NCBI RefSeq assembly: GCF_947489355.1
Contig: NZ_CANLDD010000013.1
Location: 1 to 64,000, forward strand
Source: an uncultured Microbulbifer sp.
Lineage (GTDB): Bacteria; Pseudomonadota; Gammaproteobacteria; Pseudomonadales; Cellvibrionaceae
DNA: 64,000 nt
Reading direction: 5' to 3'
The notes beneath the pieces were generated by a model. That model searched no databases, was not told the DNA's origin, and saw only the letters and a list, made by a program, of their open reading frames with translations. Position numbers and translations under genes: made by a program. This document shows, piece by piece, positions 1 to 64,000 of the stretch; within the stretch, counting starts at the first letter, position 1, and every line of letters begins with the position of its first letter.

Positions 1-194
1 AGAGGTGCTATCAAAGCACAGTAGCTATGGCTTGTGCCTTCCTATGGCTACCCATGTGAAACGGGAACAGCCCCTAGCTGTATAGCGGGGGTTTGGGGGA
101 CCATGTTCTTTTTTAAAGCGGGGAAAGGCACTGTCGGACCGGGTACCCCAATCGACGCTAAGCGCCGCGATCCCAGCCAAATTTAAGTGAGCAC

Positions 195-1346
195 TTAATA
201 CAACTGCGGCCCACCGTCGCCGTACTCTGAATCATTTTGCAGGCTCAATTCGCCCGCGGCGCTGTTTAAGTATTCGGCATCGGATTCGGACTTGAGCTTG
301 ATCATCAGGCGCAGGTCGTTGGAGGAATCCGCGTGGGAGAGGGCATCTTCGTAGGTGATTTCGCCGCGGTCGTAGAGTTCGTACAGGGCCTGGTCGAAGG
401 TTTGCATACCCTGCTCGCCGGAGCGCTTCATCAGTTCCTTCATTTTGTGCACCTCGCCCTTGCGGATCAGGTCCGACATCAGCGGGGTGTTGATCATGAT
501 TTCCAGACAGGCGCGGCGGCCATCCCCATCCGGTGTCGGCACCAGCTGCTGTGCCACCATCGCCTTCAGGTTCAGCGACAGGTCCATAAACAGTTGTTCG
601 TGGCGGTCCGCCGGGAAGAAGTGGATGATGCGGTCCAGGGCCTGGTTGGCGTTGTTGGCGTGCAGGGTGCACAGGCACAGGTGGCCGGTCTCGGCGAAGG
701 CGATGGCGTGGTCCATGGTCTCGCGCGAGCGCACCTCACCAATCAGGATCACATCCGGTGCCTGGCGCAGGGTATTTTTCAGGGCCACTTCAAAGGATTC
801 GGTATCCAGGCCCACCTCGCGCTGGGTCACAATACAGCCGCGGTGCTGATGGATAAACTCGATGGGGTCCTCGATAGTAATGATATGACCTTTGGTGTTC
901 TCGTTGCGGTGACCGATCATGGAGGCCAGTGAGGTGGATTTACCGGTGCCGGTGGCGCCCACAAAAATGATCAGGCCGCGCTTGGTCATGGCCAGGTCTT
1001 TGAGTCCGTCCGGCAGGCCGAGCCCGTCGATCGTGGGGATTTGGGTCTCAATGCGTCGCAGTACCATACCCACCAGGCTGCGCTGGAAAAATGCCGAGAC
1101 CCGGAAACGGCCTACGTTGCGCACGGCAATCGCGAAATTCAGCTCCTTTTTCTCGGCAAATTCGCGCCGCTGTTTTTCATTCATGATGCCCACCACCAAT
1201 TCGCGCGCCTTTTCCGGCGTGAGCGAGGTGCTGCTACAGGGCACGACGCGGCCGTGCAGCTTGATGGAGGGCGGTATGCCGGCGGTGATAAACAGATCCG
1301 AAGCGCCTTTCTCTACAACCAGTTGTAGAAGTCTTTCAATTTCCAT
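195..1346 (-). CDS. pilU: PilU, type IV pilus retraction ATPase
   Basis: A PilT/VirB11-type secretion ATPase of 383 residues. The Walker A motif GATGTGKST lies at residues 130-138, followed by the Walker B and His-box region typical of PilT-family hexamers (TLHANNANQALDR). PilU acts at the inner-membrane base of the type IV pilus and works with PilT in pilus retraction and twitching. It lies 64 bp downstream of pilT on the same strand, the usual pilT-pilU arrangement in Pseudomonas relatives. The C-terminal tail after the ATPase core is longer than that of PilT, which supports PilU rather than a second PilT. The start ATG lies close to the N-terminal family consensus (MEIERLL). Confidence 0.95.
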   Translation of the reverse strand: MEIERLLQLVVEKGASDLFITAGIPPSIKLHGRVVPCSSTSLTPEKARELVVGIMNEKQRREFAEKKELNFAIAVRNVGRFRVSAFFQRSLVGMVLRRIETQIPTIDGLGLPDGLKDLAMTKRGLIIFVGATGTGKSTSLASMIGHRNENTKGHIITIEDPIEFIHQHRGCIVTQREVGLDTESFEVALKNTLRQAPDVILIGEVRSRETMDHAIAFAETGHLCLCTLHANNANQALDRIIHFFPADRHEQLFMDLSLNLKAMVAQQLVPTPDGDGRRACLEIMINTPLMSDLIRKGEVHKMKELMKRSGEQGMQTFDQALYELYDRGEITYEDALSHADSSNDLRLMIKLKSESDAEYLNSAAGELSLQNDSEYGDGGPQLY

Positions 1347-1410
1347 GGTGGTTACCGCAATTTAAAGTTGACAGTGATGGGCCGCGCCTGAGGCCCAGGT
1401 AGATCGGCGC

Positions 1411-2445
1411 TTAGAAGTTTTCCGGCATTTTGGCTTTTTCCCGTGCAACTTCGCGGCCGACGATACGGCGCGTCACCAGATCTTCCAGGCACTGGTCCAT
1501 GGTCTGCATGCCAGCGCTGGCACCGGTCTGAATGGCGGAATACATCTGTGCGATCTTGTCCTCGCGGATCAGGTTGCGGATTGCCGGGGTGCCGCGCATG
1601 ATTTCGTGGGCGGCGACACGGCCGCCGCCGTTTTTCTTGAGCAGGGTCTGGGAGATAACCGCCTGCAGGGATTCCGACAGCATGGAGCGCACCATGGCCT
1701 TTTCCTGTGCCGGGAATACATCCACAACCCGGTCGATGGTTTTGGCTGCGGAGGTGGTATGCAGGGTACCGAATACCAAATGGCCGGTTTCCGCTGCGGT
1801 GAGTGCCAGGCGAATGGTCTCCAAATCCCGCATCTCGCCCACCAGGATAATGTCCGGGTCTTCACGCAGTGCCGAGCGCAGCGCCTCGGCGAAGCTATGG
1901 GTATCCCGGTGCACCTCGCGCTGGTTCACCAGGCACTTTTTGGATTCGTGCACAAATTCGATCGGGTCCTCAATGGTGAGGATGTGCTCGTATTTGTTGT
2001 CGTTGATGTAATCCATCATCGCCGCCAGCGTGGTGGACTTACCGGAACCGGTGGGCCCTGTGACCAGCACCAGGCCGCGGGGGGTGTCTGAAATCTGCTT
2101 GAACACCTGCCCCATCCCCAGGTCTTCCATGGTGAGTACCTTGGAGGGGATAGTCCGGAAGACGGCACCGGCGCCGCGGTTGTGATTAAACGCATTGACA
2201 CGAAAGCGCGCCACGCCGGGCACTTCGAAGGAAAAGTCTGTCTCCAGGATTTCCTCGTAGTCCTTGCGCTGCTTGTCGTTCATGATCTCGTAGATCAGGC
2301 CGTGCACCTGCTTGTGCTCCATTGCCGGCAGATTGATGCGGCGCACGTCGCCGTCCACGCGGATCATCGGCGGCAGGCCGGCGGAGAGGTGCAGGTCCGA
2401 GGCGTTTTGCTTGGCGCTGAAGGCGAGGAGTTCAGTGATATCCAT
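1411..2445 (-). CDS. pilT: PilT, type IV pilus twitching motility ATPase
   Basis: A 344-residue hexameric retraction ATPase, the normal PilT length. The Walker A motif GPTGSGKST is at residues 130-138, and the Asp-box (EDPIEFVH) and His-box (GTLHTTSAAKTIDR) are intact. Family members depolymerise PilA fibres at the cytoplasmic face of the inner membrane and drive twitching, DNA uptake and surface sensing. The start MDITELLAFSAKQNASDLHLS matches the family N-terminus. It is transcribed divergently from yggS across a gap of about 68 bp, so the two promoters must lie there. pilU follows and is probably co-transcribed. Confidence 0.97.
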   Translation of the reverse strand: MDITELLAFSAKQNASDLHLSAGLPPMIRVDGDVRRINLPAMEHKQVHGLIYEIMNDKQRKDYEEILETDFSFEVPGVARFRVNAFNHNRGAGAVFRTIPSKVLTMEDLGMGQVFKQISDTPRGLVLVTGPTGSGKSTTLAAMMDYINDNKYEHILTIEDPIEFVHESKKCLVNQREVHRDTHSFAEALRSALREDPDIILVGEMRDLETIRLALTAAETGHLVFGTLHTTSAAKTIDRVVDVFPAQEKAMVRSMLSESLQAVISQTLLKKNGGGRVAAHEIMRGTPAIRNLIREDKIAQMYSAIQTGASAGMQTMDQCLEDLVTRRIVGREVAREKAKMPENF

Positions 2446-2513
2446 ACTGCTACCTTAGGTTCTTGTTTTGGCTCAGGTAAAATTGCCGCTCAATTCGGTA
2501 CGGACCCCAGTAT

Positions 2514-3218
2514 ATGCGCAAAGAGACCATCGTCGAAAACCTGAATGGAGTCGGTGAGCAGATTGTGACCTGCTGCAACAACTGCGCTCGCAGCCCTGCA
2601 GAAATCACCCTGCTGGCGGTTTCCAAAACGCAACCGGCAGAGGTTCTGCGCATCGCCTATGAGGCTGGCCAGCGTCACTTTGGCGAAAATTATCTACAGG
2701 AGGCCCTGCAAAAACAGGACAGACTAGCTGAGCTGGATATTTGCTGGCATTTTATTGGCCCGCTGCAGTCCAACAAAACCCGTGCGGTGGCCGAACACTT
2801 CCAGTGGGTACATAGCGTAGATCGACTGAAAATCGCCCAGCGCCTATCCAGACAGCGCCCCGATGCACTGCCACCACTGAATATCTGCCTGCAGGTGAAT
2901 ATTGATGGCGAGCAGAGTAAGTCTGGCATAGTCCCAGAGGCACTGGCAGCGCTGGCGCAGTCCGTGGTGCAGCTGCCGGGATTGCGCCTGCGCGGGCTGA
3001 TGGCGATACCGGTGGCGCGGCGCGACCCGGCGCAACAGCGCAGGCCTTTTGTCGAGCTGGCGCGCCTGCTGCAAGCGTTGCGGGCGCAATTTCCCCAAAC
3101 GCCCCTGGATACCCTGTCCATGGGCATGTCGGCGGATATGGAGGCGGCGATCGCCTGCGGCGCCACCATTGTGCGTATCGGCACAGATATTTTTGGCGCA
3201 CGGAATTACTCTGTGTGA
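2514..3218 (+). CDS. yggS: YggS/PROSC-family PLP homeostasis protein
   Basis: A 234-residue alanine-racemase-fold protein of the YggS/PLPBP family. These single-domain PLP carriers maintain pyridoxal phosphate balance and influence amino-acid pools; they are not racemases. The PLP-binding lysine is Lys38 in AVSKTQ, and the C-terminal phosphate-binding segment GMSADMEAAIACGATIVRIG is present. It is divergent from pilT, as in Pseudomonas. There proC normally follows directly, but here a convergent S9 peptidase gene separates yggS from proC. The ATG at 2514 gives the usual family length. Confidence 0.95.
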   Translation: MRKETIVENLNGVGEQIVTCCNNCARSPAEITLLAVSKTQPAEVLRIAYEAGQRHFGENYLQEALQKQDRLAELDICWHFIGPLQSNKTRAVAEHFQWVHSVDRLKIAQRLSRQRPDALPPLNICLQVNIDGEQSKSGIVPEALAALAQSVVQLPGLRLRGLMAIPVARRDPAQQRRPFVELARLLQALRAQFPQTPLDTLSMGMSADMEAAIACGATIVRIGTDIFGARNYSV

Positions 3219-3391
3219 AGGGGCCTGTGCCTTTTTCCGGCGTCGGGAATAGCTTTCATCGCAAGCTTGCTGAACCCTATTGTGTTAGTGGCACTCTGGC
3301 CACCCAGCAGGCATTGGCTGTGGGTGCTGGAGTGGGGACCCTGCAGTAAAAACGGCTCCGCAGGGCCGTGGGGTGGTCGAATGTTTCGGGC

Positions 3392-5398
3392 TCAAGGCTG
3401 GTTTAGCGCCAGGTTCTTTTTCTGTCCCTCTTTGAGCAGGTATGTGGCAAAAAATAGCGCAGTGGCCTGGGTAAAGACATCGCGGTTTTCCTTCTTGCGA
3501 TAGCCGTGGCCCTCGTTCAACGCGTTCATGTACCATACCTCGTTGCCGTTTTCGCGCAGGGCTTCCACAATCTGCTCCGCTTCGGTAACGGGCACGCGGG
3601 GGTCGTTTTGCCCTTGCACCACAAACAGAGGCACCTGAATCTTTTCCACATTGTTATTGGGGCTGATGTTCTCCAGGAAGGCGCGCATTTGGGGATCGCG
3701 CTCATCACCGTATTCCACCCGGCGCAGGTCGCGGCGGTAACTCTTGGTGTTCGTCAGGAAGGTGACAAAGTTGGAAATACCCACGATATCCACTGCCGCC
3801 TTGAGTCGATTGGAGTAGTGCATGCCGGTGGCCAGTACCATATAGCCGCCGTAGCTGCCGCCGAACACGGCGACCCGCTCCGTATCCAGATCCGGCTGGG
3901 TGGCGATCCAGTCCAGCAGGGCGCCGATATCTTTGACAGAGTCCTCGCGCTTATAGCCGTTATCCATGCCCAGGTAGCTTTTGCCGTAGCCTGCGGAACC
4001 GCGCACATTGGGTGCGATGACCGCGGCGCCAAGCGTCTCCAGCCACAGCTGGTAGGTACTGGAGAACACCGGGCGGTACTGGCCCTCCGGGCCACCGTGG
4101 ATGGAAATAATCACCGGCACCGGGCCCTCGGCTCCGCGCGGTTTGTAGACGAAAGCGGGAATCTCGCGAGCCTTGCCGTCGATTTTATCGAAAGTGGGAT
4201 AGTGCACCAGTTGCGGCTCGACAAACTGCCCGGTATTCAGGCCGCCGACTTCGCTGTAGGTCCAGCGTGTGAGATCGCCACTGGACAGCGGGCGCCGGCC
4301 AAGCGCAAGCACAAAGGTATCGGTGGGGGTCTTCGGAGTGTTCAGGGAAAGTGCCAGTTTGTCGCCGCGTGGGGTGAATTCGATACCGCCGATAACCCCG
4401 ATGGGCAGGGAATCGACTTTGCTGTAGCGGTCGTTGCGCGGATCGTACAGATAGAGTGCGGACAAGCCGTTTTCGTTGGCCACAAAGGCGCCACGGCGGC
4501 CATCTTTACTCAGTACAAAACTGCTGATGTCCCAGGGGATATCAGCGGTAATCACTTTTTCTTTACCGCTGGCCAGGTCCTTGCGAATCAGCTGGGTGAA
4601 TTCGCCGCCTCGGTCGCTCATCAGGTAGACAGAGCGGTCGTCTTGGCTAAAGCCCGCGGGAAAGTTGCGCGAGTCGTCTTCACCACCACCGGCGACCAGT
4701 GTCCGTGCGCCGCTGTCGAGATCCAGCAGGTGGGCCAGGGAGCGGGTCGAGGAGATGTACTGCAGCACCAGCAACTGGTTGCCGGATTGGGAGAAACCGG
4801 CGGGCCCCCACCAGCTGCCGTCCTCGGCTTTCATAATCAGGCGATCCTTTTGGGTATCACCGTCAAAGGTGCTCAGCCAGATATCGTTGGCGCTGCCGTT
4901 ACGGCGGGTGCTCTGGTAAGCCAGGGCAGCCCCCTGTTTGTTCCACAGCAAGGCACCGTTGCGGGATTTGCCGTCGGTCATCATTCTGCGCTTGCCGCTG
5001 TCGATGTCCAACAGGAAGATCTGTGCATACTCATTGCCACCGGCATCCATGGTAAAAGCCAGCTGCCGGTGTTCCGGGCGGGTGGCTACAGCGCCGATCG
5101 GTTCTTTAAAAAAGGTCAGCTGGCGGCGGGCACCACCGGCACCCTCCACCTTGTGCAATTGGCTCACTTCGCCAAATCGGGTGCTGACAAACAGGCCGGT
5201 GCCATCCATATCCCAGCCGCGAAAGCTGGCCGAGCGCACGTTCTGGTAGCGGTTCAGCTTATCGACAATGCTTTGTGGAATAGAGGGGACATCTTCCAGC
5301 ACCAGCTGGCCGCTGTTTTCCGTACGGCTCTCCACCGCACTGGCCAGGCCCGCTGCGCTGAGCAGTACGGCAGTGATTAAAGAGCGCCATTGGCACAT
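3392..5398 (-). CDS. S9-family prolyl oligopeptidase-like peptidase, exported
   Basis: A secreted serine peptidase of 668 residues with an N-terminal beta-propeller of WD40/TolB-like repeats (about residues 60-400) and a C-terminal alpha/beta-hydrolase catalytic domain. The nucleophile motif GGSYGGYM places the catalytic serine at about residue 515; the acid (GQNDPRVP) and histidine (EGHGY) motifs follow. I chose the start at 5398 because AAGGAG sits just upstream and the protein then opens with a signal peptide (MCQWRSLITAVLLSAAGLASA). An upstream in-frame ATG at 5461 would bury that signal. The peptidase probably acts in the periplasm on oligopeptides. It lies antisense between yggS and proC and so is an insertion into conserved synteny. 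Confidence 0.9.
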   Translation of the reverse strand: MCQWRSLITAVLLSAAGLASAVESRTENSGQLVLEDVPSIPQSIVDKLNRYQNVRSASFRGWDMDGTGLFVSTRFGEVSQLHKVEGAGGARRQLTFFKEPIGAVATRPEHRQLAFTMDAGGNEYAQIFLLDIDSGKRRMMTDGKSRNGALLWNKQGAALAYQSTRRNGSANDIWLSTFDGDTQKDRLIMKAEDGSWWGPAGFSQSGNQLLVLQYISSTRSLAHLLDLDSGARTLVAGGGEDDSRNFPAGFSQDDRSVYLMSDRGGEFTQLIRKDLASGKEKVITADIPWDISSFVLSKDGRRGAFVANENGLSALYLYDPRNDRYSKVDSLPIGVIGGIEFTPRGDKLALSLNTPKTPTDTFVLALGRRPLSSGDLTRWTYSEVGGLNTGQFVEPQLVHYPTFDKIDGKAREIPAFVYKPRGAEGPVPVIISIHGGPEGQYRPVFSSTYQLWLETLGAAVIAPNVRGSAGYGKSYLGMDNGYKREDSVKDIGALLDWIATQPDLDTERVAVFGGSYGGYMVLATGMHYSNRLKAAVDIVGISNFVTFLTNTKSYRRDLRRVEYGDERDPQMRAFLENISPNNNVEKIQVPLFVVQGQNDPRVPVTEAEQIVEALRENGNEVWYMNALNEGHGYRKKENRDVFTQATALFFATYLLKEGQKKNLALNQP

Positions 5399-5539
5399 AG
5401 TGTTCTCCTTGCTGGCCCAGGCAGGCGCAGCTCTCTTGTTATTGGAATGAGACGGCCACATATTAGCGGAATCCCCAATAGGGGAAACAGAGGTTGAAAT
5501 TCACAGCAGGTGAGCCGAGGGCTTGCCGAGGTAATCCGA

Positions 5540-6373
5540 GTGACTGCGACAGACCCCAAAATCGTTTTTATCGGCGGTGCCGGCAATATGGGCGCTGCGG
5601 TGATCGGCGGCCTGTTGGCGGCCGGCTACCCAGCGGACAGGATTGTGGCAACCGGACGCGATCCCCACAAACTGGCGGCTTTTGCCAGAGGTCACGGTGT
5701 GGTGGCGCACAACGATAATATTGCTGCGATCAGTGATGCCGACGTGATTGTATTGTCGGTCAAGCCCCAGATGATGCGCGATTTGTGCATGGGTCTGCAT
5801 CCGCACCTGGCCGGGCGCAATCCACTGATCATCGGTTTTGCAGCCGGCATTCCCCTGGCCGCTTACCGGCGCTGGCTCGGCGAGCACTTGCCCATCGTGC
5901 GCGCCATGCCCAATACCCCGGCGCTGGTACAGGCGGGAGCGACCGGTTTGTATGCGGGCGCGGGGGTGACTGCTGAGCACCGCGCCATCACCGAGCAGAT
6001 TGCCAATGCGGTGGGGATTTCCCTGTGGGTCCGGGACGAGCGCGAAATCAACCAGATCATTGCTGTGGCGGGTTCGGCACCAGCCTATTTTTTCCAATTT
6101 ATGGAGGCCATGATTGAGGCATCTGTCGCCAGCGGATTTGCCCGCCCCGATGCGGAGCGCCTCGTGTTGCAAACTGCACTGGGCGCCGCCAAACTGGCCA
6201 TGGCCAGCGAAGAGGATGTGGCCCAGTTGAAACGCAAGGTGATGTCGCCAGGTGGTACCACAGAGTGTGCCGTAAAGCGTTTTGAGCAAGGGGGGCTCTT
6301 CCAACTGGTGGCCGAGGCCATGGGCGATTGTGCCGAACGCGCGGCAGAGATGGACCGGGAACTGGACCGCTAG
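5540..6373 (+). CDS. proC: Pyrroline-5-carboxylate reductase
   Basis: Catalyses the last step of proline synthesis, the NAD(P)H reduction of pyrroline-5-carboxylate. The N-terminal Rossmann motif (FIGGAGNMG) and the C-terminal signature (KVMSPGGTTECAVKRFEQGG) are both intact. I placed the start at a GTG at 5540, preceded by GAGG at about 8 bp. This gives 277 residues with MTATDPKIVFIGG, matching the family N-terminus. A GTG at 5510 would add ten residues. It is followed by yggT, the ancestral pair in this lineage. Confidence 0.95.
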   Translation: MTATDPKIVFIGGAGNMGAAVIGGLLAAGYPADRIVATGRDPHKLAAFARGHGVVAHNDNIAAISDADVIVLSVKPQMMRDLCMGLHPHLAGRNPLIIGFAAGIPLAAYRRWLGEHLPIVRAMPNTPALVQAGATGLYAGAGVTAEHRAITEQIANAVGISLWVRDEREINQIIAVAGSAPAYFFQFMEAMIEASVASGFARPDAERLVLQTALGAAKLAMASEEDVAQLKRKVMSPGGTTECAVKRFEQGGLFQLVAEAMGDCAERAAEMDRELDR

Positions 6374-6436
6374 GGTTATGAATCAATCGGGTGGTGCAGG
6401 CAGCGCCGTATATCAGTCACTTTTCAGGGGTTTTTA

Positions 6437-7045
6437 ATGACAAATACCTTCAGCAATATCGGCGTCTTTCTGGTGGCGACCCTGGGTATCCTGTATCTAT
6501 TTGCGGTCTTGATGCGTTTTTTACTGCAATTGGCCCGCGCGGATTTCTACAATCCCATTTCCCAGGGGATCGTCAAGATCACCAACCCGCCGCTGTTGCC
6601 CCTGCGCAAGGTGGTTCCCGGCATTTTTGGCATTGATATGGCATCGGTGGTACTGGCGCTGCTGGTGGGGCTGGTGATGATACTGGCCTGCGGCCTGTTG
6701 GCCGGCTTTGGTTTGTTTAACCCCCTCAGTGCGCTGCTCTGGTCCCTGATCGGCTGTGTTGCCACGGTGATCGCGGTCGTGTTTGTCGGCCTGCTGATCT
6801 CCATCGTATTCAGCTGGATTGCGCCCCACAGCGGCCATCCGGCGCTGATGTTGCTGCGCCAGCTGCTGGACCCCTTCTACGCGCCGGTGCGCAGGTTGAT
6901 ACCGCCTTTGGGGGTGATTGATATCAGCCCGATTTTTGTGTTTATCCTGCTGACGGTGGCAGACAAACTGTTGCTGGGCTTTGCGCGGATGGCCAATATG
7001 CCCGCTTTTGTTTACCAGCTGTTTTGGCATATCCCCGGCTTTTAG
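6437..7045 (+). CDS. yggT: YggT-family integral membrane protein
   Basis: A 202-residue polytopic protein with two YggT repeats. Each pairs hydrophobic helices with the conserved signature of the family (N-terminal half around NPISQGIVKITNPPLLPLR, C-terminal half around LLDPFYAPVRRLIPP). The biochemical role is not settled; homologues are linked to osmotic stress tolerance and to cell-division or membrane functions. It is conserved next to proC and yggS in gammaproteobacteria. An AGGGG ribosome-binding site precedes the ATG at 6437. The only oddity is downstream: a dynamin-like GTPase gene stands between yggT and metX. Confidence 0.9.
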   Translation: MTNTFSNIGVFLVATLGILYLFAVLMRFLLQLARADFYNPISQGIVKITNPPLLPLRKVVPGIFGIDMASVVLALLVGLVMILACGLLAGFGLFNPLSALLWSLIGCVATVIAVVFVGLLISIVFSWIAPHSGHPALMLLRQLLDPFYAPVRRLIPPLGVIDISPIFVFILLTVADKLLLGFARMANMPAFVYQLFWHIPGF

Positions 7046-7132
7046 GGGATATTGCGCAGGGAAGATTTCTTCCGTTGCGCGCACTGGGTCGCATCTGCCC
7101 GAGCGTCGGGCCCTTATACTGGTAGCGGTTGA

Positions 7133-7158
7133 CCCCCGCCGGCTGCAACGGGCGGGGG
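7133..7158 (+). other. GC-rich intergenic hairpin upstream of the dynamin-like GTPase
   Basis: An 8-bp perfect stem (CCCCCGCC pairing with GGCGGGGG) with a loop of about 10 nt lies in the yggT-GTPase gap. No T-run follows, so it is not a clean intrinsic terminator. It may be a leader structure or an attenuating hairpin in the 5' UTR of the GTPase gene. Confidence 0.4.
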
Positions 7159-7195
7159 CCTGTATCCAGGCTGTCAATAACAAGAACACCTTGAC

Positions 7196-9163
7196 ATGGA
7201 AGACGCACTCTTACGCCAGCATATCGCCGACTACGACCGCTGGAAAAAGAATCTGGACTGCCAGTTTGCCCGCTTCAGCCAGTGGCTGGAGCAATACTTT
7301 CCCAATTCTGCCGGGGCCCGCCAGGCCGTGCAGCAGGCGCGCGCTCTGCTCACCGAAGACCAGTTTACCCTGGTTCTGGTGGGGGAATTTTCCCGGGGCA
7401 AGACAGAGCTGATCAATGCGCTTTTGTCACAGACCTACGGCAAGCGCCTGCTGCCCTCCAAACCCGGGCGCACCACCATGTGCCCCACGGAGATCTTCAA
7501 CGATGGCGCCGAGTATGCCAGCCTGCGCCTGCTGCCGATCGAAACACTCGCCACCAATACCAGTCTGGAGAGTTTCCGTCGTATTCCTCAAAAGTGGGTC
7601 ACTCACGAGTTCGACGCCAATGATCCCGAGGCCACCCGCGCGGCCCTGCTGAAGGTTGCCGCGACCAAATCGGTGATGCCGGAGGAGGCGGCGCGCTACG
7701 GCTTTGACCGCCGCCACCTGGATGACAAGGGCAATCTGGTGGAGATTCCCGCCTGGCGCTATGCCCTGATCTGCCTGCCCCACCCGCTGTTGGATCAGGG
7801 GTTGCGCATCATCGATACACCGGGGCTGAACGCCCTCGGCAATGAGCCAGAGCTAACACTCAGCACTCTGCCCGGGGCCCAGGCGGTGGCCTTCCTGCTC
7901 GCCGCGGACGCCGGTGTCAGTGGTACCGATATGCACATGTGGGAGACCCATCTGGCACCACTGCGCAATCATCGCGGCACGGCGGTGATGGCACTGCTGA
8001 ATAAAGTGGACGTTCTCTGGGAGGACCCCGATGAGGATGCCGAGATTTTGTTGCAGCGTATGCGCGCCGAGGTCGCCCGGCGGTTGTCGCTGCCCCGGGA
8101 GAGTGTCGCCGCTGTATCGGCGAAAATGGCACTGCTGGCGCGACAGCAAAGTGATGTAGCGCTCTTGCGCAACAGCCGTTTTGCGGATTTTGAAACACTG
8201 CTGGTACAACGCCTGCTGGAGCACCGCCAGAAGGTGGCAGAGCACCGCGCCCTGCACCAGGCCCTGACCCTGATGGCGGATACCCGCGATCTGCTCAAAC
8301 GCCGCCTCAACAGCGGTCGCGCGGCACTGGCGCACCTGCAGCGCAACAGCACCAATACCCGGGAGCAACTGGCGGAGCTGGGCCAGTTGCAACAGGTGGC
8401 GCGCGAGCAGCACAAGCTTTGTCACCAGGAACTGCTCACGCTCAAATCCAGCCAGCGCATGCTGATGCGTCGGAGCGCTTCTCTATTGGCGCCAATTTCC
8501 AGTCAGCAATTGCAGCTGTTGATCGACGACACCAGCAAAGCATTGCACAAACGCTGGACGCCTATGGGATTGGCCAAAGCCATCGAAGGTTTTATGCTGG
8601 GTGTCGATCACCAACTCTCCAACCTGGAGCGCGAGGTGAACCAGGTCAACCGTCTGCTGGATGCCGTTTTCGAGCGCTCAAGCCTGAAGAGGGTGGCCAG
8701 TACCGGACAGTATTTCAATATTCGACAATTCCGTGCGACCCTGCGTGGGCTGCACCGTCAGGCGGCCCAGCTGCGCCGCTCACCGCAATTGTTACTGGCG
8801 CGACGCAATCGACTGAGTGAGCGCTTTCTCGCGACCCTCGCCTGTGAGGTGAGGCGGCTCTACCAGGAGATGAGTACCGCCGCAGAGGACTGGCTGGAGC
8901 GGGCCCTGGACCCTCTCAGGCAGCATGCCCAATACCAGAAGCACCTGTTGAACCGCCACCTGATCAAGCTTACCGAGTTGAAACAGAAAAGCCGCAGCCG
9001 GCGCACCGATCTGCGCAGCCTGGAGGATGAGGTGCTGCGCAACGACGGGGCTCTGTCGGCGCTGGAGGCGTTGCTTCACCACAGTGCTTCTACCCCGCAA
9101 CCGCTGGCTCCTGCACCCCGCGCGCGTAATGTCACGCCTCTGAAGGCCTCTCTCAACCGCTGA
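7196..9163 (+). CDS. Dynamin-like large GTPase
   Basis: A 655-residue GTPase of the bacterial dynamin superfamily. The P-loop GEFSRGKT is at residues 63-70. The G3 motif DTPGLNALG and the G4 motif NKVD follow, and the remaining part (about residues 350-640) is largely helical and charged, as expected for the stalk. No transmembrane helix is obvious, so peripheral membrane association is likely. Bacterial dynamins are associated with membrane remodelling or chromosome-partition effects, but the substrate here is unknown. It sits between yggT and metX, where most relatives have no such gene. A strong hairpin lies in its leader. Confidence 0.8.
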   Translation: MEDALLRQHIADYDRWKKNLDCQFARFSQWLEQYFPNSAGARQAVQQARALLTEDQFTLVLVGEFSRGKTELINALLSQTYGKRLLPSKPGRTTMCPTEIFNDGAEYASLRLLPIETLATNTSLESFRRIPQKWVTHEFDANDPEATRAALLKVAATKSVMPEEAARYGFDRRHLDDKGNLVEIPAWRYALICLPHPLLDQGLRIIDTPGLNALGNEPELTLSTLPGAQAVAFLLAADAGVSGTDMHMWETHLAPLRNHRGTAVMALLNKVDVLWEDPDEDAEILLQRMRAEVARRLSLPRESVAAVSAKMALLARQQSDVALLRNSRFADFETLLVQRLLEHRQKVAEHRALHQALTLMADTRDLLKRRLNSGRAALAHLQRNSTNTREQLAELGQLQQVAREQHKLCHQELLTLKSSQRMLMRRSASLLAPISSQQLQLLIDDTSKALHKRWTPMGLAKAIEGFMLGVDHQLSNLEREVNQVNRLLDAVFERSSLKRVASTGQYFNIRQFRATLRGLHRQAAQLRRSPQLLLARRNRLSERFLATLACEVRRLYQEMSTAAEDWLERALDPLRQHAQYQKHLLNRHLIKLTELKQKSRSRRTDLRSLEDEVLRNDGALSALEALLHHSASTPQPLAPAPRARNVTPLKASLNR

Positions 9164-9279
9164 ACAGGGCAGGTGATTTTCCACTGGCGGCTTCCGCAAT
9201 TGTCATCCGTTGCGGCGCTCCCGTACACTTGTCGCTCCGGTATTTGCCAACCGCCAAGTAACCGACAGATATAAACGCC

Positions 9280-10461
9280 TTGTTCACGCAAAACCCCACC
9301 ACGCCTCAAGAGGATCAGACTGCCAGCGACAGGGGCTCTGTGGGTCTTGTCACCCCCAAGCGCCACAGGTTTATTGAGCCATTGGCGCTGGCCTGCGGAC
9401 GCGTTCTGCAGGACTACACCTTAGTGTACGAAACCTACGGTACACTGAATGCCCAGAAGAGCAATGCGGTACTCATCTGTCATGCGCTCTCGGGTCACCA
9501 CCACGCCGCCGGGCGGTATCGCCCCGAGGACAAGCGGCCGGGCTGGTGGGATCACTATATCGGCCCCGGTAAGCCGATTGATACCAATGCATTTTTTGTG
9601 GTCGCCCCCAATAACCTGGGCGGCTGCCATGGCTCTACCGGGCCGGTTTCCATCAACCCCGACACCGGCAAACCCTGGGGGCCAGACTTTCCCTCGCTGC
9701 GGGTGCGCGACTGGGTACACAGCCAGGCACGTCTTGCGGACCTGTTGGGTATTGAGCAGTGGGCGGCGGTGATTGGTGGCAGCCTGGGCGGCATGCAGGC
9801 CATGCGCTGGTCACTGGAGTACCCAGAGCGGTTGCGCCACTGCGTGGTGATTGCCTCAGCGATGAAATTGTCGGCGCAGAATATCGCCTTCAATGAGACC
9901 GCCCGCCAAGCCATCACTTCCGATCCGGATTTTTGTGAGGGGCGTTATTTGGAGCGGGAAAAATTGCCCCGCCGAGGCCTCGCGGTGGCGCGTATGATAG
10001 GCCATATCACCTATCTCTCCGACGATGGTTTGGGGCGCAGGTTTGGCCGTGAGCTGCGCACCGGCAGTTTCCAGCAGGGCGCCGAGGAAGTGGAGTTCCA
10101 GATTCAGAGCTATCTGCGTCACCAGGGCGATACCTTCTCCAACAGTTTTGATCCCAACACCTATATACTGATGACCCGCGCCCTTGACTATTTCGACCTC
10201 GCGCGGGAGTACGGCGACGACCCTGTGGCCGCATTTGCCAATGCCCGTTGCCGTTTCCTGTTGGTTTCCTTTACGTCCGACTGGCGCTTTGCGCCGCAGC
10301 GCTCGCGGGAGATTGCGGATGCGTTGATGCACGCCAATATGCCGGTGAGCTATGTGGAAATTGAATCGGCCATGGGCCACGATGCTTTTCTGCTGCCAAA
10401 CAAGCGCTACGAAAATATCTTCCTTGCCCATATGCAACGGGTGGCGGAGGAGAAGTTCTGA
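9280..10461 (+). CDS. metX: Homoserine O-acyltransferase MetX
   Basis: An alpha/beta-hydrolase-fold acyltransferase for the first committed step of methionine synthesis. The nucleophile motif GGSLGGMQ puts the catalytic serine at about residue 168, and the C-terminal Asp and His motifs ([13 protein letters not shown]) are present. Whether acetyl-CoA or succinyl-CoA is used cannot be told by eye; some gammaproteobacterial MetX enzymes with a MetW partner use succinyl-CoA. The start shown is a TTG at 9280; a GTG at about 9340 would remove a poorly conserved N-terminus. The stop codon overlaps the metW start by one base (TGATG), indicating translational coupling. Confidence 0.92.
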
Positions 10462-11051
10462 TGCGGATAGATTTGGATGTGATTCAGGAGTGGATAGCGC
10501 ACGGCAGCTGTGTTCTCGACCTGGGTTGTGGCGACGGAGCTCTGCTGGAGCAGTTGGGCAAGAACAAGGCTGTGACAGGCTATGGGCTGGAGATTGACCC
10601 GGGGCAGATCACGCGCTGTGTAGAGCGCGGTGTGAATGTGGTTGAGCAGAACCTGGATGCCGGGCTCGGCAATTTTTCCGATGGGAGCTTTGATACGGTA
10701 GTGATGACCCAGGCCCTGCAAACGCTCAGACACCCCCACCTGGTTGTAGAGGAAATGCTGCGGGTGGGGCGCGATTGCATCATTACCTTTCCCAATTTCG
10801 GCCAGTGGAAGGCCCGCTGGCATCTGGCCTTCTCCGGGCGCATGCCGGTTTCCGACCTATTACCCTATGAATGGTATAACACACCTAATATTCACTTTTG
10901 TACTTTCGGGGATTTCGAGGTGTTGTGCAGGGAGCGCAGTTGGACTATTTTGCATCGCCAGGTAGTATGCGAATCTATGCCGGGTGGATTATTGAAAGAG
11001 TATTTACCCAATTTATTTGGTGAGACCGCGATATATCATCTGACTCGCTAA
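10461..11051 (+). CDS. metW: MetW, MetX-associated methyltransferase-like protein
   Basis: A 196-residue class I SAM-methyltransferase-fold protein with motif I VLDLGCGDGALL near residue 20 and the family segment NFGQWKARW. MetW is genetically coupled to MetX and is required for full methionine synthesis in several proteobacteria, probably by supporting MetX activity. It starts on the last base of the metX stop codon, so the pair is translationally coupled. Confidence 0.93.
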   Translation: MRIDLDVIQEWIAHGSCVLDLGCGDGALLEQLGKNKAVTGYGLEIDPGQITRCVERGVNVVEQNLDAGLGNFSDGSFDTVVMTQALQTLRHPHLVVEEMLRVGRDCIITFPNFGQWKARWHLAFSGRMPVSDLLPYEWYNTPNIHFCTFGDFEVLCRERSWTILHRQVVCESMPGGLLKEYLPNLFGETAIYHLTR

Positions 11052-11228
11052 ACTAATAATCCGGTAACCAATGATGCGCTGTCGAACAACTATTCCTGCG
11101 CCATGTTTTGTGTCCTTACCCTGGGCAAGGCAAGCCGTTTTGGGTGGGTGCTTCTGTGTTGTGAGCGCGCCACCGGGATACACTGACCCCGTTTGCCGGT
11201 CGCTACCCATTACCATTGGAGGTGAAGC

Positions 11229-11681
11229 GTGAAATCAATTCTTGCCGCAGCCGCCGCACTGGCCCTGTTCTTCTGGATGTCCGGCGCTGCCGCACAGCAG
11301 GCCCGGCTTATCAAGAACCATGAGGATTTTGGCGATTACCGGGTGGTCTACTCGGTCTTCAACAGCGATTTTATCCAGCCGGATATCGCGCAGAAGTACC
11401 AACTGGTGCGGGCCAAGGATCGCGCCTTCGTCAATGTGACGGTGGTGAAAAAAGAGGGCGGTATCCACGGTCTCAGTGCTGAGATGTCGGGCTCGGCGAC
11501 AAACTTGATCCAGCAGTCGCGGCCGCTGAAGTTCACCGAGATCCGCGAGGGCGATGCGGTCTACTATCTGGCAGCTCTGCGCTTCGAAGACGAGGAGACA
11601 CTCACGTTCAACGTGGATGTCAGCCTGCCCAACGGCAAAAAAGAAACTGTCACGTTCCGCCGTAAGCTGGACAGGCCCTGA
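11229..11681 (+). CDS. DUF4426-type periplasmic protein
   Basis: A 150-residue exported protein. The GTG start at 11229 follows a strong GGAGGTGAAGC site. The first 23 or so residues form a signal peptide ending near SGAAAQQA. The mature part resembles the DUF4426 family that typically sits between metW and rdgB in Pseudomonas relatives. No catalytic motif is visible and the function is unknown. A rho-independent terminator follows, so it probably closes the metX-metW transcript or is its own unit. Confidence 0.8.
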   Translation: MKSILAAAAALALFFWMSGAAAQQARLIKNHEDFGDYRVVYSVFNSDFIQPDIAQKYQLVRAKDRAFVNVTVVKKEGGIHGLSAEMSGSATNLIQQSRPLKFTEIREGDAVYYLAALRFEDEETLTFNVDVSLPNGKKETVTFRRKLDRP

Positions 11682-11752
11682 TCGGTCTCGCCGGGGCCCT
11701 TGCCGGTGTCTGGTGCGGTGCAGGGGAATACTACTTTTTAATGGGATTCACT

Positions 11753-11777
11753 GCGGGCCTGACGCCCGCTTTTTATT
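11753..11777 (+). terminator. Intrinsic terminator after the DUF4426 gene
   Basis: A perfect 6-bp stem GCGGGC / GCCCGC with a five-base loop is followed by TTTTTATT. It ends only about 12 bp before the rdgB start and separates rdgB from the met cluster, unless read-through supplies rdgB. Confidence 0.85.
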
Positions 11778-11789
11778 GGGTGGGGTAAG

Positions 11790-12407
11790 GTGAAAAGCAT
11801 TGTTCTTGCCAGCGGTAACACCGGCAAGTTGCGAGAGTTTTCCCAGCTTTTCAGCACTTGGGAAATAGAGGTTTTGCCGCAGTCAGCCTTCGGTGTGTCC
11901 GAAGCGCAGGAGACGGGGCTCAGCTTTATCGAAAACGCCCTGATCAAGGCCCGCCATGCGAGTCGCATCAGCGGTCTGTCGGCACTGGCAGATGACTCGG
12001 GCCTGGCGGTGGACGCACTGGGTGGCGCGCCGGGCATCTATTCGGCCCGTTACTCTGGCGAAGGGGCCACAGATGCACGCAATAACAGCAAGCTGCTCGA
12101 GATGCTGCAGGGGGTTGAGGAGGAGCAGCGCGGAGCCAGCTTCCATTGCGCCCTGGCCTTTGTACGCCGCTACGACGATCCGGTACCCCTGGTGTGCAGT
12201 GCACAGTGGCGCGGGCGTATACTCGACGCGCCTGCAGGGGAGCAGGGTTTTGGTTATGACCCCCTGTTCTATGTGGCCGCCGAAGGGTTGACCTCGGCGC
12301 AGTTGCCGCGGGAAGTGAAGAATCGCCTTAGCCACCGCGCCCAGGCACTCGCAAAGTTTGAGGTCATTTGGCGCCAGGCCATGCTGGGAGCCAGCCTTGC
12401 CGGTTAG
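11790..12407 (+). CDS. rdgB: XTP/dITP diphosphatase (RdgB/HAM1)
   Basis: A non-canonical purine NTP pyrophosphatase that removes dITP, XTP and ITP from the nucleotide pool. It has 205 residues and carries the family motifs ASGNTGKLREF at the N-terminus, ADDSGLAVDALGGAPGIYSARY in the middle and GFGYDPLF near the C-terminus. The GTG at 11790 fits this N-terminus. The gene starts just behind an intrinsic terminator. Its end is adjacent to hemW, which may start inside or immediately after it. Confidence 0.95.
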   Translation: MKSIVLASGNTGKLREFSQLFSTWEIEVLPQSAFGVSEAQETGLSFIENALIKARHASRISGLSALADDSGLAVDALGGAPGIYSARYSGEGATDARNNSKLLEMLQGVEEEQRGASFHCALAFVRRYDDPVPLVCSAQWRGRILDAPAGEQGFGYDPLFYVAAEGLTSAQLPREVKNRLSHRAQALAKFEVIWRQAMLGASLAG

Positions 12408-12420
12408 CCGCAACGGCCTC

Positions 12421-13608
12421 GTGTTGCCGCCTGTCAGCCTCTACGTGCATATCCCCTGGTGCGTGCGCAAGTGCCCCTATTGCGACTTTAATTCCTACCA
12501 GGCCGCCCGCGACCACACAGATACCGACTACGCACTGCCCCAGGCGGACTATGTGGCCCAGCTGCGACGCGACCTGCTGAGCCAGCTGCCCTGGGTGCAG
12601 GGGCGCGAGCTGCAGTCGATTTTCTTTGGCGGTGGTACCCCGAGCCTGTTTTCCCCAGAGGCCATCGGGCAGATCCTGTCGATGGCCGAGGAGCTTGTAG
12701 GCTTTGCCAAGGGCATCGAGATTACTCTGGAGGCAAATCCGGGCACCTTCGAACAGGCAAAGTTTACCGGTTACCGAGCTGCCGGGGTCAACCGCCTGTC
12801 GATCGGGGTGCAGAGTTTCAACACCGCCCAGTTGCACAACCTGGGTCGTATCCACAGCGGCGAGGAGGCCGTCAGTGCCCTGGCCATGGCGCGCAGAGCC
12901 GGATTCGACAATATCAACCTGGACCTGATGCACGGCCTGCCGCGACAGACGGAAGCGCAGGCGCTGGAAGATCTGCGCCGCGCTGTGTCCCTGGCACCGG
13001 AGCATATCTCCTGGTACCAGCTCACCATTGAGCCCAATACCGCCTTCTATAGCGCGCCACCCTCCACACCAGGTTCGGAGCTGATTGTCGGTATGCAAAG
13101 CAGTGGGCGTGCGCTTCTCGCCGCACAGGGTTATATGCGCTACGAGGTATCCGCCTATAGCGGGCAGGGGCTGGAATCCCGCCACAACCTCAATTACTGG
13201 TCGTTTGGCGACTATTTGGGCATCGGCGCCGGGGCGCACGGCAAAGTCACACTGCCAGAGGAGGGCCGGGTCCTGCGCACCCGGCGCACGCGCACCCCGA
13301 GGGACTATTTGTCGATTGCGCCTGCCCGTGAGTTACTGTATACAGAGCTGGCTGCACCGCATGTCGATCCGGTTGAGGCGGGAGACCTGCCGCTGGAGTT
13401 TTTGATGAACACTCTGCGCCTGGTCGAGGGTGTGCCCCTGGACAGTTTTGAGCGGTATACCGGACTGTCTTTGGAAGCGCTGTCGCGGCAGTGGCCGGCA
13501 CTGGTGGCTATGGACCTGGTAGAGCCTCTTGAGCGACGTATCACCGCCAGTGCCTTCGGCTTTAACTATCTCGATGAGATTCTGCAATGCTTTCTGGAGC
13601 AGCCGTGA
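12421..13608 (+). CDS. hemW: HemW, radical SAM haem chaperone family
   Basis: A radical SAM protein of the HemN/HemW family with the cluster motif CxxxCxxC in IPWCVRKCPYC. It lacks the longer N-terminal extension of true coproporphyrinogen dehydrogenase HemN. Family members act as haem-trafficking proteins, not as HemN enzymes. I chose the GTG at 12421 (VLPPVSLYVHIPWC), the best match to the family N-terminus. A TTG at 12397 would overlap the rdgB stop. About 395 residues, the expected length. It follows rdgB directly and ends 146 bp before trxA. Confidence 0.9.
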   Translation: MLPPVSLYVHIPWCVRKCPYCDFNSYQAARDHTDTDYALPQADYVAQLRRDLLSQLPWVQGRELQSIFFGGGTPSLFSPEAIGQILSMAEELVGFAKGIEITLEANPGTFEQAKFTGYRAAGVNRLSIGVQSFNTAQLHNLGRIHSGEEAVSALAMARRAGFDNINLDLMHGLPRQTEAQALEDLRRAVSLAPEHISWYQLTIEPNTAFYSAPPSTPGSELIVGMQSSGRALLAAQGYMRYEVSAYSGQGLESRHNLNYWSFGDYLGIGAGAHGKVTLPEEGRVLRTRRTRTPRDYLSIAPARELLYTELAAPHVDPVEAGDLPLEFLMNTLRLVEGVPLDSFERYTGLSLEALSRQWPALVAMDLVEPLERRITASAFGFNYLDEILQCFLEQP

Positions 13609-13754
13609 GCTACCCGCGCCGGGCCTTGAATTATGTGTCAGCGCCCCAATCTACGCGGTAGCTGGCATACTCCGGCTGTATTTCTGCGGCCAGCCTTGTG
13701 CGCTGATACCTCCGAGTGGCCCCGCACTGAGTAACTAGAGAACAGGAAAGCAAT

Positions 13755-14084
13755 ATGAGCGAGCACGCAATCATCAATGTAACTGACGCCGATTTTGAAG
13801 CGGAAGTACTCAAGGCTGAAAGCCCAGTGCTGGTGGACTTCTGGGCACAGTGGTGTGGTCCCTGCAAGATGATTGCCCCGGTGCTGGATGATCTTGCTGC
13901 TCACTATGGTGACAAGCTGAAAATTGTCAAAGTCGACGTGGACACCAACAAGGAGAGCCCCGCGACATACAATGTGCGCGGTATCCCCACTCTGTTGCTA
14001 TTCAAAGGCGGCAATGTGGAAGGTACCAAGGTCGGCGCCCTGTCCCGTGCCCAGTTGACCGAATTTATTGACAGCCAGTTGTAA
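13755..14084 (+). CDS. trxA: Thioredoxin 1
   Basis: A 109-residue thioredoxin with the WCGPC redox centre at residues 33-37 and the cis-proline segment RGIPTLLLF. It reduces cytosolic disulfides such as those of ribonucleotide reductase and methionine sulfoxide reductase, using thioredoxin reductase. trxA followed by rho is a conserved pair. A hairpin with a 9-bp stem follows the stop codon, without a good T-run. Confidence 0.97.
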   Translation: MSEHAIINVTDADFEAEVLKAESPVLVDFWAQWCGPCKMIAPVLDDLAAHYGDKLKIVKVDVDTNKESPATYNVRGIPTLLLFKGGNVEGTKVGALSRAQLTEFIDSQL

Positions 14085-14094
14085 TCCCGGTGGC

Positions 14095-14133
14095 TCCATC
14101 CTGTAAAGATGGTAAATTTGCTTGCAGGATGGA
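14095..14133 (+). other. Inverted repeat in the trxA-rho gap
   Basis: The arms TCCATCCTG and CAGGATGGA form a perfect 9-bp stem around a loop of about 21 nt. No T-run follows. It may slow RNA polymerase after trxA or protect its 3' end, and it borders the likely rho promoter. Confidence 0.45.
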
Positions 14134-14149
14134 ATACACCCGTTATACT
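14122..14149 (+). promoter_or_regulatory. Candidate sigma-70 promoter of rho
   Basis: TTGCAG at 14122-14127 and TATACT at 14144-14149 are separated by 16 bp. Transcription from here would give rho a leader of about 300 nt. In E. coli rho is autoregulated through attenuation in a long leader, and a similar arrangement is plausible here. The rest of the 14150-14454 gap shows no other gene. Confidence 0.45.
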
Positions 14150-14454
14150 GGCAGTAATTCTGTAATAGCCCGGCGGCTATGAATCAACTGGTGGCCAGCT
14201 GAATTAAACGCCCCTCCACAGGGTCTCCGATCATTCCCGGCGTATATATTCCTCGGATTGAGCTTATTCTAATACTGCTCCAGTTTTGACGATGGAGCAC
14301 ATAGGCTTGACGAATACTGCGCTCTGGATGGGCAAGGGCACTTTTGGTGTTTTGGAAAAATAGACGAGCAAACCCTTAATTTTCAAATCCCTCCTCGAAA
14401 AATTTCCGGCGTGTCCGCGCCAAATGACAACAGAAACCTTAATAAGCAATTGGT

Positions 14455-15714
14455 ATGAATCTCTCCGAATTAAAAACCAAACCCATTGAAGAGTTAATCG
14501 AAATAGCGAAAGGTATGGGCCTGGAAAACCTGGCCCGGTCTCGCAAACAGGATATTATTTTCAATATCCTAAAGCGCCATGCCAAAAGCGGTGAAGATAT
14601 TTATGGTGATGGCGTATTGGAAATCCTCCAGGATGGCTTTGGATTCTTACGCTCCGCGGACTCCTCCTACCTCGCGGGACCGGATGATATTTACGTTTCC
14701 CCAAGTCAGATTCGCCGCTTTAATTTGCGTACCGGTGATTCGATTTCTGGAAAAATTCGCCCGCCCAAAGAGGGTGAGAGATATTTTGCCTTATTGAAAG
14801 TTAACGAAATTAACTTTGACAAGCCAGAGAATGCCAGAAACAAGATTCTGTTTGAAAACCTGACGCCGCTGTTTCCCAATGACAGTCTTACTTTGGAATG
14901 TGGCAACGGCTCTTCCGAAGACCTTATTGGTCGTATTATTGATCTTGTGGCGCCGATTGGTAAGGGCCAGCGCGGTTTGATCGTGGCGCCACCCAAGGCC
15001 GGTAAGACCATTATGCTGCAGAATATGGCCCAGGCCATTACGCGCAATAACCCAGAGTGCCATCTGATCGTTCTGCTGATTGATGAGCGCCCGGAAGAAG
15101 TGACAGAAATGCAGCGCTCCGTGCGTGGTGAAGTGGTGGCCTCTACTTTTGACGAGCCGCCGGCGCGCCATGTCCAGGTTGCTGAAATGGTGATCGAGAA
15201 AGCCAAGCGCCTGGTTGAACACAAGAAAGATGTCATCATTCTATTGGATTCTATTACCCGCCTGGCGCGGGCATATAACACAACGGTACCGAGCTCCGGT
15301 AAAGTGCTCACCGGTGGTGTGGACGCCCACGCTCTGGAGCGTCCCAAGCGCTTCTTCGGGGCTGCGCGCAATATTGAAGAGGGCGGCAGCCTGTCTATTA
15401 TTGCTACTGCACTGATTGATACTGGCTCGAAGATGGACGAGGTGATTTTCGAGGAGTTCAAAGGTACCGGTAATATGGAATTGCAACTGGATCGCAAGAT
15501 TGCTGAAAAGCGCGTCTATCCAGCGATTAACGTACGCCGTTCCGGTACGCGACGCGAGGAGCTGCTGATGCCAGAGGGCGAGCTGCAGCGGGTGTGGATT
15601 CTGCGCAAACTGCTCCACGATATGGAGGATTTGGCCTCGACTGAATTCTTGGTGGATAAGCTGAAGGGCTTCAAGACAAATGATGAGTTCTTCCTGTCCA
15701 TGAAGCGGAAGTGA
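14455..15714 (+). CDS. rho: Transcription termination factor Rho
   Basis: A 419-residue hexameric RNA/DNA helicase, the same length as E. coli Rho. The N-terminal RNA-binding domain (about residues 1-130) includes the cold-shock-like fold around GFGFLRS. The ATPase core has the P-loop APPKAGKT and the Walker B segment [17 protein letters not shown]- and R-loop residues (around [21 protein letters not shown]) are conserved. A long leader precedes the ATG at 14455. Confidence 0.98.
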
Positions 15715-15983
15715 TTTTCACCGGGATAGACACCGGTATCGGTACCATTTGTGTGCTTGGGAGCGAATTAGGCGATTATTTGCACGGTTTATTGTTGAAA
15801 AGGCGAGCTATTAGGCATATAAAGCTCCACAGAGTGGCGCTGGATGTGAATGTTACTGAGGGGCGCCCGACTGAATTGGCTCAGGAGTAATTCCGCAAAG
15901 GGCCAATCTCAAATGGAAAATCTGGTGGAGCTGGTTTCCATTTGTGACTGCACGACAGCCCACATATCTAGTGAGAACCTTTT

Positions 15984-16253
15984 GTGAATATCTATATTGG
16001 AAATCTGGCCTACGGTGTAACCTCTGACGACCTGAACGAAGCTTTCGGTGCTTTCGGAGAGATCTCTCGGGCTACTGTTATCACCGACCGTGAGACTGGC
16101 CGCTCTAAGGGCTTCGGTTTCGTAGAAATGCCCAACGACGACGAAGCGCGCAAAGCGATTGAAGAGATGAACGATCAGCCGATGTCTGGCCGTAACATTC
16201 GTGTTAACGAAGCCAAGCCACGCGAAGACCGTCCGCGTCGCCCCCGCTTCTAA
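15984..16253 (+). CDS. Small RRM-domain RNA-binding protein
   Basis: An 89-residue protein made almost entirely of one RNA-recognition motif. RNP2 is IYIGNLAYG at the N-terminus and RNP1 is RSKGFGFVEM near residue 45. The tail is basic and arginine-proline rich. Such single-RRM proteins occur in cyanobacteria and several proteobacteria; roles in cold adaptation and RNA binding are described for some. The start is a GTG at 15984. It has its own upstream gap of about 270 bp and two terminators in tandem, so it is probably a monocistronic gene with strong expression. Confidence 0.9.
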   Translation: MNIYIGNLAYGVTSDDLNEAFGAFGEISRATVITDRETGRSKGFGFVEMPNDDEARKAIEEMNDQPMSGRNIRVNEAKPREDRPRRPRF

Positions 16254-16278
16254 GCTTGCAAAAAGCTTAAGATTTTTT
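16251..16278 (+). terminator. First terminator of the RRM gene, overlapping its stop codon
   Basis: A 7-bp stem TAAGCTT / AAGCTTA begins at the TAA stop codon and is followed by GATTTTTT. The overlap with the stop codon means that terminating ribosomes could affect folding. Confidence 0.6.
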
Positions 16279-16312
16279 CGGCCCGCTGCACATCGCTTGC
16301 GGGCCGTTTCTT
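16279..16312 (+). terminator. Second intrinsic terminator of the RRM gene
   Basis: An 8-bp perfect stem CGGCCCGC / GCGGGCCG with a 12-nt loop is followed by TTTCTT. It stands directly behind the first hairpin, forming a tandem pair before ubiD. Confidence 0.75.
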
Positions 16313-16407
16313 CCCTTCCACTCAGCCATCCTGCCAGGGAGCCGCTCCCTATTTTGTGTCTTCTGTTTTACACTGGTCGCCGGTTTATTGACTGCGTTCG
16401 CTAGCCC

Positions 16408-17871
16408 ATGAAATACAAAGACCTGCGCGACTTTATCACGCTATTGGAAAAGCGTGACCTGTTAAAACGTATTCGTTATCCCGTCGACCCGCACCTGGAG
16501 ATGACAGAGATCTCAGACCGCGTGCTGCGCTCTGGTGGGCCGGCACTGTTGTTTGAGAACCCGGTGGGTTCTGATGTCCCCGTGCTTACCAACCTGTTCG
16601 GCACCCCGGAGCGTGTGGCCCTGGGTATGGGGCGAGAGAGTGTGGATGAGTTGCGGGCGGTTGGCGAATTACTCGCGTTTCTCAAGGAACCACAGCCGCC
16701 GGAGAATCTACGCGATGCATGGGAGAAGCTGCCGGTATTCAAGCAGGTGCTCAATATGGGACCCAAGGTAGTCCGGGGCCCTGCCTGCCAGCAGGTTGTG
16801 CTGGATAAAGATCAGGTAGACCTGCACAAGTTGCCGATCCAAACCTGCTGGCCCGGGGATGTGGCGCCCCTGGTGACCTGGCCACTGGTCATTACCCGTG
16901 GGCCGGAAAAGAAACGCCAGAATCTCGGCATTTACCGTATGCAGCTGATTGGTAAAAACCGCTTGATTATGCGTTGGCTCAGCCACCGAGGCGGTGCCCT
17001 GGATTACCGCGACTGGTGTAAAAAGCACCCCGCTGAGCCCTATCCCGTGGCTGTGGCCCTCGGTGCAGATCCCGCCACCATTCTTGGCGCTGTTACTCCA
17101 GTTCCGGATTCTCTGTCCGAGTACGCGTTCGCGGGCCTGCTGCGCGGGGATAAAACCGAAGTGACAAATGCCCTGTCAAGCGATTTGCAGGTGCCGGCCA
17201 GTGCCGAGTATGTCCTGGAAGGCTTTCTCTACCCCGGGGATACCGCCGATGAAGGCCCCTACGGGGACCACACAGGCTACTACAACGAAGTGGACCGCTT
17301 CCCGGTATTTACTGTGGAAAAAATCACCCACCGCAAGAACCCCATTTATCACAGTACATACACTGGGCGCCCACCGGATGAGCCGGCGATTCTGGGAGAA
17401 GCGCTGAATGAGGTGTTTGTGCCAATATTGCAAAAGCAGTTTCCTGAAATCGTCGATTTCTATTTGCCGCCGGAAGCCTGCTCCTACCGTTTGGCAGTGG
17501 TAAGCATAAAAAAGCAGTATATCGGGCATCCCAAGCGGGTGATGATGGGGATCTGGTCCTTCCTGCGCCAGTTTATGTACACCAAGATGGTGGTTGTTAC
17601 CGATGACGATGTGAATGCGCGGGATTGGAAAGAGGTGATCTGGGCCATCACCACGCGTATGGATCCGGTACGGGATACGGTGATGATAGAGAATACCCCG
17701 ATTGACTATCTGGATTTTGCCTCACCGGTATCGGGGCTCGGCTCAAAAATGGGATTGGATGCGACCAACAAATGGCCCGGCGAGACTGACAGGGAGTGGG
17801 GCAATCCTATTGAGCGGGATACAGGGGTCGTCAAAAAAGTGGATGAAATCTGGTCCAAGCTGGGTCTTTAA
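16408..17871 (+). CDS. ubiD: 4-hydroxy-3-polyprenylbenzoate decarboxylase UbiD
   Basis: A prenylated-FMN-dependent decarboxylase of ubiquinone synthesis, 487 residues long, typical of UbiD. Conserved segments include the N-terminal [10 protein letters not shown], the central [19 protein letters not shown] with the adjacent HRGGAL motif, and the [11 protein letters not shown] loop. UbiX, which supplies the cofactor, is not in this window. It lies behind two terminators and is followed by about 280 bp without a recognisable gene. Confidence 0.95.
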
Positions 17872-18155
17872 GCATCGCTGCAATTGGATTGCATTCAAAT
17901 TCGGAACAATCCGCCCTGCCGATAGACTATCCGGTAAAATGCGCTATCTGATTGTTACTCAATTGAGCCTGGTAATTGTCAGTTCTTCTATTTGGCCAGA
18001 TAGCCTTTTCCCGAGATGTCATGTATTGCCAACAGCCTTTGGCAGTCTACTTGGAAATGAGAATAATCTTGAGTGATATAAGATAGCGGATGAGACCCAT
18101 AACCCGGGGCTTCACTTTATGGCCTGAAGTTACCATTCTGCCAAAGGCTAATGTC

Positions 18156-19115
18156 TCAAGGCACTAGCCAACTTTGCAGAATTTGGTGCTCGGTTTGTCC
18201 GATCACTGCCATACTGGCGTGATTGCGATCTGCAAGCGCAATCACTTTGATCGTATGATCGTTTAATGCTTTGAAGTTGTCGTATGGCGATACCAGATCG
18301 GCAGGTGAGGAAAACAGCAGAACAGGTGTGTCGGAGGCTACGAGGAGCGGTTCTATTCGAGTGTCTTCGAGCTGAATATTAGCGTTTTCTAGTGCTAATA
18401 AAGCACCCTTGCGAATTTGCTCTTCGGAAATAAGATTGCCGACTAAGCGATGGTTTGCTCTGGAATAGTTATAAACGGCTGTGTCAAACTGTGGCATCGG
18501 TGCCTGTAAAATAAGTCCCCTGATGTCCTCGCGGTTAGAGGACACCCGTGCGGCTGTTAATGCGCCCATGGAGCTACCCAAAAGATAGAGTTTCTCCCCG
18601 CTGATGGTCTGCTTGCTGATCAGGTCGTCGATAAGATTGCTGACAACAGCGCTATCTCCCACGCCGTATTTTTTAGTGCCACCTGACTCTCCGTGTCCCA
18701 AAAGATCCGGGACAACTACCTCATACCCCAGGAAGCGAAAGTAGAGCGCAGAATTGATCATGAACTCCTTGGAGACCCTAAAGCCGTGCAAAAGAACAAT
18801 TGTTCCGGAGTAAGTATTCGCCAGAGCGCCTCTTTGCACAGCAAGCTCAACCTGGCTAGTGCGGTTACCCGAATCCACTTCGATAGAATATCCAAGCTTT
18901 TTTGATGTGATGGGCGGTGCAAAGAAATAACTGATGCAGCCCCCCTCAGAATTGGAGCAGAATTGGTTTTTGTTAAAACCCAAGTCCTCAATTTGTCCAT
19001 CTGTGATTATTTGTTCGTAGGGAAAGCTCTCGGACTTTTCTAAAAAAAAGGCAACACCCGATGAGCAGGAAGATATCAATACACATAGGGTCACGAGGGA
19101 GAGTAATTTTGTCAT
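18156..19115 (-). CDS. Lipoprotein alpha/beta hydrolase
   Basis: A serine hydrolase of 319 residues, anchored as a lipoprotein. From the ATG at 19115 the protein opens with a type II signal (MTKLLSLVTLCVLISSC; lipidated cysteine at residue 17). The oxyanion HG is at 110-111, the nucleophile elbow GSSMG places the serine at 182, and Asp273 and His299 complete the triad. Its substrate is unknown; lysophospholipase- or esterase-like activity is plausible. The reading frame stays open to 19295, but that extension is AT-rich and would bury the signal peptide. It begins an AT-rich accessory islet on the opposite strand to ubiD. Confidence 0.78.
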   Translation of the reverse strand: MTKLLSLVTLCVLISSCSSGVAFFLEKSESFPYEQIITDGQIEDLGFNKNQFCSNSEGGCISYFFAPPITSKKLGYSIEVDSGNRTSQVELAVQRGALANTYSGTIVLLHGFRVSKEFMINSALYFRFLGYEVVVPDLLGHGESGGTKKYGVGDSAVVSNLIDDLISKQTISGEKLYLLGSSMGALTAARVSSNREDIRGLILQAPMPQFDTAVYNYSRANHRLVGNLISEEQIRKGALLALENANIQLEDTRIEPLLVASDTPVLLFSSPADLVSPYDNFKALNDHTIKVIALADRNHASMAVIGQTEHQILQSWLVP

Positions 19116-19530
19116 ATTGATTATTAGATAAACGTATATGGCGTAAAGTATAACCAATCCCGGATTCAACTCGCTACTGTTACTGTTGTTGACATTCGCA
19201 ATTAGGTAATGCCGTACCAGGTTGTGAACGAGTTCTGGCAAACCGAGGTTTTCAATGTGTTGCTTTACCCACACTGAATAAGAACGGTTTGGCATTTGGT
19301 GAGTGTAAATTCCGGTACTATGGGAACGGATGGCTATTGTTCACACTTTCTTGAGTGGCCAGGAACTCTATTTGTTTAAAAAAACACTCGCATTCCGGGT
19401 TGTTTGAATTAATTCGAAAAGTAAATCAGCTTTGTGTTCAACGAACGCTGCGTCAATGACAAGTGCCTCTTTGTTTGACAGGCCATTGATGGTTTAAGAT
19501 TCAGTCTTTTCAAGTCTCAGGGAAGAACTT

Positions 19531-20007
19531 GTGATGTTTGACAAACTATGGAGCAATCATCCTACCATTAGCGCATCGATATTCTCGGATGACGCGCCGT
19601 GCACCATGGATGGGAAAAGGACATATACTAATCAATGCGCGATCCGAATGGGAGTTTCCCTGCAAAAATCCGGAGTGAAACTTGATACCTTTAAAGGCGC
19701 CCGTTGTTGGTATGGGCATAAGCCTGGCCATATCCTCCGCGCAGAGGAGTTAGCCAATTGGCTAAAGGGCCCTTTCTCTCCTTTCAGGCAAAGTTTGGGT
19801 TTTGAAGCCTCAAAAGGGTTTGTGAAGATCAACGGAAAGAAAGGAATCGTCTTCTTCAAAGACTATTATGGCCCCGGTAATCGGGGCGACCATATTGATC
19901 TCTGGAACGGGCGCAGATTAACCAAATTCACAACCTGGTTTGAATTCAGTATCCGCAACGGCCGCCACTACGAAAAAGCCACTGTCTGGTTCTGGCCGGT
20001 AGCGTGA
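19531..20007 (+). CDS. Tae4-like peptidoglycan amidase effector
   Basis: A 158-residue protein resembling the type VI secretion amidase effector family Tae4, DL-endopeptidases that cleave the peptide stem of peptidoglycan in rival cells. The candidate nucleophile is Cys36 in TNQCAIRMG. His121 and Asp123 lie in RGDHIDLWNG; the Cys-to-His spacing of 85 residues is close to that of known Tae4 proteins. There is no signal peptide, as expected for a T6SS cargo. A GTG at 19531 is followed at once by an ATG at 19534, either of which may start translation. No T6SS structural gene is in the window, so delivery would depend on genes elsewhere. The call rests on motif recognition, not on a search. Confidence 0.75.
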   Translation: MMFDKLWSNHPTISASIFSDDAPCTMDGKRTYTNQCAIRMGVSLQKSGVKLDTFKGARCWYGHKPGHILRAEELANWLKGPFSPFRQSLGFEASKGFVKINGKKGIVFFKDYYGPGNRGDHIDLWNGRRLTKFTTWFEFSIRNGRHYEKATVWFWPVA

Positions 20008-20014
20008 GGGCGAT

Positions 20015-20350
20015 ATGAAAAAATATACCCTCTCGGTTTTGATTGTTTTTGTACTATTCGCCTGTAGCCTTGAGGAGCGACCCCCATACAAGGCCTATGA
20101 AAATACCCTTCCGGAGCAAGGTGCCACCCTTCAATACGATCCTGAAGACGGCCTGACCAATTTGGATCAGGTTAAGGCCGGGCTGCAAGAGGGCGACCTC
20201 ATCAAATTCAATCGCTCCTTGGAGTGGTATGGCACTGAATCTGATTTTGGGCTCGAAAAGATAGGTGGCAAAACCGCCAGGGAGCTTGTCGATGTGGTTA
20301 ACTGTTTGAAGCAAAATGAGCCAAACCAACAAGGCGCAGCCTGCTTCTGA
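20015..20350 (+). CDS. Small lipoprotein, candidate immunity protein to the Tae4-like effector
   Basis: A 111-residue lipoprotein with lipobox VLFAC, giving a lipidated cysteine at residue 17. It starts 7 bp after the effector stop codon with GAGGG upstream, so the pair is an operon. T6SS amidase effectors are normally paired with periplasmic immunity proteins, and the export signal fits this role. It does not visibly match the characterised Tai4 family; the C-terminal GGKTARELVDVV segment recalls small DUF6694-like lipoproteins. The immunity role is inferred only from position and export. Confidence 0.6.
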   Translation: MKKYTLSVLIVFVLFACSLEERPPYKAYENTLPEQGATLQYDPEDGLTNLDQVKAGLQEGDLIKFNRSLEWYGTESDFGLEKIGGKTARELVDVVNCLKQNEPNQQGAACF

Positions 20351-20512
20351 AAAGCAGCTATTATTGAGTTGTGGCGTCGGTATAGTAGATAAACAGTTAA
20401 GTCAGTAGCACAGGGATTTACCGGCTGGAGAACTATATAGGGTGGAAGTTAGGATTATTCGTTGTGTGACAAAATTGCAATGAATCTTTCAATCTGAGGG
20501 AGTTTATTTGCT

Positions 20513-20911
20513 ATGAAAACAGAAGAAGAAAAATTTGTATATGATTTTTGGATGCAGGTTTGGGACAGGCAACTGCTGACTAAAATTCCAAATTTTATAG
20601 CCCCGAATTTTATCATTCATTCTGCAGGAAAAGATGTTCTTGGTATTGATGCATTTTCTAAATGGGTGGCTAATTTTCAGTCTAAGATAGGTGAGCTCAG
20701 ATTTATTGTTCACGACATCTTTTCCAGTGAAGCAAAGGTTGTCAGTCGCTGGCAAATTACCGGTCAAAATAAGGGCTTTATGAATACGGATAAAAACCTT
20801 CGGCCAGTAGACCTTTCAGGAATTACTATTTCAGTAGTCAGAGAAGGAAAAATAGTAGAAAAGTGGATTGAAAGGAGTGCCTGGGAGCTCTATCACAGAC
20901 TTGAATCCTAG
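20513..20911 (+). CDS. SnoaL-like/NTF2-fold protein
   Basis: A 132-residue protein with the layout of the SnoaL/ester cyclase branch of the NTF2-like superfamily: an N-terminal helix (YDFWMQVWD), a FIAPNFIIHSAGKDVLGIDAF-type segment and the sheet motif ISVVREGKIVEKWIE. GAGGGAG precedes the ATG at a good distance. The family includes cyclases, isomerases and many proteins of unknown role; no specific substrate can be named. Base composition is AT-rich like the rest of the islet. Confidence 0.65.
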   Translation: MKTEEEKFVYDFWMQVWDRQLLTKIPNFIAPNFIIHSAGKDVLGIDAFSKWVANFQSKIGELRFIVHDIFSSEAKVVSRWQITGQNKGFMNTDKNLRPVDLSGITISVVREGKIVEKWIERSAWELYHRLES

Positions 20912-21026
20912 TTTGAGCAGAATGGAGGACGTCGAAATAGATCGTATTTGGAGTTCTGTGCCAGTGTTTTACCCTCGCGGATCCAGACAGAGATCAAATG
21001 CATCTGGCACCGCCAACCTGCTGGAG

Positions 21027-21575
21027 TCAGACCGACCCGGTGTACTCGCCCCGCGCTGGGTAATTGTTCTCTTGAACAAATTTGAGTGCACCGAGCATTT
21101 CCTTAAAATGTGGACGCACGAACGGCATGGTTTGAACGATGGCAAAATAGAGCGTGCAATCCTTTCGAACCAAAAAAACCCCTGGCTCAGAGAAGAGCGC
21201 CGGCTCCTCAATACCGATAGAGGTCGTGCCGCGGCCCGATGAAAGGTAAAGCCCCCATTCCTTTGCCACTGACAATGGTAAGTCGTAACCAACACGTAGT
21301 TCTGGATAGCCAACCTTTTCCGCCATCTTCCTGGCGCAACTTTCATTGTCGGATGAAATTGCAATAGTCTTGACGCCGCTTTCTAAGAACTCGGCAGACA
21401 CACCCCCGAGTTCTTTTAGGTAAGTTGCGCAGATAGGACAATGCAGACCACGATAAAAGACAACCAGCGTTGCGAATTCGGGATTATCCCGGGATAGATC
21501 GAAGGTGCCTGAAGATAGGGTTTCCAATGCCAGCCTGGGAACTGGTTGGCGGGGAATCAGCATCGTTTTCCTCAC
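21027..21575 (-). CDS. Peroxiredoxin-like protein (AhpC/TSA family)
   Basis: A 182-residue thioredoxin-fold protein of the AhpC/TSA superfamily. The reactive region is FYRGLHCPICATYLKEL, with Cys46 and Cys49. The CxxC arrangement is typical of the peroxiredoxin-like AhpC/TSA subgroup and less so of classic 2-Cys peroxiredoxins, which have a single peroxidatic Cys in this motif. It probably reduces peroxides or acts as a thiol oxidoreductase in the cytosol. It lies convergent with the SnoaL-like gene and closes the accessory islet before epd. Confidence 0.75.
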   Translation of the reverse strand: MRKTMLIPRQPVPRLALETLSSGTFDLSRDNPEFATLVVFYRGLHCPICATYLKELGGVSAEFLESGVKTIAISSDNESCARKMAEKVGYPELRVGYDLPLSVAKEWGLYLSSGRGTTSIGIEEPALFSEPGVFLVRKDCTLYFAIVQTMPFVRPHFKEMLGALKFVQENNYPARGEYTGSV

Positions 21576-21689
21576 ACAATACAGGTATAGGATGTATTTC
21601 AGGAGCTGTGACTAATACATTAACCGTTTTGTAACCAATGAAGAGTGGCCATTACAGTGTATAGGCAGTTTAGTACATCTTATAACTTC

Positions 21690-21732
21690 GTCACAGCGGC
21701 GAGGGTATCCTTTCCTTTCAGCCCGGTAGTAA
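21690..21732 (+). repeat. Partial copy (D) of the dispersed palindromic element
   Basis: A degenerate right end of the element described at 31697-31832. The segments CACAGCG, GAGGGTATCCTTTCCTT and GCCCGGTAGTAA match the right ends of the other copies in order. It lies immediately downstream of epd, between epd and the peroxiredoxin-like gene. Confidence 0.6.
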
Positions 21733-21737
21733 GCAGT

Positions 21738-22745
21738 TCAAATGATCTGCCTGGCCACATCCAGCATGCGATTTGCAAAGCCCCATTCATTATCAAACCA
21801 GATTAAAATCTTCACCAGCTTACCTCCTGCTACCCGTGTCTGGCTGGCATCGATAATGCCCGAGCGCGGGTCATGATTAAAATCACAGGAAGCTAGCGGC
21901 TCCTCGGTAAAACCCAGTACGCCTTTGAAGCCTTTTGCAGCTGCCGATTTGAGTAGGGCATTCACTTCACGTTGACTGGTGGTTTTTTGCAATTGCACAG
22001 ACAGATCAATGGCGGAAACATTAACGGTGGGCACACGCATGGCCTGGGCTTCGAATTTCCCGGCCAAATGGGGGAGAATGCGTTCGATGCCGCGGGCCAG
22101 TGCGGTATCAACGGGAATAATTGATGAAACGGCGGAGCGGGTTTTTCTCAGGTCGGTATGGTGGTAGGCATCATTTACCGGTTGATCGTTCATGGCTGAG
22201 TGGATGGTCGTAATTACTCCGGCCTCGATACAGAATGCTGTATCCAAGGCAGCAATAACGGGCACACTGCAGTTGGTGGTACAGGAGGCAGCAGAAATAA
22301 TCATTTCCTGACCGCTGAGGATATGGTCGTTTACGCCATAAACAATGGTGGCATCCACATCGCGGCTGGCGGGTTGCGAAAATAAAACCCGCTTGGCACC
22401 GGCAGCCAGGTGTAGCTCAGCGTGCTTGCGCTCCTTAAAGCTGCCGGTGCACTCCAGTACAATATCCACATTGTTTTTGTGCCACTCCAGCTCTTCCAGT
22501 CGTTCGCAGTGCGTGACAGCGATACGATCTCCATTGACCACCAGCGTATCATTTTCCGCGCACACTTCGCCGATGAAGCGCCCGTGTACTGAGTCGTATT
22601 TGGTCAGGTGGCCGATAGTGGCGCAGTCGGCAAGCTCATTGATGGCGACAATCTGCAAGGTATCGCGGGCACCGGATTCGTAGAGGGCGCGTAGTACGGA
22701 GCGGCCGATACGGCCATAGCCATTGATAGCGAGTCGAATCGTCAT
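21738..22745 (-). CDS. epd: Erythrose-4-phosphate dehydrogenase
   Basis: A GAPDH-superfamily enzyme of 335 residues. The catalytic cysteine is Cys155 in SAASCTTNC. The N-terminal [17 protein letters not shown] and the segment ERLEELEW are more like Epd than glycolytic GapA. Epd oxidises erythrose 4-phosphate to 4-phosphoerythronate, the first step of the DXP-dependent vitamin B6 route. Linkage to tkt, which produces erythrose 4-phosphate, supports this assignment. It is the second gene of a tkt-epd unit, 116 bp behind tkt. Confidence 0.88.
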
Positions 22746-22861
22746 AGCAGTGTTGCCGAATTGAGGTTACAGAGGGCGCTGGGACAACCGTTGCCGGCTG
22801 GCGTGGCAACTGGTTTGCCATCCGGGCCGGTATCGGGTAACAGCGCCAATAGCCGAGTTGG

Positions 22862-24859
22862 CTACAGCAGTTTTTCCACGGTTTCCACAACGTTATCCAC
22901 AGTGAATCCGAAATAATGCATCAGCTCGGCGCCGGGGGCGGACTCACCAAAAGTACGCATGCCGATGATAGCGCCATCGAAGCCGACGAACTTGTACCAG
23001 TAGTCTTTGTGGCTTGCCTCCACTGCCACTCGTGCGCGTACCGCAGAGGGTAGTACGGATTCGCGGTAGGATTCGTCCTGTTCCATAAAGACCTCGGCAC
23101 AGGGCATGGAAACTACGCGAACCATTTTACCTGCCAGTTTCTCTTGTGCTGCCATGGCCAGATCCACTTCGGAGCCGGTGGCGATAATGATCGCTCCCGG
23201 GGTGCCTTTGCAATCGGATAAGACATAGCCGCCTTTTTCTATCTGTGTCAGTTGCGCGGCATTGCGGCTTTGCGGCGCCAGGCCCTGACGGCTGAATACC
23301 AGGGTGCTGGGGCCCTTTTTACGCGCAATGGCCATTTTCCAGCTCACAGCGGATTCGGTGGCGTCGCAGGGGCGCCAGGTGTGCAGGTTGGGGGTAGAGC
23401 GCAGTGCACTCAGTTGTTCTACCGGCTGGTGGGTGGGGCCGTCCTCGCCGAGGCCGATGGAATCATGGGTGTAGACGAAGATCACGCGCTGCTTCATCAA
23501 TGCGGCCATGCGCACCGCATTGCGTGCGTACTCCATAAACATCAGGAAGGTGGCACCGTAGGGTACAAAACCACCGTGCAGGGCAATGCCGTTCATCATG
23601 GCACTCATCCCAAACTCGCGCACGCCATAGTACACGTAGTTGCCGGAGGCATCCCCTGCACTGACCGCCTTGGAGCCGGACCAGAGGGTGAGATTGGAAC
23701 CGGCCAGATCCGCAGAGCCGCCGAGTAATTCTGGCAACAGCGGGCCGTAGGCGTTGAGGGTGTTCTGGCTCGCTTTGCGTGAGGCGATTTTCTGACCCTG
23801 CTCCTGGCATTGTTTGATGTATTGATCGGCTTTAACGTGAAAGTCTGTCGGCAGTTCACCGCCCATGCGGCGTTCAAACTCGGCGGCCAGCTCTGGAAAG
23901 GTCTCGCGGTAGTCGGCGAGGATGTCTTTCCATTCGTCTTCCTGCGCTTCTCCTTTAGCCCTGGCATCCCAGCCTGCGTAGATCTCTTCGGGGATATGGA
24001 AGGGGGCGTGGGGCCAACCCAGGGTTTCGCGCACCAGCGCAATCTCATCATCGCCCAGTGGTGCACCGTGGCACTCTTCGCGGCCCTGCTTATTGGGGGA
24101 GCCGAAGCCTATGACGGTTTTGCAACAAATTATGGAAGGCTTGTCGGCATGGGTGCGCGCCTCTTCGATCGCGGCCTTGATGGCTGCGGCATCGTGCCCG
24201 TCGACATTGGGGATCACATGCCAGCCGTAGGATTCGAAGCGTTTGGGTGTGTCGTCGGTAAACCAGCCCTCGACTTCACCGTCAATGGAGATGCCGTTAT
24301 CGTCGTAAAAGACAATCAGCTTGCCCAGGCCCAGGGTGCCGGCGAGAGAACAGGCCTCATGGGAGATCCCTTCCATCAGGCAGCCGTCCCCAATAAATGC
24401 ATAGGTGCGGTGGTCAATCAATTCGTAGCCGGGACGGTTAAACTGGGCCGCCAGCACTTTCTCTGCCAGCGCCATGCCGACCGCATTGGTAATGCCCTGG
24501 CCAAGTGGGCCGGTGGTGGTTTCAATTCCGGGGGCATAACCGTGTTCCGGATGCCCTGGGGTCTTGGCGTGCAACTGGCGGAAATTCTTCAGCTCTTCAA
24601 GTGGCAGGTTGTAACCGGACAGGTGCAACAAGGAATACAACAGCATGGAGCCGTGACCGTTGGACAGTACAAAGCGGTCGCGGTCGGCCCAATCGGGATT
24701 GGCCGGGTTGTGTTTCAGGTAGTCATTCCAGAGCACTTCGGCGATATCTGCCATACCCATAGGTGCACCGGGGTGACCGCTATTGGCTTTCTGGACTGCA
24801 TCCATGGACAGGGCCCGGATAGCATTGGCCTTGCTTGTGCGAGAGGGGATAGAAGACAT
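22862..24859 (-). CDS. tkt: Transketolase
   Basis: A thiamine-diphosphate enzyme of the pentose phosphate pathway, 665 residues long. The ThDP-binding motif GDGCLMEG, the N-terminal [11 protein letters not shown] and the [17 protein letters not shown] loop are intact, so an active homodimeric enzyme is expected. Its product erythrose 4-phosphate is the substrate of the adjacent epd. It is divergent from an ArsR-type regulator gene; a perfect palindrome lies in the intervening 260 bp. Confidence 0.97.
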
Positions 24860-25068
24860 AAAAAGGGCTCTCTGGTTCTGGGAGGGGCCGCGGCGCTGCT
24901 CTGCGGGCAGATTTCCGTGGGGTCACTAAAACGGGGGCGTATTCTCCCGTAAAGGTCCGCTCCGCGCAAAGCCTTGGCGCAGAATTTGCCAATAATAGTG
25001 CAGCAACAGCGATTCAAACGGTAATCTGAGCAACCTTAAATCATCTGCATCAAAATACTTTTATCAAC

Positions 25069-25092
25069 CTATATCAAAAAATTTTGATATAG
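25069..25092. promoter_or_regulatory. Perfect palindrome, candidate operator of the ArsR-type regulator
   Basis: Two perfect 11-bp arms, CTATATCAAAA and TTTTGATATAG, flank a central AA. The site begins 28 bp before the regulator's ATG and lies between divergent tkt and regulator genes. ArsR proteins are dimers that bind such palindromes, so autoregulation and control of the methyl-cycle genes or tkt are plausible. No second perfect copy was found before metK or ahcY. Confidence 0.6.
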
Positions 25093-25119
25093 CTGCGCAC
25101 GCTTGCTAGACTCGTCCCC

Positions 25120-26076
25120 ATGCCTGAATCCCATTCCCCCTCGGAACCCGGCCCCGGCACGGAAATGCCCCGCTTGGCGGCGACCCTGAAAGCGGCCGGT
25201 GACCCTCTGCGGCTCGAGATATTGCGCCTGCTCAGCCGGGATTCCTACAGTGTGCTGGAGTTGTGCCGTATCTTTGATCTGCGCCAACCGGCCTTGAGCC
25301 ATCACCTGAAGGTGCTCGCCCAGGCTGGCCTGGTCAGTAAGCGCCGCGAGGGCAACAACCTCTTTTACCGGCGCACCGGCAGTTCTGCGCTGCTTGTGCA
25401 GCTGTTTACCGATCTGGATCAACTGCCCCTGTCCACCGGGCGGGCTCAGTCGGTAGCACGTATTTCCGAGGAGCGGGCCGAGGCCTCGCGACGCTTCTTT
25501 GCCGACTACGGCAACCGTTTCCGCGAGCAGCAGGAACTGATCGCCGGCTACGGGGTATACGGTCCGCAGGTTGCCCAGCTGCTGTGCCCCGGGGCCCACG
25601 CGATAGAAGTGGGCCCCGGAGAGGGGGAATTTTTGCAAGAGCTGTCGCAGCGCTTTGACACGGTGACAGCGCTGGATCTGTCGTCTGCCATGCTGGCGCG
25701 CGCCCGGATCTTTGCCGGTGGGCATGGCCTGAACAATATTGAGTTTGTCTGCAGCGACACCCGTGCAGCCGCAGCGCGCCCGGACAGTGCCGACACCATC
25801 GTGGTGAATATGGTGCTGCATCACACACCGGACCCCGCCCGGATTTTTTACGACCTGCACAGCGCCCTGAAAAGCGGAGGGCGTCTGCTGGTGGCCGAGT
25901 TGCAGGAACACGCGCAGGACTGGGCCAGAGAGGCCTGTGGGGATCTGTGGCTGGGATTTGCACCGGAACAGCTGAGTGACTGGGCGCAGAGCGCCGATCT
26001 GAAGGACGGGCGCAGTGTCTACAGTGCCCTGCGCAATGGTTTTCAGATCCAGATACGTGAATTTATAAAGCCCTGA
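25120..26076 (+). CDS. ArsR-family regulator fused to a SAM-methyltransferase domain
   Basis: A 318-residue fusion protein. Residues 20-95 form an ArsR/SmtB winged helix (GDPLRLEILRLL, then RQPALSHHLKVLAQAGLVSKRREGN). Residues 145-290 form a class I methyltransferase fold with motif I AIEVGPGEGEFL. No metal-binding cysteine pair typical of metal-sensing ArsR proteins is seen, so the C-terminal domain probably senses SAM or SAH. A related regulator family, SahR, controls methionine-cycle genes in proteobacteria. Here it lies directly before metK, ahcY and metF, consistent with such a role, but the assignment is inference. Confidence 0.82.
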   Translation: MPESHSPSEPGPGTEMPRLAATLKAAGDPLRLEILRLLSRDSYSVLELCRIFDLRQPALSHHLKVLAQAGLVSKRREGNNLFYRRTGSSALLVQLFTDLDQLPLSTGRAQSVARISEERAEASRRFFADYGNRFREQQELIAGYGVYGPQVAQLLCPGAHAIEVGPGEGEFLQELSQRFDTVTALDLSSAMLARARIFAGGHGLNNIEFVCSDTRAAAARPDSADTIVVNMVLHHTPDPARIFYDLHSALKSGGRLLVAELQEHAQDWAREACGDLWLGFAPEQLSDWAQSADLKDGRSVYSALRNGFQIQIREFIKP

Positions 26077-26148
26077 AGGTATTAACCAAGCGTTGGCAGA
26101 AGCAGAATTTATACAACCGCCCGCAATGGAATCAATGGAGACTCTCAC

Positions 26149-27369
26149 ATGAGTGAATACACACTGTTTACTTCGGAATCCGTTTCCGAGGGACACCCGG
26201 ATAAAATTGCCGACCAGATTTCCGATGCGGTACTGGATGCTCTGCTGGCCCGTGACAAACAGGCCCGTGTGGCCTGTGAAACCCTGGTAAAAACGGGTAT
26301 TGCAGTGATTGCCGGGGAGATCTCCACCTCTGCCTGGGTCGATCTGGAAGAGCTGGTGCGCAAGGTGATCACCGATATTGGTTATACCTCCTCCGATGTG
26401 GGTTATGACGGTGAAACCTGTGGCGTGATCAATGTGATTGGCAAGCAGTCTGTGGATATCGCTCAAGGTGTCGATCGCGCCAAGCCCGAAGATCAGGGTG
26501 CGGGTGATCAGGGTCTGATGTTTGGCTACGCCACCAATGAGACCCCCACTTTTATGCCGGCACCGATTTACTATTCGCACCGCTTAGTGGAGCGTCAGGC
26601 AGAAGTGCGCAAATCCGGACTGCTGCCGTGGTTGCGCCCGGATGCCAAGAGCCAGTTGACTTTCCGCTATAACGAACAGGGCCGCCCCTGTGCCATTGAT
26701 GCGGTCGTGCTCTCCACCCAGCACAACCCGGATGTGAGCCAGACGGATTTGCGCGAAGCGGTCATGGAGCTGATTGTGCATCACACCCTGCCCCTTGAGT
26801 GGCTGCACGCCGGCACCAAGTACCATATTAACCCCACAGGCAATTTTGTGATCGGTGGCCCAATGGGAGACTGTGGTCTCACCGGGCGCAAGATTATCGT
26901 GGATACCTATGGTGGTTCGGCCCGCCACGGTGGCGGTGCCTTCTCCGGCAAGGACCCATCCAAGGTGGACCGCTCCGCCGCTTATGCGGGTCGCTATGTA
27001 GCCAAGAATATTGTCGCGGCGGGACTGGCCAAATGCTGTGAAATCCAGGTGTCCTACGCCATCGGTGTCGCTGAGCCCACCTCCGTTGCTATCAATACTT
27101 TCGGCACTGGCATGGTCCCGGAGGACAAGCTGGTGGAACTGGTACGCGAGAATTTCGACCTGCGCCCTTTCGCCATATCCAGATCCCTCGATCTGTTACA
27201 CCCCATGTATCAGTTGACGGCGGCATACGGCCATTTCGGTCGCGACCCCGGTACCCATACCTACAACTGGGTGGACGGCAATGGACAGCAGCACAGTGAA
27301 ACCTTTACCGCCTTCCCGTGGGAGAAAACGGACAAGGTAGACGCCCTGCGTGCCCAGGCCGGGCTTTAA
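26149..27369 (+). CDS. metK: S-adenosylmethionine synthetase
   Basis: A 406-residue enzyme that makes SAM from methionine and ATP. The N-terminal [17 protein letters not shown], the substrate loop [12 protein letters not shown] and the P-loop-like GGGAFSGKD are all intact. It is the first structural gene after the regulator, followed by ahcY and metF, which form the SAM recycling loop. The 73 bp before it hold no clear terminator, so read-through from the regulator is possible. Confidence 0.98.
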
Positions 27370-27465
27370 TGCGCGTCGACTAATCTATGGCTCTGCAGGA
27401 AGAGCTTCTGAAATCCGGGCGGTCAGCGCCCGTGTGAAAAAACAATTTTACTGGACCTGAAAAGA

Positions 27466-28851
27466 ATGAATCAGATGAGTACTGAATTTAAGGATTTTAA
27501 GATTGCGGATATCTCCCTGGCCGAATGGGGCCGCCGCGAAATCGAGATCGCCGAGGGTGAAATGCCGGCCCTGATGACCCTGCGGGAAAAATATCACGCA
27601 GAGCAGCCGCTGGTCGGAGCGCGCATCATGGGTTGTATCCATATGACCATCCAGACCGCTGTACTGATTGAGACCCTTGTCGCGCTGGGTGCTGAGGTGC
27701 GCTGGTCGTCCTGTAATATTTTTTCCACCCAGGACCACGCCGCAGCCGCAATTGCCGCGCGCGGTATACCGGTATTTGCCTGGAAAGGCGAGACCGAGGA
27801 TGAGTACGCATGGTGCCTGGAGCGCACCGTGGGTGCGGATGTTGCCGGCTGGCAGCCGAACATGATTCTCGATGATGGCGGTGACCTCACGGATCTGCTA
27901 CATCGCGACTATTCGCATATTCTCGATCAGTGCCACGGGGTCAGTGAAGAGACCACCACCGGCGTGCACCGCCTGCAGGATATGTTGCGCGAAGGCACGC
28001 TGAAAGTGCCTGCGATCAATGTCAACGACTCGGTCACCAAGAGCAAAAACGACAATAAATATGGATGCCGCCACAGTCTGAACGACGCCATCAAGCGCGC
28101 TACCGACCACTTGCTGGCGGGTAAGAAGGCGCTGGTGATTGGCTATGGTGACGTGGGCAAAGGTTCCGCTGCCTCTCTGCGCCAGGAGGGCATGATTGTC
28201 AAGGTTTCCGAAGTGGACCCTATCTGCGCCATGCAGGCCTGTATGGACGGCTTCGAACTGGTTTCCCCCTACATCGACGGTATCAATACCGGTACGGCTG
28301 AGGGCATCAATACACAGCTGCTTGCCAATACGGACCTGATTGTTACCACCACCGGTAATGCCAATGTCTGTGATGCGCACATGCTGGCGGCTCTCAAGAA
28401 TGGCGCTGTGGTGTCGAACATCGGCCACTTCGACAACGAAATTGATACCGCGTTTATACGCGAGCACTGGCAGTGGCAGGAAGTGAAGCCGCAGGTACAC
28501 AAAGTGGTGCGCAACAGGGAAAACAATGATCACCTGCTGCTGCTTTCCGAAGGTCGCCTGGTCAACCTCGGTAATGCCACCGGCCACCCCAGCCGAATCA
28601 TGGATGGTTCATTTGCCAACCAGGTTCTCGCGCAGATTCATCTGTTCCAAGAGAAATTTGCCGACCTGCCCGCAGACCAGAAAGTGTCGGCCCTGTCTGT
28701 CAAAGTGCTGCCAAAGCGTCTTGATGAAGAGGTGGCGCGCTACATGGTGGAGGGTTTTGATGGTGTCATTACCCGCATGACCGAACAGCAGGCCAACTAT
28801 ATCGGTGTCTCTGTGGACGGCCCCTATAAGCCCGAAAGTTATAAATACTGA
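27466..28851 (+). CDS. ahcY: S-adenosylhomocysteine hydrolase
   Basis: An NAD-dependent enzyme that splits SAH into homocysteine and adenosine. It has 461 residues, with the NAD-binding motif [13 protein letters not shown] and the C-terminal [10 protein letters not shown] typical of the family. A second ATG three codons in (MSTEF) may be the real start. I looked for a SAH riboswitch in the 96-bp leader but found no convincing match. It removes the methyltransferase inhibitor SAH and supplies homocysteine to methionine synthase. Confidence 0.98.
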
Positions 28852-28864
28852 TACCCTCATAAAA

Positions 28865-28885
28865 GGTGCCGGCTGTGCCGGCACC
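28865..28885 (+). other. Perfect hairpin between ahcY and metF
   Basis: A 9-bp perfect stem GGTGCCGGC / GCCGGCACC with a three-base TGT loop starts 13 bp behind the ahcY stop. No T-run follows. It could stabilise the upstream mRNA or reduce metF expression. Confidence 0.55.
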
Positions 28886-28912
28886 TGGATTTCGCAGGGA
28901 ATGGAACAGAGT

Positions 28913-29791
28913 ATGAAAGACCCCATTCGGATCAGTTTCGAATTTTTCCCCCCAAAAACGGCTGATGGCCGTGCCAAACTGTACCGAACCCGTGAAATAC
29001 TGCAGGCATTTAATCCCGAGTTCTTTTCTGTGACCTACGGTGCCGGTGGCACCACGCGCGAGACCACCGCCAGTATTGTCACGGATCTGTGCCGCGACGG
29101 GATCTCCATCGCACCGCACTTGTCCTTTGGTGGAGATAATGAGGAAACCATTCTCGGGTTGTTGAATTTATACCGGGAAGCCGGAGTCACCCGGATAGTG
29201 GCCCTGCGTGGCGATATGCCCTCCGGTATGGGTGCCGTTGCGCAGTTGGTGTATGCCAATGAGCTGGTGGCTTTTATCCGCCGCCACAGCGGAGATCACT
29301 ACCATCTGGAAGTTGCCGCCTATCCGGAAATACATCCGGAATCCACTAGCTATGGTGACGATATCCGCTTTTTGAAAGCCAAGTTTGAAGCGGGCGCCAA
29401 CAGTGCGCTTACCCAATATTTCTACAATCCAGACTCCTATTTTTACTTTATCGATCAGTGTGAAAAGGCCGGCATAGATGCACCGATTTATCCCGGCATT
29501 ATGCCCATTGTCAATTTCGATAACCTGATGCGTTTTTCGCGCAACTGTGGTGCGGAAATTCCAAGGTGGCTGAAAAAGCGTATGGAGAGCTATCGCAATC
29601 GGGAGGATATCCGCAAACTGGGGCTCGAGGTGGTGACGGATTTATGTGAGACCCTGTTGGCGGGGGGCGCCCCCGGGTTGCACTTTTATACCATGAACCA
29701 GGTGGACCCGACGGCCAGGATTTTGCAAGAACTACACCTTGAAACCCAGACTGCTTCAGAAATGTGCCCTCAAACCGAAAAGCACTCCTGA
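28913..29791 (+). CDS. metF: 5,10-methylenetetrahydrofolate reductase
   Basis: A FAD-dependent reductase that makes 5-methyl-THF for methionine synthase. The N-terminus SFEFFPPKT is the family signature, and YGAGGTTRE and NPDSYFYFIDQ are also conserved. I chose the ATG at 28913, giving 292 residues; one at 28901 would add four. It completes the metK-ahcY-metF set that runs the methyl cycle, and the only notable feature of the gap before it is a hairpin. Confidence 0.95.
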   Translation: MKDPIRISFEFFPPKTADGRAKLYRTREILQAFNPEFFSVTYGAGGTTRETTASIVTDLCRDGISIAPHLSFGGDNEETILGLLNLYREAGVTRIVALRGDMPSGMGAVAQLVYANELVAFIRRHSGDHYHLEVAAYPEIHPESTSYGDDIRFLKAKFEAGANSALTQYFYNPDSYFYFIDQCEKAGIDAPIYPGIMPIVNFDNLMRFSRNCGAEIPRWLKKRMESYRNREDIRKLGLEVVTDLCETLLAGGAPGLHFYTMNQVDPTARILQELHLETQTASEMCPQTEKHS

Positions 29792-29995
29792 AAGCAATGA
29801 CTGGGGCTCTTCTACTATATTCTGATCCAGACACCTCAGGGCTGACCCGCCAGGGCAGGGTCGTATCACTGCTGGCAGTCAGCGGGTGCCAGACCCTGCA
29901 ATAAATAACTGCGTGCAGTTGCTTTGGCTTCAAGGGGTGGCGAATACACAGGCCACGAAACCGCAGTTTGATGGCTGCATTCGCCAAGCCTGGGA

Positions 29996-30871
29996 TCAGC
30001 CCTCCGAACCCTTACGTTCTGCCTCTAACTGGGCTTGAAGTTTCCTCTCTGCCTTATCTGCATAGTGCTTGCAGCTAAGCGGTGTTTTCTGTGTAGCGGT
30101 GTTCTCAAATAACCAGCCACTGGCTGCTGGGTGGGGCGTGATCAGCAGTTCGCAGGGCAGGTTGCGCACGCGCTCGAAGCTGGTTTGGTAGTCCTGCACA
30201 ATATCGGGATAGCGGCTATTGTTAATCAATTGATAACCCGGCGCACTCAGGCTGTCCACATAGGCGAGTTGTGTTTTATTACCATCGACAATATCCTGCC
30301 AAGTCCAGGCCATGCTGCCCGGGGTATGGCCCGGAATAAAGTGTACGCGCAGATGCAGATTGCCCAAAGCGACTTCCTCGCCATGATGCAGTATGCGATC
30401 GGCTTGGATGGGCGAATACAATATCCCATCTCCGAAGTGGATATCATTAGCGCCACCGCGGGCCATCAGGAGTGCGGATTCTGCATTGGTAGCGATTCGG
30501 GCACCTGTTGCACGTTGCACAGCCGCCAGGGAGCCGACGTGATCGGCATGGGCGTGGCTGTGCAGTATCAGTTTCAGGTCGGCGGGCTGTAGCCCGAGTA
30601 CCCCCAGGTTTGCGAGCAGGTGATCCGCTGTTTGCGCCATACCCCCATCGATCAAAATCGCCCCTTCACGGCCTGTGAGTAGCAGAGCGGTAATACCCTC
30701 TGTACCGATTTGCCAGGTATTTGCGGCAATCCGCAGGGGTGTCACCGGCTGTCGCCAGGACTTTGGCACCTTGTAGGCTTCCAATTGTGGCAGTGGGTCC
30801 AGCTCTGTTGCCGAGGTTATCCCGGCAAGTAATACTGGCAGAGCTGCGGCAGTGATTGTGCTGAAATGCAT
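29996..30871 (-). CDS. Subclass B3-like metallo-beta-lactamase
   Basis: A 291-residue exported MBL-fold hydrolase with a signal peptide ending near residue 22. Metal ligands are visible: His106, His108, Asp110 and His111 in HSHAHADH, His181 in GHTPG and His246 in TPHP. The segment YVDSLSAPGY provides a serine (about 207) at the position where B3 enzymes replace the B1/B2 cysteine ligand. This pattern fits a B3 beta-lactamase, as reported from related marine bacteria such as Simiduia. Other MBL hydrolases share the fold, so substrate range must be tested. It is convergent with metF and has its own promoter region of 308 bp, shared with the divergent GNAT gene. Confidence 0.78.
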   Translation of the reverse strand: MHFSTITAAALPVLLAGITSATELDPLPQLEAYKVPKSWRQPVTPLRIAANTWQIGTEGITALLLTGREGAILIDGGMAQTADHLLANLGVLGLQPADLKLILHSHAHADHVGSLAAVQRATGARIATNAESALLMARGGANDIHFGDGILYSPIQADRILHHGEEVALGNLHLRVHFIPGHTPGSMAWTWQDIVDGNKTQLAYVDSLSAPGYQLINNSRYPDIVQDYQTSFERVRNLPCELLITPHPAASGWLFENTATQKTPLSCKHYADKAERKLQAQLEAERKGSEG

Positions 30872-31179
30872 TGAATTGACTCGTTTTATCTTTTACCAGG
30901 TGCTTGAAATGAAGTAATTATCGACTGAATTTTCACTGCCCACAACCCGCTGCCCCTGGCACACGGTAGGCGCTATTTCTACCGAATTGCGTAAAAAAGC
31001 TTCAGCCTGATGATTTACACTTTGCTCTTCCTCAATAAGTGCAGTCTATGTTATTTATCGTTATCACCCTAAAAATATTCAATAAGTTACTCAACCATTG
31101 TCAGCAAGCTGGCTGGGTTGCTAAAAACGTCGCTACACAACAACGCAGCCGGTAATAAAGGCATGGGAATTCTCTACCG

Positions 31180-31650
31180 ATGATCTATGGAACTACAATC
31201 AGGCCGCTTTATGAGAGAAAGGAAGACATACCTCAGTTAGGGGCACTCTTTGAAAGTGAATGGCCTGCGTACTATGGGGAATCTGGCCCAGGCGATGCGT
31301 TAGCTGATGTACAAAGCTACGCCGGAAAGAAGGCATTGCCGATTGGCCTGGTGGCCTATGTTAACGGTATGCTGAGTGGGTTTATGGCCTTGAAGTATGA
31401 ATCGATAGAAATTCGACCAGAATTAGGCCCCTGGGCGGCAGCAGGCTATGTTGTTCCTAATATGCGTGGCCGTGGACTTGGTGCACAGTTATTGGCAAGT
31501 ATTGAGAATACGGCTGCAAATCTCGGGGTATCCAAAATTTATTCAGGCACAAGCAAAGCACACAATTTGTTGCTTCGTGCTGGTTGGGTCAAGAAGGAGG
31601 TGGTGGCCTATGGTGGAGAGGTTGTCACCATCTACAGAAAAAAACTCTAA
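31180..31650 (+). CDS. GNAT-family N-acetyltransferase
   Basis: A 156-residue GNAT-fold protein. The acetyl-CoA-binding motif A is seen in GYVVPNMRGRGLGAQLL (around residues 88-104), and the C-terminal beta-strand motif B region (KAHNLLLRAGWVKKE) follows. The substrate is unknown. The 308 bp before it, shared with the divergent MBL gene, are AT-rich and contain no recognisable gene. A repeat element begins about 45 bp behind its stop codon. Confidence 0.8.
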   Translation: MIYGTTIRPLYERKEDIPQLGALFESEWPAYYGESGPGDALADVQSYAGKKALPIGLVAYVNGMLSGFMALKYESIEIRPELGPWAAAGYVVPNMRGRGLGAQLLASIENTAANLGVSKIYSGTSKAHNLLLRAGWVKKEVVAYGGEVVTIYRKKL

Positions 31651-31696
31651 TAAATCTATCAACGTGGAGACCCTTTCCATTGTTTTTATTTTGTAC

Positions 31697-31832
31697 TTAC
31701 TAACAAGGCGGAAGGGAAGAATACTCTTATCTCGGGGCCGTATGAGGCATGGACGCCGACTACGAGCGTACAGGGAGGTATTTACAGCGTGTCCCGAGAG
31801 GAGGGTATTCTTTGCTTCCGACCCGGTAGTAA
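31697..31832 (+). repeat. Full copy (A) of a dispersed palindromic element
   Basis: An element of about 136 bp with imperfect inverted ends of about 40 bp, of which I count 31 matches. Left end TTACTAAC, then GGAAG and AGAATACTC; right end GAGGGTATTC, then TTCCG and CCCGGTAGTAA. The core contains GGCATGGACGCC and the pair GAGCGTACA / TATTTACAGCGT, each able to fold. It sits behind the GNAT gene. Other copies are at 52950-53080 (full), 32194-32278 (inverted, one end missing) and 21690-21732 (partial). Confidence 0.85.
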
Positions 31833-31874
31833 TTAGCACAAAATAAAATCACCTACATTTCACCGGTTCTAGTG

Positions 31875-32077
31875 ATGTTTAAGGCCAATATGAAGACTGC
31901 CATTAATAATACGTTTTTCTTAGGGGGGCGATTCTTGCAGGGGTCATCGCATGGGTTTGGGTTGAGACTGTAAAAAACAATGGGCTAATCGTAATTACAA
32001 ATATTCCAGTCACATCAGCCAATCGCGGTTTCTTCGACGTTCTCAATGACTATCGTCAGGACCACAAAAATTCATAA
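31875..32077 (+). pseudogene. Small membrane protein gene interrupted by a frameshift in a G tract
   Basis: A reading frame starting MFKANMKTAINNTFFL runs to a run of six G at 31923-31928. After a one-base shift it continues GAILAGVIAWVWVETVKNN and stays open to a TAA at 32075. With seven Gs the frame would be continuous at about 67 codons, with one hydrophobic helix and a polar tail. It could be an inactivated gene, a phase-variable gene or a sequencing error in the homopolymer. No family was recognised. Confidence 0.5.
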
Positions 32078-32193
32078 AAGTATATGTGACCGAAAAGGGT
32101 ATACCTTCCATGTATTTCTGAATCAGCATTGAAGGGTGAATTCAAGGCGTTTTCTCCAAAACATTTGCATATCTGTGGCACAGGAATACGTAT

Positions 32194-32278
32194 ACTACTG
32201 GGCCGGAAGGAAAGAATACCCCTCTCCCAGGACACGCTGTGAATACATCCTTATACGCTCGGGATCGGCATCCATAGG
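32194..32278 (-). repeat. Truncated inverted copy (C) of the dispersed element
   Basis: Read on the minus strand, this stretch matches the core and right end of copies A and B: GGATGCCGAT, GAGCGTAT, GTATTCACAGCGTGTCC, GGGTATTCTTTCCTTCCG and CAGTAGTA. The other inverted end is missing. It lies about 360 bp from copy A, in opposite orientation, within the degenerate region. Confidence 0.8.
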
Positions 32279-32448
32279 CACAACAGGTATTATGCTATGG
32301 CCATGCGCTGCACACAAAAACAGCGTGGGATTTTGGTCAATCGTATTCTGCTCGGGGAACTAAACTTGGTGTCGCCTAAAACTTCACCTTGATTGTATTG
32401 CTTGCAGAAAGCGATTAGGGTAGGTCTGCTGCCATAGTGCCCAGCCGT

Positions 32449-32712
32449 TTAACCGGCGCAAGCAAAGAAAAAACAGATAAAAAACAGCGCAACGACCAGT
32501 ATTCCGCTCACGAGGCGCCCTGTAACGGGAGCACTCGCGGGAAACCCAAACGTAAAATAATCATACAAACAAGGACCGCATCATGACCGCGTAAATGAGA
32601 GAAAAACGCCACCTCCCAGTGCGCCAAACACCGAGAGATGGCTAACCCCAATAGATAACAGGATATCTAGCGAGGCTGTCTTGAATGATACGCCATACAC
32701 TCGTTCGTCTTC
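32449..32712 (-). pseudogene. Remnant of a membrane protein gene, one in-frame stop
   Basis: On the minus strand a frame with strongly hydrophobic, protein-like sequence (SLDILLSIGVSHLSVFGALG, then a TGA, then LVSGILVVALFFICFFFAC) ends at a TAA at 32449. One internal stop breaks it and no credible start is visible. It looks like a decayed polytopic membrane protein. The family was not recognised. Confidence 0.35.
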
Positions 32713-32964
32713 AATAAACGTCTCCCTGAAGGCGAATTTTACGGGTCACTTCTGCCCCAGGCGGCGGAGTGTGCTGTGGCGTTCCGTGATGATTGGTGTG
32801 GTCTTTTACTTCATCCGCGCACCGCCTCTCTGGCTGCGCACCCTTTGTGCAAGTTTCCCTTTTCTTTTCCCCACAAGGACTGCGCCTGCGACGAGAGAAA
32901 CGGCGCAAAGCGATGTTCTTTTTTTGCGCCTTTCCGCCACAGGCGACTCAAGGAGCCAATAAAG

Positions 32965-33210
32965 ATGCCTATATTACCCTGTCGATTGTTTCAGCCACTG
33001 GACCTGGGCGGGTATTTTATTATCACGCCGGTCGCCATCAGGGATAACGCTGTGGATCTGCACATTGCGCCCGGCAGAGGCAACCGGGTGATGCGGGCCG
33101 TGCGTTTACTGCAACTGTTGGAAGAGGCCTGGGCGCTGGAGGAGGACCCAACCGATCAGCCCCCAGCCATCCTCAGGCCGTTCAAGCACCGCCCCAAGAA
33201 GAAAACGTAG
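32965..33210 (+). CDS. Small basic-tailed hypothetical protein
   Basis: An 81-residue ORF with a good ribosome-binding site (AAGGAG, about 9 bp before the ATG). The protein begins MPILPCRLFQPLDLGGYFII, has a helical middle (RAVRLLQLLEEAWALEED) and ends in a basic stretch HRPKKKT. Its GC content is higher than the surrounding degenerate DNA, suggesting selection or recent arrival. I do not recognise the family. It might belong to a mobile element, but nothing in the sequence proves this. Confidence 0.5.
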   Translation: MPILPCRLFQPLDLGGYFIITPVAIRDNAVDLHIAPGRGNRVMRAVRLLQLLEEAWALEEDPTDQPPAILRPFKHRPKKKT

Positions 33211-33297
33211 CGCTGAAAGGCAGAGCGGGTGGATCGAAAGTCTGTGCAACCCAGAGCAGCACCGTAAACGCTTACCTTCTTGTACAGTCACTATAGG

Positions 33298-33470
33298 GAG
33301 GTAAGCGCAGTCAAGACGGCAAGACAGTGACCTTCCGCTCCGTCTTGGTGCCGCCGCAGATACGCAAGACTCGATCACTGCAGTCAGCGCTGCCCTGGCT
33401 GTACCGGAAAAGTGTATCAACGGGCGAGAGGGAAGACGCCCTGGCGGTACGCCTATCTGGACAGTGGTGC
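33298..33470 (+). mobile_element. Remnant of an IS256-family transposase
   Basis: The translation VTFRSVLVPPQIRKTRSLQS, followed by ALPWLYRKSVSTGEREDALAV, resembles the N-terminal part of IS256-family transposases, in which a PPYLRRTKS-like motif precedes LYLKGISTGDFSEAL. The similarity then ends abruptly and no DDE catalytic domain is present. It is therefore a dead fragment. The similarity call is by eye. Confidence 0.55.
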
Positions 33471-33757
33471 AGTTTTACAGGCAATAGGATCAGATACGAG
33501 TCGGCATTTCGATCACTGTGACCGTTATTTTAGCAGTGAAGACTTATTCCTCCTAAAAGCCAATATATACAACGGGTTACATTTATGGGTGAGTTTTGGG
33601 ATACTGGTCGTAGTGATCATTATTCCAGATGGTTCGATAGTGCTAAATTATCGTATCTGATTGATTCACAGCATTTTTTTAATAGTTTGGCGTGAAAAAA
33701 GTCCATAAATACTGGTCATGGTGATCAGTATACAAATGTTAAGCATCAGAGAGTGTT

Positions 33758-34126
33758 ATGGTTCAGGCTGTTGATCTATTAATGCTAATTCTTATCTATG
33801 GTAGTTCTGCTTATTTATCCTATAGGTATTCTTTTCGCGGCATGCTCGCGGGGATTACTACTGTTTGTCTTGGAGGTATTATTTCAATGAAGGTGTTAAT
33901 GCTTTTAGATCCGAGCTACAGCCCTGGGGTACTGGGGGCCGCTAAATTCCTATTGGGAGGAGTGGTAGGTTTGCTATGGTGTGCGTCTTTTCATGTAACA
34001 AATATTGCGCTATATAAACTAAGCAGGCGTAGGGGCATTATGCTTAACAAAGCCAAGCTCGATCGCCAGCAAAGCTGGTTCGACCTACATTCCGCACCTT
34101 CGCCACTATATTTCGGCCGCTGCTAA
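33758..34126 (+). CDS. Hypothetical membrane protein
   Basis: A 122-residue protein with three likely membrane segments (about residues 3-22, 30-50 and 62-85), followed by a basic cytoplasmic tail (YKLSRRRG). The C-terminal 30 residues are polar and may have been extended by a 3' deletion or frameshift. GAGAG stands before the ATG. No family was recognised. It is in the same orientation as the neighbouring small genes in this AT-rich islet, and nothing links it functionally to them. Confidence 0.5.
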   Translation: MVQAVDLLMLILIYGSSAYLSYRYSFRGMLAGITTVCLGGIISMKVLMLLDPSYSPGVLGAAKFLLGGVVGLLWCASFHVTNIALYKLSRRRGIMLNKAKLDRQQSWFDLHSAPSPLYFGRC

Positions 34127-34151
34127 TGGCATTAAACATATCGAGGCAATC

Positions 34152-34572
34152 ATGAAATATTTAATAATTTTAGCTGGAGTCGTCTTGATTCAAAGATGTG
34201 TTACAAAATAGCAAAAAACCAACGACTGAGAATTCAAAGGCGGTTATTTTGAGAAAAAGATAGCTGCAGATCTATACAGAGTTACTGGAAAAACTGATGT
34301 AAAGAGTTGGTCGAACTATTCTGACGCTAGGCGAATCTTTTTTCAAAAGGGGTGGCGAACTTTGTCCAAACAAAGGCTATATTCTAATTGACCAAAGAGA
34401 AAGCTCACTAAGAGATGAACCTTTTGGTAGTGCAGCCACCTCAGTTTTAGAATTGCATATTCCAATCAGAGGACCCGGTATGACAGTTGCCACAGTAGAA
34501 TGCGAAATTTTGTGCAAAGAGAGTGAATTTACACCCGAAGAAGCTAAGCGGTTAGTTGAAAATAATATTTAA
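34152..34572 (+). pseudogene. Decayed small lipoprotein gene with two frameshifts
   Basis: The frame opens MKYLIILAGVVLIQRC, a lipoprotein-like signal, and stops after 19 codons. A second frame from about 34240 reads GGYFEKKIAADLYRVTGKTD and continues to about 34350. A third reads GELCPNKGYILIDQRESSL through EEAKRLVENNI to the TAA at 34570. Together they would make one exported protein of about 130 residues. Protein-like composition in successive frames supports one ancestral gene broken by indels. No family was recognised. Confidence 0.5.
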
Positions 34573-34856
34573 CAAAATGTTGAGTTTGTTCGCCTGCCGC
34601 CTGGCCGAGTGCCGGAACTCCGGCGAAATCACCATCACCAACGGCGGTGCCATGATGAGCAGTATTGTGGGGGTGAACCGATGACCTGCAAAACCAACGA
34701 GCAAGCTCAGTTGTTTGCTATTTTCAGTAAAGACTTTGGAGAATTGACGTAGAATTGATTTCGATATAGCAATCAGGATAATATTAGACACGATGATAAC
34801 TATATAAATGTTATGTTTAAGGCCAAAATCGAGGAGTCGTTGTCGGAAATATCTAT

Positions 34857-35081
34857 ATGAAGAAATGGATTTTGAGCTTAATTACATTCGTTATTTCTTT
34901 AGTGTTGTGTGCAGCTATAGGGTTCTTTACTGTACTATTTTTAGCTGGTCCCCACTCAAGTATTCTTCCAGCATGGTCTGAGAAAATCGTGTTAATATTA
35001 GGTTGGGTATTCGTGGTTAGTGTTCCAACCATATTAGCGAAAAAGGTCTATATCAAACATCTGTGTCAATCAAGAGAATAA
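34857..35081 (+). CDS. Small hypothetical membrane protein
   Basis: A 74-residue protein with two predicted membrane helices (residues 5-30 and 43-62) separated by a short loop containing GPHSSILPAWSEK, and a basic tail. The start overlaps the stop of a 15-codon reading frame (34813-34860) by ATGA, suggesting coupling. There is no clear ribosome-binding site, and the family is unknown. Confidence 0.45.
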   Translation: MKKWILSLITFVISLVLCAAIGFFTVLFLAGPHSSILPAWSEKIVLILGWVFVVSVPTILAKKVYIKHLCQSRE

Positions 35082-35228
35082 CAAGTTAAGGCTGTCTGAT
35101 TACTTCGTGATTGCAGTTTTGGATGTTGGTGCGTTAAGTTGCACTTGGCTCTTCTTGCGGGAGTGTAAGTAGACGGAATAAACATAGACGGTAATCCCCC
35201 CATTTTTACCCGCAGCCAAAAGTAGAGG

Positions 35229-35550
35229 TTAAGCCACCATCAGTGATGGTTTACCGCCATTTGCTTTGTGTGGCCGTCGGTGATTGTAAAACCATAACCA
35301 TTCAGTTGCATAATCCTGAACCTCCTCAAGGCTGCCGAAGAGGTGTTTGCTGAGCCAACTATACCGAATGGTTCTGTTGGCTCGCTCGATATAAGCATTT
35401 TGTTGTGGTTTGCCTGGCTGGATGTACTCGATCCGTATTCGCCGCTTTTTCGCCCATGCTACAAACTCATGACTGATGAACTCAGGGCCATTATCACAGC
35501 GGATAATGCTGGGCTTGCCCCGCCATTCAAATAGTAGGAGGCCATATTTT
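35229..35550 (-). mobile_element. C-terminal remnant of an IS3-family transposase (OrfB)
   Basis: The minus-strand frame ends at a TAA at 35229. It contains the DDE/integrase-core signatures IIRCDNGPEF, IQPGKPQQNAYIERANRT and TEWLWFYNHRRPH, diagnostic of IS3-family OrfB. Only about 105 C-terminal residues remain; the sequence upstream of 35550 diverges, and orfA and the first catalytic Asp are lost. The element is dead. A stretch at about 35190-35225 (CCCCCATTTTTACCC) may be its original terminal repeat. Confidence 0.8.
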
Positions 35551-35793
35551 TACCCTGCACGCCGGAACGGCAGAACCCTGTCGAGTCTCACCGCCAGAGG
35601 CGGTGGTTTACTTCTTGATTAATTATCGATTGGATTGAAATCACTGATGATGACTGCAATTTTGCTTCCACCAATGTACTTCTACCTTGTCCCCAAAGTG
35701 CATCAATTGCTTAGCCGGCTATAAATTAGCCAGACCAATCATTTGCATACATTCTTTATTCGGCAGTTTTCCTAATTTACCAATAACAGTGCG
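35551..35793. other. Gene-free stretch between the IS3 remnant and trmB
   Basis: No supported gene. A short inverted repeat (ACCGCC / GGCGGT, 35590-35604) and AT-rich sequence are all I see. It marks the end of the degenerate islet. Confidence 0.5.
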
Positions 35794-36552
35794 TTATCCA
35801 TGCTCGGAGGACTTTTTCCGGGCGGGAATAGCGCCGGGCAGGCGCCGGTAAAGCAGGTCCCATACCCCGTGCCCAAGGCGCTGGCCGCGGCGCTCAAACT
35901 TTGTTTGCGGGCGCCACTGGGGGCGTTCCACAGTGCCCCCATCGGCGGCGGTGTTTTCCAGCGGGTGCGCCGCCTGCAATACCGCCTGCATATGCTCGGC
36001 GTAATTCTGCCAGTCCGTCGCCATATGCAGCTGGCCACCGGTCTTGAGTTTGTTGCAGATTAAGTGCACAAACTCCGGCTGCACAATACGGCGCTTGTGG
36101 TGCTTTTTCTTGTGCCAGGGGTCGGGGAAATACAGCTGGAACCGATCCAGGCTGCCATTAAGGATACAATCGTTCAAAACATCCAGGGCATCGGCCATAT
36201 ACACACGCAGGTTCTTTACGCCGGCCTTGCCGGCGTTGTTGATCAACCTTCCGACGCCAGGCGGGTGTACTTCAATGCCGATAAAATCCTTTTCAGGCTC
36301 TGCCTGCGCCATCGCCAGCAGGGAGTCCCCCATGCCGAAGCCGATCTCCAAAACCAGCGGGGCCCCGCGGCCAAAAACCGCACGGGCATTGGGTGGACCA
36401 TCGAACAGGGACAGTCCGTACTGGCCCCAGTAAGTATCGAAAGCACGGCGCTGCCCCTCTGTGATACGCCCTGCGCGCATCACGTAGCTGCGAATGGACT
36501 TTTTTTTGTACTCGGTGCGGTAGGAAAAAGCTTCCGCGAATTCGTCTTGCAT
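35794..36552 (-). CDS. trmB: tRNA (guanine-N7)-methyltransferase
   Basis: A 252-residue SAM-dependent enzyme that makes m7G46 in tRNA. Motif I is [12 protein letters not shown], and the family signature [21 protein letters not shown] is intact. The start [19 protein letters not shown] is reasonable; an internal ATG before RAGRITEGQ would give a shorter form. It returns to core synteny after the decayed islet. Confidence 0.96.
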
Positions 36553-36640
36553 GACTTACAACCTCTGATGCGAAACGGTATTCACTGACCGGGACGGTGC
36601 CGGGCCATCGACAACCCAAAGTGCAGGCAGCCACCCGAAC

Positions 36641-37018
36641 CTATTTGGAAAAGTTAACGGCGGCGGCAAAAAGCGCCATCCAGCCGGCAATCATCAGCAC
36701 ACCCCCAAGCGGGGTTACCGGCCCCAGCCAGCGCGGCCCGCCAAGCGCGAGCGTATAGAGACTGCCGGAAAAAAACACCACGCCAGCGATAAAAAGCGCA
36801 CCGCTCAGTGACAGCGACAGGCGCTCGCCCCAGCTCTGCATCAACAGCGCAACGCCGAACAGGGCCAGGGTGTGGATCATCTGGTACTGCACCCCGGTCT
36901 TAAAAGCCTCCAGCAGGCTTTCCGTCACCTTGTCGCGCAGCCCGTGCGCCGCAAATGCGCCAAGCGCAACGCCACTGGCACCAAACAGGGCAGCGAGCAA
37001 AAAGTACAGCTTGGCCAT
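36641..37018 (-). CDS. DUF423-family membrane protein (YgdD-like)
   Basis: A 125-residue inner-membrane protein with four predicted helices. The N-terminal segment GASGVALGAFAAHGLRDK and the central FKTGVQYQMIHTLALF are the DUF423 signature. The role is unknown. It lies between trmB and rpoH on the same strand; the rpoH terminator insulates it from rpoH. Confidence 0.9.
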   Translation of the reverse strand: MAKLYFLLAALFGASGVALGAFAAHGLRDKVTESLLEAFKTGVQYQMIHTLALFGVALLMQSWGERLSLSLSGALFIAGVVFFSGSLYTLALGGPRWLGPVTPLGGVLMIAGWMALFAAAVNFSK

Positions 37019-37078
37019 TGCCTTCCTCCTAACTATTGCCCTCCCCCAAGGGCAGAGGGAAAGGGCAATTGCGCAAAC

Positions 37079-37105
37079 AAAAAAACCGCGCTACAGCGCG
37101 GTTTT
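37079..37105 (-). terminator. Intrinsic terminator of rpoH
   Basis: On the minus strand AAAACCGCGC and GCGCGGTTTTTTT form a 10-bp stem around a TGTA loop, with a T-run behind. It begins about 25 bp after the rpoH stop. Confidence 0.88.
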
Positions 37106-37129
37106 CCCTTGATCGGTCAATGCGCGGGC

Positions 37130-37984
37130 TCAGGCCTCCATTGCCGTGCGCACTTTTTTCATGGCGTTCTTTTCCAACTGGCGGATACGCTCGGCGGAGA
37201 CACCATACTTCCCTGCCAATTCATGCAGGGTGGACTTTTCCTCGCTCAGCCAGCGTGCCTGGAGAATATCGCGGCTGCGCTCATCCAACTGCTCTAGGGC
37301 ACTGTTCAGACTGGTGAGGCTGGTGGCCTGCCAATTGTCACGCTCCAGTTGGGCCGCCGGATCGAAACTGCGATCCTCCAGATAGTGTGCCGGTGCCTGC
37401 CAGGCGGTGTCATCGTCGTCATCGACACCCGCGTCAAAAGCGGCATCATATGCGGCTAGGCGTCCTTCCATTTCGTGAACCTGGGTAACGTCCACATTCA
37501 AGTCCTTGGCCACGGCTTTGGCTTCGTCATTGCTGAGCCAGGCCAGCCGCTTTTTCTGTCCGCGCAGGTTAAAGAACAATTTGCGCTGCGCCTTGGTGGT
37601 GGCGATCTTCACGATGCGCCAGTTGCGCAGGATAAATTCATGGATCTCGGCCTTGATCCAGTGAACCGCAAAGGACACCAGGCGCACCCCTTTTTCGGGG
37701 TTAAAGCGCTTCACGGCCTTCATCAGTCCGACATTGCCCTCCTGCACCAGATCGGCCTGGTTGAGGCCATAACCGGAATAGGATTTGGCGATATGCACGA
37801 CAAAACGCAGGTGTGACATCACCAGCTGGCGTGCTGCATCGAGATCTTCCCGATAGTAAAGGTCTTCTGCCAGGCGCTTTTCCTCTTCTGCGGACAGGAC
37901 ATCAAAGCCACTGACCGTCTGGATATAAGCTCCCAGGTTGGCGCCCGGAGACAGCGTATGCACTGGCTGTAGGCTGGTTGCCAT
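37130..37984 (-). CDS. rpoH: RNA polymerase sigma-32 factor
   Basis: The heat-shock sigma factor, 284 residues. Region 2 ([13 protein letters not shown] through [20 protein letters not shown]) and region 4 ([23 protein letters not shown]) are intact. The RpoH box, a sigma-32-specific segment, is seen in [13 protein letters not shown]. It controls chaperones and proteases. It lies downstream of ftsX, as in E. coli, here separated by 222 bp that may carry its own promoter. Confidence 0.97.
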
Positions 37985-38206
37985 TCAGGTCTCTCCTCTC
38001 ATTATTCGTCGGCCGGTTCCACCGACCCCTGCCCTCGGACACAGAATCCGCTGACAAGCTGGCCCAGTGTAGCATTTGCACCGGCAGATAAGAAAGCCCG
38101 CCGACACACGCCGTATTCCGGTGTATTGTGGTCAGTTAGAGAACCGGCTGGCGCCACAGGTTCCCTGCGCCGGGGCGGCTTTACGCTTCTTGATATAACC
38201 AAACAG

Positions 38207-39241
38207 TCAACACGGCTCTATCGCGCGGATATGCCGGGTGGCCGCCAGCCAGGCACCCAGCAACCCCAGCAGGGCGGCACCGGCAGTCAACCCCAGGAAG
38301 TCGTTGAGGCCGGGGCCGGCCAGGGTGTAGTTGCTGTCGTAACTGGAGGCCAGGCCAGCAACCGGCCCCGACAACAGCAGCACGCCGGCGAGGAGTAGCA
38401 GCCAGGCCAGCAGGCCGCCAGCAAGGCCATAACAGAGGCCACTGTAGAGGAAGGGGCGGCGTACAAAGGCGTTGGTACCGCCCACCAGCTTCACCACCCG
38501 TATCTCCTCGCGGCGGTTTTCGATATGCAGGCGAATGGTGTTAATCACGATCAGGATTACCCCCAGCGACAACAGTACCGCAAGCCCCGCAGAGAGGCGC
38601 TGCCCCAGTTGTGTCAGTTGGGTGAGGCGCTGCACCCAGGCCAGGTCCAGCACCACGGAATCGGTCAGTGCCTGTGCATCCAGCTTTTCAGCCAGCGCCT
38701 GCAGCTTTGCGCTATCCTGCAGATCCCGCGGGCGCAACAGCAGCACCGCCGGTAGCGGGTTGTTGTCGAGACCCATGAGCACCTCACCAAGCCCGGAAGC
38801 CCGCTCGAACTCGGCCAGGGCCATCTCCGGGGAGATATAAGTTACCTCGGCAATAGCCGGGTCTTCGCGCAGCTTTTCGGTATAAGACCGGACTGCCCCC
38901 TCTTTTGCGTCTTTGTGCAGAAATACCGAGATCTGCGGCTGCCCATCCCAGCCGGCCACCGCGCGCTGAAAGTTCAGCAATCCCAGCTGCAAAGCGGCGG
39001 GCAATGCCAGGGCGATGGCAATCACCAGGGCCGTCAGGGTACTAGCCATAGGTGTGACAAAGAAGCGGTGCAGGGACTCCACCGCCATCTCTCGATGGTG
39101 GCCGAGCCAGCTGCGCCACAGGTCGCCAAAGCCGGTGCGCGCAACCACGGCTCCGGTGCTGCGCGCGCGCTTTTCCGCAGCAGCTTTGTTCCGGCGCTGT
39201 GTCTGCGCCGCCCTAGTTTGGGAGTACTTCACGGCTTGCAA
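38207..39241 (-). CDS. ftsX: Cell division protein FtsX
   Basis: The membrane component of the FtsEX complex, which activates periplasmic peptidoglycan hydrolases during division. It has 344 residues: a basic N-terminal cytoplasmic segment, one helix near residue 75, a periplasmic loop (about 95-215) and three C-terminal helices. Its start overlaps the ftsE end by 29 bp, indicating translational coupling. Confidence 0.95.
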   Translation of the reverse strand: MQAVKYSQTRAAQTQRRNKAAAEKRARSTGAVVARTGFGDLWRSWLGHHREMAVESLHRFFVTPMASTLTALVIAIALALPAALQLGLLNFQRAVAGWDGQPQISVFLHKDAKEGAVRSYTEKLREDPAIAEVTYISPEMALAEFERASGLGEVLMGLDNNPLPAVLLLRPRDLQDSAKLQALAEKLDAQALTDSVVLDLAWVQRLTQLTQLGQRLSAGLAVLLSLGVILIVINTIRLHIENRREEIRVVKLVGGTNAFVRRPFLYSGLCYGLAGGLLAWLLLLAGVLLLSGPVAGLASSYDSNYTLAGPGLNDFLGLTAGAALLGLLGAWLAATRHIRAIEPC

Positions 39242-39899
39242 CCCCGTCGTAAATCAACTGGCCCTCCTGCAGCGTCAGCACCCGCTGGCGCATATACGCA
39301 ACCAGCTCCAAATCATGGCTGGCCACCAGCACGGTGACTCCCACGGCGTTGAAATCGGCAAACAACTGCATGATTTCCCGCGAGAGCTGTGAATCCAGGT
39401 TGCCAGTGGGCTCGTCCGCCACCAGTATTGCCGGCTTATTCACCACGGCGCGGGCAATACCCACGCGCTGCTGCTCTCCCCCGGAGAGTACCATGGGGTT
39501 CTGCTTTTCCTTGTGCAACAGCCCGACTTTATCCAGCGCTGCGCGCACCCGGCGGCCCGTTTCACGCCTGTTGCAGCCGGTTACAGACAGGGGCAGGGCA
39601 ATATTGTCGAATACGCTGCGGTCAGACAACAACTGGTGGTTCTGGAACACAATGCCCAGATTCCGTCGGTAATAGGGGATCTGATGATTGCGCAGACGGT
39701 TGAGGTTTTGCCCGGCCACCAGAATCGTGCCCTTGGTGGGGCGCTCAATGGCGGTGAGCAATCTGAGCAGGGTGCTTTTGCCGGCACCGGAATGCCCGGT
39801 GATAAACACCATATCGCCGCGGGGGATTTCCAGGCTGACCCGTGCCAGGGCGTCCTGTCCCGATGCATAGCGCTTGTTCACATGGTCAAAGGTGATCAC
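39213..39899 (-). CDS. ftsE: Cell division ATP-binding protein FtsE
   Basis: A 228-residue ABC-type ATPase. Walker A is GHSGAGKST, the signature is LSGGEQQR and Walker B is ILVADEPTGNLD. It pairs with FtsX at the division site. It stands between ftsY and ftsX as in E. coli, 30 bp behind ftsY. Confidence 0.97.
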   Translation of the reverse strand: MITFDHVNKRYASGQDALARVSLEIPRGDMVFITGHSGAGKSTLLRLLTAIERPTKGTILVAGQNLNRLRNHQIPYYRRNLGIVFQNHQLLSDRSVFDNIALPLSVTGCNRRETGRRVRAALDKVGLLHKEKQNPMVLSGGEQQRVGIARAVVNKPAILVADEPTGNLDSQLSREIMQLFADFNAVGVTVLVASHDLELVAYMRQRVLTLQEGQLIYDGVASREVLPN

Positions 39900-39929
39900 G
39901 ATTATGGATTTTCCCTGAGGGTGAGGTAA

Positions 39930-41213
39930 TCAGGCCCCATCGCGACTAAAAAGGGCCGAGACAAATTCACGCGCGCGGAAAGGCTGCAGGTCTTCCGCCT
40001 GCTCGCCCACACCGATAAAGCGTACGGGAATGCCGAAGTGCCGCGCCAGGGCAAAGATCACTCCACCCTTGGCGGTGCCATCCAGTTTGCTCAGCACCAG
40101 GCCGGTGACGCTGGCTGCCTGGCGGAACTGGGTGGCCTGGTTGATGGCGTTCTGGCCGGTGCCGGCATCCAGTACCAGCAGGACCTCGTGGGGGGCGCTG
40201 GGGTCCAGCTTACCCATGACGCGGCGCACCTTGGTCAGCTCCTCCATCAGATTGGATTTGGTATGCAGGCGCCCTGCGGTATCTGCAATCACGACATCGA
40301 CCCCGCGGGCCTGGGCCGACTGCACCGCATCGAAAATAACCGAGGCGCTGTCCGCGCCGGTGTGCTGGGCGATCACTGGCACATGGTGGCGCTGCCCCCA
40401 GACCTGCAACTGTTCTACCGCAGCGGCGCGGAAGGTATCGCCGGCGGCGAGCATGACCGACCTGCCCTCGTTGAGAAAGCGATGCGCCAGCTTGCCTATT
40501 GTGGTGGTTTTGCCGACACCGTTGACGCCGACCACCAGAATCACATAGGGCTTTTTGCCGGTGTCTATGACAAGGGGGGCCTCGACGCTGTCAAGTAAAT
40601 CGGTCAATTCCTGCTGCAGCGCGCTGTAGAGCGCATTGCCATCGGCCAGTTCGCGACGGGAGACGCGCTCGGTAAGACGCCCGACGATTTCACTGGTGGC
40701 CTCGACCCCCACATCCGCGATCAGCAACTGGGTTTCCAGCTCTTCAAGCAGATCCTCATCGATCTCCTTGGTGCCGAGGAACAGGTTGCCCATACCTTCG
40801 GCAAACTGGCTGCTGGTGCGGCTGAGGCCCCGGCGAATGCGCGCAAACAATCCCTCTTTCTTTATTGGGGTCGACTTTTCCTGCAGGGGGGCCGTGGGTT
40901 TAGGCAGGGACTCCGGTGTGGGAGGCAGGGGGGCATCTGCGGCGGCAGCACCTTGCATTTCCCCGACAACAGGCTGCGGGGGCTCTGCCGGAGCCTGCTC
41001 CGCAACTGTCCCGCTCGGGTCCTCCTCAGAGGCCTCCTGCCCGGCGGTGATGCGCGCTTTAGGCGTAGGGGATTCTTCCTGTACTGCCGAAGGTGCCCGC
41101 TGCTTCGCCGGCAATACCTCTTCGGGCACAGCGGCGGCCTCTGCATGCCCTTTCTGGGGCTCGCTTTGTTCGGGTTTGCCCTTTTTCTTTTTACGCAGAA
41201 AATCAAAGATCAT
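39930..41213 (-). CDS. ftsY: Signal recognition particle receptor FtsY
   Basis: A GTPase that receives ribosome-SRP complexes at the inner membrane. The start MIFDFLRKKKKGK at 41213 is the family-like beginning, giving 427 residues. The acidic, proline-rich A domain (about residues 15-125) is followed by the NG domain with GVNGVGKTT, DTAGR and SKLDGTAKGG. An open frame extends further upstream, but it runs opposite rsmD and is not coding. Confidence 0.96.
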   Translation of the reverse strand: MIFDFLRKKKKGKPEQSEPQKGHAEAAAVPEEVLPAKQRAPSAVQEESPTPKARITAGQEASEEDPSGTVAEQAPAEPPQPVVGEMQGAAAADAPLPPTPESLPKPTAPLQEKSTPIKKEGLFARIRRGLSRTSSQFAEGMGNLFLGTKEIDEDLLEELETQLLIADVGVEATSEIVGRLTERVSRRELADGNALYSALQQELTDLLDSVEAPLVIDTGKKPYVILVVGVNGVGKTTTIGKLAHRFLNEGRSVMLAAGDTFRAAAVEQLQVWGQRHHVPVIAQHTGADSASVIFDAVQSAQARGVDVVIADTAGRLHTKSNLMEELTKVRRVMGKLDPSAPHEVLLVLDAGTGQNAINQATQFRQAASVTGLVLSKLDGTAKGGVIFALARHFGIPVRFIGVGEQAEDLQPFRAREFVSALFSRDGA

Positions 41214-41280
41214 TCGTATATCCGGGTGTACCGCTTGCAGAAAGACGCTAATCTTAGCATCGCTAAGCCCCCAGTAGAGA

Positions 41281-41886
41281 GTGACCTTGGCCAGAAGTTC
41301 ATCGCACCGGTCAACCCCGCCGCCCCGTTCGCAGTTGCGTATCATTGGAGGACAGTGGCGCGGGCGCAAGTTGCAGTTCGCAGCGGTGGCGGGGCTGAGG
41401 CCCACCGGCGACCGGCTGCGCGAAACCCTGTTTAACTGGCTGCAATGCTCTCTGCCCGGCACGCGCTGCCTGGATCTGTTTGCGGGCTCGGGTGCCCTGG
41501 GGCTGGAGGCGCTGTCCCGCGGCGCCACCTCGGTGGACTTTGTCGAGCTGAACGCACAGGCGGCGCACACCCTGAAGGAACAACTGCAATTGTTGGGCGC
41601 TTTCGGGGCCCAGGTGCACAACTGCAAAGCGCACGACTTCCTGGCGAGCACCAGCAAACGGTACGATATCGTCTTTGTTGATCCACCCTTTGCCGACAAT
41701 CTCTGGCAGGAGAGTCTCGATGCGCTGGAAAGTCACCTCGCCCCCGAAGCTTTGGTCTATGTCGAGACACCTCGCAATACCGCGCTCCCAACGCCACCAC
41801 ACTGGCAACTGGACAAGGAAAAATCCACGGGGCAAGTGTGTATGCGCTTATATCATTGCGCGCCATCCCGTCCTGACGATCACTAG
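41281..41886 (+). CDS. rsmD: 16S rRNA (guanine-966-N2)-methyltransferase
   Basis: A 201-residue methyltransferase of the RsmD family. Signature segments are RIIGGQWRGRKL, motif I LDLFAGSGALGLEAL and the catalytic DPPF in IVFVDPPF. It methylates the 2-amino group of G966 in helix 31 of 16S rRNA. The start is a GTG at 41281. It is divergent from ftsY, a conserved arrangement, and is followed by coaD. Confidence 0.95.
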   Translation: MTLARSSSHRSTPPPRSQLRIIGGQWRGRKLQFAAVAGLRPTGDRLRETLFNWLQCSLPGTRCLDLFAGSGALGLEALSRGATSVDFVELNAQAAHTLKEQLQLLGAFGAQVHNCKAHDFLASTSKRYDIVFVDPPFADNLWQESLDALESHLAPEALVYVETPRNTALPTPPHWQLDKEKSTGQVCMRLYHCAPSRPDDH

Positions 41887-41924
41887 AGGGGCAGGGCACA
41901 CCCGTTGGCCCCATTCCTTTTTGA

Positions 41925-42461
<537 letters not shown>

Positions 42462-42491
42462 CCCGGATTCAGGGGAATTTCTGATACACTC

Positions 42492-44243
42492 ATGCGGGTT
42501 TTTCCACAGTCCGCGGAGTGTCTCGTGCGCCACCTTCTCTTCGCCTTCGCCGTTTTTCTGAATCAGGCCGTTGCCGACGAGCCACAGCCGGAAATTGATA
42601 CCGGCCGTAGCGCCATCAAATCCGCCACTGCCGGAACCTATATGGCGGTCACCGCCAACCCCTACGCCAGCCGCACCGCTGAACAGATCCTTGCGCGCGG
42701 CGGTACCGCCGTGGATGCAGCCATCGCCGCACAGATGGTCTTGGGACTGGTGGAACCGCAGTCATCGGGCATCGGCGGCGGTGCCTTTATGCTCAGTTAC
42801 AACGCCGAACAGAAAAAACTCCGCTACTACGACGGGCGGGAGACAGCGCCGGCAGCGGTCAACGAAGACTATTTCATGCACGATGGCAGACCGCGCTCTT
42901 TTATGCAGGCGGTGATCGGCGGTTATTCCGTAGGTGTGCCCGGGGTAGTCCGCATGCTGGCACTGGCACACCGGCGCGACGGCAAACTGCCCTGGGCATC
43001 CCTGTTCCAGCCGGCGATCCAGTTGGCTGAGTCCGGGTTTGAAATTTCCCCGCGACTGCACCAATTGTTGCTGAAATTGCCCAGGGTGGCCGCCAGGCCC
43101 GCTATCACCAACTACTTCTTCAACGGTGACGGCGAGCCATTACCGGTGGGATATCGGCTGAAGAATCCGGAGTATGCGCAAACCCTGCGGGCCATCGCCA
43201 AGGGCGGTGCCGATGCCTTTTACCGGGGGGAGATCGCCGAGGCAGTTGTACAGGCGGTACAGGGCGACCCGATCAATCCCGGCCTGCTCAGCCTGAAGGA
43301 TATGGCGCACTATCGCGCAAAAGAGCGACAACCCCTGTGCTTCTTGTTTCTCGAATACCGCGTCTGCAGTGCCGATGCGCCCTCCTCGGGCGGCACCACC
43401 ATGGGCGCTATCCTGGGTGTACTGCAGGCGTTTCCACTGCAGGACCTGGAAGCCGGTGACGACTTGCTCACCCATCTGTTTGTCGAGGCATCGGAGCTGG
43501 CATTTGCCGACCGCAACGCCTACGCCGCCGATCCCGATTTTGTCAGTGTACCCAGTCAATTGTTGGTCTCCACCCACTATCTGAAAGGGCGCACAGCGCT
43601 GATCGATCCGGACAGCGCCACCGTGGCCGAGCCTGGCGACCCCACCGGCCATGCGCGCAAGCGCGCTATGTCGCAATCGCCGGAAATGCCCAATACCAGT
43701 CACCTGGTTATTGTCGACCGCTACGGCAACGGGGTCAGTATGACCACCAGCATCGAGACCGGGTTTGGCTCGCGCCTGCTTGTGAAGGGGTTCCTGTTGA
43801 ATAACCAGCTGACCGACTTTTCCTTCACCCCGAAAAACGCAGACGGGCAGCCGGTGGCCAACCGCATCCAGGCGCGCAAGCGGCCGCGTTCTTCCATGTC
43901 CCCCACGATCGTATTCAACCCCGACGGCAGCATGCGCCTGTTAGTGGGTTCACCCGGTGGCTCCCGTATTATCGACTACACCGCGCGCACCATCCTCTAT
44001 CACCTGGGTCTGAACATGCCCATTGCAGACGCCATTGCCGCCGGCAACATCGCGGCGATTGGTCGGCGTGTGGAACTGGAGCCGGGCTTCTTCAGTGAGG
44101 ATACCGTTGAGAAACTGGAGGCGCGCGGGCATCAGGTGGTGGAGCGCAACCTCAACAGCGGCCTTCACGCGATCGCGCTAAAAGGCAACAAACTCTACGG
44201 CGGCGCTGATCCCCGCCGGGAGGGCAGCGCCCGCGGGCACTAA
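42492..44243 (+). CDS. ggt: Gamma-glutamyltransferase
   Basis: A periplasmic enzyme that transfers or hydrolyses the gamma-glutamyl group of glutathione. It has 583 residues and cleaves itself into two subunits. The autoprocessing nucleophile is Thr402 in NTSHLVIVD. The gamma-glutamyl-binding loop SGIGGGAF and the substrate segment SPGGSRIIDY are conserved. The signal peptide is clearer from the GTG at 42525 (RHLLFAFAVFLNQAVA), which may be the true start. It follows coaD by 30 bp and is convergent with the amidohydrolase gene. Confidence 0.93.
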   Translation: MRVFPQSAECLVRHLLFAFAVFLNQAVADEPQPEIDTGRSAIKSATAGTYMAVTANPYASRTAEQILARGGTAVDAAIAAQMVLGLVEPQSSGIGGGAFMLSYNAEQKKLRYYDGRETAPAAVNEDYFMHDGRPRSFMQAVIGGYSVGVPGVVRMLALAHRRDGKLPWASLFQPAIQLAESGFEISPRLHQLLLKLPRVAARPAITNYFFNGDGEPLPVGYRLKNPEYAQTLRAIAKGGADAFYRGEIAEAVVQAVQGDPINPGLLSLKDMAHYRAKERQPLCFLFLEYRVCSADAPSSGGTTMGAILGVLQAFPLQDLEAGDDLLTHLFVEASELAFADRNAYAADPDFVSVPSQLLVSTHYLKGRTALIDPDSATVAEPGDPTGHARKRAMSQSPEMPNTSHLVIVDRYGNGVSMTTSIETGFGSRLLVKGFLLNNQLTDFSFTPKNADGQPVANRIQARKRPRSSMSPTIVFNPDGSMRLLVGSPGGSRIIDYTARTILYHLGLNMPIADAIAAGNIAAIGRRVELEPGFFSEDTVEKLEARGHQVVERNLNSGLHAIALKGNKLYGGADPRREGSARGH

Positions 44244-44293
44244 CCTCCCTTTGGCTGCCCCTTGGAAGAACCCCTGGCCATTTTTCAGGCTTT

Positions 44294-45901
44294 TTATCTG
44301 GCGGGCAAGCCGGATGTGCGGGGGTTGTCACTGTCGTGGACCAGTCTTCCCTTGTAATAGGTGCGCAGCACACGGGCCCTATGGATTTCCTCGACCGGAA
44401 TCTGGAAGAGGTTGCGGTCCAACACAATAAAATCCGCCCATTTGCCCTTTTCCAGACTGCCGGTTTCTGCTTCCAGGCCGTTGGCAAAGGCGCCGTTAAT
44501 GGTCACGGTCTCTATCATCGCCGCAAGAGGAATCCTGCGCCGGACTCCGGATTGAATATCGGCCAGTGGCGTGTCCGACCCGCCCGGTAACCAGGCATAG
44601 CCGGATACCAGGGTCACCCCCACGGGGAAAAAGCGCCCGGCCCCGGACCTGTCGGGGTGAACACGCTTTGACGGAATCTGCCCGGGATGCAATACCGCCA
44701 CAATGTTGCCCTGTGCAAACCGCTGTAATTCCCCGGCGCTGGCAATTGAGGCGCCCAGGATGCTGTTGCGCTGGCGCTTTGCGACCGCCTCCAATTGCAG
44801 CAGGGCCGCCAGGGCCCGCTCAGTGCCGACCCGATTTCCCGCGTACAGTTGTACCGAAAAATTTTGCCTGTTTGCGCGCTGAATCAACCGGGCCATTCTG
44901 TCAATTTCTACCGGTTCCATATTAACGTGCATGTCGGTGGACGTTTGATGATCCAGTGCTGAAACACTCACGGAGCCTATCTGGAAATCCTCACTGGTAT
45001 AGTGTTTTGCAAGACCTTGCAATACCCTTAGCTGTGCCTCGGTAATTCCCGGCGAAACGGTAAAAGCAGTCCTCACACGCAGATCCAAAGGGCTGAGCCC
45101 AGATAAGGTCTCCATATCCGCTATTTGCTCCCTATCGCTCTTTGGGGGTATCCCGACTTCATACGCGGTTGTCACCCCCCGGCTTGGCGCCAGTTTATGT
45201 ACGCGCAAAATAGCTTCCCGATAGTCTGTGGAGCGGCCTTCCGGTATCAATTTCTGCAAAAGTGCAGTTGCGCCGCGCCCGCGCAATAAGCCGACAGCCA
45301 TGCCATCTTCATCCCTCACGATCAACCCATCTTGGGGGTTTTCTGTATCGTTATCGATACCTGCAGCCGCCAGCCCCTCAGAATTTGTCCAAATACTGGC
45401 ACTATCGGCGGAAAACAGGATGATCGGGATTAAGTCATTGACCTGGTCCAGAATCTCTTTGTGGGGCCTGCGGGGGGAAAAAACCCGCGCACGCCAGCCC
45501 ATTCCAACAATAACCTGTTGATTCGGATTTTCCACTATGAATTTTTCTACAGAGTGACGATAATCCTCTATAGAGTTTCCAGAGAAAAGATTGATACCAG
45601 AGACCGCTCCCCGAATTTTTATTCCCTGTATAAACCCCGGTAAAATAAAGTGCCCATGAAGGTCTTCAATTGTTGTTTGTGGTCCGATATGGTTTTCTAT
45701 TTCCCGGCCACTGCCAACGTAGACAATGCGTCCACCCTTGACTGCCATCACCGAAGCGACAGATTTATCCCTGTTCACAGTGTAGATATGGGCATTTTTG
45801 ATCACCAGATCGACTGGAGTAACTACTGAGACTCCGCTGGGGTCAGCCCGCCCACAAGACAGCAAAAGGAAACCCGCTAAAAACCAGGTCAGGTGCATCA
45901 T
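44294..45901 (-). CDS. Amidohydrolase-3-like lipoprotein with degenerate metal site
   Basis: A 535-residue protein resembling YtcJ-type amidohydrolases, with the usual GRIVYVG opening, LPGF motif and C-terminal KGKWADFIVLDR. The start at 45901 follows GGGAGGTAAC and gives a lipoprotein signal (lipidated Cys16 in LLLSC). Key residues are changed: after LPGF, where active enzymes have D-A-H-x-H, this protein reads IQGIKI (91-96), and the HAxGD-type segment reads YAGNRVG. Asp443 in GGSDTP remains. It is either catalytically dead or uses a different mechanism. It is convergent with ggt. Confidence 0.75.
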   Translation of the reverse strand: MMHLTWFLAGFLLLSCGRADPSGVSVVTPVDLVIKNAHIYTVNRDKSVASVMAVKGGRIVYVGSGREIENHIGPQTTIEDLHGHFILPGFIQGIKIRGAVSGINLFSGNSIEDYRHSVEKFIVENPNQQVIVGMGWRARVFSPRRPHKEILDQVNDLIPIILFSADSASIWTNSEGLAAAGIDNDTENPQDGLIVRDEDGMAVGLLRGRGATALLQKLIPEGRSTDYREAILRVHKLAPSRGVTTAYEVGIPPKSDREQIADMETLSGLSPLDLRVRTAFTVSPGITEAQLRVLQGLAKHYTSEDFQIGSVSVSALDHQTSTDMHVNMEPVEIDRMARLIQRANRQNFSVQLYAGNRVGTERALAALLQLEAVAKRQRNSILGASIASAGELQRFAQGNIVAVLHPGQIPSKRVHPDRSGAGRFFPVGVTLVSGYAWLPGGSDTPLADIQSGVRRRIPLAAMIETVTINGAFANGLEAETGSLEKGKWADFIVLDRNLFQIPVEEIHRARVLRTYYKGRLVHDSDNPRTSGLPAR

Positions 45902-46141
45902 GTTACCTCCCTTTTCCCAGGTGAAAAATATTACCGGCATGCTCTTGAGTTATACATCGATAGCACAGCAATAATCCCTGTACAGATTTTTTCGATATAA
46001 AGGACCAACCCGAGTATTTATATTTAAGCAGCACTTATTCCACTACTTAAATTTCAGGTATCAACAGAAAAATTATAGGAAAGGAAAAACACCTGGCTAT
46101 TAACCCGACCGTCGATGAGATTGCCGCGCTGATAAATACAG

Positions 46142-46681
46142 CTAGGGCCGGAACCAGTGATAGCCGAAGGAATGACTGGTGCAGGGACCCAGACCACACT
46201 CAAAAACAGTACTGATCAGGTTGGCCAGGGCAATGGTGAAAAATGCCGCTGCGACAAATTTCTCGGCGAAACCAAATCGACACGGAACACCGTTTTGTCG
46301 GGCAAAGGCCAACATCAGGATGATCCCGCTGTAGGCCAACAGGGCAAAGAAAGCAATGGCAGCCCAGGTATACAGGTGCAGGCCAAGAACAGGACTGCCA
46401 AAGCCAGGGTTGCCCGGCAGGATATGCAGCAGCACTTGTCGCCCAGCCACAGCCAGTCCGGCGAGGCTCGACAATATAACTACCCCGTAGTGCATGGGGC
46501 GCACACCGAAGCGCAAATTCAGTAACAGGCCAATGCCCACCATGGTAAAAGCGACACGCTGCAGCAGGCACAGAGGGCAGGGAAATTGCTGCAGGAATAT
46601 CTCCACGGCAAAGGCAAACCACAACGCGACCGTCACGGCCAATAGGATCAGGGTATCGAGTCTTCGCACTGTATACGCCAT
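46142..46681 (-). CDS. DsbB-like disulfide bond formation protein, atypical cysteines
   Basis: A 179-residue inner-membrane protein with four to five helices and the DsbB-type first cysteine pair CPLC (Cys35, Cys38) followed by LLQR. The second periplasmic loop, which in E. coli DsbB holds a second pair, has none here. Instead a C-terminal pair CGLGPC (Cys162, Cys167) is present. The protein probably still moves electrons from a DsbA-like partner to quinone, but by a different route. It begins 13 bp behind a small DUF5993-like gene, forming an operon. Confidence 0.8.
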   Translation of the reverse strand: MAYTVRRLDTLILLAVTVALWFAFAVEIFLQQFPCPLCLLQRVAFTMVGIGLLLNLRFGVRPMHYGVVILSSLAGLAVAGRQVLLHILPGNPGFGSPVLGLHLYTWAAIAFFALLAYSGIILMLAFARQNGVPCRFGFAEKFVAAAFFTIALANLISTVFECGLGPCTSHSFGYHWFRP

Positions 46682-46694
46682 GCCATCACCACGC

Positions 46695-46847
46695 CTAGAA
46701 GGAGAGGCCCAACACCTCGGTCATGTGATAAGCACACCAGGCGATATAAATCAGCAAAGTCGCCAGCCACCAACCGATCACCGCACGCCGGCGGCCCTTC
46801 CATAGAGACCAGATGGCTATCAGGACCGTGAGGAAAGGCAACATCAT
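46695..46847 (-). CDS. DUF5993-like small membrane protein
   Basis: A 50-residue protein beginning MMLPFLTVLIAIWSLWKGRR, with two short hydrophobic helices separated by a basic turn, and ending GLSF. Small genes of this kind occur directly before dsbB-like genes in other proteobacteria, where they are annotated as DUF5993. It has the same strand and spacing as the DsbB-like gene, so the two are likely co-expressed. The function is unknown. Confidence 0.65.
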   Translation of the reverse strand: MMLPFLTVLIAIWSLWKGRRRAVIGWWLATLLIYIAWCAYHMTEVLGLSF

Positions 46848-46928
46848 TACCACGACCTATCTCCGCAGCCAGCATTCGTGCTGATATGAGTATTGCCGAT
46901 CCCTGCTGCTCACACACAACCCAGCCCC

Positions 46929-47744
46929 TCAACGCTGGCAACGGGTACAGAAGAAGGTGTTGCGCTGCCCCAGAATCCTATCGCGCAGCGGGCGCCCACA
47001 GGTTGGGCAGGGCGTCCCCGCACGGCCATAGACATTGAGCTCCTGGGCGAAGTAACCCGGTTTGCCATCCCCCCCGGTGAAGTCCCGCAGGGTCGTCCCT
47101 CCCTGGGTGATGGCCCGCTGCAACACCTGCTTGATGGCCTCCGCGAGGCGTCCATAGCGGGCCCTGGAGATAGAACCCGCCTCCCGGTCCGGGCGGATAC
47201 CGGCGAGAAACAATGACTCACTGGCGTAGATATTGCCGACGCCCACCACAATATGCCCATCCATAATGAGTGTTTTCACCGACTGCCGGCGCTTGCGGGA
47301 GACCGAGAACAGATAGTCCCCGTTAAATTTGGCAGAGAGCGGCTCCGGACCCAGGTGGCTGAGCAGTTTGTGGGTCAGGGGGTTGCCGGAAGCCCACAGC
47401 AGCGCACCAAAGCGGCGCGGGTCCCGGTAGCGCAGTATCCAGCCGCTGTCGAGCCGCCAGTCGATATGGTCGTGTTTCTCGGGCTCAGTGCCGGCCTCCA
47501 CCATACGCAGGCTGCCGGACATCCCCAGGTGCCAGATGGCGCAGCCCGTATCCGTGTACACCAGCAGGTACTTGGCGCGGCGGGCCAGGCGGAGTATCCG
47601 GGCACCGCGGATACGGCGAGCAAAGTCCGGCTCCACCGGCCAGCGCAGGCGGGGTTGGCGCACCTCGGCAGAGCATACCCGGCGCCCCTTCAGGTGGGAC
47701 TGCAGCCCCAGACGTGTGGTCTCTACTTCCGGTAGTTCTGGCAT
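46929..47744 (-). CDS. mutM: Formamidopyrimidine-DNA glycosylase
   Basis: A base-excision glycosylase and AP lyase that removes 8-oxoguanine. The start at 47744 gives PELPEVE after Met removal, with the catalytic N-terminal Pro and Glu. The C-terminal zinc finger [12 protein letters not shown] and CTRCQR is intact. The protein has 271 residues, as expected. An upstream in-frame ATG at 47795 would bury the catalytic proline and is not used. It lies behind rpmG in the same direction, separated by a terminator. Confidence 0.97.
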
Positions 47745-47793
47745 TATCTGCTTTCGCGGACCCTCAGGACCGGCGTACCGAATCCACAGAGAC

Positions 47794-47824
47794 AAAAAAG
47801 CCCGGTGACTGGCCGGGCTTTTTA
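47794..47824. terminator. Bidirectional terminator between rpmG and mutM
   Basis: An 11-bp stem AAAAAGCCCGG / CCGGGCTTTTT with a seven-base loop ends the rpmB-rpmG transcript on the minus strand. The A and T runs on both sides make it symmetrical. Confidence 0.85.
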
Positions 47825-47843
47825 CAGGCTACGCAAGCGACAG

Positions 47844-47999
47844 TCACTTGATTTTGCCTTCCTTGTACATAACATGCTTGCGTACAACGGGATCGTACTT
47901 TTTGATCTCCATTTTCTCGGGCATGTTGCGCTTGTTCTTGGTGGTCGTGTAAAAGTGGCCGGTACCGGCACTGGAATTCAGGCGGATCTTCTCGCGCAT
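47844..47999 (-). CDS. rpmG: 50S ribosomal protein L33
   Basis: A 51-residue L33 protein ([20 protein letters not shown]) with the typical KNKRN segment and basic ending. It lacks the zinc-binding CxxC pairs of the C+ type, so it is the zinc-independent form. It follows rpmB at 36 bp in the same operon. Confidence 0.97.
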
Positions 48000-48035
48000 T
48001 GCTCTCTCTCCAATCGGTTTGCTGGGCTACAGCCG

Positions 48036-48272
48036 TTATACTTTTTCGCCACGGGTACGCAGCTCCGTCAGAACAGCGTCGATCCCTTTCTTGTCGATCA
48101 CGCGCATGCCCTTCGCGGAAACACGCAGCTTCACGAAACGCTTCTCGGATTCAACCCAGAAACGATGGCTGTGCAGGTTCGGCACAAAGCGGCGCTTGGT
48201 GCGATTCTTGGCGTGGGATACATTGTTTCCGGTAACTGGCCGTTTACCGGTTACCTGACATACCTTAGACAT
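48036..48272 (-). CDS. rpmB: 50S ribosomal protein L28
   Basis: A 78-residue L28 protein. The start at 48272 gives [20 protein letters not shown], the family signature. Longer in-frame starts upstream are not coding. It forms the usual rpmB-rpmG operon, near mutM and radC. Confidence 0.97.
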
Positions 48273-48489
48273 CTGTTGGCCTCTTGAAAACGCTTGTGCC
48301 CACAGCCCCTCCTGGCGAGGAAGGTGCTGCGGGAACATACAAATCGGGATTCTAGTCCGGTTCCTGGATGGCGGCGGAACCTGTTCAGAATCCGGCCCGG
48401 CCGCAAAGAGCGGCGTTTTATACCAAAAGAGCTCGCAGGGGGCAAGTTTTGTACAACCCGTCCATGTCACCGGCAGCCGCGCTTTCGCT

Positions 48490-49164
48490 TTACAGCAGCC
48501 CGTGTTCAACAAAGGACAGCGTTTCGCCTTCACCGATAATCATATGGTCGAGCACCGGGATATCGAACAGTTGCAGTGCCTGAACCAGGCGCTCGGTAAT
48601 CCAGATATCCGCCTGGCTGGGCTCACAGGAACCGGACGGGTGATTGTGCGCCAAAATTACCGCTGCAGCACCCCGGTAGAGTGCAGCCTGCACCACCTCA
48701 CGGGGATACACATTGGCGGCGTTGAGCGTCCCTTCAAACAGCTCTTCAAAGGCGATCACACAGCGCTGGTTATTCAGATAGAGGCAGCAGAAAACCTCGC
48801 GGCGACGGTGGCGCAGCTGCATTGCCAGGTAATCCCGTAACGCCGCAGGGCTGCCCAGGGCACTGCCCAGCCGGATGGTCTCTGCCAGGTGCCGCCGCGC
48901 CATTTCCAGCGCCGCCTGCAACTGGGCGAACTTGGCATTGCCCAGTCCCGGTGCGCGGCAGAACCGGTCCCGGTCCACCTCCAGCAGCGCACGCAAACCG
49001 CCGAATTCCCTCAGCAGACTGCGCGCCATATCCACCGCAGAGACCCCCGGCAAGCCCACGCGCAGAAAAATGGCCAGTAGCTCCGCATCCGATAGTGCCC
49101 CGGCACCTTGTGCCAACAGCTTCTCCCTCGGCCTCTCAGCCTCGGGCCAATCCTTGATTTTCAC
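48490..49164 (-). CDS. radC: RadC-family JAMM-domain protein
   Basis: A protein of about 224 residues. The N-terminal helix-hairpin-helix region is followed by an MPN/JAMM metalloprotease-like domain with HNHPSG and a downstream Asp. Despite its name, a repair role is doubtful and no activity is established. I placed the start at a GTG at 49164 ([16 protein letters not shown]), matching the family N-terminus. An ATG at 49218 would add 18 residues. It is divergent from coaBC. Confidence 0.9.
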
Positions 49165-49303
49165 CTTTGCCCCCCGACTTTTCCGCCACAGCGCCTTATT
49201 CCCCGCCTCTACCCGCATTTCAGTGAATGCCCGATCCCCGTCTTATATGAACAGAGGCATCAATGCTAATCTACCCCCTTGTAGCAATTCGGGAACTGCA
49301 CCT

Positions 49304-50515
49304 ATGTCCTCCCTGGCCGACAAACACATCATTCTGGGTATCAGTGGCGGTATTGCCGCCTACAAGAGTGCCGACCTGGTGCGCCGCCTCAAGGAGCGCG
49401 GTGCCGCGGTGAGAGTGGTCATGAGTGCCGGCGCGCGTGAATTTGTACAGCCGCTGACCTATCAGGCCCTGTCCGGCAACCCGGTGCACACCGACCTGCT
49501 GGACCCGGCAGCGGAGGCGGCCATGGGGCATATAGAATTGGCCAGATGGGCCGAACTGATCCTCATCGCTCCCGCCAGCGCCCAGATCATGGCCAAGCTT
49601 GCCTGTGGCATGGCGGACGACTTGCTAACCACCCTGTGCCTTGCCAGCGAGGCACCACTGGCGCTGGCGCCCGCCATGAATCAAGCCATGTGGCGCCACC
49701 CTGCCACTGCCACCAATACACAAACCCTGCGCAAACGTGGCGTGCTGTTCTGGGGCCCTGCGGGCGGCAGCCAGGCCTGCGGCGATGTGGGACCCGGACG
49801 TATGCTGGAACCGGAGGACCTGGCACAACAGGCAGAGCATCTGTACGCCAAAAGCGACTGCCTGCACGGAAAAAAAGTGGTGATCACATCGGGCCCCACC
49901 CGTGAAGCTCTGGACCCGGTCCGCTACCTCAGCAATCACAGCTCCGGCAAAATGGGCTTTGCCCTCGCCGCAGCGGCCCGGCGGGCCGGCGCTCAGGTGA
50001 CGCTGATCTCGGGACCTGTGAGTCTCAGTACCCCGGCACAGGTAAAACGCGTCGATGTTGTCAATGCCCGGGAAATGCGCGATGCCGCCGAACGCGCCGC
50101 GGATCTCTGCGATATTTTTATCGGCGCTGCCGCAGTAGCGGATTTTCGCCCGGCAACCGTGGCCGGGCAAAAGCTTAAAAAGCAGGAAGGTCGCGACGAG
50201 ACTTCGATAACCCTGGTAAAAAACCCCGATATCATCGCCGGCATTGCAGCGCGCACCAAACTACGCCCATTCACCGTGGGTTTCGCTGCGGAAACCCAGC
50301 GGGTAGTGCAGTATGCGCAGGGCAAGCTGCAGCACAAAAACCTCGATATGATTATCGCCAATGATGTCAGCCGCGCAGATAGCGGCTTTAATAGCGATCA
50401 AAATGCGGTCACGGTCATAGACCGCGATGGCTGTAACAGTTTGCCGCCGGCTTTAAAGACCAACCTTGCCAAACAATTAATAGAAATAATCGCCACAAAA
50501 GCACAACAACAGTAA
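49304..50515 (+). CDS. coaBC: Bifunctional CoaBC, phosphopantothenoylcysteine synthetase/decarboxylase
   Basis: A 403-residue bifunctional enzyme of CoA synthesis. The N-terminal CoaC flavoprotein half contains GISGGIAAYKS and the PxMNxxMW motif (PAMNQAMW). The C-terminal CoaB half begins around VVITSGPTREALDPVRYLSN and uses CTP. The ATG at 49304 gives MSSLADKHIILGISGG, a standard start. In Pseudomonas dut follows directly, but here algC follows. Confidence 0.96.
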   Translation: MSSLADKHIILGISGGIAAYKSADLVRRLKERGAAVRVVMSAGAREFVQPLTYQALSGNPVHTDLLDPAAEAAMGHIELARWAELILIAPASAQIMAKLACGMADDLLTTLCLASEAPLALAPAMNQAMWRHPATATNTQTLRKRGVLFWGPAGGSQACGDVGPGRMLEPEDLAQQAEHLYAKSDCLHGKKVVITSGPTREALDPVRYLSNHSSGKMGFALAAAARRAGAQVTLISGPVSLSTPAQVKRVDVVNAREMRDAAERAADLCDIFIGAAAVADFRPATVAGQKLKKQEGRDETSITLVKNPDIIAGIAARTKLRPFTVGFAAETQRVVQYAQGKLQHKNLDMIIANDVSRADSGFNSDQNAVTVIDRDGCNSLPPALKTNLAKQLIEIIATKAQQQ

Positions 50516-50536
50516 ACGCTACAAACAGGAAAATCC

Positions 50537-52924
50537 GTGGTTTCCAACAAGAATGACCATCGCCGTGTGCACCTGCACAAGGGACTGTTTTTGCCATCCC
50601 TACTGGCCGCTGTCGCCTGGCTAGGCGGTGCCTATTTACTGATAGAATACGTTGTAGATCCCTACAACCAGGCCCAGGTAAGGCAGGTAGCCCAGCAACA
50701 GGGAGAGGCGTTTGCCCAGATCGTGCAGCAACAACTGAGCGAACGCTCCCGGCGCCTGCAAAAAGTTCATGCCACAGAAATACCGGCTCTCACACTGCTG
50801 AAAACCGCGCAACTGCCCGAGGGGTCTTCAGTACAGGTGTTTACTGAACAGCAGATTCAAGTGGGCGCAGGTGCAAATCCGACCCTCAATTTCGCCCTGG
50901 TGGACCTGCTCAAACGCGGGCGGACGGATTCGCGACTACCTTTGGAAATACTGCGGACCGGCAAAGACAACAGCTTGCAGCTGCACAGTGCACTGAATCT
51001 GCACGGAGAGCAGCTACTGATCTCCCAGCCGTTTGCCATTCTGGAAAATACCCTGAACGGACTCGACAAGAGCCGGGGACAAATCCAACTGATTCAGAAA
51101 TTTCCCGATGCGCCGGCACAGACGCTGTGGCGCGGCGGCCAGGGGGTCGGACACGCCACTGGGATAAATCTCCAAAACAGTTATCTGCGTATTCAATTTA
51201 GTCCCTCGGACAGCTTCACAAATCGGCACAGCCTGCCGGAACTCTGGATTTATCTCGGTGCTGGCGCAGGCCTGCTGATTTCTCTGGTATTACTGGCAGC
51301 TTTCCTCCCCAGGGGTACCAAAGCGCCCTGGGAGCGCAGGGGCAATGGCGCAAAAGGTGGAACGGGAAAATCCGCGCCGAGCGGGAATGTCATACAGGGA
51401 GAAAACCCTATACCCCAGAGTCTCGCTTCACCACCGAGTGTTACTGCAGATACCCCTCGGCAAAACGGGGAAAACAACACCACCGGCAAACAACCCCCTA
51501 TGGCTGTGCGCCAGTCCGGGCTGAACCCGGTAATCAACTGTCCACAACACGTATTTCGCGCCTACGATATTCGCGGTATTGCCGGTGAGGAAATCAACGA
51601 GCCTTTCGCCTACCAACTGGGGCGCGCCCTGGGAACCCTGGCACAACACGCTGGCGAATCTATTCTGCTGGTGGGACGCGACGGCCGCAATAGCAGTGAA
51701 CTGCTGGGCAACTGCCTGGTGGAAGGTATTCTCGACAGCGGCTGCAACAGTATCAATCTGGGGCTGATACCCTCACCCCTACTCTATTACGCCTGCGTAA
51801 AAGGGAAAAATACCAGCAGTGGCGTTATAGTTACTGCGAGCCACAATCCCGCCGAGGACAATGGATTTAAAATTGTTCTGAAAGGGCGCCCGCTGGCCGA
51901 GGAAAAACTGCAGGGACTGTATCAACTGATGCAGAAAGGTCCTTTCAAGCAGGGTGAGGGCAGCAATCGTGAACAGGAAATCATAGACAAGTACATTGAC
52001 GAGGTCTTGAATAACGTCGCCCTTGCCGGGCAGCCACACTTGGTTGTGGATACCGGCAACGGCGCTGCCTCCGTTTTGGCGCCACGCCTGTTTGAGCAAC
52101 TGGGCTGTGCCGTGACCCCTATTTTCTGCGAAGTGGATGGAAATTTCCCCAATCATCCGCCAGACCCTTCCAGACCCGAAAATCTGCAGGCCCTGATTGA
52201 CAAGGTGACTGAATGCGGTGCAGATCTCGGTGTGGCGCTCGATGGTGATGGCGATAGGGTTACCTTGATCTCTCGCAGCGGGCGCATCGCCTGGGCGGAC
52301 CAGTTGGTGATGCTGTTGGCGCGGGATATTCTCGGACGTCACCCTGGGGAGCATATTGTCTTTGATGTAAAAAGCAGTCGCAGCCTGGCGCAACTGATCA
52401 GCCAGTACGGCGGCCGCCCGGTGATGTGGAAAACCGGCCACGCGCCGATGAAAACCAAAATGCTGGAAACCAAGGCCATTCTGGGCGGCGAGCTGTCGGG
52501 ACATATTTTTATCAGAGACCGCTGGTTTGGATTTGACGACGGTATCTATGCGGCCGCGCGCATACTGGAAATTATGGCTCTGCGCGAACAGACATTGGAT
52601 GAGCTTTTGGATTCGCTGCCAAGAATGGAAAGCACCCCGGAAATTTTGTTGCCGGTAGAGGAGCAGGAGAAGTTTTCCCTGGTCGATCAACTGCGCGAGC
52701 AGGGGGACTTTGCCAATGCGGACATCAACACCATCGACGGCCTGCGCATCGAGTTTTCCGATGGCTGGGGGCTGGTGCGCGCCTCCAACACCACCAGTGC
52801 GCTGACGCTGCGTTTTGAAGCGGAAAATGCCGAAGCCCTGGAACGTATCCGCACCCAAGTGATGGACCAGCTCAGGAGAATTGCGCCCGCGATCACAGTG
52901 CCCAATTGGCAGCTTCTCGACTAG
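50537..52924 (+). CDS. algC: Phosphomannomutase/phosphoglucomutase AlgC with N-terminal membrane domain
   Basis: A 795-residue protein. Residues 1-330 form an N-terminal extension with a helix near 15-38 and a second one near 238-256, with an extracytoplasmic domain between them. A proline- and glycine-rich linker follows. The catalytic PMM/PGM part starts near residue 333 (HVFRAYDIRG), with phosphoserine Ser435 in TASHNP, the metal loop DGDGDR and GELSGH. It interconverts hexose 1- and 6-phosphates for polysaccharide synthesis. The start is a GTG at 50537. Long AlgC forms with a membrane part are also known in Pseudomonas. Confidence 0.92.
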   Translation: MVSNKNDHRRVHLHKGLFLPSLLAAVAWLGGAYLLIEYVVDPYNQAQVRQVAQQQGEAFAQIVQQQLSERSRRLQKVHATEIPALTLLKTAQLPEGSSVQVFTEQQIQVGAGANPTLNFALVDLLKRGRTDSRLPLEILRTGKDNSLQLHSALNLHGEQLLISQPFAILENTLNGLDKSRGQIQLIQKFPDAPAQTLWRGGQGVGHATGINLQNSYLRIQFSPSDSFTNRHSLPELWIYLGAGAGLLISLVLLAAFLPRGTKAPWERRGNGAKGGTGKSAPSGNVIQGENPIPQSLASPPSVTADTPRQNGENNTTGKQPPMAVRQSGLNPVINCPQHVFRAYDIRGIAGEEINEPFAYQLGRALGTLAQHAGESILLVGRDGRNSSELLGNCLVEGILDSGCNSINLGLIPSPLLYYACVKGKNTSSGVIVTASHNPAEDNGFKIVLKGRPLAEEKLQGLYQLMQKGPFKQGEGSNREQEIIDKYIDEVLNNVALAGQPHLVVDTGNGAASVLAPRLFEQLGCAVTPIFCEVDGNFPNHPPDPSRPENLQALIDKVTECGADLGVALDGDGDRVTLISRSGRIAWADQLVMLLARDILGRHPGEHIVFDVKSSRSLAQLISQYGGRPVMWKTGHAPMKTKMLETKAILGGELSGHIFIRDRWFGFDDGIYAAARILEIMALREQTLDELLDSLPRMESTPEILLPVEEQEKFSLVDQLREQGDFANADINTIDGLRIEFSDGWGLVRASNTTSALTLRFEAENAEALERIRTQVMDQLRRIAPAITVPNWQLLD

Positions 52925-52949
52925 TGCGTTCGGCTTGATTCCGAATGAC

Positions 52950-54138
<1,189 letters not shown>

Positions 54139-54248
54139 CGTCTTGGCAATTGAACACAGCCCGGCGAATCGGTAGGATTCCGCCACCGCAACACTACAGC
54201 GATAAAAACAAAATCACCGCCCACCCTCAAGTGGACAAAAGGCAATCA

Positions 54249-54857
54249 ATGAGCAGTGAAAAAATTACTCGGCGGCAACAAATTCTGGAAGCCCTGGCTC
54301 ATATGCTGGAAGCCAGTCCCGGCGCACGTATCACAACTGCAGCCCTGGCCAGGGAGGTCGGTTTCTCCGAAGCGGCACTCTATCGCCACTTCCCCAGCAA
54401 ATCGAAAATGTTTGAGGGCCTGATTGAATTCATTGAAGAGGCCATTTTTAGTCGCGTCGCACTGATTCTGCGGGATGAGCCCTCGGCCCTGAGCCGCTGC
54501 CAGAAAATTCTGCACCTCCTTCTGGCCTTCTGTGAACGCAATCCGGGTATTACCCGGCTGCTCACGGGCGATGCCCTGACGGGCGAAACCGAGCGACTAC
54601 ACGGGCGTATTCTACAGTTGTTCGACCGCCTGGAAACTCAGATGCGACAAATCCTGCGAGAGGCGGAACTGCGCGAGGACCTGCGCCCAGTGCTGCCTCT
54701 AGGCGGCGCGGCCAACCTGCTGCTGGCCAGTGCCGAAGGACGGATTGTGCAGTATGTGCGCAGCGGCTTTAAACGTAAACCCACCGAGTATTGGGAGGAG
54801 CAGTGGCCGGTTCTGACTTCGGGGTTCTTTCGCGAAACCTTGGTCCCGGTCAGGTAG
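54249..54857 (+). CDS. slmA: Nucleoid occlusion factor SlmA
   Basis: A TetR-family DNA-binding protein of 202 residues that blocks FtsZ assembly over the nucleoid. The helix-turn-helix lies at about residues 28-52 ([20 protein letters not shown]). The start [16 protein letters not shown] matches the family. It is next to argB and pyrE as in other gammaproteobacteria, and is convergent with the DUF4124 gene. Confidence 0.93.
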
Positions 54858-54946
54858 CGGGCCGCAGGTAATTCCGCCATGATTCACCCCGCAACCAAAT
54901 GGGCCGCGGGCAAAACCGGGGAATGCGCAACGGAAGGACTGCCCGG

Positions 54947-55564
54947 CTAGGATCGGGCTGTGAGCTCGGTGTAACGGGCAACGGCTTTATCGAACTCCGC
55001 ACCGATAGAGCGGGCCTCCCCCGCACGCTGACTGAGGCGCTCGCGCAAGACCGATACCTCCTTTTGTAAATCGGCGATACGCCGCAGGAGTTCGGGTGCC
55101 ACCTCACGACCGCTGCGCTGGGTACGCGCCGCAGCTGCTTCCTCCTCAGCGATCTGGCGAACGAGGCTGGCGATATTCGAGCGCATAATTGCCATATCCT
55201 GCTCCACAATAGCCAGCTTGCGCGTCCGCGCACTCTCAATATCGGCAATGCTGTTGTACCGTTTTAGCAACCTGCGGTCCGCCTCCTTCTGGACCTCCTG
55301 CCGGCGCTTCGCCGCGTATTCCTCGGGGCTCGGCTGCGGGGGCACCACCTCAAGCACACGGCCGGTGGGGGTGAGGATCTCATACCCCTTGGCAACATAC
55401 TCGGGTGGGACCACCTCATTGAGCACCACTATGCCCCGCTCATCGGTATAGCGATAGAGCACCCTGTCCCCGGCACCGCCCGCGGCATTTGCCAAGGCGG
55501 ACAGCGACAACAGAGCGGCGACCAGTAAACGTACCACAGGAGCGGCTCGCATCGCACTTCTCAC
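54947..55564 (-). CDS. DUF4124-domain exported protein
   Basis: A 205-residue protein. A signal peptide (residues 1-27, ending near ANAAG) is followed by the DUF4124 fold (RVLYRYTDERGIVVLNEVVPPEY), then a long coiled coil (about residues 85-200, AAKRRQEVQKEADRRLLKRY and beyond). It is probably a periplasmic scaffold or structural protein. The role is unknown. It follows pyrE by 35 bp, so the two may be co-transcribed. Confidence 0.8.
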   Translation of the reverse strand: MRSAMRAAPVVRLLVAALLSLSALANAAGGAGDRVLYRYTDERGIVVLNEVVPPEYVAKGYEILTPTGRVLEVVPPQPSPEEYAAKRRQEVQKEADRRLLKRYNSIADIESARTRKLAIVEQDMAIMRSNIASLVRQIAEEEAAAARTQRSGREVAPELLRRIADLQKEVSVLRERLSQRAGEARSIGAEFDKAVARYTELTARS

Positions 55565-55599
55565 TGAATAGTCCTCCGGCCCGCCACAAAGGTCCCGCT

Positions 55600-56253
55600 C
55601 TATTGATCCGAAACGCCGTAACGCTGCCGATAGTCCACAATTTTTTGCAGGGTCTCGCTGTCGTGCGATTCCTGCTCGAGATAACTGATCACATTGTCTA
55701 GCTGCACGATGCTGATCACCGGGATATTGTACTGTCTCTCTATCTGCTGAATAGCGGAGAATTCACATTCCTCGCTCGCTCTTTCCTGGCGGTTCAATCC
55801 GATCACCACACCGGCGGCGCTGGCTCCGTGGGCTGCGATAATTTGTACTACTTCTCGCACCGCAGTACCCGCGGTAATCACATCATCGACAATCAAAACC
55901 TTGCCAACCAGCGGCGCACCCACTATGGTTCCACCCTCGCCGTGATCCTTGGCTTCCTTGCGGTTGAAGCAGAAAGGCTTGTTGATGCCCTTCTGCGCCA
56001 GTGCCACGGCGGTCACCGCACCCAGCGGGATACCCTTGTAAGCCGGCCCGAAAATGACATCAAAATCCACCTCTGAAGCGATAACCGCTTCGGCGTAGGC
56101 GTGTCCGAGTGCTGCCAGCGCTGCACCGGTATGGAAGTGCCCGGCATTGAAGAAATAGGGACTCTGGCGGCCTGATTTCAGGGTGAAGTCACCGAAACGC
56201 AACACTCGGTGATCCAGGGCCAGTTGGATAAAATCGCGCTGATACTGCTGCAT
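55600..56253 (-). CDS. pyrE: Orotate phosphoribosyltransferase
   Basis: A 217-residue enzyme of pyrimidine synthesis that joins orotate and PRPP to form OMP. The PRPP-binding motif [13 protein letters not shown] and the N-terminal [14 protein letters not shown] are conserved. It is divergent from crc across a 114-bp gap, as in Pseudomonas. Confidence 0.97.
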
Positions 56254-56367
56254 GGAAAATTGTTAACAATTGGCTAAGGTGAAGGGAGACCGCCCCGTGG
56301 CAATCCCGGGGACAGGCACATACATAATGTTTCTAATGATACACAGTCCGCTGGTAAGGGGCTAATA

Positions 56368-57135
56368 ATGCGAATAGTAAGCTTGTCGGTGGACGGCGTT
56401 CACCAGGCCGCACAACGCGGCCTCTACGATTGGTTGGCAGAGCAGGACGCAGACATTATCTGTCTACAGGACCTGCGTGCCCTCGAGCCCCAGCTGGACC
56501 ACCCCGTCTTTCACCCCGACGGTTATTACAGCTATTTCTTCGACTCGGGAACACCGCACGAAAATGGGGTGGCCATCTACACCCGCAGCCAGCCCAAAGC
56601 CATTATCTTTGGTATGGGCTTTGCCAGTGGTGAGGACATGTTCGGACGCTATTTACAGGCGGACTTCGAGCGCCTGAGTGTCGGCTCGCTGCTCGCCCCC
56701 GCAGCCACCGGTGAGGCAACCCTGGAGAAAAAGGTACAGTTCTTCGACGATATGCAGGCGCACCTGCACAAGGTCAGCCGCAAACGCCGTGACTTTATCT
56801 TCTGCGGCAACTGGGGCATGGCCCACCGCCGCGCCGACGTGCAGAACTGGCAGGACCATCAGGACACTCCGGGATTTATGCGCCATGAACAGCGCTGGCT
56901 GGACCAGTTGTTCAATGAAATCGGCTATGCCGATGCTTTCCGTCGGGTGGTCAAAGACACTGATGAATTCACCTGGTGGCCCAGTGGCACCCTCGGCGAG
57001 GGCGATGGTTGGCGCATCGATATGCAGATAGTCTCACACGGGCTGAAGAATCGCATCGAGTACGGCGCCATCAACAAGAACGTCAGCTTTTCCAGCCACC
57101 TGCCGGTCAGCATGGATTATGACCTCGAAGTGTGA
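56368..57135 (+). CDS. crc: Crc-like catabolite repression protein (inactive exonuclease III fold)
   Basis: A 255-residue protein of the exonuclease III/APE family. Catalytic positions are altered: the metal-binding Glu of ICLQE is Asp35 (ICLQD), the GDxN-type catalytic motif reads GNWGM, the N-terminal Asn is Ser7, and the final SDH is SSH. Pseudomonas Crc shows the same loss; it acts with Hfq on translation of catabolic mRNAs. Position opposite pyrE is identical in Pseudomonas. Assignment to Crc is strong, but its function in this organism is inferred. Confidence 0.9.
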   Translation: MRIVSLSVDGVHQAAQRGLYDWLAEQDADIICLQDLRALEPQLDHPVFHPDGYYSYFFDSGTPHENGVAIYTRSQPKAIIFGMGFASGEDMFGRYLQADFERLSVGSLLAPAATGEATLEKKVQFFDDMQAHLHKVSRKRRDFIFCGNWGMAHRRADVQNWQDHQDTPGFMRHEQRWLDQLFNEIGYADAFRRVVKDTDEFTWWPSGTLGEGDGWRIDMQIVSHGLKNRIEYGAINKNVSFSSHLPVSMDYDLEV

Positions 57136-57225
57136 TTAGCGGCGGGCCCGGGCGGTACTGAACTCCGCGAGCATTTGCGCCCCGGCAGAGACTGCCGGGC
57201 CAGGCAGCCAGGAGTCTGCCGAATC

Positions 57226-57954
57226 TCAGTCGCCCCGCGCATCCAGCGCCTTTTTCTGCAGGGCAATCAGTTCGTCGATCCCCGCCTTGCCCAAACCCAG
57301 CATCTGGGCAAACTGCTTTTCAGAAAAGGGCGCGCCTTCGGCGGTTCCCTGCACCTCAATCATTCCGCCGTCTGCCGCCATCACCAGGTTCATATCGGTA
57401 TCGGCGCTACTGTCCTCGGGGTAATCCAGGTCCAGCACCGGCTGCCCCGCATAGATACCCACTGACACCGCCGCAACCAGGTTTAACAGCGGGTCTTGGA
57501 TGAGAAGCTTTTCCCGCTGCATATGGCGCAGGGCGTCCACCAGCGCCACGCAGGCACCGGTAATCGCCGCTGTGCGCGTACCACCATCGGCCTGAATGAC
57601 ATCACAATCGAGGGTAATCTGGTTTTCACCGAGCTTCTCCAGATCCACTGCCGCCCGCAGCGAGCGACCAATCAGGCGCTGAATCTCCACCGTGCGGCCA
57701 CTCTGCTTGCCCTTGGCTGCCTCCCGCGGCATACGTGTACCGGTGGAGCGCGGCAACATACCGTACTCCGCCGTGATCCAGCCACTGCCCCGACCGCGCA
57801 AAAACCGCGGCACTTCATTCGAGACAGAGGCATTGCACAACACTTTTGTACCCCCGAACGCCACCAGCACAGAACCCTCGGCGTGACGGGTATAGTTGCG
57901 GGTTATCTTGATGGGGCGCAGTTGCGCCGCTGCGCGGCCACTGGGTCGCTGCAT
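57226..57954 (-). CDS. rph: Ribonuclease PH
   Basis: A 242-residue phosphorolytic 3'-to-5' exoribonuclease that trims tRNA 3' ends. The N-terminal [20 protein letters not shown] and the phosphate-binding [16 protein letters not shown] are intact. It is divergent from yicC across 109 bp, as is common in gammaproteobacteria. Confidence 0.97.
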
Positions 57955-58063
57955 AATTCACCTCGATCTATTGCATGGAAGCCCTGCATTATATACTCCC
58001 CCATGGGCATCCGGACGCTGTGCTATGATGCCGGGCTGACAAAACGCCTGCAGAGGATCCGCA

Positions 58064-58951
58064 ATGGCCGATAACCGGGAACAAAACAGCGTGCGTAGCA
58101 TGACCGCTTTCGGGCGCGCCGAGGCCATTTTCGAAACAGGGACCGCCATCTGGGAACTGCGCTCAGTCAACCACCGCTACCTGGAGCCCAACTTTCGCCT
58201 CCCGGAGACCGCGCGCCCCCTGGAGGCTCAGTTGCGGGATATTTTGCGCAAAAATCTGTCCCGCGGCAAAATCGAACTCACCCTGACCCTCAAGCCCAAC
58301 ATTGGGGAAACCGTCGGACTGGAGATTAACCAGGCATTGGCGCAAGCCCTGTTGCAGGCCGCCAAGCAAGTAGCCGCGAACGAAGATACCCTGCCGCTCA
58401 ACCCTTTGCAGATTCTCCAGTGGCCCGGTGTCATCGGTGAGCCGGAAACCGATCCCGAGCGACAATCCGCCACTGTTCTCCAGGCTTTTCGCCAAGCACT
58501 GCAACAGCTTCGCGCAAATCGGGAGCGCGAAGGGGCAGAGCTGGCCAATTTTATTGAAGCCCGCTTGGTGGGCATTGAGGAACAAATCTCCCAGGTGCGC
58601 AGGCTGCTTCCACAAATACTGGAGGCGCAACGGGAAAAGCTGCGCAGCCGACTAGAGGAGTTCTCGTTGGATCTGGACAAAGAGCGCCTGGAGCAGGAAA
58701 TCGTACTTCTGGCTCAAAAAGCGGATGTGGATGAAGAGCTGGACCGCCTGGGTGCGCACACCGCCGAGACACGCCGGGTGCTCTCTGGTGGCGGCGCCAT
58801 AGGTCGACGGCTGGACTTTCTGATGCAGGAATTTAATCGCGAAGCCAATACCCTGTCTGCAAAATCCATCGTAACCAGTACCACCCAAGCGGCGGTGGAG
58901 CTGAAGGTTCTCATTGAGCAGATGAGGGAGCAGGTGCAAAATATCGAGTAA
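58064..58951 (+). CDS. yicC: YicC-family endoribonuclease-like protein
   Basis: A 295-residue YicC protein with the N-terminal MTAFGRAE and the C-terminal FLMQEFNREANTLSAKS motifs. E. coli YicC is an endoribonuclease linked to degradation of small RNA. The start ATG at 58064 extends slightly before SMTAFGRAE. In many relatives gmk follows closely; here an 851-bp gap and a desaturase gene intervene. Confidence 0.93.
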   Translation: MADNREQNSVRSMTAFGRAEAIFETGTAIWELRSVNHRYLEPNFRLPETARPLEAQLRDILRKNLSRGKIELTLTLKPNIGETVGLEINQALAQALLQAAKQVAANEDTLPLNPLQILQWPGVIGEPETDPERQSATVLQAFRQALQQLRANREREGAELANFIEARLVGIEEQISQVRRLLPQILEAQREKLRSRLEEFSLDLDKERLEQEIVLLAQKADVDEELDRLGAHTAETRRVLSGGGAIGRRLDFLMQEFNREANTLSAKSIVTSTTQAAVELKVLIEQMREQVQNIE

Positions 58952-59802
58952 TACCCGGATCCATGCACGCCGGGCCAGTACAAGGGGATCACTGAAAGCG
59001 CGGAAATTTCAACCGGGCATTGATCACTGAGCCGTTTTTCTGAGGTTGGCTAAAGAGATGAAAGATATCCTGCAAAATCTGTGTGTAAGCTGACCCGGTT
59101 CTTTGTCCTGTTGTCTGTTGTCACCTTTTCCCCAGTGGTGCCCGAAAACTCCGTACACTGCAACTTTTCCCTTGATTGACGTGCCTGAATTTTTCACTGA
59201 CAACCATTACACCTTTTCCATAAAGCCAGTCGCGATAACGGGTCTGCACTTGAAGAGAGGCACATATTGTCCACCATCTGCGCGACACCTTTTAGCTTCT
59301 CTGTTAGTGCGCTCCTCCAGACAACCCGGTGTTACTCCAGTGGCGATGGAATCATCACCCCAATGCCCCCACTTTTCTAGCTGGGTTATTTCCGCGGTAT
59401 TAAGGGCTATTGAAGGGGGCCTTTGAAGTTGCGACATGTCCGCAGAATGCGTTGTAAACCCCACCAAAGGTGTTAACTTCATCCGGCCGAATTGGCCGCT
59501 GCAGTCAATGGCTCAGGCTCTCGCCAGCTGTTGCGGGGGCTTGGCGCCTTCAGGCTTCCTTCGGCGCTTCTTGTTGGCTTTGCTCCGGTCTTTTCAGCGG
59601 CCTTGATTGGTGCGGGCCCAGGCTCTAGCAAAGCTTTTGTCCGGCTCCCCTGGGTCCCATCGGCTATCTCTGAAGGATTTCCCGGCGCTAACACTGATGA
59701 ATTTCGGAATCCAGCCCCTGTAAATATTTGCCACATGCGCCCTGTGTGGCAAAGTCGAGACAACTACGGTATCAAGTGTTATCTATACCCTAAGAGGTCA
59801 CC
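58952..59802. other. 851-bp gene-free stretch between yicC and the desaturase gene
   Basis: No supported gene. Several reading frames of about 90-105 codons are open on both strands, but none has a good start, a family motif or sensible composition. Promoters for the downstream desaturase gene probably lie here. It is too long for a normal spacer and may be a remnant of an insertion. Confidence 0.5.
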
Positions 59803-61047
59803 GTGAGTCTGATTACCCTTGCCATTCCTTTTTTTCTTATCGCTGTCCTGTCCGAACTCGCATTAGACCGCTGGAAAGGCTGGGGGGTCTACCGCCTTAA
59901 CGACGCTCTCGGCAATCTCAGTACGGGCATCCTCAGCCGCATCTTGGGGCTGACCTATAAAAGTTTGTTCCTGGTTGTGTATATCCCGCTGTACCATTTG
60001 CTGGCGCCCTATTACCAGCTGGTGGGCGTCGACTGGTCCATGACCAATGGCTGGCACCTGTGTATTGCGGTCATCGCCTACGACTTCTGCTACTACTGGA
60101 AACACCGTATCAGTCACGAGATAAATCTCTTCTGGGCCGGGCACGTGGTGCACCACCAGAGCGAGGACTACAATCTCACCACCGCCCTGCGCCAATCGAG
60201 CGGCGGCCTGCAACTCGAGTGGGTCTTTTATCTGCCGCTGCTACTGATCGGCCTGCCCGCAGAGATGGTGATCACCGCCGGCGCCATAGATCTTCTCTAC
60301 CAATTCTGGGTACATACACAAAAAATTCCCAAGATACGCTGGATGGAGTGGTTCTTTATCACCCCGTCCAACCACCGGGTACATCACGCCCAGAACACGG
60401 TCTATGTAGACAAAAATTACGGTGGCATCCTGATTTTATGGGACCGCCTGTTTGGCACCTACCAGGAGGAGCTCGACAGCGAACCCTGTATCTACGGCGT
60501 ACGCAAACCCCTCAACACCTTCGACCCCCTGGCGGCCAACCTGCAGCATTTGAAGCGCATGGCACTGGATGCCTGGTACACCAAACGCTGGCGGGACAAA
60601 CTTACCCTGTGGTTTCGCCCCACCGGCTACCGACCTGCAGATGCGGAGGCGGCCATGCCCGTATCTTCCACCGACCTGACGCATTTCCAGCGCTTCAATC
60701 CCCGCATCCGCCGCGGCCGCCGCAACTATGCGCTGATCCAGCACCTGTGCTATTCCGTCGCCAGCCTGGCCCTGCTCTGGCTCAGTACACAACTGGGCTT
60801 TGCACCGCTGTTGGCGGTTGTGACCGCACTGGTATTCTGCCTAATGGTCAACGGGCGCATCCTGGACGGGCACCTATGGGCCAGAGTTCTGGAGCCCCTG
60901 CGCCTGGGGCTTCTGGCCGGGGCCCTGCCGCTGCTAAGCGCCAAATTTGTGCCCGTTTTCACTGCCTATATTTTTATCAGCGCCCTGCTGTGGTGGTGGC
61001 TGGCAATCACGGACAAAAAAGATACCGTCGCCCTCGCTAGCCATTAG
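59803..61047 (+). CDS. Sterol desaturase/fatty acid hydroxylase-family membrane protein
   Basis: A 414-residue integral membrane protein with the histidine motifs of the di-iron hydroxylase family: HRISHE, HVVHHQSE and NHRVHHAQN (about residues 102-200). There are about six to eight helices, four before or among the histidine motifs and three in a C-terminal extension. It may hydroxylate or desaturate a lipid; the alkylglycerol-monooxygenase branch is similar in layout. The start is a GTG at 59803 with AAGAGG upstream. It is inserted between yicC and gmk. Confidence 0.85.
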   Translation: MSLITLAIPFFLIAVLSELALDRWKGWGVYRLNDALGNLSTGILSRILGLTYKSLFLVVYIPLYHLLAPYYQLVGVDWSMTNGWHLCIAVIAYDFCYYWKHRISHEINLFWAGHVVHHQSEDYNLTTALRQSSGGLQLEWVFYLPLLLIGLPAEMVITAGAIDLLYQFWVHTQKIPKIRWMEWFFITPSNHRVHHAQNTVYVDKNYGGILILWDRLFGTYQEELDSEPCIYGVRKPLNTFDPLAANLQHLKRMALDAWYTKRWRDKLTLWFRPTGYRPADAEAAMPVSSTDLTHFQRFNPRIRRGRRNYALIQHLCYSVASLALLWLSTQLGFAPLLAVVTALVFCLMVNGRILDGHLWARVLEPLRLGLLAGALPLLSAKFVPVFTAYIFISALLWWWLAITDKKDTVALASH

Positions 61048-61260
61048 CAACGCGGGGCAAGTCTCTATCGCAGAAAGCCTGCGGTGATTGAGCACATGCG
61101 CACAGGCGATTCCGGCCGGCACCGGTGTGCAGACGTTATCATGCACCTGAAACGCCCAACACTGCCCCCTCAACCCCGGTCGGTGTTTAACCTTTTCCCA
61201 CTTTTATGTCCCATTGTTCCACCCCTTGCAGGCACCGCAATGCCGGAGCTTGGGCTATAA

Positions 61261-61911
<651 letters not shown>

Positions 61912-62010
61912 GCTGATTGATCGAATTGCGTACACTATATGGTCCGGTAAAATAGTCGCTCCCCCGAACACAATTTGCCCTCCGGGCACAGAGAATGGAA
62001 CCGAAAGTTT

Positions 62011-62274
62011 ATGGCACGTATTACAGTTGAGGACTGCCTGGAGCACGTCGACAACCGCTTCGAGCTTGTTATCGTGGGTAGCCGACGCGCCCGTCAGATC
62101 GCCACCGGCGGCCGGGACCCTCTGGTTCCAGAGGAAAACGACAAACCCACCGTGATCGCCCTGCGCGAAATCGGGGAAGGCCTGGTAGACGCCAGCGTCC
62201 TCAATGAACCGGATATTGATGAAACACCCGCCACCATGGCGGCCCCGGCTTATCTCTCCGGCCAGGAAATCTGA
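62011..62274 (+). CDS. rpoZ: RNA polymerase omega subunit
   Basis: An 87-residue omega subunit ([20 protein letters not shown]) with the RARQIATGG motif. It helps RNA polymerase assembly and forms part of a ppGpp site. It lies between gmk and spoT, as in E. coli. Confidence 0.98.
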
Positions 62275-62328
62275 TTCCGGTCTATTCCTGCTGAGTGTTA
62301 GTAAGTGATATGAGAGGCGCGCGCGGCA

Positions 62329-64000
62329 TTGCACACCATCGATAGTCTGGCCCACCGCCTCTCCTCATACCTGTCCCCCGATCAGATCCAGATAGTCCGC
62401 CGCGCCTATTTCTATGCCGAACAGGCCCACGACGGGCAGCAGCGCCGCTCCGGCGAACCCTATGTGACCCACCCCCTGGCGGTGGCAACCATTCTCGCGG
62501 GTATGCATATGGATCACGAGAGCCTGGCTGCGGCCATGCTGCACGACGTGATCGAGGATACCGGCATCCCCAAGGCGGCACTGGCGGAGCAGTTTGGCAG
62601 CGAGGTGGCCGATCTCGTCGACGGCGTCTCCAAGCTGACCCAGTTTGAAACCGACAGCGCGGCGGAAAAGCAGGCGGAAAACTTCCAGAAAATGGCCCTG
62701 GCCATGGCGCGGGATATTCGCGTCATCCTGGTAAAGCTGGCCGACCGCCTGCACAACATGCGCACCCTGGGCGCACTAAAACCGCAGAAACGTGCGCGTA
62801 TCGCCCGCGAAACCCTGGAAATCTACGCACCTATTGCCCACCGCCTGGGGATGAACGACGTGCGTATAGAATTCGAGGACCGCGCCTTCTTCGCCATCTA
62901 CCCCCTGCGCGCCAGCCGGCTGCGCGCCGCCCTGGTTGCCGCACGCGGCAACCGCAAGGAACTACTCGAACAGATTCAGAACGCCATCGAACTGCGCCTG
63001 CAACGGGAGGGCATCAGCGCCCTGGTGATCGGCCGCGAGAAGCATCTTTTCAGTATTTACCAGAAGATGCGTGCGAAAAAGAAATCCTTCAAGGAGATCA
63101 TGGACGTCTATGCCTTTCGCATCATCGTGGACAGCGTGGACACCTGCTACCGGGTACTCGGTGTGATGCACAGCCTGTATAAACCGGTGATTTCAGACTT
63201 CAAGGATTATATCGCTATCCCCAAATCCAACGGCTACCAGTCGCTGCACACCGTGCTGCTGGGTATGCACGGCGTACCGATCGAGGTACAGCTACGTACC
63301 AAGGAAATGGACGAGATGGCCAACAGCGGCATTGCCGCCCACTGGCTGTACAAGGCTTCCGGCGAAGAGGTGATCAACACCGGCGGCACCAGCCAGGTGC
63401 GCGCACGCCGCTGGGTGCAGGGGCTGCTGGAAATGCAGCAGCGCGCAGGCGACTCCCTGGAGTTTATCGAGAATGTCAAGATCGACCTGTTCCCCGACGA
63501 AGTCTACGTGTTCACCCCAAAGGGCCAGATTATCGACCTGCCCGCCGGTGCCACCGCCGTGGACTTCGCCTATTCAGTCCATACGGATATCGGCAATACC
63601 TGTGTGGCCGTACGCATCAACCAACGCCTGGCGCCACTGTCGCAACCCCTGGAGAGCGGACAGAAAGTTGAAATTCTCACCCGTAAAAATGCCCAGCCGA
63701 ATCCCAACTGGCTCAATTTTGTCGTTACCGCCAAGGCCCGCAGCGCTATTCGTCACTTCCTCAAGCACCAGCGCCACCACGACTCCATCGCCCTCGGCCG
63801 GCGCCTGCTGGAAAAAGCCCTGAGCAAGTTTGAAACACGCCTGGAAGCACTGACCGAGGAGCAGCTGACACGAGGCCTGCAGGACGCCAAATGCGCGACC
63901 CTGGACAAGCTGCTGGAAGAGATTGGCCTCGGCAATAAAGTCGCCTTCTCCGCAGCCAAGCTGCTGGCCCCGGCACACAGTGAAGAGGCCGAAATGAGCC
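62329..64000 (+). CDS. spoT: Bifunctional (p)ppGpp synthetase/hydrolase SpoT, 5' part
   Basis: The first 557 codons of SpoT; the gene runs off the window. The only plausible start is a TTG at 62329, giving MHTIDSLAHRLSSYL as in Pseudomonas SpoT, because a closer ATG at 62310 is out of frame. The HD hydrolase domain (residues about 45-150; LHDVIEDTG), the synthetase domain (about 230-350, SNGYQSLHT) and the start of the TGS domain (DLFPDEVYVFTPKG) are seen. It adjusts the alarmone during nutrient stress. Confidence 0.95.
   Translation, partial: MHTIDSLAHRLSSYLSPDQIQIVRRAYFYAEQAHDGQQRRSGEPYVTHPLAVATILAGMHMDHESLAAAMLHDVIEDTGIPKAALAEQFGSEVADLVDGVSKLTQFETDSAAEKQAENFQKMALAMARDIRVILVKLADRLHNMRTLGALKPQKRARIARETLEIYAPIAHRLGMNDVRIEFEDRAFFAIYPLRASRLRAALVAARGNRKELLEQIQNAIELRLQREGISALVIGREKHLFSIYQKMRAKKKSFKEIMDVYAFRIIVDSVDTCYRVLGVMHSLYKPVISDFKDYIAIPKSNGYQSLHTVLLGMHGVPIEVQLRTKEMDEMANSGIAAHWLYKASGEEVINTGGTSQVRARRWVQGLLEMQQRAGDSLEFIENVKIDLFPDEVYVFTPKGQIIDLPAGATAVDFAYSVHTDIGNTCVAVRINQRLAPLSQPLESGQKVEILTRKNAQPNPNWLNFVVTAKARSAIRHFLKHQRHHDSIALGRRLLEKALSKFETRLEALTEEQLTRGLQDAKCATLDKLLEEIGLGNKVAFSAAKLLAPAHSEEAEMS

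What the first reader, a model, noticed from the sequence alone, without database searches (positions are those of the whole stretch)
31697..31832. Dispersed element of about 135 bp with inverted ends (two full, two partial copies)
The same folded sequence occurs at 31697-31832, 52950-53080, inverted at 32194-32278 and as a partial right end at 21690-21732. Its left and right ends are imperfect inverted repeats (31 of 40 in copy A). The core carries small palindromes of its own. All copies lie between genes, three of them in or beside accessory DNA. It could be a MITE derived from an insertion sequence, a REP-like element, or a structured RNA. Size, ends and distribution fit a MITE best.
Basis: seen in the sequence. 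Interest (0 to 1): 0.6.

Follow-up and report, generated by a model that had tools for sequence, protein, structure and literature searches.

The report
Mobile CsrA-site RNA element
The repeat is one of about 70 genome-wide copies of a small jumping element whose strand folds into a long stem carrying two hairpins that match the binding site of the global RNA regulator CsrA; relatives with completely different but still perfectly paired stems occur across Gammaproteobacteria, so it looks like a widespread, mostly unrecorded structured RNA.

Summary
Confirmed and extended. Copies A and B and both partial copies are real; the host genome (a Microbulbifer) holds about 70 copies of this 135-bp element, none inside a predicted gene. 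One copy interrupts an IS3-type transposase gene, and an uninterrupted homologue shows a TA target duplication. A 90%-identical relative lacks the window copy and has only four hits, so the element spread recently. MITE is therefore right for this genome, but not the whole story. The 60-nt core is class-wide (72 of 369 sampled Gammaproteobacterial genomes), enclosed by stems of unrelated sequence that always pair: all 19 modelled stem pairs show double changes across 102 copies. At one orthologous site before fba, 12 species have re-paired stems. G.U far exceeds A.C (31:6, outside the model), so the GGA strand folds as RNA or ssDNA. Both hairpin loops read CANGGANG (88/102), 23 nt apart, the CsrA/RsmE consensus. 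Rfam's TwoAYGGAY (RF01731) has the same architecture, but window copies do not match it. Best explanation: a mobile, structured CsrA/RsmA-binding RNA module, mobilised here as a TA-targeting MITE. CsrA binding and transcription are inferred, not shown; the transposase was not found; orientation to genes is random.

The parts
31700..31829 (+). Copy A, element body (CTA...TAG); GGA strand is +
   Evidence: R1 hit 31720-31809 + 84.2 bits
31698..31699 (.). TA at left end, presumed target duplication
   Evidence: sequence; TA duplication shown for a sister copy
31830..31831 (.). TA at right end, presumed target duplication
   Evidence: sequence
31707..31738 (+). P1, 5' arm of the long stem
   Evidence: folds; covariation in relatives
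31791..31823 (+). P1, 3' arm of the long stem
   Evidence: folds; covariation
31739..31764 (+). P2 hairpin; loop motif CATGGACG (CANGGANG) at 31748-31755
   Evidence: sequence; GGA 99-100% conserved in 102 copies; motif in 95/102
31766..31788 (+). P3 hairpin with conserved 3' bulge; loop motif CAGGGAGG (CANGGANG) at 31771-31778
   Evidence: sequence; GGA 99% conserved; motif in 93/102
52949..53079 (+). Copy B, between a PGM/PMM gene and an amino-acid-kinase gene; loops CATGGAGG 52998-53005 and CAGGGATG 53021-53028
   Evidence: R1 hit 52969-53059 + 67.5 bits; absent in relative G812
32193..32275 (-). Partial copy, one arm lost, both GGA hairpins still readable
   Evidence: E=2e-22; 24.5 bits
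21694..21731 (+). Partial copy, right end only, just beyond the stop of a GAPDH gene
   Evidence: (E=0.0018)

Best explanation
It is a mobile structured-RNA module. SHOWN: the GGA strand folds as a long stem (P1, about 26-43 bp) closed by a three-way junction with two hairpins (P2, P3). Both hairpins display CANGGANG, the apical motif bound by CsrA/RsmA/RsmE, with starts 23 nt apart. Stems change sequence completely between species and copies but stay paired. SHOWN: in this Microbulbifer the module sits in a 135-bp unit with TACTA...TAGTA ends that duplicated a TA target at one tested site and multiplied recently to about 70 intergenic copies. INFERRED: it is mobilised in trans by a transposase of the IS630/Tc1-mariner type, which duplicates TA. 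INFERRED: when a copy is transcribed, usually by read-through from a neighbouring gene, the two loops hold one CsrA dimer, so the copy acts as a CsrA decoy or as a CsrA anchor on that transcript; RNase III may cut the long stem and free a small decoy. New insertions would then deal CsrA sites around the genome; most decay, some are kept, as before fba.
For: Structure: P1 16/19 pairs with double changes in 19 sequences; 34/37 pairs in 102 copies, covariation 0.735 against 0.156 shuffled and at most 0.136 slid. Orthologous site before fba: 12 species with different, re-paired stems and absences in others. Strand: P1 outside the model GU:AC = 31:6, p=4e-5. Loops: GGA 99-100%, CANGGANG in 95 and 93 of 102, both in 88, spacing 23 in 83 of 90. 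CsrA literature: CANGGANG hexaloops, 18-nt optimal and 21-nt observed spacing (PMC4894983), Rsm motif (PMC6849547). TwoAYGGAY architecture, L121 36.8 bits on the same strand; RMfam links TwoAYGGAY to CsrA binding (PMC4333381). CsrA is encoded in all 22 genomes checked. Mobility: TA duplication, absence in G812, 4 hits there against 70 copies here.
Against: No binding or transcription data. Orientation to genes is random, so half the copies would be antisense to the adjacent gene. The conserved UUYACRGC bulge and junction bases are not explained by CsrA alone. Among the copies of the host genome itself GU and AC changes are about equal (48:62, from the table), and GGA is no better kept than the rest of the core, so most copies here decay neutrally. 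csrA number and element number do not rise together in the genus. No transposase with matching ends was found.
Confidence: 0.62

Rival explanations
1. Strand-specific single-stranded DNA element: the GGA strand folds as ssDNA and is recognised by a transposase or recombinase (as REP/RAYT or integron attC hairpins are). The loops are protein contacts of that enzyme, not of CsrA.
For: Folding of one strand is what the GU:AC bias shows, and G.T also beats A.C in ssDNA. Orientation to genes is random. Unexplained conserved junction and bulge. Copies cluster and form tandem arrays in some genomes.
Against: Exact CsrA consensus in both loops at CsrA spacing. The TA duplication fits a DDE enzyme better than a Y1 transposase. 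Genes enclosed by element pairs read as ordinary metabolic genes, not recombinases. Long-term conservation at one site before fba.
Confidence: 0.17
2. Plain MITE: a selfish non-autonomous transposon whose core is kept only because the transposase or its accessory proteins need it; no RNA role.
For: Copies, TIRs, TA duplication, recent burst and neutral decay in this genome.
Against: In other genomes the terminal arms, which a transposase should read, are unrelated between copies while the core is kept. Folding of one strand is favoured. Stems are re-paired at an orthologous, non-moving site.
Confidence: 0.15
3. Perfect arms arise by mutation, not selection: quasipalindrome correction by template switching keeps any long inverted repeat perfect.
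For: Arms are often perfect over 30 bp.
Against: Template switching predicts no strand bias, but GU:AC is 31:6. P2, a short stem inside the core, covaries as well (10 of 11 pairs). Loops and junction are nearly invariant.
Confidence: 0.05

Closest known systems
TwoAYGGAY RNA (Rfam RF01731)
   Same: Long outer stem enclosing two neighbouring hairpins with AYGGAY-type loops; reported from Gammaproteobacteria and Clostridiales (PMC2864571); predicted CsrA binder (PMC4333381).
   Different: Window copies give no Rfam match even at E<=10. The best element copy reaches 36.8 bits against a gathering score of 43. P3 here is short with a conserved UUYACRGC bulge. Mobility and TA insertion are, as far as found, not described for TwoAYGGAY.
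CsrB/CsrC/RsmX/Y/Z decoy RNAs and the flaA leader decoy
   Same: GGA motifs in hairpin loops; pairs spaced for one CsrA dimer (PMC4894983).
   Different: Only two sites per copy, many dispersed copies, no own promoter identified, enclosed in a long variable stem, mobile.
IS630/Tc1-mariner-type MITEs such as Correia/NEMIS and ERIC
   Same: About 100-200 bp, TIRs, intergenic, many copies, long stem if transcribed; Correia/NEMIS stems are cut by RNase III (PMC10969869). TA targeting of these families is from general knowledge.
   Different: Here the core, not the ends, is conserved between species, and it carries two CsrA-type hairpins.
REP/BIME elements
   Same: Intergenic, strand-specific folds, tandem and inverted clusters; alternates with REP-like units in G596.
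   Different: Much larger, TA duplication, no GTAG/GGAG head, different loops.

Membership tests
MITE | Short, non-coding, many dispersed copies | tested here: met
   135 bp, 70 copies, none in a predicted gene
MITE | Terminal inverted repeats | tested here: met
   TACTA...TAGTA ends in alignment
MITE | Target-site duplication | tested here: met
   TA, one site with uninterrupted IS3-type homologue
MITE | Autonomous parent with the same ends | tested here: inconclusive
   The DDE_3 transposase loci of this genome lack these ends; parents of other families, or in other genomes, were not searched. Not strictly required of a MITE; the claim rests on the other features
IS630/Tc1-mariner-derived element | TA target duplicated | tested here: met
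IS630/Tc1-mariner-derived element | DDE transposase recognising these ends | tested here: inconclusive
   none found in this genome
TwoAYGGAY RF01731 | Score at or above Rfam gathering threshold (43 bits) | tested here: not met
   window element none at E<=10; of 20 loci with element copies the best copy scored 36.8
TwoAYGGAY RF01731 | Outer stem with two AYGGAY hairpins | tested here: met
CsrA/RsmA-binding RNA | Paired CANGGANG loops at dimer spacing | tested here: met
   88/102 copies, 23-nt spacing
CsrA/RsmA-binding RNA | Physical binding by CsrA | not testable with these tools
   needs EMSA, CLIP or pull-down
CsrA/RsmA-binding RNA | Transcription of the GGA strand | not testable with these tools
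   no RNA-seq held; GU:AC bias is indirect and also fits ssDNA
REP element (RAYT-mobilised) | GTAG/GGAG head and RAYT partner | tested here: inconclusive
   no such head in the aligned copies; RAYT genes were not searched

The most novel reading that the evidence does not exclude
A class-wide family of transposable riboregulatory elements: mobile units that carry a ready-made two-site CsrA/RsmA platform, spread it between genes, and are kept at some sites by compensatory evolution, so that CsrA regulons or the free CsrA pool are rewired by transposition.
Probability: 0.35. Interest if true: 0.88.

Novelty: new variant of a known kind. Interest (0 to 1): 0.72.

Why it matters
If right, it explains a very common but apparently unrecorded class of folded intergenic repeats in Gammaproteobacteria, extends the TwoAYGGAY idea from a small orphan family to hundreds of copies, and makes testable how CsrA regulons gain sites: by transposition, not only by point mutation. 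It also supplies a natural series of one scaffold with many stems for studying CsrA-RNA recognition.

Tried and rejected
Rfam gathering scan of the window and permissive scan of the element: nothing. Matching IS630 ends: none. Orientation bias as evidence for 3'UTR function: none. Plasmid and phage records: no match, so spread by those was not supported. Genes between inverted copies as a possible transposase: the translated ORFs read as ordinary metabolic genes. TSD from the G812 empty site: too diverged, replaced by the IS3-type case. csrA copy number as a correlate of element number: not positive. Apparent lack of CsrA in six congeners as a counter-argument: in G027 the csrA place after lysC is a 5-kb run of N, so absence there is an artefact of masking; the other five were not checked. 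miRNA and Ysr224 Rfam hits in relatives are far below their thresholds and on long hairpins, rejected as chance. Sequence strings in papers: none. Literature searches for CsrA-binding repeats or MITEs found no description.

Full report
Observation. Copy A starts TTACTAACAAGG and ends CCCGGTAGTAA. Copy B and the two partial copies align to it. A search of the host genome (4.79 Mb, 264 contigs; the window is contig 13) with copy A gave 40 scored places, most near full length, at 80-97% identity. The 17-base right end has 70 matches with up to two mismatches, against 2 for the reversed pattern. Fetching these gave 70 distinct copies, nearly all 135 bp. None overlaps a predicted gene, and orientation to neighbouring genes is random.

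Mobility. The ends read [TA]CTA...TAG[TA] in nearly all copies. The copy at C29:43246 lies inside an IS3-type transposase gene. A homologue in congener G004 (84% identical) is uninterrupted: GGG ATT TAC ATC there, against GGGACT-TA-element-TA-TATC here. So one TA became two. The relative G812, 90% identical over the flanks, has only about 13 bp in place of copy B, and four model hits in its whole genome against 70 copies here. Two or three of those four lie in flanks that match loci holding copies in this genome. The element therefore spread recently in this lineage. A TA duplication with these short ends points to a DDE transposase of the IS630/Tc1-mariner type (general knowledge), but the five DDE_3 loci of this genome do not carry these ends. 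The mobiliser is not identified.

The core is older than the MITE. In 35 of 58 relatives searched the match was often only to bases 36-101. Reading those places showed the same core between long inverted arms of entirely different sequence. The common fold is a long stem P1, then hairpin P2 (GGCAUGGAUGCC), then hairpin P3 (GUACAGGGAUGUAU with a UUYACA bulge), then the other arm of P1. On 19 gap-free sequences, 20 of 37 pairs (16 of 19 in P1) changed on both sides; no shuffle reached the observed values and slid structures fell to about a fifth of the covariation score. A covariance model R1 built from them hit 72 of 369 genomes drawn from the class, in 65 of 272 genera. In a phylum-wide draw all 26 genomes with hits were of the same class. 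These are lower bounds, because only 10-11 candidates per genome were scored. On 102 copies, 34 of 37 pairs had double changes; that alignment was fitted to the model and leans towards the structure, which is why the unfitted A1 and the outside-model count below matter.

Selection on one strand. G.U pairs on one strand are A.C mismatches on the other, so their ratio tells which strand folds. In the part of P1 outside the covariance model, hence not used to find the copies, GU:AC was 31:6 over 84 non-host copies (p=4e-5). Inside the model it was 45:8. The folded strand is the one with the GGA loops. This does not separate RNA from single-stranded DNA. Among the copies of the host genome itself GU and AC are about equal (48:62 in columns 17-41 of the table), and GGA is no better kept than other core bases: most of these young copies decay without selection.

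One fixed place followed through species. In the genus of G541 the element sits before the gene read as fructose-bisphosphate aldolase (fba, from its translation; not tested by HMM). Twelve species carry it in the same orientation with arms and P2 stems of different sequence that remain paired; G826 has a variant with an altered P3; two species (G834, G840) have it inverted; others lack it, with 39-68 bp in its place. On 26 hits from these loci 31 of 37 pairs show double changes, and 10 of 11 in P2. That is hard to explain for a spent transposon copy and fits selection on the fold. Location in the wider set: 41 tandem, 13 convergent, 3 divergent, 0 of 76 in genes, and sense and antisense equally common.

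What the loops are. GGA is 99-100% conserved in both loops, and the full loops read CANGGANG in 95 (P2) and 93 (P3) of 102, both in 88, with starts 23 nt apart in 83 of 90 cases. CANGGANG apical hexaloops are the high-affinity CsrA/RsmE target; 18 nt is the optimal intersite distance and 21 nt occurs in the flaA leader (PMC4894983; also PMC6849547). CsrA is encoded in all 22 genomes checked. Six congeners seemed to lack it; for G027 the place after lysC is a run of 5,000 N, so the absence there is a masking artefact. The twelve further G027 copies read all keep GGA in both loops. I therefore think a CsrA dimer is the likeliest partner. Binding, transcription and effect are not shown, and the conserved bulge and junction bases suggest something beyond CsrA contact.

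Known families. Rfam has no match in the window or in the element, even at E<=10. One relative, L121, matches TwoAYGGAY (RF01731) over its whole length on the right strand at 36.8 bits, below the gathering score of 43. The architecture is the same: a long stem enclosing two AYGGAY hairpins. TwoAYGGAY was reported from Gammaproteobacteria and Clostridiales (PMC2864571) and later predicted to bind CsrA (PMC4333381). So it works like, and is probably related to, TwoAYGGAY, but on the Rfam test it is not a member. Literature searches found no account of a CsrA-site MITE or of this repeat; only open-licence papers could be searched.

Organism. The genus is Microbulbifer: the record NZ_FNQO01000001.1 (Microbulbifer marinus) is identical over 3,065 bp to the locus of congener G012.

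Verdict. A real, recently mobile element in this genome, whose conserved core is a class-wide, strand-specifically folded module with paired CsrA-type hairpins. The structural and mobility parts are strong (about 0.9 by my judgement); the CsrA role is inferred (about 0.6).

Noticed in passing
Host genome C23:4185, C20:35781, C3:107233, C39:36599, C45:36351, C9:66144, C3:1314, C1:15862 (L246-L253); relatives G812, G009, G807, G809, G029: Dispersed csrA paralogues: 9 CsrA genes here, 10 in G812, 19 in G009 and G807, 27 in G809, against 1 in most congeners. Fifteen of these loci from the host and G812 share a conserved 5' region of more than 400 bp, as if csrA itself were on a repeated, possibly mobile unit.
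   Followed up: partly
L254 (G812) 1998-2153 and 2219-2353; also L248, L246, L251: A csrA paralogue lies about 66 bp from a full element copy in G812, and element copies or fragments lie within about 1.3 kb of three of nine csrA loci in the host. Too few to claim a link.
   Followed up: partly
L176 (G596) 1026-2252: Six element copies in tandem, period about 227 bp, each followed by a unit TGTAGGAGCGGCTTCAGCCGCGATAAGC that looks like a GTAG-type REP.
   Followed up: no
L230 and L237 (G834, G840) before fba: Element in the opposite orientation at the same intergenic place as in sister species, so either inverted between its own arms or inserted independently.
   Followed up: no
L150 1707-1764 +: A match to Rfam TwoAYGGAY above its gathering score (46.1 bits) about 120 bp from an element copy.
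   Followed up: partly
L034, L039, L103, L267, L270, L274: Variant elements in Microbulbifer in which the 3' side of P3 is replaced by GGGGGGCGCCYAGCCCGT, adding a segment to the hairpin.
   Followed up: no
G027:C1 about 1540001-1545000: 5 kb of N directly after lysC in a single-contig genome hides the expected csrA locus; family counts in such genomes can read zero falsely.
   Followed up: yes
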